From NCBI GenBank assembly GCA_019113165.1, contig DXHV01000036.1, positions 1-33,524 on the forward strand: a DNA stretch of 33,524 bases, written 5' to 3'. Positions 1 to 33,524 of this stretch are shown here, piece after piece (within the stretch, counting starts at the first letter, position 1; each line of letters begins with the position of its first letter). The position numbers were made by a program, and so were the translations under genes. The notes under the pieces are model-generated. The model ran no database searches. It worked only from the letters and a program-made list of their open reading frames with translations, and had not been told where the DNA came from. This stretch comes from Candidatus Desulfovibrio intestinipullorum (lineage in GTDB: Bacteria > Desulfobacterota > Desulfovibrionia > Desulfovibrionales > Desulfovibrionaceae).

Positions 1-848
1 GCGACTGTCAAGAACTTTTTTTCGTTTTGTCACATTTTTTCAAAACGTGGTCAAAAGCGTGAAGCTCTTCTTGAGTCGCGAGAAACGTCCTTATAGGACT
101 TTGTTTCCCTTCCTGTCAAGCTCTTTTTGCAGCCTTTGCGAAATTTCTTTCGCGGTCAGCTTCATGGGAGCCAACAGACTCTGCATGACGACGGGTGTTT
201 ACCCTCTCCATGCAAAGGACGGGCCTGGCAGATTTTTATCGTAACATGTCGCAGGGTTAGTTGCCCTGTCGCCGTATTCGTCCAGCCTCTGTCAGGCGGC
301 GCGAGGAGCGTTTCTACGCTTGCGGACCCTGCCTGTCAACAAAAATCTGCATTTTTTCCAAAAAAAGTTTCGCCTGCGCCCAAAACCCGCTTCAATAGCC
401 GGGACCATGGTCCAGAACCCCGCCAGCGTGCTCCTGGCAGGGCGATCCGCGAAAAGAGCCTCAGACTCTTTCTGAACGCTTCCTGTTTCTGCCGCAAAGC
501 CTCCGGCTCTGCCAGAAAATGGCCGCAGCCTGGCAAATCCCGTCCGTCTGTTCCCAAATCCGGTTTCCTCTTTACGGCCAGGCCGACTTTTTCCATACTC
601 CGCAGACGCTCCCTGGCCCGGACTCCTTAATGGCCGATAGTCCTCGCCAGGCTCCAAGACGTCCTGCGCTGCCATCGTGCACGCTGCCAGGGCGTCTGTC
701 AGGCGTCGAGGGACCTTCAGGCTGCCTTCAGGCTGCCGCCTTCATCTGCAGCTCCTGCAGTATCACGTCGTTCCTCAAGGCCCATGCGATCCCTTTCTCC
801 AGAACCCGCACTCAACTCCCAAAAACCTGCACTCTTCGAGGACAGTCC
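1..848. other. Long non-coding region upstream of the outer-membrane protein gene
   Basis: I see no convincing gene here. The first 130 bases are richer in A and T, with several T-runs, than the rest, which is GC-rich and holds only open frames with no ribosome binding site and no recognisable protein. A weak promoter-like pair, TTGAGT at 71-76 and TATAGG at 92-97, has a spacing of 15, which is too short to call. Two copies of an 11-base unit lie at 716-737. The last bases carry the ribosome binding site GAGGA at 838-842 for the gene starting at 849. The gene to the left lies outside the window. Confidence 0.5.
716..737. repeat. Perfect tandem duplication of an 11-base unit
   Basis: TTCAGGCTGCC occurs twice in direct succession at 716-726 and 727-737. 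It lies in non-coding DNA about 110 bases before the MipA-like gene. It looks like slippage; no function is evident. Confidence 0.7.
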
Positions 849-1655
849 ATGCGACGCTTTCTCCTTCTGCTCCTTCTGCTTGCCCTGCTGGCTCCCTGTG
901 CCGTCCAGGCCGAGAGTCCGGCCCGCAATGACGGGCCCGGCGAGCCCTTCTGGAAATCCATCAACCTCTCCCTCCTTGCCGGCTTTGATGCCGGCATAGG
1001 CGGATCCGCAACCAGCAACGAATACCGGGGCATGCGCTCCGACGGCACCTTCCTGCCCCTCATAGGCTACGAGGGCAAGCGCTTCTATCTGCGCGGCGTC
1101 TCCGGCGGCGTGCACCTCTTCAGGAACGCCTGGTTCGAGTTCAATGCCCAGCTCTCCTACCTGCCGCAGCACTTCTACGCCGGCAACAGCGACAGCCGGG
1201 CCATGCGCCGCCTGGACGACCGCTATTCCAGTATGCTGGCCGGCCTCAATGCCAGGCTCATGTCCCCCATCGGCATTCTCACCCTCACCGGCTCCACGGA
1301 CGTTCTTGGCTACAGCAACGGCTTCATCGTGGACGGCAACTATTCCTATCCCCTCGTGTTCGACCGCCTGAGCCTTGTGCCCACCGTGGGCCTGCAGTGG
1401 ACCGATGCCAACTACACGGACTACTACTATGGCATCAGCGCCAGCGAATCCCGCAAGAGCGGCCTGAGCGAGTACGATCCCTCAAGCTCCGTGGCGCCCT
1501 ACGGCCAGCTCTCGGCCCGATTCTCCTTCACGGATCACTGGAGCGCCTTTGCCTCCTTCAGGGCCACCTTCCTGGACAAGGAAATCACCAACAGCCCCAT
1601 GGTCGAAACCTCGGAAAAATACTCCGTCGGTCTGGGGCTCATGTACCGCTTCTAA
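849..1655 (+). CDS. MipA/OmpV family outer-membrane protein
   Basis: This 268-residue protein begins with a typical signal peptide (residues 1-21, poly-Leu core, cleavage after AVQA). The mature part has the alternating aromatic pattern of a beta-barrel and ends in Tyr-Arg-Phe, as outer-membrane proteins do. The segment with DANYTDYYYG and ESRKSGLSEY (about residues 185-210) is the hallmark of the MipA/OmpV family. Members sit in the outer membrane; E. coli MipA binds the murein hydrolase MltA and synthase PBP1b, and others act as porins or antibiotic-related proteins. Which role applies here cannot be read from sequence. The start was chosen because the ATG at 849 follows GAGGA at a spacing of about 7 and opens a signal peptide; in-frame ATGs further upstream would add a non-secretory leader. 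It appears monocistronic and ends at the shared terminator near 1881. Confidence 0.88.
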   Translation: MRRFLLLLLLLALLAPCAVQAESPARNDGPGEPFWKSINLSLLAGFDAGIGGSATSNEYRGMRSDGTFLPLIGYEGKRFYLRGVSGGVHLFRNAWFEFNAQLSYLPQHFYAGNSDSRAMRRLDDRYSSMLAGLNARLMSPIGILTLTGSTDVLGYSNGFIVDGNYSYPLVFDRLSLVPTVGLQWTDANYTDYYYGISASESRKSGLSEYDPSSSVAPYGQLSARFSFTDHWSAFASFRATFLDKEITNSPMVETSEKYSVGLGLMYRF

Positions 1656-1825
1656 GGGCATGAGACAAAATTCCATGCAGGAATTATTGCCGGTCGCCAG
1701 CTCTGACTCTCTGCTGCCGGATGGCTGACGAGCCATCTGACCCTGACATTGGGAAGACGCAGGAACTTTTGTCACCATTTTCCCTGCAGGACCTTTCGGA
1801 CAGGCGGTCCCGCATGTCTGCCACT

Positions 1826-1851
1826 GTTCACCGGCACAGTTCACCGGCACA
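1826..1851. repeat. Perfect tandem duplication of a 13-base unit
   Basis: GTTCACCGGCACA occurs twice in a row at 1826-1838 and 1839-1851, between the two convergent genes just before the terminator hairpin. It is probably a slippage product. Confidence 0.7.
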
Positions 1852-1880
1852 ATTCGCGCACTGAAGTCCGCCTGAAGAAA

Positions 1881-1940
1881 GAAGTGTCCCCCTGCGGCTC
1901 CCTGGAATGGGAGAAGTCCGCGGGGGACACTTCTTTTGTC
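1881..1940. terminator. Bidirectional intrinsic terminator between convergent genes
   Basis: The arms at 1881-1897 (starting GAAGTGTCCCCC) and 1918-1933 (ending GGGGGACACTTC) pair over about 16 bases with one bulged base. The loop holds its own small hairpin (CTCCC/GGGAG). A T-rich tail, TTTTGTC, follows on the plus strand, and AAAGAAGTC-type sequence precedes it, so the minus strand also gets a T-rich tail. It serves the MipA-like gene (ends 1655) and the HD-GYP-like gene (ends 2035). The rest of the 379-base gap holds only the 13-base duplication. Confidence 0.85.
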
Positions 1941-2034
1941 TGAACGGTATACGGTCTGATGTGCCTTGCGGCCAGACGGGAAAGCCGGGCCAGTCGGGAA
2001 GGACAGGGGACGCCCTCTTCCCAGCTGCAGTCCC

Positions 2035-4137
2035 TCAGGACCTTTCCACGTTGTCCCACAGGGCCAGGGCGTGATTGTAGGATTCGCCCTCGCCCGTGCA
2101 GCGCCGCAGTATGGTCTGGAAGTCCTTGACGGAGATGGTGCCCATGGCCTCGACGACCTCCCTGTCGAAGCCCGGGTCCTTGCGCAGCTGATCCAGGGCC
2201 GTTTCCACGCTCATGGCGTCGCGATAGGTACGCGGGCTCACCATGGAGCAGAAGGCATTGACCACGGAGAGCACCCGGGCCGTAAAGAGGATTTCGTCGC
2301 CCTTGAGGCCACGCGGACCGCGGCCGTCCACGCGCTCGCCCATCTCGTAGACCGTCTCGGCCACGGGCAGGCCGAAATTGAGGCTGTAGAGCAGCTCGTA
2401 GGCCGCTTCCGGCGCCTTGCTGACCTGGGCGTATTCCTCGGGTGTGAGCTTGCCCCGCTTGTTGAGCAGGTGCCTTGGCACAAAGAGCTTGCCTATCTGG
2501 AAGAGGCGGGCCGAGATATTGAGGGTGTCCATCTCCTCCTTCGAGAAGTGCAGAAGCGGCGACAGGGCGTCTATGATGGTGAGCATCTTGTCCGTGTGGC
2601 CGCGCAGACCGGCGTCCACGCTCTCCACCACCGTGGAGAAGACGTTGAGGATCTTCTGCACCCTCTGCTGGCTTTCCCTGGCCTTGTTGCGGAACTCGGT
2701 AATGTCCCTGAAGATGGCCACGCAGCCGAGATCCATGTCGCTGGCCCGGCCTTCCTGTTCCTGGCTTGCGTAGACCGTGACGCGGTAGAGCCGCTTGGCG
2801 CTCTCCTCGCCGTAGAGCAGCTCCACGCTGCCCTCGCGGCCGTTTTCCAGCACATGGTGCATGCATTCCAGTACCTTGTCCGCCGCATCGCCGGTCAGGG
2901 CGTCGTGCAGGGACACGCGCACCCAGCGGGCGCGGCCGTCGGCCGTGAAGAAGTGCTCGTTCATGTAGACAATGTCACCGGCCTTGGAGAGCAGGATCAT
3001 GCCGTCCTGAATGGAGGCGTTGATGCGGTCCAGGATGGCCTTCTGGTTGGCAATGCGCCGGTTCACGAGCTGGCGAACATACTTGTCCCTGAGCATGGAC
3101 AAAAGCACCAGCACAAGAAGGATGAAGGCAATGACCACGCCAAGACAGGCAAGGATGAAGTACCTGTGGCTTGTCATGAGCTCCTGGACGTGGATCTGCG
3201 GCACCATGGTGCACACGTAGCCCGCGATCTTCTCGTCCGAGGGGAAGTACATGGTATAGTAGAGGTGCTGATCTTCCTGCAGGATCTGGCTGTCGGCAAG
3301 CTCCCTGGGCGTGATGTCGCCTGTGCCGGGCATGATGGTGTCGCGCACGAAGAGCATGGAGCCCTGCTTCTCGACACTGGTGCGGATGTGGCCCGTCTCG
3401 GTCTTGTGTATCTGCACAAAGGCTATCTTCTGGATGCCCCTGTTGTCTGCGGGCGGGGTCAGGATATCGCTGAACTGGGAGCTCAAGGGGAGCGCCATGA
3501 GCAGGGCGCCCAGAGGCTTTGCGTCTGTGCCTTCCACGGGCGGGAAGATGGGCACGGCCACGTCCACGACCACCTTGCCCTCGGAGGCATGGAGGGATCC
3601 GTACTGGAAGGTTCTCTGCTGCAGGACCCGCTCCAGCATGGACTTCCAGGACTGGGAATAGAGCTTGTTGTCCCTGGAGCCCAGGAGAATGTCGCCGTCC
3701 GCCATGACTATCAGGGCATCGGAGATGCCGTGCGAGGCGGCAAAGTCGGCAAACATGTCCTTGAGATAGGTCACCAGTTCCTGATCGTCGGCACTCTGTT
3801 CCCTGTTCGTGCCCAGGGCCTTGCGCTGCTCGTCGGTGAGGCCCGCGTAATAGGAGACGGACAGCTGCACAATGCTTGCGCTGGCTATGTTGCCGGCAAA
3901 CTTCTCCACCGAGCTGCACCAGGTCGCAAGCCGCTTGTCAAAGGCCGACTCCTTGAGCAGGAGGTTCTCCGCGGCCTCGTCCAGAACGCGCCCGCCCGAG
4001 CGCTCCACCAGAACGTAGGCTGCGACCACGGCCAGCAGGATGAGACCGCAGGCCACAGCAACTGCGGCCCGGAAGAGGGCATAGTACTTCTTGAGCGATG
4101 CACTGAGATTGTCTGTAAAGGGAGTTGCTCTTTGCAT
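2035..4137 (-). CDS. Membrane-anchored sensor with PAS and degenerate HD-GYP domain
   Basis: This 700-residue protein has a transmembrane helix at about 23-44, a large periplasmic sensor region at 45-325 (Cache-like by layout), a second helix at 326-349, a PAS-like domain at about 365-480 and a C-terminal HD-GYP-like domain at 495-665. HD-GYP domains normally hydrolyse cyclic di-GMP using an HD pair and several other metal ligands. Here the HD pair is replaced by Phe546-Gln547 (LFQIGKL), the HHE..DG.GYP block reads YEMGERVDGRGPRGL (597-611), and the DVFDAL block reads NAFCSM. Only the first-helix His514 remains. The fold should therefore be kept but catalysis lost, suggesting a binding or signalling role (inference). 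The start ATG at 4137 gives a short cytoplasmic tail before helix 1. A CCGAT-N6-ATCGG inverted repeat lies upstream at 4156-4171. It follows ruvB on the same strand after 189 bases, probably as a separate unit. Confidence 0.85.
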   Translation of the reverse strand: MQRATPFTDNLSASLKKYYALFRAAVAVACGLILLAVVAAYVLVERSGGRVLDEAAENLLLKESAFDKRLATWCSSVEKFAGNIASASIVQLSVSYYAGLTDEQRKALGTNREQSADDQELVTYLKDMFADFAASHGISDALIVMADGDILLGSRDNKLYSQSWKSMLERVLQQRTFQYGSLHASEGKVVVDVAVPIFPPVEGTDAKPLGALLMALPLSSQFSDILTPPADNRGIQKIAFVQIHKTETGHIRTSVEKQGSMLFVRDTIMPGTGDITPRELADSQILQEDQHLYYTMYFPSDEKIAGYVCTMVPQIHVQELMTSHRYFILACLGVVIAFILLVLVLLSMLRDKYVRQLVNRRIANQKAILDRINASIQDGMILLSKAGDIVYMNEHFFTADGRARWVRVSLHDALTGDAADKVLECMHHVLENGREGSVELLYGEESAKRLYRVTVYASQEQEGRASDMDLGCVAIFRDITEFRNKARESQQRVQKILNVFSTVVESVDAGLRGHTDKMLTIIDALSPLLHFSKEEMDTLNISARLFQIGKLFVPRHLLNKRGKLTPEEYAQVSKAPEAAYELLYSLNFGLPVAETVYEMGERVDGRGPRGLKGDEILFTARVLSVVNAFCSMVSPRTYRDAMSVETALDQLRKDPGFDREVVEAMGTISVKDFQTILRRCTGEGESYNHALALWDNVERS

Positions 4138-4326
4138 GAAGTGCCTGCAGCGTTGCCGATTGATGCATCGGGAAGAATGACAAGGGAAAGGCGACAGGGA
4201 AAAAGCGAAAAAATGCCGGAAAAATATCGTGAAAACAGGGCTCTGCCACGGGGGAGTGTACTGTGCCCGCCAAAAAACTGCAAGGTGCTCCCGGATTTGC
4301 GTCTGCCAGGCAGGCTGTCTTCCCGG

Positions 4327-5310
4327 CTACTGGCTCGTGCCGGTCACGCCCCAGTTGCGCATGTGCAGGTAGGCCTTGGCCGTGGCAATGCGGCCCCTGC
4401 TGGTCCGCTTCAGAAAGCCCTGCTGGATGAGATAGGGCTCGTAGACGTCCTCCAGGGCGCGCACGTCCTCGGAGCAGGCCACGGCCAGGGTCTTGATGCC
4501 GCAGGGACCGCCGTCATAGTGGTTGATGAGCACCTGCAAAAGGCGGCGGTCCATCTGATCCAGGCCCTCCCTGTCCACGTTCATGCAGGAAAGCGCCCGG
4601 TCGGCAATTTCCCTGGTAATGCAGGGCGCCCCTTCCTGCAGGGCATAGTCCCGGACCCTGCGCAGATGCCTGTTGGCAATGCGCGGTGTGCCCCTGGAGC
4701 GCCGGCCTATTTCCAGGGCGCCCTCCTCGTCGATGCTGATGTCCAGAATGCCGGCACTGCGCCGGACAATGCGGGCCAGATCCTCGGGCGAATAGAAGTC
4801 CAGGTGCAAAACAATGCCAAAGCGGCTGCGCAGGGGAGCGGACACAAGCCCCATGCGCGTGGTGGCACCCACCAGGGTGAAGCGGTCCAGGGGCATCTTG
4901 ACCGTGCTGGCCGCTGGTCCCTGCCCCACCACAATGTCCAGCTTGAAGTCCTCCATGGCCGGATAGAGCACTTCCTCCACGGTAATGGGCATGCGGTGGA
5001 TTTCGTCCACAAAGAGAATGTCGTTGCGGGACAGGTTGGTGAGAATGGCGGCCAGATCCCCTGGCCGCTCCAGCATGGGGCCGGTGATGGTCACAATGTT
5101 CACGCCAAGCTCGGCGGCCATGATCTGGGCAAGGGTCGTCTTGCCGAGACCGGGATTGCCGTAGAAGATGGTGTGATCCAGGGCCCTGCCAAGCTGTCTG
5201 GCCGCGCCCAGGAAAATTTTGAGCTGGGAGCGCACATCCTGCTGCCCGATGAAGTCGTCGAGCTTCCTGGGTCTGACGTTGTCGTCTGCCTGATGGAGTT
5301 CTTCCTGCAT
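4327..5310 (-). CDS. ruvB: Holliday junction branch migration helicase RuvB
   Basis: RuvB is the hexameric AAA+ motor that, with RuvA, drives branch migration of Holliday junctions during recombinational repair. The 327-residue length fits the family. Walker A is at 51-58 (GNPGLGKT, with Asn in place of the usual Pro), Walker B DEIH at 102-105, sensor 1 GATTR at 148-152 and the arginine-finger segment RSRFG at 161-165. The winged-helix C-terminus carries the expected [11 protein letters not shown] and [15 protein letters not shown] blocks. The first methionine precedes the [10 protein letters not shown] motif by the usual short stretch. It lies 110 bases downstream of ruvA on the same strand, so the two are probably co-transcribed. 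Confidence 0.97.
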
Positions 5311-5324
5311 ATGCGTCTCGTCCT

Positions 5325-5377
5325 GTCCTTCTGCCCGTCCTTTCTGCCCGTCCTTCCTGCCCGTCCTGCTTCCGCCC
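5325..5377. repeat. Imperfect tandem repeat between ruvA and ruvB
   Basis: Four consecutive 12-15 base units with the core GTCCTTCTGCCC start at 5325, 5337, 5350 and 5363. They occupy half of the 110-base ruvA-ruvB spacer and appear non-coding. The variation in unit length suggests replication slippage. Confidence 0.6.
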
Positions 5378-5420
5378 CTGTCAGTCTGTCCCGCCTGGCC
5401 GTCCTGTCCCGTGTCCCTGC

Positions 5421-6023
5421 CTACTTTCTGCGCCCGAGTTCCTGCAGGGCCCGGCGCAGGGCCGAGGGCACATCAAGATCCGGCTCGGCCCGCAGGATTT
5501 CCTGCAGCACGCTGCCGCACTCGCTCTCGGCATAGCCCAGGCCCTTGAGGCCATCAAGCACACTGTGGTACACGCTGCCCGCGCCAGAGGCAGCCAGGGG
5601 CTCGGCGCCGACCTCTACCTTGAGCTTGTAGGAGAGCTCGCGCACCAGGGTCTCGGCCAGGCGCTTGCCTATGCCGCTCACTGCCGTCAGGGCCACGGTG
5701 TCGCCATCGGCCACAATCCTGCGCAGCTCGGCGGGCCTGTAGACGGAGAGCACGGCCAGGCCGAGCCTCGGGCCAACCTTGGGCACGCTGGTCAGGATGT
5801 CAAAGACGGCGCGCTCCTCCATGGTCTGGAAGCCGCACAGCCTGAGCATGTCCTCCCTGACCAGCAGGGTGGTGTAGAGCTGCACCCGCTGGCCCCGATC
5901 GGGCAGGGACTGGCGCAGGCGGGCCGTCACCTCCACCTCGTAGCCCACGCCGCCGTCGGTAACGACGATGATGGACGGATCGGAGACGTGTTCAAGGCGT
6001 CCTTCGAGCCAGGCTATCATCAT
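5421..6023 (-). CDS. ruvA: Holliday junction DNA-binding protein RuvA
   Basis: RuvA binds the four-way junction as a tetramer and loads RuvB. The 200-residue length is typical. The N-terminal OB-fold begins MIAWLEG, followed by two helix-hairpin-helix motifs: [17 protein letters not shown] (77-93) and [16 protein letters not shown] (115-130). A C-terminal domain (about 150-200) provides the RuvB contact. Two adjacent ATGs are possible, at 6023 and 6020; the first overlaps the upstream stop codon as ATGA, implying translational coupling to the 186-residue gene before it. ruvC, which often precedes ruvA, is not in this position. Confidence 0.96.
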
Positions 6024-6580
6024 GACTCCTGCGGGGCTTCGTAGCCAGGCAGCAGCACGCTGGTGCCGGTCTCGCCATTGCCCTTGGGGCAGTGGGCCTG
6101 CAGATGACAGATTTCGCAGCCGCCGCGGAAGGGATAGAAGGTGACCACGGCAAAGCGGCGGTTCAGGACCGCCAGGTCCTCCCGGTAGCGCAGCTCAAAG
6201 TCCTGCAGTGCTTCCTTGAGGCTCTCCGTGGGACGCGGAGCCGGAGCACAGCCCACGGTCTCTACCTGCGGCAGCAGGGCGTTCACGCTCTGCATGATGA
6301 GGTACTGGGCCAGGGAATTGGAGAGATAGCCCTCGGAGGGCGTCTTGTCCCAGGTCTCGTCCACATAGGTCTCCACCTCCTCGGGCAGCCAGGCCACCAG
6401 GTAGGCTATCTTGCCACAGGTCACCTTGTAGACGGAAAGCTTCTTGTGCCACTCCTCCCAGAGCGTGCCCAGACGATCCATGACCTTGCCGTCCAGCCTG
6501 CTTTCCTGGCTGAGCTCCATGAAGCCCACCATGTCAAAGCAGGGGTCGACGTCCAGTTTTTCCAGGTTGCATGCGCTCAT
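6020..6580 (-). CDS. Uncharacterised protein with C-terminal Cys cluster, coupled to ruvA
   Basis: I do not recognise this 186-residue protein. It is soluble and acidic with no signal peptide or membrane helix. It has seven cysteines (4, 14, 55, 111, 155, 158, 164); the last three form C-x2-C-x5-C in the segment FRGGCEICHLQAHCPKG, which could bind a metal or Fe-S cluster. The spacing of that C-terminal cluster loosely recalls small cobalamin-related activation-domain proteins, but the match is too weak for an assignment. The start is well supported: the ATG at 6580 follows a strong GGGAGG at a spacing of about 10. Its stop overlaps the ruvA start (ATGA), so it is the first gene of the ruvAB operon. 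It is not RuvC, as the acidic nuclease motifs are absent. Confidence 0.8.
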   Translation of the reverse strand: MSACNLEKLDVDPCFDMVGFMELSQESRLDGKVMDRLGTLWEEWHKKLSVYKVTCGKIAYLVAWLPEEVETYVDETWDKTPSEGYLSNSLAQYLIMQSVNALLPQVETVGCAPAPRPTESLKEALQDFELRYREDLAVLNRRFAVVTFYPFRGGCEICHLQAHCPKGNGETGTSVLLPGYEAPQES

Positions 6581-6914
6581 GTATGTATACCTCCCTCAAG
6601 GAAGAATGTCTGACAGTGGATGGGGCCCTCCCCGGGGACACCCCTTCGAGCCTGCCCGTGCTCCCGAATCTTCAGGAGACAAGGCGGACAGGGGCACAGG
6701 CACGGGCCAATCATTGGCTCAACTAAACTTTTGCAGGAAGAAATTCAAGCTTGGGCACAGGGCCATCGGGCGCCCGGGGGAGAGCCCCCCTGTTCCCGGG
6801 CCCTGTCCTGTCTTGGCAGGGGACTTGACAGGGGCCTGGCCTGCCCCCAAACTTGTCTCTTTCAAGGAAAGCAACCTGCCGCACAGGCAGTCCCCGATTG
6901 CAAGGAGTGCACCC
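6581..6914. other. Divergent intergenic region with a GC-rich stem-loop
   Basis: This 334-base region separates the divergent ruvA operon and the small gene at 6915, and must hold both promoters. I could not place either with confidence. A compact stem-loop lies at 6757-6806: outer arms ACAGGGCC/GGCCCTGT and an inner GGGGG-AGAG-CCCCC stem. A GCCAA-TCA-TTGGC palindrome lies at 6706-6718. Ribosome binding sites are GGGAGG for the minus gene and AAGGAG at 6902-6907 for the plus gene. No gene or RNA family was recognised. Confidence 0.5.
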
Positions 6915-7295
6915 ATGGGCAAGACGACCCAACAGCACCTGACCATACAGATGGATCCCGACCTTCCCCTGCACAATTACAACGGCGTCATGGGCGGCGT
7001 CACCCAGACCGGAGAAATTGAAATGAATTTCTTTGCGGAGTGTGACGCGCTTCCCGAGCCTGCCGAATTCCTCTTTACGGAAAGTGGCGAGCTGGTCGCC
7101 AGCGAACAGCAGGAAGACCAGCAAAAAGTGCGCGACCGCCACGTGCTGCGCACCATCTACTCACGCGTCCTGCTCAACCCGGATCAGGCCCGCAGCCTGG
7201 TGGCCTGGCTCATGAAGGAACTGGACAGCCTCGACGAGACAGGCCCCCGCCTGGAAGACCTCGAGGCTCTTCCCGGCAAGGGTCCAAAGGACTAG
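6915..7295 (+). CDS. Small DUF3467-like protein
   Basis: This 126-residue soluble protein resembles the DUF3467 family by eye: an N-terminal strand-rich part (HNYNGVMGGVTQTGEIEMNFFAE), then a C-terminal block with RVLLNPDQARSLVAWLMKEL matching the family's r-v-xx-P-xx-A-xx-L-xx-L pattern. The family has no established function. The start is firm: ATG at 6915 follows AAGGAG at a spacing of 7, whereas the frame stays open far upstream without a ribosome binding site. It lies 61 bases before miaB on the same strand and is probably co-transcribed with it. The domain assignment is tentative. Confidence 0.82.
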   Translation: MGKTTQQHLTIQMDPDLPLHNYNGVMGGVTQTGEIEMNFFAECDALPEPAEFLFTESGELVASEQQEDQQKVRDRHVLRTIYSRVLLNPDQARSLVAWLMKELDSLDETGPRLEDLEALPGKGPKD

Positions 7296-7356
7296 GCCTG
7301 AGTCCCCCTTGCGACGCGCACACCTTCCTGCCGGAACCATCAGAACCTTTGACACC

Positions 7357-8688
7357 ATGACGTTTCACATCATTACCTTTGGCTGCCAGATGAACGTGGC
7401 AGACTCCGACTGGCTGGCCAGAATGCTCAGGGACAGGGGCATGCGCTGGGCCGAGCCGGCTCAGGCCGACATCATTGTCCTCAATACCTGTTCTGTCCGC
7501 GAAAAGCCCGAACTCAAGGTGCGCAGCACCCTTGGCCGCATCCTGCAGGAAACGGGCAAAAACCGCTCCGTGCTCGTGGCCGTGGCAGGCTGCGTGGCCC
7601 AGCAGCTTGGCAACACCCTCTTTTCCTTTTCGCCCCAGGTGCGCCTGGTGGCCGGCACGGACGCCATGGGCCAGATTCCCGACGCCCTGGAGCTGCTCCT
7701 CGCAAATCCCGGCCGTACCCTGTGCCTCACCTCCTTCAGCACACGTTATGACGAGCGGCCCAAGCCCAGGGAAGCCCACTGCGGACCCGTGGCCTACGTG
7801 AACATCATGCAGGGCTGCGACAACTTCTGCACCTACTGTATCGTGCCCTTCACGCGGGGCCGGCAGAAGTCGCGCAGCTCCGCGGCCATTCTGGACGAAT
7901 GCCGCCTGCTGCTCGAGCAGGGCGCACGGGAGATCTGCCTGCTTGGCCAGAACGTCAATGCCTACGGCCTGGACAAGACGAGCGACGGCACCTCCTTTGC
8001 CTCCCTGCTTCGTCAGGTCTCGGCCCTGGATCCGGACATGCGCCTGCGCTACGTGACCCCGCACCCCAAGGACATGAGCCATGAGGACGTGGCCCTCTTT
8101 GCCGAGCTGCCCAACCTCTGCCCGCGCCTGCACCTGCCCATGCAGGCCGGTGCCGACCATGTCCTCAGGCGCATGAACCGCCGCTACACGGCAGGGGACT
8201 TCCTCTCCCTTGTGCAGGCACTCAAAAAGGCCCGCCCGGATCTGGCCCTGTCCACGGACCTTATCGTGGGCTTTCCCGGCGAAACGGAAGAGGAATTTCT
8301 GCAGACCATGGACATGGTGCGAAAGTGCGGCTTCATGAGCAGCTTTTCCTTCTGCTATTCGGACAGGCCGGGCACCAGGGCCTCGGGGTATGCGGACAAG
8401 ATTCCTGCTCCCGTGCAGCTTGACCGGCTGCAGCGTCTGCAGGCCCTGCAGGAAGAGCTGAGTTCGGCCTGGCTTGCAGAGCGCGTGGGCGCTGCCACCA
8501 CGGTGCTCATCGAGGGCCAGAGCCCGCGGCAGGACGATACGACCGACCTCTGCCGCTGGCAGGGACGCGACCCCTACGGCGCCCTTGTGCACGTGGATCT
8601 GGCAAAAGACGCGGATCACACAGGCCAGTTCGTGGACGTCACCATCACCCATGCCTTCAAGCACAGTCTGCAGGGCACAGCCGGATAG
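7357..8688 (+). CDS. miaB: tRNA-2-methylthio-N6-dimethylallyladenosine synthase MiaB
   Basis: MiaB is a radical-SAM methylthiotransferase that converts i6A37 to ms2i6A37 in tRNAs reading UNN codons. The 443-residue protein has the three expected parts. The N-terminal methylthiotransferase domain carries the auxiliary cluster cysteines C10 (FGCQMN), C45 (NTCSVRE) and C79 (AGCVAQ). The radical-SAM domain has C154-x3-C158-x2-C161 in GCDNFCTYCIVPFTRG. The C-terminal TRAM domain (about 375-440) includes VLIEGQS. The ATG at 7357 was chosen because it opens directly onto the conserved TFGCQMN motif; an in-frame TTG at 7309 would add 16 unconserved residues. The site has no strong ribosome binding sequence. 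Confidence 0.96.
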   Translation: MTFHIITFGCQMNVADSDWLARMLRDRGMRWAEPAQADIIVLNTCSVREKPELKVRSTLGRILQETGKNRSVLVAVAGCVAQQLGNTLFSFSPQVRLVAGTDAMGQIPDALELLLANPGRTLCLTSFSTRYDERPKPREAHCGPVAYVNIMQGCDNFCTYCIVPFTRGRQKSRSSAAILDECRLLLEQGAREICLLGQNVNAYGLDKTSDGTSFASLLRQVSALDPDMRLRYVTPHPKDMSHEDVALFAELPNLCPRLHLPMQAGADHVLRRMNRRYTAGDFLSLVQALKKARPDLALSTDLIVGFPGETEEEFLQTMDMVRKCGFMSSFSFCYSDRPGTRASGYADKIPAPVQLDRLQRLQALQEELSSAWLAERVGAATTVLIEGQSPRQDDTTDLCRWQGRDPYGALVHVDLAKDADHTGQFVDVTITHAFKHSLQGTAG

Positions 8689-8748
8689 CGCAGGCCTCAC
8701 AACACAGCGAGATGACACCGTGCCCGGCAGACGGGCCCAAAAATGCAG

Positions 8749-8796
8749 CATCCCCGCGATGCCCCTCCCTGAAATTCCAGGGGCATCACGGGGATG
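8749..8796. terminator. Long hairpin between convergent miaB and Dsb-like gene
   Basis: Arms at 8749-8766 and 8779-8796 (CATCCCCG.GATGCCCCT against its complement) pair over 18 bases with one mismatch and a 12-base loop. On the minus strand a T-run (ATTTTT) follows about 5 bases later, so it best fits termination of the minus-strand gene. On the plus strand it may still protect the miaB 3' end. A second short palindrome, AGGGGAC/GTCCCCT, lies at 8807-8823. Confidence 0.65.
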
Positions 8797-8838
8797 TCGT
8801 GCACTGAGGGGACTGCGTCCCCTGAACGTGTCTCGTCG

Positions 8839-8862
8839 CTTCCTGTCCGGTCTGACAGGAAG
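8839..8862. repeat. Short inverted repeat at the 3' end of the Dsb-like gene
   Basis: CTTCCTGTC at 8839-8847 pairs perfectly with GACAGGAAG at 8854-8862 across a 6-base loop. It begins 4 bases beyond the stop codon of the minus-strand gene, but no T-run follows. It is probably an RNA 3'-end structure. Confidence 0.55.
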
Positions 8863-8866
8863 ACCC

Positions 8867-9664
8867 CTACCTGAGCAGGGCCTTCAGGGCTGAGGCGCTG
8901 ATGCCCCTGTCCACCACCTTGCCGTCCACGATGAGGCCGCTTGGTGTTTCCAGCTCGTAATAGCGGCAGACTTCCGTGGCCTGATAGAGATTGATGTTGC
9001 CAGCTTCATATATATAGGCAGCCAGCCTGCTCTGATCCTTTTCGGGCACCTTGGGCTTGAAGCAGGAGTTCATGGCCACGAAGGCCATGGGATAGTCCTT
9101 GCGCGAGAGCACGGCATCGTACTCGTTGTTGAAGGGGCGCACGCTGCCCTTGCGGCGCTGGGCGCTCTTGATGTCGTCCCAGCGCTGCAGGACCCAGGAC
9201 AGATAGGTCATGGCCTGTCCTGGACGCTCCCTGCAGGCCCAGATGGCAAGACCTGCCAGGTCCGTGGCATAGACTTCGGCACTGCGGGCAAAGAGCACAA
9301 GTCTGGCCTGACTGACAGGCAGCTTGTCCATGGCAGCGCGCACCGTCTTCCAGAGGGGCCGGGCCGCAGGATCGGCCATGTCGAGCACGAACAGGACCTC
9401 GTGGCGGGCGTCCCTGGTGCCCTTCAGCACAGGGTAGGCCTCTTCCTTCCAGTGGGGCCGGTAGGCGGCATCCGTGGCAATGCTGCGCTGCGTGCCGCCC
9501 AGGGCTTCCAGAATCTTGCTGTCCTCGCCCTTCACCTTGCGGGAGGAGGGCATGGCCTTGCCCGTGTAGGGATTGAAGGCATTGGCTGCCCCGTCGGCCA
9601 GGGCAGGCGTCTGGCCAAGGACCAGCACACAGCTCAGGGGGAGGCAGACAAGCAGCGTTTTCAT
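8867..9664 (-). CDS. Exported DsbC/DsbG-like thioredoxin-fold protein lacking CXXC
   Basis: The 265-residue protein has a signal peptide at residues 1-23 (cleavage after ALA) and should be periplasmic. The C-terminal half looks like the thioredoxin fold of DsbC/DsbG: strand VLFVLDMADP at about 90-99, later the cis-proline Thr240-Pro241 followed by SGLIVDGKVVDRG. Where DsbG has ADPFCPYCKQFW, this protein reads MADPAARPLWK (96-106), so both active-site cysteines are missing. Redox activity of the classical type is therefore not expected; a chaperone or structural role is possible (inference). Other cysteines are at 144, 201 and 233. The start is uncertain: ATG at 9664 gives the cleanest signal peptide but has no clear ribosome binding site; GTG at 9694 with a distant GAAGG is an alternative. 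It lies downstream of cbiK on the same strand. Confidence 0.78.
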   Translation of the reverse strand: MKTLLVCLPLSCVLVLGQTPALADGAANAFNPYTGKAMPSSRKVKGEDSKILEALGGTQRSIATDAAYRPHWKEEAYPVLKGTRDARHEVLFVLDMADPAARPLWKTVRAAMDKLPVSQARLVLFARSAEVYATDLAGLAIWACRERPGQAMTYLSWVLQRWDDIKSAQRRKGSVRPFNNEYDAVLSRKDYPMAFVAMNSCFKPKVPEKDQSRLAAYIYEAGNINLYQATEVCRYYELETPSGLIVDGKVVDRGISASALKALLR

Positions 9665-9839
9665 GAGAAGGGAAAAAAAAGCTGACTTGATCACGAGACA
9701 AAAAACCTTCGTTGTAACAGGTTGAATGGGCATATGGGCAACAGGGCAGGCACAGGCTGCCTCGCCCTGTTTCGGAGCCTTCGGGGAAAATCGGTGCTTC
9801 CGGCCTCATCGGGGCGTCCGGACCGGGCAGCAGACCTGA

Positions 9840-10652
9840 TCAGGGGGTCGCGCTGCTTCGGCTGCCAAGGCCCAGGCGGGCCATGGCCTGCTCCAGATGG
9901 TCGAGCCAGATGTCGGCAAAGGCCTTGTGCACAAGCACGCCTTCCTTCACGGCCAGGCATTCGTGGCCGTGGCGTTCCAGGAAGGACTTGAGGGAGTCGG
10001 GATCGCTGCCGGCAATGTCAGAGACCGTGTGCTTGCCCACGGACGAGAGCAGGGGCACAAGCCACACCCTGTGCGAGGTGAGCCTTGGCAGCAGCCCTTC
10101 CAGGGGCATGTTGCCGGACAGGGTGGCCACATGGATGCCGCCGTCCATGGCAGAGGCCAGGCGGCAGAGCTCGGCATAGCGCGTCTGGGCCGCATGGGAG
10201 GCCCCGTGGCCCACGAAGATCACGTCTTCTTCGGCCGTGCGACCCTCGGGCAGATGGGCCAGCATGGCCTGTACACACAAGTGCACATCGGCCTCTGTGG
10301 CCAGCAGGGGAGCGCCCACGCTCACCGGCACGCCCAGTTCCGCAGACACAGACTGGGTCAGTCCCTCCACCACCTCGTTCTCCGTGGCCGAGACTATCTG
10401 CAGGGGCTGGGCCACGATGGGCGAAAAGCGCTCCAGCACAAGCCTGCGTATGGCCTTGACCACGGAATCGGACTTGCGGCGCACCTGTACGGCCAGCCTG
10501 TTGCGTATGTGCTCGGAGGTATAGGCCCAGCGCACGGGAAAGCCCGGATGGCGCTGGCGGACCCTGGTCTCGAAATGCCGCAGTGCGTCCAGTCCGCTGG
10601 CCAGGCAGGAACCATAGGCTATGAGAAGAATGGCGGGGTTTTCTGCGGGCAT
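9840..10652 (-). CDS. cbiK: Anaerobic sirohydrochlorin cobaltochelatase CbiK
   Basis: CbiK inserts Co2+ into sirohydrochlorin in anaerobic cobalamin synthesis; in Desulfovibrio relatives the enzyme may also handle Fe2+ for siroheme. The 270-residue protein has the two class II chelatase halves. The metal-binding histidines are in VGHGASH (H149) and SVGKHTVSD (H208), and the GLDALRHFE and YTSEHIRNRL segments fit the substrate-binding N-terminal half. Desulfovibrio species have a periplasmic and a cytoplasmic form; no signal peptide follows the chosen start, so this is the cytoplasmic type. The ATG at 10652 follows GAGGAA at about 8 bases; the open frame further upstream has no start signal. 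No cobalamin riboswitch was recognised in front of it. Confidence 0.9.
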   Translation of the reverse strand: MPAENPAILLIAYGSCLASGLDALRHFETRVRQRHPGFPVRWAYTSEHIRNRLAVQVRRKSDSVVKAIRRLVLERFSPIVAQPLQIVSATENEVVEGLTQSVSAELGVPVSVGAPLLATEADVHLCVQAMLAHLPEGRTAEEDVIFVGHGASHAAQTRYAELCRLASAMDGGIHVATLSGNMPLEGLLPRLTSHRVWLVPLLSSVGKHTVSDIAGSDPDSLKSFLERHGHECLAVKEGVLVHKAFADIWLDHLEQAMARLGLGSRSSATP

Positions 10653-11087
10653 TGCTGGTTTCCTCGACGACAGAAGTCTGGGGCTGGACAGAAGGACGCT
10701 GATGAAGCAGGCGGCCGGAAGAGACACAGGAGAAGTGCGCCACAAGGGAAAAAAGGGGAAAGAAGGGAAAGAGGCATACGGCGCAGGCGGATCCTTGAGA
10801 GAGCGGGCAGAGTGCGCTACCCTTGTTTCCGGGACCCTGTACCCCCTTTTCAAAGGAACCGTCCCTGGGACTTTCCGTCCCTGGAGGCCTTCCTTTGGGT
10901 CTTGCAAGGTCTAGCACACGCACGCCCTTTTCTCAAGAAAAGCGGTCCTGCCCAAAAGGCTCCTGTCCGCGCATTTGGGCCTCTGGTCCGGCTTCCGCTC
11001 CTTTTTCCCGCTTCTGTCCCTGTCGTCTGGCCCCAGTCTTCCGACCCCCGACTTTTGCCCGGCAAACACGCCGCAAGGAGATTCCCC
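10653..11087. other. Divergent intergenic region between cbiK and the efflux operon
   Basis: These 435 bases must hold promoters for both directions, but none is clear. A perfect inverted repeat CTTTTCT-CA-AGAAAAG lies at 10927-10942. A direct repeat CCGTCCCTGG occurs at 10859-10868 and 10876-10885, a 17-base step. AAGGAG at 11075-11080 is the ribosome binding site of the HlyD gene. Open frames in this stretch show no protein-like features. Confidence 0.5.
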
Positions 11088-12077
11088 ATGGCACGACCTT
11101 CCGCCAAGACGCTCCTTCCGGGCGCGCTCTTTGTGCTCGCCCTGGCCCTTATCCTGTATGTCCTTACCCGGCACGGAGACAGGGCCCTTGTGCTCTACGG
11201 CAATGTGGAAATCCGTCAGGTGGAGCTCTCCTTCAGGGTGGAGGGCCGCATAGCGCGCCTGCTTGTGGACGAGGGCGACAGCGTGCACAAGGGGCAGATT
11301 CTGGCGCGCCTGGACAGTGACGTCTACGAAGCCGCCCTGCGGCAGGCCGAGGCCCAGGTGCAGGCCCAGGAAGCCCAGCTGGCCCGTCTGGAGGCCGGCT
11401 ACCGCTCAGAGGAAGTGGCCCAGGCCGAGGAACAGGTCCGTGCGGCCAGGGCCCAGGCCGATCTGGCCCGCATCCAGCTTGAGCGCATACGCAACATGCA
11501 CAGGCAGAATGCCACTTCCCAGCAGGCCCTGGACAATGCCCTCTCTGCTGCCAGGCAGAGCCGGGCCGAGCTGGCCGCAGCCGAGCAGGTCTATGCCATG
11601 CATGCCAGCGGCTACCGCAAGGAGGACATTGCCGCCCAGAAGGCAACGCTTGCTGCCGCCAGGGCCCAGGCCGATCTGGCCCGTATCCGGCATGCGGACT
11701 GCGAGCTTGCGGCGCCGGGAGACGGCATCGTGCTGACCAGGGCCCAGGAGGAAGGCGCCATCGTGGCGGCCGGAAGCCCTGTGCTCACCCTGACCCTGCG
11801 CGATCCCGTGTGGCTGCGCGTCTATGTGGACGAGCCCCACCTTGGCCGCATCCGTCCCGGCATGGCCGTGGAGGTGCTGGCCGACTGCTCGCAGGCGCCC
11901 TTTGCCGGGACTGTGGGCTACATCTCCCCTGCGGCCGAATTCACGCCCAAGAACGTGGAGACCAGTGAAGTGCGCACCTCCCTGGTCTACCGTATCCGCG
12001 TTCTGGCAAAGGATCCGGACAACATGCTCCGCCAGGGCATGCCCGTGCGGGTGCGCCTGCCCGAAGAGGACAGATAA
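11088..12077 (+). CDS. HlyD/YbhG-type membrane fusion protein of ABC efflux system
   Basis: The 329-residue periplasmic adaptor links an inner-membrane ABC exporter to an outer-membrane channel. A single N-terminal anchor helix spans about 10-26. A split biotinyl-lipoyl domain follows: VEGRIARLLVDEGDSVHKGQILARLD near 46-71 and its partner AAPGDGIVLTRAQEEGAIVAAGSPVLTL near 205-232. Between them is a long Ala/Gln/Glu-rich coiled coil (about 75-195), and a beta-barrel domain with LRVYVDEPHLGRI follows. The ATG at 11088 has AAGGAG at a spacing of 7. The stop overlaps the ATP-binding gene's start (TAATG), so the operon is translationally coupled. It resembles E. coli YbhG of the YbhGFSR efflux system. 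The substrate is unknown. Confidence 0.92.
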   Translation: MARPSAKTLLPGALFVLALALILYVLTRHGDRALVLYGNVEIRQVELSFRVEGRIARLLVDEGDSVHKGQILARLDSDVYEAALRQAEAQVQAQEAQLARLEAGYRSEEVAQAEEQVRAARAQADLARIQLERIRNMHRQNATSQQALDNALSAARQSRAELAAAEQVYAMHASGYRKEDIAAQKATLAAARAQADLARIRHADCELAAPGDGIVLTRAQEEGAIVAAGSPVLTLTLRDPVWLRVYVDEPHLGRIRPGMAVEVLADCSQAPFAGTVGYISPAAEFTPKNVETSEVRTSLVYRIRVLAKDPDNMLRQGMPVRVRLPEEDR

Positions 12078-13888
12078 TGCCTGCCCTGCTGCACACCGGG
12101 ACCGGCCCGGATCCCGGCAGGACAGATCCTGGCCGGGACAGCCAGGCCAGGGACACGCTCGTTCGCGCCGACCATGTCTGCAAGTCCTTTGGCGCCCGCC
12201 CTGCCCTGCAGGATCTCACCTGCACCCTGAAGCCGGGCCAGATAACCGGGCTGGTCGGGCCTGATGCTGCCGGCAAGACCACATTCCTGCGCCTGCTGGC
12301 CGGCCTGCTCCGCGTGGATGCGGGCGAGCTCTCTGTCTTTGGTCGCAGGCCGCAGGAGCTGCTGGACGCGGATCCCAACAGCATTGGCTACATGCCCCAG
12401 AAGTTCGGACTCTACGAGGATCTCACCGTGCTGGCCAATCTGCGCCTGCACGCCAGGCTGCGCGGCCTGAACAGGGACGAGGGCGAGGCCCTCTTTGCGC
12501 GGCTTCTGGCCTTCACGGGCCTTGGCCCCTTCGGATCCCGCCTGGCCGGCCGGCTCTCCGGCGGCATGAAACAGAAGCTGGGCATTGCCTGCGCCCTGCT
12601 GGGATCGCCAAGACTCCTTCTGCTGGACGAGCCTGGCGTGGGCGTGGATCCGCTCTCGCGCAGGGATCTGTGGCACATGGTGGCCGAACTGGCCGACTCG
12701 GGCATGACCATTGTCTGGTCCACGGCCTACCTCGAGGAAGCGGAACGCTGCCCGGACATCATCATGCTGGACGCAGGCCGCATCCTCTATGCCGGTCCCC
12801 CGCAGGACTTTCTCGAGACCGTGGAGGGCCAGGTCCATCTGGTGCCTGGCAGCGGCGACAATCGGGCCGACTTCGAGCACTATGTGCGCGAGGACGGCAT
12901 ACGGGACGTGGTCATACAGGGCTCAAGCCTGCGCCTGCTCACGGCGAAAGACTGCCCGCAGGCTCTGCGCACGACACTTGAACGCACGGGAAGAACGGTG
13001 CCACCGCGTCTTGAAGACGCCTACATGGCCGCCCTTGGCGGCATCAATGCGAGCCCCTCGCCCTATGCCCGGGCCGAAAACAGGGGACACAAGAGGGGCG
13101 GCGAAGAGAGCTTGCGGCCTGCCATCGTAGCCAGGGGACTGACCAAATGCTTTGGCTCCTTCACGGCGGCCAGGGACATTTCCTTCAGCGTGCGGCCAGG
13201 CGAAATCTGCGGACTGCTTGGTCCCAACGGGGCCGGCAAGTCCACCACCTTCCGCATGCTCTGCGGCCTTCTGAAGCCGACCAGCGGCTCCTGCGAGGTG
13301 GCAGGCATAGACCTGCTCTCCTCGTCCAGTGCGGCCCGGGCCAACATGGGCTACATGGCCCAGAAGTTTTCCCTCTACCCGGACATTCCCGTGGCCGCCA
13401 ACATCCGCCTCTTTGCCGATCTCTACGGGCTGGACAAGGCCACGCGCACGCAGCGCACGCAGCTTCTGGCCGAGGCCCTGGGCCTTGAGGATCACCTCTC
13501 CTCCATTACCGAGACCCTGCCCCTGGGCCTCAAGCAGCGCCTGGCCCTGTTGTGCGCCACCCTCCACAATCCGGCCGTGCTCTTCCTGGACGAGCCCACC
13601 TCCGGGGTCGATGTGCGCACGCGCAGGGACTTCTGGAAGCACATCCTGGCCATGACCGAAACAGGCACGGCCGTGCTTGTCACCACCCACTGCATGGACG
13701 AGGCCGAGTACTGCGACACCATCTGCCTCATCTATCAGGGGGCCATGATCCATTACGGCACCCCGGAAGCCCTCAAGAGGGAGTGCTGCGGCGAAGCCCG
13801 GGGCCTGGATCCCACCCTGGAAGATCCCACCCTGGAAGACGCCTTCATTGCGGCCATACAGCGCTGGCACGCCGATCACGAAGAGTAA
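12077..13888 (+). CDS. Tandem ATP-binding protein of YbhF-type ABC exporter
   Basis: This 603-residue protein fuses two ATPase domains. Domain 1 (about 28-320): Walker A GPDAAGKTT at 61-69, signature LSGGMKQ at 160-166, Walker B LLLLDEP at 180-186. Domain 2 (about 347-600): Walker A GPNGAGKST at 382-390, Walker B VLFLDEP at 501-507, switch histidine H538 (TTHCMDEAE). Domain 1 has Ala in place of the switch His (STAYLEEAE) and domain 2 has the altered signature LPLGLKQ; both defects fall in the same composite ATP site, leaving one canonical and one degenerate site. This matches the E. coli YbhF type. It powers the two permeases downstream. A 15-base duplication near the end encodes PTLED twice. 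Confidence 0.93.
   Translation: MPALLHTGTGPDPGRTDPGRDSQARDTLVRADHVCKSFGARPALQDLTCTLKPGQITGLVGPDAAGKTTFLRLLAGLLRVDAGELSVFGRRPQELLDADPNSIGYMPQKFGLYEDLTVLANLRLHARLRGLNRDEGEALFARLLAFTGLGPFGSRLAGRLSGGMKQKLGIACALLGSPRLLLLDEPGVGVDPLSRRDLWHMVAELADSGMTIVWSTAYLEEAERCPDIIMLDAGRILYAGPPQDFLETVEGQVHLVPGSGDNRADFEHYVREDGIRDVVIQGSSLRLLTAKDCPQALRTTLERTGRTVPPRLEDAYMAALGGINASPSPYARAENRGHKRGGEESLRPAIVARGLTKCFGSFTAARDISFSVRPGEICGLLGPNGAGKSTTFRMLCGLLKPTSGSCEVAGIDLLSSSSAARANMGYMAQKFSLYPDIPVAANIRLFADLYGLDKATRTQRTQLLAEALGLEDHLSSITETLPLGLKQRLALLCATLHNPAVLFLDEPTSGVDVRTRRDFWKHILAMTETGTAVLVTTHCMDEAEYCDTICLIYQGAMIHYGTPEALKRECCGEARGLDPTLEDPTLEDAFIAAIQRWHADHEE
13811..13840 (+). repeat. 15-base in-frame tandem duplication in the ABC ATPase gene
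   Basis: CCCACCCTGGAAGAT at 13811-13825 is followed by the same unit with one change at 13826-13840. It duplicates the PTLED codons near the end of the second ATPase domain, 25 residues before the C-terminus. The frame is kept, so function is probably unaffected. Confidence 0.8.
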
Positions 13889-13945
13889 GGGAAGGAAGAC
13901 TGGGCCAGGACATGGCCAAGACAAGGAGAAGCAGGGAGTTCTTTC

Positions 13946-15163
13946 ATGGCACACGCATCCCCACTGACCCTCTGGCTGCGGCAGGTCCTGGCCCTGACCG
14001 GCAAGGAATTTGCCCAGATAATCCGCGATCCGTCCTCCTATCTTGTGGCCGGCGTGCTGCCCACGCTCTTTCTGCTGCTCTTCGGCTTTGGCATCAACCT
14101 GGATCCGGCCAATCTGCAGCTGGGCATCTGCGACGAGAGCCGCTCCCAGGCCTCCACGGCCCTGATCGCCGACTTTCGTGCCTCGCCCTGGTTTGAGGTG
14201 CACGAGCTCTCCTCCATGGCAGCTGTCACCCAGGCCATGCGCGACTCGCGCATACAGGGCTTTCTGCACATCAGGGAGGATTTCGAGCGCAACCTCCTGA
14301 GCCTTCTGAGTCTTGAACAGCAGATGGCGCAGGGGATGAAGAGAGGCAGGAACTTTTCTCCCGATCCCGACAGGGCAGGCCGGACAGAGACAGACTTTTC
14401 TTCCCTGCAGCTTGTGGTGGACGGCACGGAGCCCAATTCCGCCCGCTTCCTGCAGGGCTATGCCCAGTCCGTCCTGCTGCTCTTTGCCCAGAGGCTCACG
14501 GGAAGCACACAGAGCGCAGGCATCGATCTCGTTGTCCGCCACTGGTACAATCCCACAGCCCTGAGCATCAACTTTCTTGTGCCCGGCTCCATCACGGTCA
14601 TCATGACCCTCATAGGCACCCTGCTCACCTCCCTGGTCTTTGCCAGGGAATGGGAGCGCGGCACCATGGAGGCCATGCTGGCAACACCCGTTACCCGCAT
14701 GCAGCTCCTTCTGGGCAAGCTTGTGCCCTACTTCTGCCTTGGCATGTTCTCGCTCTTCTTGTGCACGGTGCTTGCCATCAACCTCTTTAACGTGCCCTAC
14801 CGGGGCTCCTTCCTGGCCCTTGTCGTCATCTCCTCCATCTTCATGCTCTGCGCGCTTGGTCAGGGCCTCTTCATTTCCGTGCACCTGCGCGTGCAGCTCG
14901 TGGCGGCCGAGGCAGGCCTCTTCACGGGCTTTCTGCCGGCCCTGCTGCTCTCGGGCTTTGTCTTCGACCTGGACTCCATGCCGCCCCTTTTGCAGGCCCT
15001 GGCGCAAATCTTGCCTGCCACCCATTTCAACATCTGCCTGCGCACGCTCTTTCTGGCCGGCACCATCCCTGCGGTGCTCGTTCCCCGTACCCTCTGCCTG
15101 CTGGCCCTGGCAAGCCTGCTTCTGGTGGTGGTCTACCGGCATCTGCGCAAGAGCATAGACTAA
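13946..15163 (+). CDS. ABC-2 type permease, YbhS-like
   Basis: This 405-residue inner-membrane protein has the ABC-2 exporter layout: a first helix at about 32-52, a long extracytoplasmic loop (about 53-205), then five helices in the C-terminal half including LVPGSITVIMTLIGTLLTSLVFAREWERGTME, where the EWERGTME segment is the conserved coupling motif of the family. It would pair with the YbhR-like permease at 15176. The ATG at 13946 follows a GGAG-containing stretch; the gap to the ATPase gene is 57 bases. The loop contains an unusual charged insert (about 130-150, GMKRGRNFSPDPDRAGRTET). Confidence 0.9.
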   Translation: MAHASPLTLWLRQVLALTGKEFAQIIRDPSSYLVAGVLPTLFLLLFGFGINLDPANLQLGICDESRSQASTALIADFRASPWFEVHELSSMAAVTQAMRDSRIQGFLHIREDFERNLLSLLSLEQQMAQGMKRGRNFSPDPDRAGRTETDFSSLQLVVDGTEPNSARFLQGYAQSVLLLFAQRLTGSTQSAGIDLVVRHWYNPTALSINFLVPGSITVIMTLIGTLLTSLVFAREWERGTMEAMLATPVTRMQLLLGKLVPYFCLGMFSLFLCTVLAINLFNVPYRGSFLALVVISSIFMLCALGQGLFISVHLRVQLVAAEAGLFTGFLPALLLSGFVFDLDSMPPLLQALAQILPATHFNICLRTLFLAGTIPAVLVPRTLCLLALASLLLVVVYRHLRKSID

Positions 15164-15175
15164 GGGAGACGGGTC

Positions 15176-16309
15176 ATGAACGCTCGCCCCAAAATCCGCC
15201 CAAAAATCCGCGTGGAAGCCCTCAGCCTGCGCCGCATCTGGGCCATCCTCTGCAAGGAACTCCTGGTCCTCTTCTACAACCGGACCTCGCGCCTCATGCT
15301 CATTGTGCCGCCCCTGGCCCAGATCGTCATCTTCGGCTGGGCGGCCACCATGGAAGTGCGCAACGTGACCTTTGCGGTCTTCAACCGCGATAACGGGGTC
15401 TGGAGCACCCGCGTCTGCCAGACGATCTCTGGATCGCCCACCTTTGTGCGCATGATTGAGGTGCACAGCGACGAAGAAGTACAGGACTGCATGGACAGAG
15501 GCAGGACCCTCTTCTGCCTCGTCTTTGACGAGCGCTTTTCCAGAGACCTTGAGGCCGGACGGGAAGCCCGGCTGCAGGTCCTCCTGGACGGCCGCAGGGC
15601 CAATGCCTCCCAGCTTGCCGTCTATTATCTGACCACCATCATCCAGACCTTCACGGCTGCCCAGGCAAATCCCCTGTCCGTGGCCGTGCGATCCTGGTTC
15701 AATCCCAACCTGGACTTCCAGTGGTTCTTCCTGCCCAACCTCATCGGCATGCTCACCTACATGCTGGGCCTGGTGGTCACGGGACTGTCTGTCGCCAGGG
15801 AACGGGAAGTGGGCACCTTCGACCAGCTGCTGGTCACGCCCAGCACCTCCACGGAAATCGCCCTGGCCAAGCTCATGCCAGGCTGCATCACGGGCTGCGT
15901 CCACGGCACCATCTTCCTTGTCATCACGGTCTTCGGCTTTGGCGTGCCCTTCACGGGCTCCGTGCTCCTGCTCTACCTCTCCCTGCTTGTCTTTGCCCTG
16001 GCCTCGGGCGGCATGGGGCTCATGGTCTCTTCCCTGTGCGCCACCCAGCAGCAGGCCTTCCTTGGGGCCTTCACCATCGGGGTGCCCTCCATCCTCATCT
16101 CCGGCGTGGTCACTCCGGTCAACAACATGCCCATCTTCCTGCAGTATGTAAGCGAACTTGTGCCGTTGCGCCACTTTGCCGTCCTCTGCCAGGGCGTCTT
16201 TCTGAAGGACATCAGCCCTGCGGCAGCCGCCCTGCAGCTTGGCAAGATAGGCCTCATCTGCCTTGTCAGCGTAAGCGTGGCCGTGTGGATGTTCCGGCGC
16301 AGGACCTGA
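15176..16309 (+). CDS. ABC-2 type permease, YbhR-like
   Basis: The 377-residue protein is the second permease subunit. It has a cytoplasmic N-terminus with the RRIWAILCKELLVLFYN segment, helix 1 at about 38-57, an extracytoplasmic loop to about 180, and five further helices. The motif SVAREREVGTFDQLLVTP is typical of ABC-2 permeases. The gene follows the first permease after 12 bases with GGGAG as ribosome binding site. Together with the genes from 11088 it makes a complete HlyD-ATPase-permease-permease exporter, probably for a drug or hydrophobic cation (family knowledge). No outer-membrane channel gene is present, so a TolC-like protein would come from elsewhere. Confidence 0.92.
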   Translation: MNARPKIRPKIRVEALSLRRIWAILCKELLVLFYNRTSRLMLIVPPLAQIVIFGWAATMEVRNVTFAVFNRDNGVWSTRVCQTISGSPTFVRMIEVHSDEEVQDCMDRGRTLFCLVFDERFSRDLEAGREARLQVLLDGRRANASQLAVYYLTTIIQTFTAAQANPLSVAVRSWFNPNLDFQWFFLPNLIGMLTYMLGLVVTGLSVAREREVGTFDQLLVTPSTSTEIALAKLMPGCITGCVHGTIFLVITVFGFGVPFTGSVLLLYLSLLVFALASGGMGLMVSSLCATQQQAFLGAFTIGVPSILISGVVTPVNNMPIFLQYVSELVPLRHFAVLCQGVFLKDISPAAAALQLGKIGLICLVSVSVAVWMFRRRT

Positions 16310-16350
16310 GAACCGCAAAGCGACAAGGGACAGCACAAGGACGACAGCCC

Positions 16351-16809
16351 ATGCACTTCAGAACAATTCCGGTCGAAGAAAGGCTCGCCTGCAGGGATCT
16401 GCTGCTTCTGGCAGACGAACAGATGGACATGGTGGAGCGCTACCTCTTTCGCGGCACCATGTTCGCCCTGTTCGATCAGGATGATCCCGAAGCCCGGGGT
16501 ATCGTCCTTGTGACCGACGAGGGCGCAGGCGTCTTCGAGATCAAGAACCTGGCCGTGCGGGAAGACGTCCAGCGTCAGGGCTATGGGAGAGCCCTTGTGC
16601 AGCATGTGGTGGACCTTGTCCGCCCCCATGCCCACACCCTGCTGGTGGGCACGGGAGAGAGCCCCGCCACCCTGGGCTTCTACGAGCATTGCGGCTTTGT
16701 CCGCTCCCATGTGATCAGAAACTTCTTCACCGACAACTACGACCACCCAATTTTTGAAGAAGACCGGCAGCTTGTGGACATGATCTGTCTTGCCATGGAC
16801 CTCTCCTGA
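16351..16809 (+). CDS. GNAT family N-acetyltransferase
   Basis: The 152-residue protein has the GNAT fold. Motif A, LAVREDVQRQGYGRALVQHV (67-86), contains the acetyl-CoA pyrophosphate loop R-x-x-G-x-G at about 75-80. The GFYEHCGFV segment (109-117) is the usual motif B. Such small enzymes acetylate amino groups of antibiotics, amino acids or protein termini; the acceptor is not evident. It follows the second permease by 41 bases and may be the last gene of the efflux operon, which would suit a detoxification role (inference). Confidence 0.87.
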   Translation: MHFRTIPVEERLACRDLLLLADEQMDMVERYLFRGTMFALFDQDDPEARGIVLVTDEGAGVFEIKNLAVREDVQRQGYGRALVQHVVDLVRPHAHTLLVGTGESPATLGFYEHCGFVRSHVIRNFFTDNYDHPIFEEDRQLVDMICLAMDLS

Positions 16810-16905
16810 AGCCAGGGCCAAAGCGTTCCTCTGCACCCCTGCCGGGCCGCCCCCTTCCTCACGCTTGAGAAGCAGGCGGCCCTTGCTGTATCCTGCAGGC
16901 CGCAA

Positions 16906-16961
16906 CCTGCAAATCCTTTCCTGCAAATCCTTCCCTGCAAATCCTTCCCTTCAGATCCTTC
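16906..16961. repeat. Four tandem copies of a 14-base unit upstream of rfbD
   Basis: The unit CCTGCAAATCCTTC is repeated at 16906-16919, 16920-16933, 16934-16947 and, with two changes, 16948-16961. It ends 16 bases before the rfbD start, so it lies in the leader or spacer between the GNAT gene and rfbD. Copy number may vary by slippage. Confidence 0.9.
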
Positions 16962-16977
16962 AGCAGAGGAGCCTTTC

Positions 16978-17868
16978 ATGCGCATTCTTATCAGCGGCGG
17001 CAGGGGCATGCTGGCACGGACCCTGGCCGCACGCCTTGGCACCCATGCAGATCATGTCCTGGCAGCTCCGGGCCGGGAGGAACTGGACATTACCGATCCC
17101 CTGAGCGTCGGCAGGGTCTTTGCCGACTTTCAGCCCGACGTTGTCCTCCACTGCGCAGCCTATACAAAAGTCGATCAGTGCGAGAGCGAGCCCGAGCTCG
17201 CCTCGCAGGTCAATGTGGCGGGATCGGCCCATGTGGCTGCCGCCTGCCAGCAGGCAGGGGCACGGCTCATTGCCTTTTCCACGGACTATGTCTTTGACGG
17301 CCACAGCGGCCCCTACAGCGAATTTTCCAGGCCCACCGGCGGCCTCAATGTCTACGGCCAGACCAAGTGGGCCGGCGAATGCGCCATACGCCTCAACTGT
17401 CCCAACCACCTCATTGCCCGCGTCTCCTGGCTCTACGGTCCCGGGGGTCCGAGCTTTGTGCACACCATGATGCGCCTGAACAGAGAAGGCCGGCCCCTTG
17501 TCCGCGTGGTCAATGATCAGAAGGGCAATCCCACCAGCACCCTGTCCGTGGCCTGCGCCATAGAAGAACTTCTGGACCATCCGGAAATCACGGGCACCAT
17601 CCACCTGACCTGCGAGGGCGAGGCCACCTGGTACGATCTGGCAAAGGCAGTCTTTGCCCTGACAGGCAGGGAGCAGAAGGTGGAGCCCTGCACCAGTGCC
17701 GAGTATCCGCTGCCTGCTGCACGACCTGCCAATTCCTGTCTGCTCAAGGAGCGCCTGAAGCTCTGTCATCTCAGGCCCATGCCCCACTGGCAGACGGCCC
17801 TGAAGGACTTTCTCGCCAGCGAATTTCCGGACTGCTTCAGGGAAACGTCTCAGGGGGCCGCCTCATGA
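16978..17868 (+). CDS. rfbD: dTDP-4-dehydrorhamnose reductase RfbD
   Basis: RfbD catalyses the last step of dTDP-L-rhamnose synthesis, reducing dTDP-4-dehydro-L-rhamnose with NAD(P)H for surface polysaccharides. The 296-residue protein is an extended short-chain dehydrogenase: nucleotide motif GGRGMLA at 7-13, STDYVFDG at 101-108 and the catalytic Tyr126-x3-Lys130 (YGQTK). Length fits the family. The ATG at 16978 follows AGAGGAG at a spacing of 6. Its 3' end overlaps crcB by 4 bases (ATGA). The other rfb genes (A, B, C) are not in the window, which is unusual because these genes often cluster. Confidence 0.92.
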   Translation: MRILISGGRGMLARTLAARLGTHADHVLAAPGREELDITDPLSVGRVFADFQPDVVLHCAAYTKVDQCESEPELASQVNVAGSAHVAAACQQAGARLIAFSTDYVFDGHSGPYSEFSRPTGGLNVYGQTKWAGECAIRLNCPNHLIARVSWLYGPGGPSFVHTMMRLNREGRPLVRVVNDQKGNPTSTLSVACAIEELLDHPEITGTIHLTCEGEATWYDLAKAVFALTGREQKVEPCTSAEYPLPAARPANSCLLKERLKLCHLRPMPHWQTALKDFLASEFPDCFRETSQGAAS

Positions 17869-18242
17869 CTCTCAAGGCCTGCCTGCTTCTCTTTCTTGCC
17901 GGCGGCTGCGGAACCCTCAGCCGCTTTCTGGTGAGCACCGGAGTCAATGCCCTGGCAGGCAGAAACCTGCCCTTCGGCACCATGGCCGTCAACATCCTGG
18001 GCTGCTTTTTCTTTGGCCTGGTCTGGGAGCTTGCCGCCAACAGGCTCCTTCTCAGCGACAGCCTGCGCGTCCTTCTCTGCACGGGCTTTCTCGGCGGCTT
18101 TACGACCTTCTCCTCCCTCATCTTCGAGAGCTTTGCCCTGGGCCAGATCCGCCCCCTCTTTCTTGTGGCCAATATAGTTGTGCAGATTCTGGCAGGCTTT
18201 GCGGCCTTCCTTTGCGGTCTCCACTGCGCCCGCCTCGTCTGA
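17865..18242 (+). CDS. crcB: Fluoride exporter CrcB/FluC
   Basis: The 125-residue protein has four membrane helices and the hallmarks of Fluc fluoride channels: GGCGTLSR at 13-20, GTMAVNILGCFFFG at 38-51 with the pore Asn43, and GFLGGFTTFSS at 74-84 with the fluoride-contacting Phe/Thr track. Channels are dual-topology dimers that expel fluoride. It starts inside the rfbD stop (ATGA), so expression is coupled to rfbD, and no fluoride riboswitch was seen upstream. Confidence 0.95.
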   Translation: MTLKACLLLFLAGGCGTLSRFLVSTGVNALAGRNLPFGTMAVNILGCFFFGLVWELAANRLLLSDSLRVLLCTGFLGGFTTFSSLIFESFALGQIRPLFLVANIVVQILAGFAAFLCGLHCARLV

Positions 18243-18385
18243 AAACCACGTTTCCGAGCCGGCACGCAGGTCCGTCTCCATCTTGCGGGCCCGTCTTCGG
18301 GTCCGTCATCCGGATCTGTCACCAGGCCCGTCTTTCCGGCCCTTCAGGGCACGCTGTCCCCATCCTGCCCACACGCGAGGTTGTC

Positions 18386-18928
18386 ATGCCACGTTTCTTC
18401 CACTTTCCCCGACACACAACCGGACTCATGACCAGATACACAGTCAGGCTCACGGCTCTCCTGCTCGCCGTGCTCTTCCTCCTGCCCGTGCTTCTGCCCG
18501 CAGACGCCCAGGCCGCACGCTTCAGCTGCGCCTACTTTTCCCTGGATCTGCCCAGGGGATGGAGCCTCATAGAGGGGCCCTTCAAAAAGCGCGGCGGCGA
18601 GACGGCCGTGCTCGGCCGCAGGGATCACAAGGCCTCCCTGCAGATGATCTACGGCCCGAGCTCTGCCAGAAACTTTCGCACCATTGTGGAAGGCTATGCA
18701 AAAGGCCTGCGCGGCAAGCCCGTCTTTTCGGCCAATCAGGCCCATTTCGACACCATACGCGGCGATCAGAAGCTGCGCTTCATCTTCCGTCACGACAATG
18801 CCGGCAAGGTGCTGGCCATCTTCATCCTCAACGGACGGCCGCAGGACATGAACTTTCTCTTTACGAACATGACAACGCGTCATGCGGGCCTTGTGCCCGT
18901 CAATCCCGACAGGGGCACAAAACGCTAG
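18386..18928 (+). CDS. Small exported protein of unknown function
   Basis: This 180-residue protein has a hydrophobic signal sequence (about 20-43) ending in ADAQA and an exported domain that starts FSLDLPRGWSLIEGP. The order of a strand with FSLDLP.GW, a central GETAVLGRRDHKASLQMIYG and a C-terminal IFRHDNAGKVLAIFIL recalls the PsbP/DUF1795 fold, but that is an impression only. The ATG at 18386 follows GCGAGG at a spacing of 5; an internal ATG at 18428 without a binding site would give a shorter signal peptide. It lies 143 bases after crcB and 77 bases from the end of the convergent SPOR gene. Confidence 0.75.
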   Translation: MPRFFHFPRHTTGLMTRYTVRLTALLLAVLFLLPVLLPADAQAARFSCAYFSLDLPRGWSLIEGPFKKRGGETAVLGRRDHKASLQMIYGPSSARNFRTIVEGYAKGLRGKPVFSANQAHFDTIRGDQKLRFIFRHDNAGKVLAIFILNGRPQDMNFLFTNMTTRHAGLVPVNPDRGTKR

Positions 18929-19005
18929 CACAGACCTGCCAGGCTGGCTTTCTGCACGACGAGCACGGAAACAGAGACCCTGTGGAAGAGCCGGCCTGAG
19001 CGTGC

Positions 19006-19878
19006 CTATCGCTGCCCAATGGGCCGCAGGACAGCCCTGCGGCTGCGTTCAATGGGCACGCCCAGGCGCAGGCGCTGCATGAGGGCCTGCACCTCGCCGA
19101 CCCTGGAGAGGGGCCCGCGGGTGAGCAGGAGCACAAGATAGAGGCGCCCCTGTGTCTCAAGCCTGGAGCGGAAGCCCTCGGCCTCCAGCTGCATGCGCAG
19201 GTTTTCGGCCGCATCCCTGGTACGGAAGGCGGCCGTCTGGAAGACAAAGTCAAAGAGATCCGCGGCCTGTCTGGGCGGCTCGGGCGGACCGCCGGACACG
19301 CGGGCAGGACTCATGCCGGGCGCCATGACGGGTTCTGAGCCCTGTGCCTGTGTCCCCTGGGGCTGCGGAGCCACGGCAGGCTTCATGATCTGCATCTTGC
19401 CGGGCTCGGGCACCTTTTCTCCCGGTGCGGCCCGCAGAAAACGGACAAAGCCCAGATCCTTGGGCCTGAGAATGCCCTGGGCAAGCTCCGTGTCCTCGTC
19501 CCTGTCCTTCGCGTTTCCGCCCTCTCCGTCTTCTGCGCCACTCTCTTCCTGCAGCGGGGAGACCGGCAGCGCGGCCACTTCCTCATACTCCTTCTCCAGG
19601 GTATAGCGGCCTGTGGCCACCCCGCCCATATAGGCCAGGGGCAGTGCTGCTGCCAGCAGAAAGAGGGTGCAGAAAAGCCGCTGACCGGTCAGGACAAAGC
19701 CCCTGGCCTGCGCACGCCCTTGCTGTGCTGCAGCCGGATCCTGCAGGGGATGAGCCTGCACGTCCTCCCCCTGTCCTGTCTGTCCTGCCTGTCCGATCTG
19801 TCCGGTCTGGCCGGCCTGTTCGGGACGCACTCCTTCGTTCACAAAGACATTGCGCTCGCCCTGGGCAGGGCCCTGCAT
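19006..19878 (-). CDS. SPOR-domain membrane protein
   Basis: The protein has a cytoplasmic low-complexity N-terminus with Gly-Gln repeats (EQAGQTGQIGQAGQTGQGE), one membrane helix (about FCTLFLLAAALPLAYMGGV), a Pro/Glu-rich periplasmic linker and a C-terminal SPOR domain of about 70 residues (FDFVFQTAAFRTRDAAENLR to GEVQALMQRLRLGVPIER). SPOR domains bind denuded peptidoglycan glycans at the septum, so a cell-division or envelope role is likely. The start is uncertain: ATG at 19878 gives 290 residues, but GTG at 19917 or 19935 would be possible, and none has a good ribosome binding site. The Gln/Gly repeats correspond to a CTGTCCTGTC-type tandem repeat in DNA near 19780-19830. Confidence 0.82.
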   Translation of the reverse strand: MQGPAQGERNVFVNEGVRPEQAGQTGQIGQAGQTGQGEDVQAHPLQDPAAAQQGRAQARGFVLTGQRLFCTLFLLAAALPLAYMGGVATGRYTLEKEYEEVAALPVSPLQEESGAEDGEGGNAKDRDEDTELAQGILRPKDLGFVRFLRAAPGEKVPEPGKMQIMKPAVAPQPQGTQAQGSEPVMAPGMSPARVSGGPPEPPRQAADLFDFVFQTAAFRTRDAAENLRMQLEAEGFRSRLETQGRLYLVLLLTRGPLSRVGEVQALMQRLRLGVPIERSRRAVLRPIGQR

Positions 19879-20365
19879 GGGGCCTGCGCCGTTCGTGCCG
19901 GCGGCCTGTTCGGTCACGCCTGTGTCCGCCTGCACCTTTGTGCGCCGTCTGCCAAGTTTCAGGAAGGAAAATGCCAAGTGTGTGCTCCGCAAGGCCTGAA
20001 AGCGTGTCCTTTTCAGGGAATTGTGAATGGGGGCTGCCGCAGGAAAAAGGCGGCACGTCGTGCCTGGGCGCCTTTTCGGCCAAAGCATAGGGCCCGCGCC
20101 ACGGATTGGCAAGAAGGAAGTTTGGGCAGGAGAAGGCAGAAAAAGCCAGGAGAAGACTGGCTGGCAGGGGCAGACAACCCCCAGGCAAACCCCTGCAGTC
20201 CGGGAGGGAATGATCGTGTGTCCCGGGCTCGTCCCGGACTTGGCAAGGCTGCCAAGCTTGCGTATTCTGCCTGGCGTCCCCTGTGACGCCAGGCCCTGCC
20301 CGAAAGACCTGCAGGTGCCCTGTTTCCTTCCACATCCGGTTCCGCATTCCAGGCGAGGTTTTGCC
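19879..20365. other. Divergent intergenic region with clustered inverted repeats
   Basis: This region (487 bases if the SPOR start is 19878) separates two divergent genes. Two perfect inverted repeats lie close together: TTGGCA-AGGC-TGCCAA at 20240-20255 and GCCTGGCGTC-CCCTGT-GACGCCAGGC at 20269-20294. The second could form a stable hairpin in the leader of the plus-strand gene. GCGAGG near 20353-20358 is that gene's ribosome binding site. No promoter was placed. Confidence 0.55.
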
Positions 20366-21361
20366 ATGCCCAGCATGTTTGTCCTTCTCTTCTGTGCGTT
20401 CTCTCTCCTTGTTCCAGGACTGAGCGTCAACTGCGCACAGCCCTGTTTTGCTGCTCCCAGGGTCCAGGAAGAGGCGCAGGCTGTTCAGAACACCCTGCTT
20501 TTGAGCAACAAGAGTCATCACGATCTGGTCGCCATCCGTCTTTCCGACGGCACGACCACGAGCTTTGCCCGCATGGACCTTGGCCCCGGCAGCGAGGACG
20601 AGCTGGAAAATCCCGGCGGCACTGTGGAAGTGCGCCTGGATCTGGGCCTCTCCCTGTGCACGTGGAAGGACATCAACCTCACCCATGTGCAGAGCCTCAC
20701 CCTGTGCCCGGAGCATGAGACCTGTCTCATTGTCCAGCGGGACAAGGGACGGCCTCTGCATGTGCGCGGCACCAGGGAGAGCCTGCTGCCTGCCGCCGAT
20801 GCCAGACCCGTCTGTTCCCTGGAAGGCTTCCACACGGGCATGACCATGAAGGATGCCTGCGGCCTCATCAAGACCTACTATACCATGGAAGAGGACGTCT
20901 ATCTGGCCACCCTGGGCTTTGCCAACCAGGTCTGGAGCGCCAGGCTCTATGCCAATACCGACAATGCCAGGGAACTGGGCGATGCCCAGCTGGAAAACGT
21001 GGAGCTGCGCCAGACCCTCTCCCTGCCCAATCTGAAGGGCGTGCTGCAGGCCCTGGCCAGGCAGAACTACGTGCCCTGGCAGGCCACCTTCCCGGGCATA
21101 GAGATGACCTTCTCGGAAATGCTCAACTATCCTCCTGCCGTGCACAGCGAGCTCATCCGGGTCTGCACGGAAGCCTTCCTGAAGCAGGGACGGGGCATAG
21201 CCTCCATCATGTTTGCGCCAAAGGATCTCGTCCAGGAACTGGCCACCTCGCCGGAATTTCCCCAGCGTGACACCCAGCTCTACACCATCTCCCTGCACAG
21301 GGACTCCGATACGCTCATCCTGGACATGACAGCCTACAGCGTCGAAGATTTGCAGCGCTAA
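20366..21361 (+). CDS. Exported protein of unknown function
   Basis: I do not recognise this 331-residue protein. A signal peptide (about residues 1-29, MFVLLFCAFSLLVPG core, ending CFA) predicts export to the periplasm. The first mature third is strand-rich (LLLSNKSHHDLVAIRLSDG, TVEVRLDLGLSLCTWKDINL). The remainder, from SLEGFHTGMTMKDACGLIKTYYTMEEDVYLATLGF, appears more helical. It has no membrane helix after the signal and no repeats. The ATG at 20366 follows GGCGAGG at a spacing of about 7; a second ATG at 20375 would give nearly the same product. It is a single gene ending at the terminator at 21406. Confidence 0.8.
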   Translation: MPSMFVLLFCAFSLLVPGLSVNCAQPCFAAPRVQEEAQAVQNTLLLSNKSHHDLVAIRLSDGTTTSFARMDLGPGSEDELENPGGTVEVRLDLGLSLCTWKDINLTHVQSLTLCPEHETCLIVQRDKGRPLHVRGTRESLLPAADARPVCSLEGFHTGMTMKDACGLIKTYYTMEEDVYLATLGFANQVWSARLYANTDNARELGDAQLENVELRQTLSLPNLKGVLQALARQNYVPWQATFPGIEMTFSEMLNYPPAVHSELIRVCTEAFLKQGRGIASIMFAPKDLVQELATSPEFPQRDTQLYTISLHRDSDTLILDMTAYSVEDLQR

Positions 21362-21405
21362 GCCCTGCCCAGTCTGCCCGAAGGCACATTCTCCCAAACG
21401 CGACA

Positions 21406-21449
21406 GTGCCGGATTCTTCGTGAGGAAGAGTCCGGCACGTTTCTTTTGT
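21406..21449 (+). terminator. Intrinsic terminator of the exported-protein gene
   Basis: The arms GTGCCGGATTCTTC (21406-21419) and GAAGAGTCCGGCAC (21425-21438) pair over 14 bases with one G-U pair and a 5-base loop, followed by GTTTCTTTTGTT. It lies 45 bases after the plus-strand stop and 40 bases before the end of the convergent beta-propeller gene. Confidence 0.9.
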
Positions 21450-21489
21450 TCCCTGTCTGCAGTGGGCAGACCGGACATACGGATTGTGT

Positions 21490-23028
21490 CTACCAGGTGG
21501 ACAGGGTGTCCACGTGTTGCTCATCGTCTGTCTCGTCGTCTGTCTCGTCAGGCTCCCTGTCCCCATCCTGTGCCGGCCTCTCTGCAGGAGGCTGCACAGG
21601 CAGGGGCTTCACCCCCTGCACCCTGAAGACATCGAGCACATGGCCGCCCCGGCCCTTGCGGCCCTGGGCCGTGGTCAGGACCATGGTGCCGTCCGGGTGC
21701 ACGGCCAGGCCCACGGGATAGGGCGAGGCCGGCACGCGGTCCACCACCTTCCAGTTCAGGGCATCCACCATGACAAGCCGGGCCATGCGGTTGCAGGCCA
21801 CATAGATCCAGCGGCCGTCGGCGCTCAGCGCCAGGGTGCGGCCGTCCGGGCCCACGGCCAGGCTGCGGCCGCGGTAGGATGTGTCGCCGGTGGCCAGGCT
21901 CTCAAGGACCCTGTCCACCTCCAGGGCATTGATGGTGCCGCTGGCTGCGCAGGAGACATAGAGCGTTGTGCCGTCCGGGGAGAGCACAAGGTGCCTTGGC
22001 GTGGGATCCACGCCCCTGAAGGTGCCCAGGCAGGCTCTGGTACGCACGTCAAAGACCGTGATGCCGCCATTGTGCATGCGTCCCACGAAAAGATGGCGGC
22101 CGTCCCTGCTGAAGACCGTACCGCGCAGGCAGTGGCCGCAGACCTTGTCCCTGTCGCCGCGCACCCTGCGCAAATCGGGCCTTTTGCCGTCCACAAGCAG
22201 CCCCACATAATGAAAGTCCCTGGGATTGTCCGAGGAGATGTCCATGAGGGCCACGGAATTGTCGCCCCAGTGGGTGATGGCCAGGGTGCGGCCGTCCGGG
22301 GAGACAGCCAGCATCTTGGGCAGGGGCCCCGTGGGCATGACGCGCACGATGCTGTTGCTCTGCGTGTCGATGATGGCCACGGCCGAGGGCGAGGTGGCCC
22401 TGGGGTCCCAGGTCCTGCGGTAGTAGGTCACCCACAGATAGCGGTCCGCGTGGGTCAGGACGCCTTCCACGGGCTTGCCGCCAAAGCAGTTGCGCTTCTG
22501 CGGGTCGCGGTTCACAAGATAGGTATAGTCAAAGACCGTGGACTCGTTGTCCAGAAAGAGCCCTGCGTCTTCTTCCGTGAACTCGTGGCTGATGACATGG
22601 GCAAGCTTCAGGGTGGCCGTGTCGTAGACCAGGGTCTTGAGGCCTTCCAGGGCATTCACATAGAAGCGGCTGCCGTCGGCCGAAAAGATCACCGACTTGG
22701 GCGAGAGCACGAAGGATCCGCGGATGGTGGTCACGCGCTCAAGCCCCGGCTTCTGCGCCGGGACTGCCTGATCGGCCTGGGCTCCCTGATCGGGCTGGGC
22801 TTGCTGATCGGGCTGGACGGACTGACTGGCCTGGTCCGCTGCCGACGCCGCCGACACAGTCGGGGCGGCCGGGCTGGCAGACGGCCCTGATTCTGGTCCT
22901 GATCCGGCTTCGGCCGGAGCGCCGGACAGGGGCTCTGGCACGACGTCCGCTCCTAGGGCCAGCCCCGGTGAGTGGAAACAAAGAAGAACAATCACACAGA
23001 CGAGCAAAAGGCAGGGGACACGAAGCAT
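21490..23028 (-). CDS. Exported YncE-like beta-propeller protein
   Basis: The 512-residue protein has a signal peptide (residues 1-25, LLLVCVIVLLCF core) and a Pro/Ala/Gln linker with PDQ/ADQ repeats (about 35-95). A beta-propeller follows, with several blades of the YVTN/YncE type: SPKSVIFSADGSRFYVNAL, AVSPDGRTLAITHWGDNSVALMD, VFSRDGRHLFVGRMHNGGITVFD, VLSPDGTTLYVSCAASG, ALSADGRWIYVACNRM and AVHPDGTMVLTT. It ends in an acidic tail (DETDDETDDEQ). YncE-like proteins are periplasmic and often of unknown role; some bind DNA or metal. A CGHC pair lies in KVCGHCLRG between blades. The ATG at 23028 follows GGGAGG at a spacing of 4. It is 205 bases downstream of hypB on the same strand. Confidence 0.85.
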   Translation of the reverse strand: MLRVPCLLLVCVIVLLCFHSPGLALGADVVPEPLSGAPAEAGSGPESGPSASPAAPTVSAASAADQASQSVQPDQQAQPDQGAQADQAVPAQKPGLERVTTIRGSFVLSPKSVIFSADGSRFYVNALEGLKTLVYDTATLKLAHVISHEFTEEDAGLFLDNESTVFDYTYLVNRDPQKRNCFGGKPVEGVLTHADRYLWVTYYRRTWDPRATSPSAVAIIDTQSNSIVRVMPTGPLPKMLAVSPDGRTLAITHWGDNSVALMDISSDNPRDFHYVGLLVDGKRPDLRRVRGDRDKVCGHCLRGTVFSRDGRHLFVGRMHNGGITVFDVRTRACLGTFRGVDPTPRHLVLSPDGTTLYVSCAASGTINALEVDRVLESLATGDTSYRGRSLAVGPDGRTLALSADGRWIYVACNRMARLVMVDALNWKVVDRVPASPYPVGLAVHPDGTMVLTTAQGRKGRGGHVLDVFRVQGVKPLPVQPPAERPAQDGDREPDETDDETDDEQHVDTLSTW

Positions 23029-23136
23029 GGGACCTCCCATCGGGTACGGTTGAGGGTTGGGGATGCAGGGAGTGGTCTTAGCAGGAGCGTGTTCCAGAAT
23101 ACGGAAGGATACGGCAGGCAGTGCCGGATACAAGGA

Positions 23137-23183
23137 CACCGGACCCCGGTCTGCTTCCTTGCGAGGCAGGCCGGGATCCGGTG
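23137..23183. repeat. Large inverted repeat between hypB and the beta-propeller gene
   Basis: CACCGGACCCCGG (23137-23149) pairs with CCGGGATCCGGTG (23171-23183) over 13 bases with one mismatch, and the loop contains a smaller TGCTTC/GAGGCA stem. It lies 51 bases after the hypB stop. No T-run follows on the minus strand, so it is a possible hairpin at the hypAB 3' end rather than a clear intrinsic terminator. Confidence 0.55.
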
Positions 23184-23233
23184 ACGTTGCTTTCGACTGC
23201 TTCGGGCCTGGGACCCCCTGTCCTTCCTGCGGA

Positions 23234-23896
<663 letters not shown>

Positions 23897-23980
23897 GATA
23901 TGTCTCCTTTTTTATTCAAGTACGTGCAGGGAAAAGTGCCGGAACAAGAGGGGGCAGCGGCTCAGGGCCTGTGTCTGGCC

Positions 23981-24334
23981 CTACTCGCCTTCCAGCCAGG
24001 TCACCTGCATCTGCCGGCCCGAGAGCACGGTGTGGCCCAGGACCTCGCCGCACTGCGGACAGGCGGAAAACTCGCCCGGCCCGTGCTCGCCCTCGAACTC
24101 GCACTGGCAGCTGCCGCAGCGCAGTTTCAAGGGAATGCGGACAATGTCCAGCACGGCCTTCTCGTGCACCGTGCCCTTCACCAGGGATTCGAAGGCAAAG
24201 GACAAAGACTCGCAGACAACGCCGGAGAGCGCGCCCACTTCCACGCGCAGCAGCTTGAGCCGCGTACAGTTGTGACGTGCCAGTTCTTCCAGGGCTATGT
24301 CCAGCATGCCCTGGGCCAGGGCCAGTTCGTGCAT
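23981..24334 (-). CDS. hypA: Hydrogenase maturation nickel metallochaperone HypA
   Basis: HypA delivers nickel to the hydrogenase large subunit together with HypB. The 117-residue protein starts MHE, where His2 is the family nickel ligand, and has the zinc site C73-x2-C76 (CGSC) and C92-x2-C95 (CPQC). The ATG at 24334 follows GGGGGGAGA at a short distance. The frame is open far upstream, but that extension has no start signal and no homology. It is the first gene of the hypA-hypB pair. The other hyp genes and the hydrogenase itself are not in the window. Confidence 0.96.
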   Translation of the reverse strand: MHELALAQGMLDIALEELARHNCTRLKLLRVEVGALSGVVCESLSFAFESLVKGTVHEKAVLDIVRIPLKLRCGSCQCEFEGEHGPGEFSACPQCGEVLGHTVLSGRQMQVTWLEGE

Positions 24335-24447
24335 GAAAGTCTCCCCCCTGCTGCGTGCAATGGATGGCAAAAGGCCCCAAATCAGGGCCCGACCTGCCCG
24401 GACCTTCAAAAAGCAGGTCTTCAGAGCCGGTCCTGAAAAAAACGCAC

Positions 24448-24484
24448 AAAAAAGCTCATCGGCGCCTGCGGCCAGGGGATGAGC
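24448..24484 (-). terminator. Intrinsic terminator downstream of the LysE-type gene
   Basis: Read on the minus strand, GCTCATC (24484-24478) pairs with GATGAGC (24460-24454), with a GC-rich interior, and is followed by TTTTTTG (24453-24447). It lies about 145 bases after the exporter stop and about 110 bases before hypA, so it separates the two units. Confidence 0.85.
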
Positions 24485-24627
24485 TGTGCCGTGTGCCTGG
24501 CATACTACATGCCCGGGACAGAAAAAACAACGCGGCGCCCGAAAAGCGGAAATGCCTGCGCTCCCCAAGGCCGCAGATCCGGAAAAATCCTCCTGAAAAG
24601 CCCCCGCAAAAAGCAGCCCTGACCGGC

Positions 24628-25242
24628 TCAGGATCGCAGAAGCTCCACCAGGGACCAGCCCAGATGCAGGGCATAGCCGCAGATCACAAGGCCGCAGACC
24701 AGGTTGATGAGACGCAGGATGCGGGCCGTGAAGCGGCTTTTCAGACAGCTCACCACCAGGGTGAGCCCGGTGAACCAGGAGCAGGAGGCCGTGGTCACAC
24801 CCAGGATGAAGGCTGTCGTCTCGCTCTCGGCCAGGACGGCCCGAAAGGCGCCCAGCAGCAGGGACACATCCAGCAGGGCCTGCGGGTTGAGCCAGGTAAC
24901 GGCAAAGGCCATCCAGGCCACCCACCACAGGGGCATGTCCAGGGCACAGCCGGTGCTGGCAACGCTGCGGCTCAGCACAAGGCGTGCGCCAATGACCAGC
25001 ACAAGCAGGCTGCCAGCGCCAAGAATGAGCACCCTGGCCAGCTCCGAACGGGTGATGAGAGCGCCCACGCCAAAGAAGCCAGCCAGCGAGAGCAGGACAT
25101 CGAAGACAATGACGATGCCGGCAATGCGCAGGGCCACGGACCTGGGACGGGAGAGGGCCGAATTGATGACAAAGAGATTTTGCAGGCCTATGGGCGCCAC
25201 GTAGGCAAGTCCCAGCGAAAAGCCCTGAAGAAAGGCGGTCAT
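24628..25242 (-). CDS. LysE/ArgO family amino-acid exporter
   Basis: The 204-residue protein has about six membrane helices and the family N-terminal motif GLAYVAPIGLQNLFVINSALSR (12-33), close to the GP.GLQN.FV motif of ArgO/LysE. A VFDVLLSLAGFFGVGALI segment and the central NPQALLDVSLLLG block are also typical. ArgO exports arginine and LysE exports lysine/arginine; the substrate here is inferred only at family level. The ATG at 25242 was chosen because it sits just before the conserved first helix. It has its own terminator at 24448-24484. Confidence 0.9.
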   Translation of the reverse strand: MTAFLQGFSLGLAYVAPIGLQNLFVINSALSRPRSVALRIAGIVIVFDVLLSLAGFFGVGALITRSELARVLILGAGSLLVLVIGARLVLSRSVASTGCALDMPLWWVAWMAFAVTWLNPQALLDVSLLLGAFRAVLAESETTAFILGVTTASCSWFTGLTLVVSCLKSRFTARILRLINLVCGLVICGYALHLGWSLVELLRS

Positions 25243-25467
25243 GCGATCGAAAGGGGTGCGGGTATTGGCAGAAAAGGGATAGCAGGGGGGCGAACCACAA
25301 GACAGTCCGGGGGGGCACCCCGGGGATGGCCAGAGAAGACTGGCCGCACACTGTCCGGCCCCAAGTGTAGCCCCTTTTGCGGACCTTGCAAGGGGACAAG
25401 GCGGCCTTCCCAGGGCCCGGGCAGCCCTGGTCTGGAACTCCCTGCAGGCGGACACCCCGTAAAACAA

Positions 25468-25510
25468 GAAAAAAGGCGTGGCTCCCCCGCACATTCAGGA
25501 GAGTCACGCC
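25468..25510 (-). terminator. Intrinsic terminator of assT
   Basis: Read on the minus strand, GGCGTGACTCTCC (25510-25498) pairs with GGGGAGCCACGCC (25487-25475) over 13 bases with one mismatch and one G-T pair. It is followed by TTTTTTCTTG (25474-25465). It lies about 125 bases after the assT stop and ends the minus-strand cluster from the right side. Confidence 0.88.
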
Positions 25511-25523
25511 TGTTCCTTGTATG

Positions 25524-25574
25524 CCCTGTCCCTGTACCCGACCCAAGAGGCTTTCGCCCTGGTACAGGACAGGG
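25524..25574. repeat. Inverted repeat in the assT 3' untranslated region
   Basis: CCCTGTCCCTGTACC (25524-25538) and GGTACAGGACAGGG (25561-25574) are complementary except for one extra base, around a 22-base loop. It lies between the assT stop and the terminator, so it would fold as an additional RNA stem at the mRNA 3' end. Confidence 0.65.
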
Positions 25575-25633
25575 TCTGTACCGGCTGTCAGACTGACTGC
25601 CGGCAGACGGCCTGGCAGACCGCTCAGTCAGGA

Positions 25634-27514
25634 TTAGCAGATGATGGAGACACCGGTCTGGTAGATGGCGTCTTCGACCAGCACCTTGATGGCATAGGTG
25701 CCGCTCAGGCCTTCCTTGCTGATATTGAACTTGATGACGCGGTCATCGTCTTCCAGGTAGGCGCCGGAGCACATGGCCAGATGGTTGGTCGCAGCGGTAT
25801 TCACGTAGTAGGCGCGGGTTTCCTTTTCGCCCTGCAAAAGCACCATGGCCAGGGAGCCTCTGGCAAAGCGGCCGTGGAAGACAATGCGGTCCACGTCTTC
25901 CTCGATGTTCACCTGATGCCAGCTGTTGATGACCTCGGACGACTCGGGCAGTTCGGGAATGGTGTCGAAGGTGGGGGTCACATCGAGATGGCCCAGCAGC
26001 CTGCCTTCGCCCAGGGCGGCGTTTTCGCCGTCATGGTAGGCGGAGAGCTTGGTGCCACGGTAGAAGTTGCCTTCCACTTCCATGTAGTACATGACCACGC
26101 CGTCCTTCTGTTCCACGGTCTTGGAGCAGATGTCCGTACCGGGTTCCTTCCTGGGGTTGATGAAGGCGGGCAGCACGTCGGAGGCATAGCCATCCTTCCA
26201 GCCGATGCCGCCGGAGTGGATGAGGTAATGGCCTTCGGCATAGTATTCCACGTTGCAGATGTAGGGAGAGAAGAAGGCCTCGCCCAGTTCCTTGCCGTAC
26301 TGCCACAGCTGCTCGATTTCCATCTTGTCGGTATCGATGCGGTAGCGCACGCCGCGGGAGAAGTTGTCGCGGTTGCGGATGTAGCGTTCCTTCACCTTGG
26401 AACGATACTGGCCGTTGTCAAAGCACATGATGCTGCCGTCCGGGCAGACCACGCAGGCATGCTGTTCGTACTGCCAGTCGAACTTGGAGAGATCGCCCAC
26501 GGGCTTGAAGAAATATTTCTGCATATCGGCGGGCCAGGTCTCAGGATCGCCAATAATCCAGTTCAATTTACTTGTTTTGTAATCAAAATTTACGACAGCA
26601 TCCTGATGACGGCCGGAAATTGTAATGCTGTTTGTCTTTTTATCGTACCATAATGCATTGTTATGGAACCAGTCGTGGGCATCCTGCGAGCCGGATCCGG
26701 CCACATTCTGGGGAAGAAAGTCCTTGAAGTCCCAGGTGCGCAGGATTTCGCCGCTCTCGCGATCCACCAGGGCAATCATGTCTTCCACGGTGTCGGTGTG
26801 GAAGTCCTGGGTCAGGGAGAGGATCTGGCCGTCGGGCATCTCGAAGTGGTCATGATGGTAGTTGCCCGGCAGGCGGATTTCCTTGTAGATCTTGCCGAGC
26901 AGGTTCATCTCGTAGAGGCCGGTGCAGTTGTAGGGCATGTGGCAGAAACGGGAGGAACCGGTCACGATGTTGCCATTCTTGTAGCGCTTGATGGCGAACA
27001 TGGTGTTCTCGGTAAGCAGCCAGCGGATGTCGCCGGCATAGTCGTAGGCCGTGGGCAGGTTCTTGCCGGCAGGAGTCAGGAACATGAAGTCCGTGCCAAA
27101 GTACTGGATGGAGGTGCTGATATTGCGGCAGCGGCACACGTCCTCGGGCAGGGGCTGGGACTGGATGGCAAAGGTCTTGCTGGCGCCGCTGGACAGGGCC
27201 ACGGTAACCCTGGTCTCCACGCCCTCGTAGAGGCCCACCACGGGCAGCACATGGCTTGTGCCCTCGGCAAAGGTGTGGATGATGTCCTCGCGGGCATTGC
27301 GCTTGCCATGGATGGTCAGCGTGGGCACGCAGGGCTCGGCGGTCTTGAAGAGGATCATGGCGCACAGGGGGTTGATGAGATAGGGGTTCACCACCACCTG
27401 GGCGTTGTCGAGATCCGGCCGGGCGGCCTCGAAGGCGTCGAGCATCTCCTTTTCGGCGCGGTTCTGGCGGTCGATGAGATGGTCATTGTAGGTATGGATG
27501 ACTTTGGAATCCAT
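25634..27514 (-). CDS. assT: Arylsulfate sulfotransferase AssT, apparently cytoplasmic
   Basis: AssT moves sulfate from an aryl sulfate to a phenol acceptor through a sulfo-histidine, without PAPS. The 626-residue protein has the N-terminal ASST domain and a six-bladed propeller. The active-site residues are visible: His284 (DWFHNN) and Arg302 (SGRHQD) are 18 residues apart, exactly as His356 and Arg374 in E. coli AssT; the catalytic His is His352 (EQHACVVC, equivalent to His436); the HHDH group at 220-223 matches His252. There is no signal peptide: the N-terminus MDSKVIHTYNDHL is polar, while E. coli AssT is periplasmic. It has 13 cysteines. The ATG at 27514 follows GGAGAC; the frame extends to 27571 without a better start. 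About 120 bases at 26551-26670 are only about 35% GC and use different codons from the rest. Neighbours are trx and trxB. Confidence 0.95.
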   Translation of the reverse strand: MDSKVIHTYNDHLIDRQNRAEKEMLDAFEAARPDLDNAQVVVNPYLINPLCAMILFKTAEPCVPTLTIHGKRNAREDIIHTFAEGTSHVLPVVGLYEGVETRVTVALSSGASKTFAIQSQPLPEDVCRCRNISTSIQYFGTDFMFLTPAGKNLPTAYDYAGDIRWLLTENTMFAIKRYKNGNIVTGSSRFCHMPYNCTGLYEMNLLGKIYKEIRLPGNYHHDHFEMPDGQILSLTQDFHTDTVEDMIALVDRESGEILRTWDFKDFLPQNVAGSGSQDAHDWFHNNALWYDKKTNSITISGRHQDAVVNFDYKTSKLNWIIGDPETWPADMQKYFFKPVGDLSKFDWQYEQHACVVCPDGSIMCFDNGQYRSKVKERYIRNRDNFSRGVRYRIDTDKMEIEQLWQYGKELGEAFFSPYICNVEYYAEGHYLIHSGGIGWKDGYASDVLPAFINPRKEPGTDICSKTVEQKDGVVMYYMEVEGNFYRGTKLSAYHDGENAALGEGRLLGHLDVTPTFDTIPELPESSEVINSWHQVNIEEDVDRIVFHGRFARGSLAMVLLQGEKETRAYYVNTAATNHLAMCSGAYLEDDDRVIKFNISKEGLSGTYAIKVLVEDAIYQTGVSIIC

Positions 27515-27594
27515 GGCTGTCTCCTTGGAAGCCCGGCGCTGCGGGCACGGGTCTTGTGAGCGTGAGAACAAACAGTCAAAAAACGTATGAAATT

Positions 27595-27642
27595 TTTCCG
27601 GGAAGGATCTTTTCCGGGAAAGATCTTCTTCGGGAAGGACAG
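27595..27642. repeat. Three tandem 16-base repeats upstream of assT
   Basis: TTTCCGGGAAGGATCT (27595-27610) is followed by TTTCCGGGAAAGATCT (27611-27626) and a degenerate third copy at 27627-27642. Each contains a TTCCGGGAA-like palindrome, repeating every 16 bases. They lie 80-130 bases upstream of the assT start, in the spacer after trx, and could be a regulator-binding cluster or an RNA structure. Further CCCCGGGA repeats continue to 27690. Confidence 0.75.
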
Positions 27643-27694
27643 TCCTGCCCCGGGAGCACGTCCCCGGAACACGCTGCCCCGGGAACGTCCGGGA

Positions 27695-28003
27695 CTAGAG
27701 GATCTTCTCGACTTCCTTGAGGATGACGGGCTTCTGCTTGAGGCCTTCGAGACGGGAGACTTCCTCGCCGTCACGCATGAAGAGCAGCGTCGGGAAGCCC
27801 TTCACGTTGCAGCGGTTCTTCAGTTCCTCGTTGGCATTGAAGTCTATCTGCCAGATGGGCAGGTCGGGCATGGCCTTGGCCACGTCCTTGAGCACAAAGG
27901 CCAGCATTTTGCAGGGGCCGCAGGTCTTGGAGTAGAACTCCACCAGCATGGGGCCCTTCTTGTCGAGGCTGTCGTAGGCAGGGGTATCGATTTCCTGAAT
28001 CAT
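27695..28003 (-). CDS. trx: Thioredoxin
   Basis: The 102-residue protein is a classical small thioredoxin, reducing protein disulfides in the cytoplasm. The active site reads SKTCGPCKML (about 26-35), with the cis-proline in KGFPTLLF (about 68-75). No signal peptide is present. The ATG at 28003 follows AAGGA at a spacing of about 10. It lies 112 bases downstream of trxB and 180 bases upstream of assT on the same strand, so trxB, trx and assT may be co-expressed. Confidence 0.95.
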   Translation of the reverse strand: MIQEIDTPAYDSLDKKGPMLVEFYSKTCGPCKMLAFVLKDVAKAMPDLPIWQIDFNANEELKNRCNVKGFPTLLFMRDGEEVSRLEGLKQKPVILKEVEKIL

Positions 28004-28115
28004 GATGCGTCTATCCTTGAGAAAGGACCTGGTCCCTGGACTGTTCCCTGAAGGAACCCGGTCCCTGGTTTGTGGTGTTGCGGGCAAAAGGAGCGGGAGC
28101 GCGAGGTCCTGGGAC

Positions 28116-29033
28116 CTAGCGCAAATGTTCCACGTAGGAGGCCGCGTTGTGGGCGGCAATGGCGCCGTCGCCGCAGGCCGTGGCCACCTGGCGCAGTTCC
28201 TTGTTGGTAATGTCGCCTGCGGCATAGATGCCGGGCACCCTGGTGGCCATGCGGCCATCCACCTCTATGCAGCCCATGCGGTTCAGGATGCCCAGGTCCT
28301 TGCAGAAGGAGGCCGTGGGCTCCAGGCCGATGTACTCGAACACTCCGTCGCAGCGCACGGTACGCTCCACGCCGTCTTCCTTCGTGGACTTGAAGCGCAC
28401 GCCCTCAAGGCTCTCGCCGCCCAGGAATTCCAGCACGTCCTGGTAGGGATAGATGGTCACGTTGGGCAGGGCGCGCAGCTTGTCGCAGACCTTGGGATCG
28501 GCGGTGAGATCGAACATGGTCACTATGGTGAGGCTCTTCACGATGCCGGCCAGGTAGATGGACTCTTCCACGGCCGAATTGCCGCCGCCAATGACCACCA
28601 CGTCCCTGCCCTTGTACTGGGCGCCGTCGCAGATGGCGCACCAGCTGATGCCGGCGCCGGCAAAGTTGTCCTCTCCGGGAATATTGAGCCTGCGCGGACG
28701 GGTTCCTGTGGCCACAATCACGGCCCTGGTCTCGATGCGGGTGTCGTCTTCCTCGCAGACCACGACCTTGCGGGTGCCGTGATCCTCTATGGCGGTCACT
28801 GTCCTGTAGTCGAATTCGGCACCAGCCTCCTGGGACTGCTCGAACATCTTGATGGCCAGCTCGGCGCCGTTGATGACACCCACGCCAAGGTAGTTGGCAA
28901 TTTCATTGGTGTTGATGATCTGTCCGCCCGGAGCAAGCTTGTCCAGAAGCAGGGTTTTCATGTTAGCCCGCACGGCATAGACGGAGGCCGTGAGGCCTGC
29001 CGGACCTGCGCCAACAATAACAATATCGTACAT
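28116..29033 (-). CDS. trxB: Thioredoxin reductase, atypical cofactor-binding motif
   Basis: This 305-residue flavoprotein reduces thioredoxin. The FAD motif GAGPAGL is at 8-14, the redox pair C132-x2-C135 is in WCAICDGA, the second dinucleotide motif GGGNSAVEE is at 149-157, and the FAD-contacting GIYAAGDI is near the C-terminus. The NADPH-specific HRRxxxR motif, which follows the second dinucleotide motif in the classical enzyme, is replaced by VTMFDLT (171-177), with none of the three arginines. NADPH use is therefore doubtful; NADH or another donor is likely (inference). The ATG at 29033 follows TGAGGG. It is paired with the thioredoxin gene downstream. Confidence 0.93.
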   Translation of the reverse strand: MYDIVIVGAGPAGLTASVYAVRANMKTLLLDKLAPGGQIINTNEIANYLGVGVINGAELAIKMFEQSQEAGAEFDYRTVTAIEDHGTRKVVVCEEDDTRIETRAVIVATGTRPRRLNIPGEDNFAGAGISWCAICDGAQYKGRDVVVIGGGNSAVEESIYLAGIVKSLTIVTMFDLTADPKVCDKLRALPNVTIYPYQDVLEFLGGESLEGVRFKSTKEDGVERTVRCDGVFEYIGLEPTASFCKDLGILNRMGCIEVDGRMATRVPGIYAAGDITNKELRQVATACGDGAIAAHNAASYVEHLR

Positions 29034-29149
29034 GACGTGCCCTCACAAAAAGGCTGGGAAAGGGAAAGCGGGGCGCCCCGTCCGCGGAAGGGGCATGGGG
29101 CGTCCGGATGCAGTGCATCTGTCAGAAGGGAAGAAGCGGGAAGCGTGTG

Positions 29150-30706
29150 CTAGAAGATGAGGAAGGCCAGGGGCATGCCCACGCAGACCACCACGCCGTA
29201 GACCACGGCCGAAGCAATGACGGCGTGCTTGATCATGACGCCTGTGCTGGCCCATCTGGTCTGGCCGAAGAGCAGTGCCGCAAAGGGCGAGGCGGCCGGC
29301 GTGCAGGCCGCAATGAGCACGGCGTAGATGAAACAGGCCATGATGGGGCCGGAGGAGTAGCCAAAGGCATTGGAGACGGCCAGCAGCACCGGCGTCAGCA
29401 TGAGGCCGAGCACCACGGAGTTGCAGAAGTTGGTGAGCACGATGCCAAGGCCGGCTACGGCAACAGTGAGCATGGTGTAGTCCATGCCGGTCAGGAGATC
29501 GCGCAGCGTGTATTCCATGACCAGGGCCACATTGGTGCCCTTGCCGGTCATGATGCCGCCAAGCAGCATGGCCACGGCAATGAGCAGGAAGACGCGCAGC
29601 GGGAAGTGGGCATTGGACAGGGTGATGTCTATGGCGGGCTTGCCCTTGATGAAGATGACCGAGATGGCCAGGACGGCCATCAGGGAGCCTGTCATGTTGT
29701 TCTTCTGCAGGAAGGCGCCCACGGCATTGTCCGTGCCGATGATGGAGGGCAGGAGCAGCCACAGGGCGTAGCCCAGGAAGGTGAAGAGCACCACCTTCTG
29801 GGACGGGCTCATGGGCGGCAGGGGCTCCCTGCGCAGCATGTCGGTGTTGATGTTCTTCAGGGGCGAGACATCAACCCTGAACACGAAGCGCATGAGCAGA
29901 AGCAGGATGGCTATGCTGGTCAGGGAGACCACCTGCGCAAAGGAAAAGTAGGCCAGCAGGTCCAGGGGCTCGGCGTTCAGGCCCGTGGAGGTGGCGGCTA
30001 TGCTCTGCAGGTTGGAGACCAGGTAGAAGGCGCCGCCCTTGAAGGGATCCGAGGCAAAGGACAGCAGGGCCATGATGCAGATGTAGACCACCATGATGGA
30101 GACGTACTTGTCGCCCTTCCTGAAGCCGGCCTGCTCAAAGACCGCGTAGAGCACGGGCCACATGAGGAAGACCGCCGTGGTCTGGTCAAAGAAGGCCACT
30201 ATGTAGGTTGTCAGCAGCAGCGTGGCCGTGAAGACCCAGGGCCGGCCGTTCACGAATTCTCTTGTTGTCAGAAAGCGTGCAATCCAGGAGGCCAGGCCGG
30301 AATGGACAATGGCACTGGCGAAGATGCACAGGAAGAAGATCATGACAACCATGGGGTTGCCGAGAAACATGGACAATATCTTGGGCGCAGGGGCATAGTT
30401 GCTGAAGATGAGCGCAGCTATGCCGAGCAGGCTGGGCCAGATGGTGTCCACAAAGGTCCACAGGTACACCACGGCCAGGAAGGTCATGGTGATGATCATG
30501 CCCATTTCGGTGACCTGGAGGGTCACCTGGCCATCGACAACGGGCAGGCCCATGGCAATCAGCTTTTCGTTGGCAGGAACAACCTTGGAGATCTGGGGCA
30601 GGAAGTAGCCGGAGACCATGATGAGCAGGCCTATGACGATGTGCACCATCTTGGCAAAGTCCGGCTTGTGCGGAGCGTCGCTCTGCACGGGAGCGGATGT
30701 GGTCAT
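29150..30706 (-). CDS. IT-superfamily (SLC13/ArsB-like) membrane transporter
   Basis: The 518-residue protein has about 12 membrane helices and the two-half organisation of the ion transporter superfamily (SLC13, DASS, ArsB, NhaD). Paired re-entrant motifs are visible: FFDQTTAVFLMWPV (about 173-186) in the first half and LTNFCNSVVLGLMLTPV and CTPAASPFAALLFG in the second. The SNT motif of canonical DASS proteins is not exact, so the substrate may be a carboxylate, sulfate, sulfonate or organosulfate. It has a cytoplasmic N-terminus. A palindrome with FNR-like geometry lies 86 bases upstream of its start. It is followed after 116 bases by trxB. Confidence 0.85.
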   Translation of the reverse strand: MTTSAPVQSDAPHKPDFAKMVHIVIGLLIMVSGYFLPQISKVVPANEKLIAMGLPVVDGQVTLQVTEMGMIITMTFLAVVYLWTFVDTIWPSLLGIAALIFSNYAPAPKILSMFLGNPMVVMIFFLCIFASAIVHSGLASWIARFLTTREFVNGRPWVFTATLLLTTYIVAFFDQTTAVFLMWPVLYAVFEQAGFRKGDKYVSIMVVYICIMALLSFASDPFKGGAFYLVSNLQSIAATSTGLNAEPLDLLAYFSFAQVVSLTSIAILLLLMRFVFRVDVSPLKNINTDMLRREPLPPMSPSQKVVLFTFLGYALWLLLPSIIGTDNAVGAFLQKNNMTGSLMAVLAISVIFIKGKPAIDITLSNAHFPLRVFLLIAVAMLLGGIMTGKGTNVALVMEYTLRDLLTGMDYTMLTVAVAGLGIVLTNFCNSVVLGLMLTPVLLAVSNAFGYSSGPIMACFIYAVLIAACTPAASPFAALLFGQTRWASTGVMIKHAVIASAVVYGVVVCVGMPLAFLIF

Positions 30707-30791
30707 TGTCGAAACCCGATTGGTCTGATGCGGTAACTGGCGAGCACGACATCATTGGCTGCACTCTATCCCAGCCAGGGATCCTGCTAAA

Positions 30792-30805
30792 TAAGTCTGG
30801 ACTTA
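30792..30805. promoter_or_regulatory. FNR-type palindrome upstream of the transporter
   Basis: TAAGT-CTGG-ACTTA is a perfect inverted repeat with two 5-base arms and a 4-base spacer, the geometry of FNR/CRP-family sites such as TTGAT-N4-ATCAA. The next base pair inward (C..G) also pairs. On the minus strand a TAGAGT hexamer at 30768-30763 could be a -10 element, giving a start near 30756 and placing the palindrome centre at about -42, the class II position (inference). Two Crp/Fnr regulators are encoded immediately upstream, making them candidate binders. Confidence 0.55.
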
Positions 30806-30893
30806 GATTGCACTCTTTTTTTCACAAAGCCCGTTTTTTTGTTCCGAACTGTCCCTGACAGGCCCCCGGGACAGACCAGGACCTGGTCCTGCT

Positions 30894-31613
30894 TCAGTAG
30901 TCGAGCTCGCGCATGCCCATGGCAATGTCGCGCATTTGGCCCATGTTCGTGATGACGACCTGGCGGCCCTTGCGGGCGATGAGCCCCTCGTTCTTCAGTG
31001 CTGTGAAAATTTTCGCAACGGTCATGGCGTGCATGGACAGATGCGTGGCTATGTCCTGATAGGTGAGCGGCAGGTGGACAAGATAGGGCGTCGTTTTCGG
31101 CACAAACTGCAGAAGCAGGCGGCAGACGCGCTGGCTGGCCGGCAGCGTGCTCGAATTGGTGGCCAGGGAGAACATGTTGAGCAGGTTTTCGGTCAGGGCA
31201 CACAGCAGGATCTTGTTCAGAAGCAGATTGTTCTGCAGCTCCAGCAGGAAGCGGGCAGGCTCGATCACGACGCAGCGGCACTCGCTTCTGGTCTTGATGA
31301 CAAAGTTCCTGCGAATGATGAGCCGGCTTCTGGTAAGGTTGTGCATGGGCAGCATGGAGGAGAGGCTGGGAATGAAGTTGGCCAGCATGCCGGGCTCGAA
31401 GTAGATGAGCGTCACTTCCTCGCCCGACGGCTCCCTGCTGCTGAGGGTCATGCTGCCCTCGAGGAGCAGGTACACGCTGTTGCTGCGTATCTGAAAGCCC
31501 TTGGGCAGGCGTTCCTCCCGGCCAAGGCTGCGCAGGAGTTCGCTGCCCTGCTGCAGCAGATCCGCCTCGACCCAGTTCTTCTGGTCCCGGTTTCCCTGTA
31601 TCCCTGTGTGCAT
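30894..31613 (-). CDS. Crp/Fnr family transcriptional regulator (first)
   Basis: The 239-residue protein has an N-terminal cNMP-binding-like barrel (about 35-125, with VYLLLEGSMTLSSREPSGEEVTLIYFEPG), a dimerisation helix (about 127-150) and a C-terminal winged helix-turn-helix (about 180-225, LTYQDIATHLSMHAMTVAKIFTALKNEGLI). The recognition helix is unusual (AMTVAKIF where the family has R-E-T-V-S-R), which may give a site different from the classical ones. No FNR-like cysteine cluster is seen. The ATG at 31613 follows GGGGAG. It lies 187 bases upstream of the transporter, with the FNR-type palindrome between them, and 47 bases after the second regulator. Confidence 0.9.
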   Translation of the reverse strand: MHTGIQGNRDQKNWVEADLLQQGSELLRSLGREERLPKGFQIRSNSVYLLLEGSMTLSSREPSGEEVTLIYFEPGMLANFIPSLSSMLPMHNLTRSRLIIRRNFVIKTRSECRCVVIEPARFLLELQNNLLLNKILLCALTENLLNMFSLATNSSTLPASQRVCRLLLQFVPKTTPYLVHLPLTYQDIATHLSMHAMTVAKIFTALKNEGLIARKGRQVVITNMGQMRDIAMGMRELDY

Positions 31614-31660
31614 GTCAGTCTCCCCTGCTGTCCTGTCGCATGACGCTGTTCCCCAGACTG

Positions 31661-32374
31661 TCAGTCGCGCTCCACTTCCTTCAGAAAGGCCTCGGGGTCG
31701 AGAATGCGGACAATCTTCCTCCTGCGGCAGTAGTCCAGCAGGCCCTGTTCCCTGGCTGCGTCCAGCGTCCTGTACAGGGACACCCTGTGCACGGCGAGGT
31801 AGCTTGCCAAGTCCTGAAAGTTCGAGTCCAGGCGGATGACACCGGCCTCGTCCGCATTCCTGAGTCTGGTGGCCAGGTAGCCGAAGACGCACTCTCTGGT
31901 GGACGCTATCTGCTCGTTGGTCATCTTGCAGGCCAGGAGGGAGACCTTGAGGCCCAGGCTGCGGCAGAGATTGAGAAAGAGGTCCGGATTGGCCCTGCCC
32001 GCGGCCACGGCCGTCTCGAAGGGTATGCGGCCCACCAGGCTGTCATGGGTGCAGTAGTGCGCAAAGACAGGGGTAAGGGACGTTTCCCTGGCCCTGGCGG
32101 AGAGGCCGGCAATGCTCGGCGGCAGGGGCGCCGTGCTCGAACTCACTTCCGTGAACACCGGCGTTTCGTTGAAGATGGTATTGTCGCGCAGATACCAGAG
32201 GATTTTTTCCGTGCCATCCCTGGTCATGGCGGTCAGGCGCACGCAACCCTTGAGAAGGTAGTTGAGATCCGTGCCTGTCGGTACCATTGATCCCTTCTTG
32301 TAGACACGGGTCTCCCCTGCTGCCAGGGTTCTCCAGCAGGTATTCACATCGTGGATTTCAGTGTAGGAGAGCAT
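31661..32374 (-). CDS. Crp/Fnr family transcriptional regulator (second)
   Basis: The 237-residue protein has the same layout as its neighbour but is clearly a different member: sensor barrel about 20-125 (VPTGTDLNYLLKGCVRLTAMTRDGTEKILWYL) and a winged helix-turn-helix about 180-230 (NFQDLASYLAVHRVSLYRTLDAAREQGLL). The segment FTEVSSSTAPLPPSIAGLSARARETSL (74-100) is a family-atypical loop. The ATG at 32374 follows AGGGAGG at a spacing of 4. The spacer to the first regulator is 47 bases, suggesting one transcript. The signal sensed is unknown. Confidence 0.9.
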   Translation of the reverse strand: MLSYTEIHDVNTCWRTLAAGETRVYKKGSMVPTGTDLNYLLKGCVRLTAMTRDGTEKILWYLRDNTIFNETPVFTEVSSSTAPLPPSIAGLSARARETSLTPVFAHYCTHDSLVGRIPFETAVAAGRANPDLFLNLCRSLGLKVSLLACKMTNEQIASTRECVFGYLATRLRNADEAGVIRLDSNFQDLASYLAVHRVSLYRTLDAAREQGLLDYCRRRKIVRILDPEAFLKEVERD

Positions 32375-32464
32375 GGTCCCTCCCTGGGAAAGCGGGGCAC
32401 GGGCAGAACCCTTTTCCCCTGACAACGTCAAAGAGCGAGAGCGGATGGCCTTGTACCGGGACTG

Positions 32465-33196
32465 TCAGACCAAGGCCCGGCCAAGGCACAGGATGCCGGC
32501 CAGCAGGATGACGGCCTGGACAACCCTGCGAAAGGTCTGTGTGTTGATCCTCCTGATGACCGGCATGGCCAAAAGCAGGCCAAGCACGGCAAAGGGGGCG
32601 CAGTACTGCACATAGTGGACAATTTCTGCCGTGTAGAGCCCGGCAGAGGCCTGCACGGTACAGGTGACCACAATGCGCAGGAAGAAGTAGATGCTGGTGG
32701 TGCCGAGGAAGACCAGGGGCTGCCAGCCTGCCTGCAGGCCGTAGAGGGCAACGACAGGACCGTCTATGTTCACGCAGGTGCCCAGCATGCCGCCCGCCAC
32801 GCCCACAAGAAAGCTTGCCATGGTACCTTCCTGCAGGAAGCGGAGATTTCTGAAGAGGGCCATGCCCGCCGTGCAGAAGATGAGCATGATGCCCACGAAG
32901 ACTTCCAGGATGGTGGCCGGGGCATACTGCAGGATCTGGAGCCCTGCCAGGGAGCCCGGTATGGTGCCCGCAAACATGAGCAGGGCCGTTGTCCAGCGGC
33001 AGTAGCGGCCATAGCGGAAGCACATGACCAGACCGGCAGCAAGGCCCGTGAGACAGGAGACGAGCACCACGGTCTGCACGGGCAGGACCGTAATCTGAAT
33101 GGCCGTGGCAATGGCGGCCGCACCTATGCCGCACAGACCGGTCACAAAGGACGCCACAAACCAGGCAAGGACAGAGACAATCAGGGGCAGATCCAT
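32465..33196 (-). CDS. TauE/SafE family permease
   Basis: The 243-residue protein has about eight hydrophobic helices, with paired glycine-rich starts VASFVTGLCGIGAAAIATAIQI (about 13-34) and a second half beginning FLVGVAGGMLGTCVNIDGPVVALYGL, as in TauE/SafE exporters of sulfite and sulfoacetate. The repeated GGMLG/DGP feature supports the family. The ATG at 33196 was chosen as the first methionine before helix 1; a longer frame adds an unconserved Ala/Pro stretch. It is 90 bases upstream of the second regulator and may be the first gene of the cluster. Confidence 0.9.
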   Translation of the reverse strand: MDLPLIVSVLAWFVASFVTGLCGIGAAAIATAIQITVLPVQTVVLVSCLTGLAAGLVMCFRYGRYCRWTTALLMFAGTIPGSLAGLQILQYAPATILEVFVGIMLIFCTAGMALFRNLRFLQEGTMASFLVGVAGGMLGTCVNIDGPVVALYGLQAGWQPLVFLGTTSIYFFLRIVVTCTVQASAGLYTAEIVHYVQYCAPFAVLGLLLAMPVIRRINTQTFRRVVQAVILLAGILCLGRALV

Positions 33197-33524
33197 GACA
33201 AAGACCTCAGGGACAGGGGACAGGGCACAGGCAGGGGGGGCACAAGGGGCATACGGATGCCTGGCGCTGTCAGCTGTCATCTGCCAGTGTCTTCCCCGAC
33301 CAGCCCCTGCCACAGTACCTGATGCGCAGAAAACGCAAAAGAATGCATGACCATTGCCTTTGTATCAGCAAAGCATGCATTTTTTTCTGACAAGGTAACT
33401 ACTCAGCTTCACAAATTCGAGCTAATATCTAGTAATTTCAAATGGTTATATTTATATTCTTACATTGGGCACCATGAGCAATCATCATGCATGTGTTAAA
33501 ATAAGCATGTGATTACAAATATTT
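33197..33524. other. Upstream region of the cluster, becoming strongly AT-rich
   Basis: These 328 bases run from the tauE start to the window edge. GC content of 33361-33524 is about 31% (51 of 164), against about 60% or more elsewhere, a marked drop. The region probably holds the promoter of the minus-strand cluster, but I could not assign -35 and -10 elements with confidence. The inverted repeat at 33342-33381 is its only clear structure. Whether the AT-rich part belongs to an adjacent mobile or acquired segment cannot be judged at the edge. Confidence 0.6.
33342..33381. promoter_or_regulatory. Nested inverted repeat upstream of tauE with CRP-type geometry
   Basis: AATGCATG (33342-33349) and CATGCATT (33374-33381) are complementary and enclose CTTTG-TATCAG-CAAAG (33358-33373), a perfect 5-6-5 inverted repeat with the geometry of CRP sites. 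A T-run (TTTTTT) follows on the plus strand, so a hairpin with intrinsic-terminator features is also possible. It lies about 145-185 bases upstream of the tauE start, a suitable place for a Crp/Fnr operator. Confidence 0.45.

Follow-up and report, generated by a model that had tools for sequence, protein, structure and literature searches.

A conserved gene module joins a cytoplasmic aryl sulfate sulfotransferase to a dedicated thioredoxin system and may release sulfite from sulfated phenols

We find that a transporter, a thioredoxin reductase (TrxB), a thioredoxin (TrxA) and a cytoplasmic aryl sulfate sulfotransferase (AssT) with conserved catalytic residues are encoded together in a conserved core module, transporter-trxB-trxA-assT, whose host genomes commonly also encode sulfite reductases. 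We propose that this is a reductive desulfation module in which AssT and its own thioredoxin turn imported aryl sulfate into sulfite, a reading to which we assign a probability of roughly 0.6; substrate, thioredoxin as acceptor, sulfite as product and electron donor are its predicted parts. A CitMHS-type transporter would import the aryl sulfate, and AssT would take the sulfo group onto His352 and release the phenol. The dedicated TrxA, replacing a second phenol, would accept the sulfo group on its CxxC motif (or relieve a sulfo-cysteine on AssT), and its second cysteine would then expel sulfite and form a disulfide that TrxB would re-reduce, probably without NADPH. Sulfite would be respired via DsrAB in the window organism and via AsrABC in Lachnospiraceae. 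Overall, aryl sulfate and two electrons would give phenol and sulfite, bypassing ATP sulfurylase and APS reductase.

The window analyzed here, from a Desulfovibrio of gut type, is one whole contig of 33,524 nucleotides (1-33524), and the sequence upstream of tauE is therefore out of view. ORF calls and a Pfam search place seven minus-strand genes at 25634-33196 (Table 1), separated by spacers of 47-187 bases, and Pfam matches for all seven bear out the identities given in an initial annotation of this DNA. A pattern scan of the window found no minus-strand terminator; all five of its terminator-like sites are plus-strand, and shuffled sequence yields about as many. Separately, the palindrome GGGACCAGGTCC, common to two of the spacers, has three matches in the window when one mismatch is allowed, against 0.53 expected, and three were reached in 2 of 100 shuffles.

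Table 1. Minus-strand genes of the assT region, with their Pfam matches.
Gene and product	Position	Strand	Match
assT, cytoplasmic aryl sulfate sulfotransferase, 626 aa	25634..27514	-	PF05935 337 bits, PF17425 50 bits
trxA, dedicated thioredoxin, TCGPC replacing WCGPC	27695..28003	-	PF00085 77 bits
trxB, dedicated thioredoxin reductase without HRRxxxR NADPH motif	28116..29033	-	Pyr_redox_2 147 bits
citT-like IT-superfamily importer, organosulfate uptake presumed	29150..30706	-	CitMHS PF03600 45.7 bits
crp2, Crp/Fnr-family regulator	30894..31613	-	HTH_Crp_2 50 bits
crp1, second Crp/Fnr-family regulator	31661..32374	-	HTH_Crp_2 39 bits; cNMP_binding slightly under cut-off
tauE/safE-type permease	32465..33196	-	PF01925 89 bits

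AssT exceeds the cut-off of 24.2 bits for both of its Pfam families, placing it in the arylsulfate sulfotransferase family, and is predicted by modeling to adopt the beta-propeller fold of the uropathogenic E. coli (UPEC) enzyme (PDB 3elq). The active site of UPEC AssT comprises the catalytic His436 together with His252, His356, Asn358 and Arg374 (PMC13426309, in part). Alignment matches His436 to His352 of the window protein and supplies the other counterparts as His221, His284, Asn286 and Arg302, and these five residues are retained in 95-96 of 96 AssT rows. At the position of the UPEC active-site residue Thr501, the window protein has Ile419, as do its relatives (Ile in 95/96 rows), and the C418-C424 disulfide loop before the catalytic histidine is absent from it in the alignment to UPEC AssT. 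The initial annotation had described AssT as lacking a signal peptide and cytoplasmic; consistent with this, a crude 12-residue hydropathy test found a hydrophobic N-terminus in none of the 96 rows, the window included (95 with a testable N-terminus).

AssT has two conserved cysteines. An extra C-terminal part (~498-626), outside the model range aligned to 3elq, carries Cys582, which is present in 94/96 rows. Cys420, adjacent to the active site, is present in 89/96 rows and is serine in 6/96, two of them trx-linked; a sulfo-cysteine on AssT at this position is therefore not general, which weakens a cysteine relay via Cys420. We also noted a second AssT family whose members are short, partly carry a signal peptide, and neighbor DASS transporter and porin-like genes. 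A glutaredoxin-like protein without a Pfam match appears in just two loci of this second family, too few to build on.

We compared gene order in homologous loci, the best 80 of 143 relatives (a set biased towards the window AssT), counting neighbors by tblastn. The initial annotation had named lack of conserved gene order in relatives as one finding that would refute its proposed linkage, and the order proved to be conserved: trxA and/or trxB adjoin assT in 62 of these best 80 loci, comprising 30/34 Desulfobacterota-named, 30/43 Bacillota-named and 2/3 other loci, with phylum labels assigned by hand from record titles. Several arrangements occur, including both trxBA-assT and assT-trxBA. Among the 18 of the best 80 loci without an adjacent trx gene, a contig end is 200 bases or less from assT in four and more distant in 14. 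Overall, the relatives give strong support to citT-trxB-trxA-assT, frequent support to a Crp regulator and hardly any to tauE.

As the initial annotation had recognized, the linked genes encode a reducing TrxA and TrxB pair instead of an oxidising Dsb pair. Both proteins are atypical. TrxA contains a Thioredoxin domain and falls outside the canonical thioredoxins as defined by the TIGR01068 equivalog score (68.3 versus a cut-off of 96.8 bits) plus a WCGPC site; the TCGPC variant recurs in 50 of 54 trxA-type ORFs from the best 80 of 143 loci. TrxB scores 309.3 bits, below the TIGR01292 cut-off of 343.45 bits for NADPH thioredoxin reductases, and has TMFDLTADP where the HRRxxxR NADPH motif would sit. 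Of 59 AssT-linked TrxB proteins, 53 belong to a separate clade without this motif. Within the genus, 10 of 79 genomes carry the clade, and assT is present in every one of the ten: 10 of 13 genomes with a strong AssT have the clade, and none of the other 66 does (Fisher's test, p 2e-10, with genome relatedness ignored). In Desulfosporosinus loci, AssT is partnered by an unrelated Trx-like protein and a different TrxB type. Finally, trx was seen in 0 of 14 asrABC loci without a nearby assT, and we therefore conclude that trx goes with assT.

A transporter gene also recurs: 69 of the best 80 of 143 loci carry one of the CitMHS, DASS or MFS kind in the same orientation as assT and no more than 4.5 kb away. 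Its kind varies by lineage, and substrates may vary with it. Moreover, natural donors of these enzymes (ASTs) are described as unknown in the available text of PMC13426309. The true substrate could accordingly be an S-sulfonate or other sulfo compound that takes the same AssT-Trx path to sulfite, but the donor-pocket residues described above are each conserved in 95 or more of the 96 rows, relatives use aryl sulfates, and alkyl sulfates were inactive in the sole donor study cited by PMC13426309. We consider such a substrate quite unlikely, and retain aryl sulfate as the presumed one.

Of the best 80 of 143 loci, 40 have a Crp-type gene no more than 6 kb from assT, and a crp1 homologue precedes the module in locus L030, making it plausible that crp1 belongs to the module. 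A search upstream of citT for a shared Crp/Fnr operator gave no consistent site, only isolated good matches such as in L121. Membership of tauE is doubtful: tblastn with the window TauE found nothing in the loci of relatives that were searched (L030-L197), and we rejected tauE as a core gene, although one locus (L099) encodes its own TauE next to assT. The permease is identified by PF01925, from which sulfite/sulfonate export is predicted. The initial annotation had linked all seven genes; of these, conserved gene order retains the importer, the thioredoxin pair and AssT, and leaves tauE aside.

In some relatives, the module sits beside sulfite-reducing enzymes, which suggests that sulfated phenols supply sulfite for respiration. 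Of the best 80 of 143 loci, 11 have asrC no more than 5 kb from assT, and in gut Lachnospiraceae the assT operon runs on into asrABC sulfite reductase and siroheme genes. In Hungatella hathewayi (L090), AsrA, AsrB and AsrC (TIGR02910, TIGR02911 and TIGR02912) all score over their cut-offs beside assT, with siroheme genes next; asrABC is absent from the window. Across 250 Lachnospiraceae genomes, a low-score AsrC class (350-378 bits) occurs in 7 of 8 with a strong AssT, four of which were known beforehand, versus 3 of 242 others (p 9e-11, relatedness ignored), and adjoins assT in all seven genomes having both. Five further genomes with AssT matches of 350-437 bits were scored as negative, two of them (G279 and G321) with a high-score AsrC. 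In genomes of the crp-citT-assT type, just one of eight Asr loci is beside assT. More broadly, 56 of 60 genomes with module-type AssT (reached through 50 of the 80 loci, with a further 10 from the genus) have DsrA or AsrC over cut-off; of the other four, two have neither above cut-off nor as a fragment, and two have fragments only.

These associations bear on whether AssT is instead an ordinary cytoplasmic sulfotransferase, acting from phenol to phenol or to sugars, with Trx merely keeping its cysteines reduced. Such a role fits the conservation of Cys420 and Cys582, and Desulfitobacterium, Desulfosporosinus and Hungatella members do transfer from p-nitrophenyl sulfate in vitro (PMC13426309 and PMC11468790, both in part). 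However, it leaves unexplained why asrABC should sit in the operon and why 56/60 genomes have Dsr/Asr, and it makes a dedicated pair in its own clade needless, as all 8 genomes searched hold further, housekeeping TrxB copies. We judge it improbable.

We next consider where the sulfite could otherwise arise. Sat, CysD, AprA and APS reductase all fall under cut-off in 23 of 27 genomes, and these 23 have DsrA or AsrC. The remaining four are G000 and G018 (both with Sat and AprA), G129 (Sat and AprA plus both Dsr and Asr) and G131, which has CysD over cut-off with sub-cut-off AprA-like matches and an AssT that is not trx-linked. Absences in draft genomes are weak, because completeness is not given for genomes reached through loci; G119, from Hungatella hathewayi, is a complete chromosome. 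Sat, AprA and DsrA are all present in the genome to which the window belongs, and the AssT route is therefore not its only sulfite source. Its ability to reduce sulfate would suit an AssT that acts as a sulfatase with water as acceptor, the sulfate later being activated and reduced and Trx serving another step, but the 23 genomes with DsrA or AsrC and none of the activating enzymes above cut-off leave this little chance.

Assimilatory APS/PAPS reductases usually draw their electrons from thioredoxin. AssT might thus sulfate AMP or a similar nucleotide to APS, from which an APS/PAPS reductase with Trx would yield sulfite, and the AprA of the window genome is in keeping with this. Against it, none of 27 genomes has an APS reductase (TIGR02055) match over cut-off and four have weak matches below it, AprA is over cut-off in 8 of 32 (a count made on 32 genomes, those for Sat, CysD and APS reductase on 27), and a Pfam scan of 8 window proteins found no CysH-type (APS/PAPS reductase) domain. 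We regard this path as very improbable.

Returning to reductive desulfation, the nearby asrC in 11 of the best 80 of 143 loci, the Dsr/Asr of the host genomes, and the 23 genomes without activation or APS-reduction enzymes above cut-off make sulfite, not a sulfated acceptor, the most likely product. The initial annotation had envisaged uptake, cytoplasmic sulfate transfer and export of a sulfur product; the importer and the cytoplasmic AssT with its reducing pair uphold its first part, and transfer to an acceptor gives way to reduction. Export by TauE is not conserved, and the sulfite is more likely consumed by the sulfite reductase of the same cell. Counted against the route are the 18/80 trx-less loci, the activity of purified ASTs without Trx, Ile419 in place of Thr501, and the location of Asr mostly apart from assT in genomes of the crp-citT-assT type. 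At even odds we place a broader proposal, an ATP-free entry to sulfite respiration through a two-protein aryl sulfate reductase, in which the AssT sulfo-histidine passes its group to the dedicated thioredoxin, possibly docking at the C-terminal part with Cys582; thioredoxin would be the long-sought natural acceptor of cytoplasmic ASTs, and gut Desulfovibrio and Lachnospiraceae would make sulfide from sulfated phenols, drugs or hormones. If true, this would be a new sulfur-cycle route that skips sulfate activation, would lead in the gut to hydrogen sulfide from phenol sulfates of host or dietary origin, conjugated drugs among them, and would account for the role of the thioredoxin pair of these genomes. 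We found no pathway from aryl sulfate to sulfite by AssT and thioredoxin in the literature searched; were the chemistry confirmed, the pathway would be categorically new and its proteins new variants of known families.

One of the closest characterized systems is the periplasmic AssT-DsbL/DsbI of UPEC. Compared with it, the window AssT has no signal peptide and no C418-C424 loop, has an extra C-terminal part and Ile for Thr501, and is accompanied by reducing rather than oxidising thiol partners and, in some relatives, by a neighboring sulfite reductase. By organism set and ~50% identity to the Desulfosporosinus and Hungatella AssT proteins, it belongs with the Cluster II bacterial aryl sulfotransferases (Desulfitobacterium DhAST, Desulfosporosinus and Hungatella), whose members are active in vitro and are handled as sulfation tools (PMC13426309 and PMC11468790, both in part). 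A 2026 review states that no AST has a known natural substrate, and reports in vitro sulfation of phenols, alcohols and sugars by purified family members with no Trx present (PMC13426309, in part). The word “thioredoxin” is absent from the main texts of both papers, and “sulfite” from that of PMC13426309. The proposed chemistry resembles that of CysH, the Trx-dependent PAPS/APS reductase, in that a sulfo group would pass to a cysteine and a Trx dithiol would expel sulfite; unlike CysH, the module enzyme has an unrelated fold and another donor, and the module lacks a CysH-type domain. A second, non-canonical Trx system is likewise found in Desulfovibrio vulgaris, the NADH-preferring DvTR3/DvTrx3 (PMC5627308, in part), a likeness of description. 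Finally, a precedent comes from the glycine reductase operon (PMC10880999, in part), in which another catabolic enzyme, acting on a different substrate, is encoded together with a dedicated, atypical TrxA3/TrxB3 pair.

The window, one entire 33.5-kb contig of a 2.77-Mb draft genome, carries a seven-gene set that includes AssT and a thioredoxin pair (see table). The relatives having named records are Desulfovibrio and Mailhella, and 13 of 79 genus genomes show a strong AssT match. In the 12 AssT-positive genomes other than the window's, we found the order trxB-trxA-assT in seven (assT broken in one), assT-trxB-trxA in two, and a partial, broken or contig-end locus in three; genome G067 shows assT pieces only. 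Among the best 80 of 143 AssT relatives, trxA and/or trxB lies within 2.7 kb of assT on the same strand at 62 loci (30 of 34 Desulfobacterota-named, 30 of 43 Bacillota-named, two of three unnamed), and both lie near it at 57. A transporter lies within 4.5 kb of assT at 69 of these loci, and asrC within 5 kb at 11. No trx was found near assT at 18 of the 80, with assT at most 200 bases from a contig end in four. Gene order is rearranged from lineage to lineage. Distances between AssT proteins track those between TrxB proteins (rho 0.45, 59 loci; rho 0.56 for the 53 loci left once the Desulfosporosinus-type loci and a mis-called ORF are dropped), as expected if the unit is inherited together.

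Coordinates of features in the window and in loci around AssT relatives (L numbers)
Sequence	Position	Strand	Feature
Window	25634-33196	-	TauE-type permease, two Crp/Fnr-family regulators, CitMHS-type transporter, TrxB, TrxA, AssT
Window	28025-28036		12-base palindrome GGGACCAGGTCC, module spacer
Window	30879-30890		Same palindrome, second module spacer
L036 (genome G079)	1463-3342		assT broken by frame change
L042 (window's own genome, C52)	16651-18216		Second, shorter AssT family
L043	12063-12884		Glutaredoxin-like CxxC protein adjoining second AssT family; no Pfam match
L045	4277-5149		As L043
L099	277-7789		Hdr-like proteins, AsrA/AsrB-like proteins and TauE adjoining assT
L122	2417-4039		Porin-like, secreted-looking protein, about 530-540 aa; no Pfam match

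The linked thioredoxin pair is distinct. In a tree, a branch of support 1.000 separates the linked TrxBs from further TrxBs encoded in their genomes, except for one mis-called ORF and five proteins from Desulfosporosinus. The NADPH-motif position reads LTADP or LTAAP in 53 of 59 linked TrxBs, and TCGPC occurs in 50 of 54 trxA-type ORFs at the best 80 of 143 loci. Module-type TrxB occurs in 10 of 79 genus genomes, each also with AssT: 10 of 13 strong-AssT genomes versus none of 66 without (Fisher p 2e-10, ignoring kinship). A different Trx-like protein and TrxB type adjoin AssT in Desulfosporosinus, which suggests repeated recruitment of a Trx pair. DvTR3, a TrxR of Desulfovibrio, is reported to prefer NADH (PMC5627308), and the glycine reductase operon is a precedent in which a catabolic enzyme is encoded together with an atypical Trx pair dedicated to it (PMC10880999).

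At 11 of the best 80 of 143 loci, asrA, asrB and asrC also lie inside the operon, all in records of Hungatella, Enterocloster, Lachnoclostridium, other Lachnospiraceae or Clostridium. All three exceed cut-offs in Hungatella hathewayi, with siroheme genes coming after them. Across 250 sampled Lachnospiraceae genomes, 43 have AsrC above cut-off and eight have strong AssT (above 800 bits). Any AsrC occurs in seven of these eight versus 36 of 242 others (p 2e-5), and low-score AsrC (350-378 bits) in seven of eight versus three of 242 (p 9e-11), both ignoring kinship; asrC lies near assT in all seven. As counter-evidence, among eight further genomes whose AssT locus is of the crp-citT-assT type, just one has asrABC adjoining assT. 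Where asrABC had no assT in its neighbourhood (14 loci), we found no trxA or trxB alongside, indicating that the Trx pair accompanies AssT, not Asr.

Lachnospiraceae AsrC scores are clearly split (about 350-378 versus 457-574 bits; noted for genomes G119, G120, G113, G137, G159, G177, G202, G291, G292, G356), with AssT accompanying the low class. The L099 locus belongs to a Clostridia genome with Dsr that yielded neither AprA nor Sat.

Of 60 genomes with this AssT, 38 have DsrA above cut-off and 19 AsrC, one having both, so that 56 have one; two others hold DsrA fragments, and neither was seen in two. AprA is above cut-off in 8 of 32 genomes, Sat in 3 of 27, CysD in 1 of 27 and APS reductase in none of 27 (weak matches in four). 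In 23 of 27, including the complete chromosome of Hungatella hathewayi and six Bacillota with Dsr, DsrA or AsrC is present and all four enzymes are below cut-off. Sulfite in these 23 must come from a non-sulfate source; besides the proposed aryl sulfates, sulfonates may be one. The window's host is a sulfate reducer with Sat, AprA and DsrA.

The second AssT family also occurs at L043, L044 and L046; in relatives it is grouped with genes for a DASS transporter and a porin-like protein, and one copy has a signal peptide while the other has none. The porin-like protein of L122 and L106 adjoins the module in several Desulfovibrio loci.

Our literature searches, which covered open-licence PMC papers, listed none connecting AssT, thioredoxin and sulfite. 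Excerpts of a 2026 review (PMC13426309) term natural AST substrates unknown. Passages of PMC11468790 report negligible activity, low biomass or low specific activity with phenol/catechol for the Hungatella hathewayi, Niameybacter and D. acididurans enzymes, a result neutral for an AssT-Trx route; the Hungatella effluvii enzyme is active.

AssT by itself only transfers a sulfo group, and a sulfite reductase of the same operon requires S(IV); we infer that the linked dithiol pair supplies the missing reductant. The sulfo group would pass from AssT sulfo-His to Trx, giving Trx-S-SO3; the second Trx cysteine would expel sulfite, and TrxB would re-reduce Trx, every chemical step here being proposed. 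If so, the benefit to a sulfate reducer like the window's host would be saved ATP, and to Lachnospiraceae it would be access to sulfite in the first place. APS/PAPS reductases use a Cys-sulfo step, which the proposed AssT-Trx step would resemble, with aryl sulfate as the activated donor.
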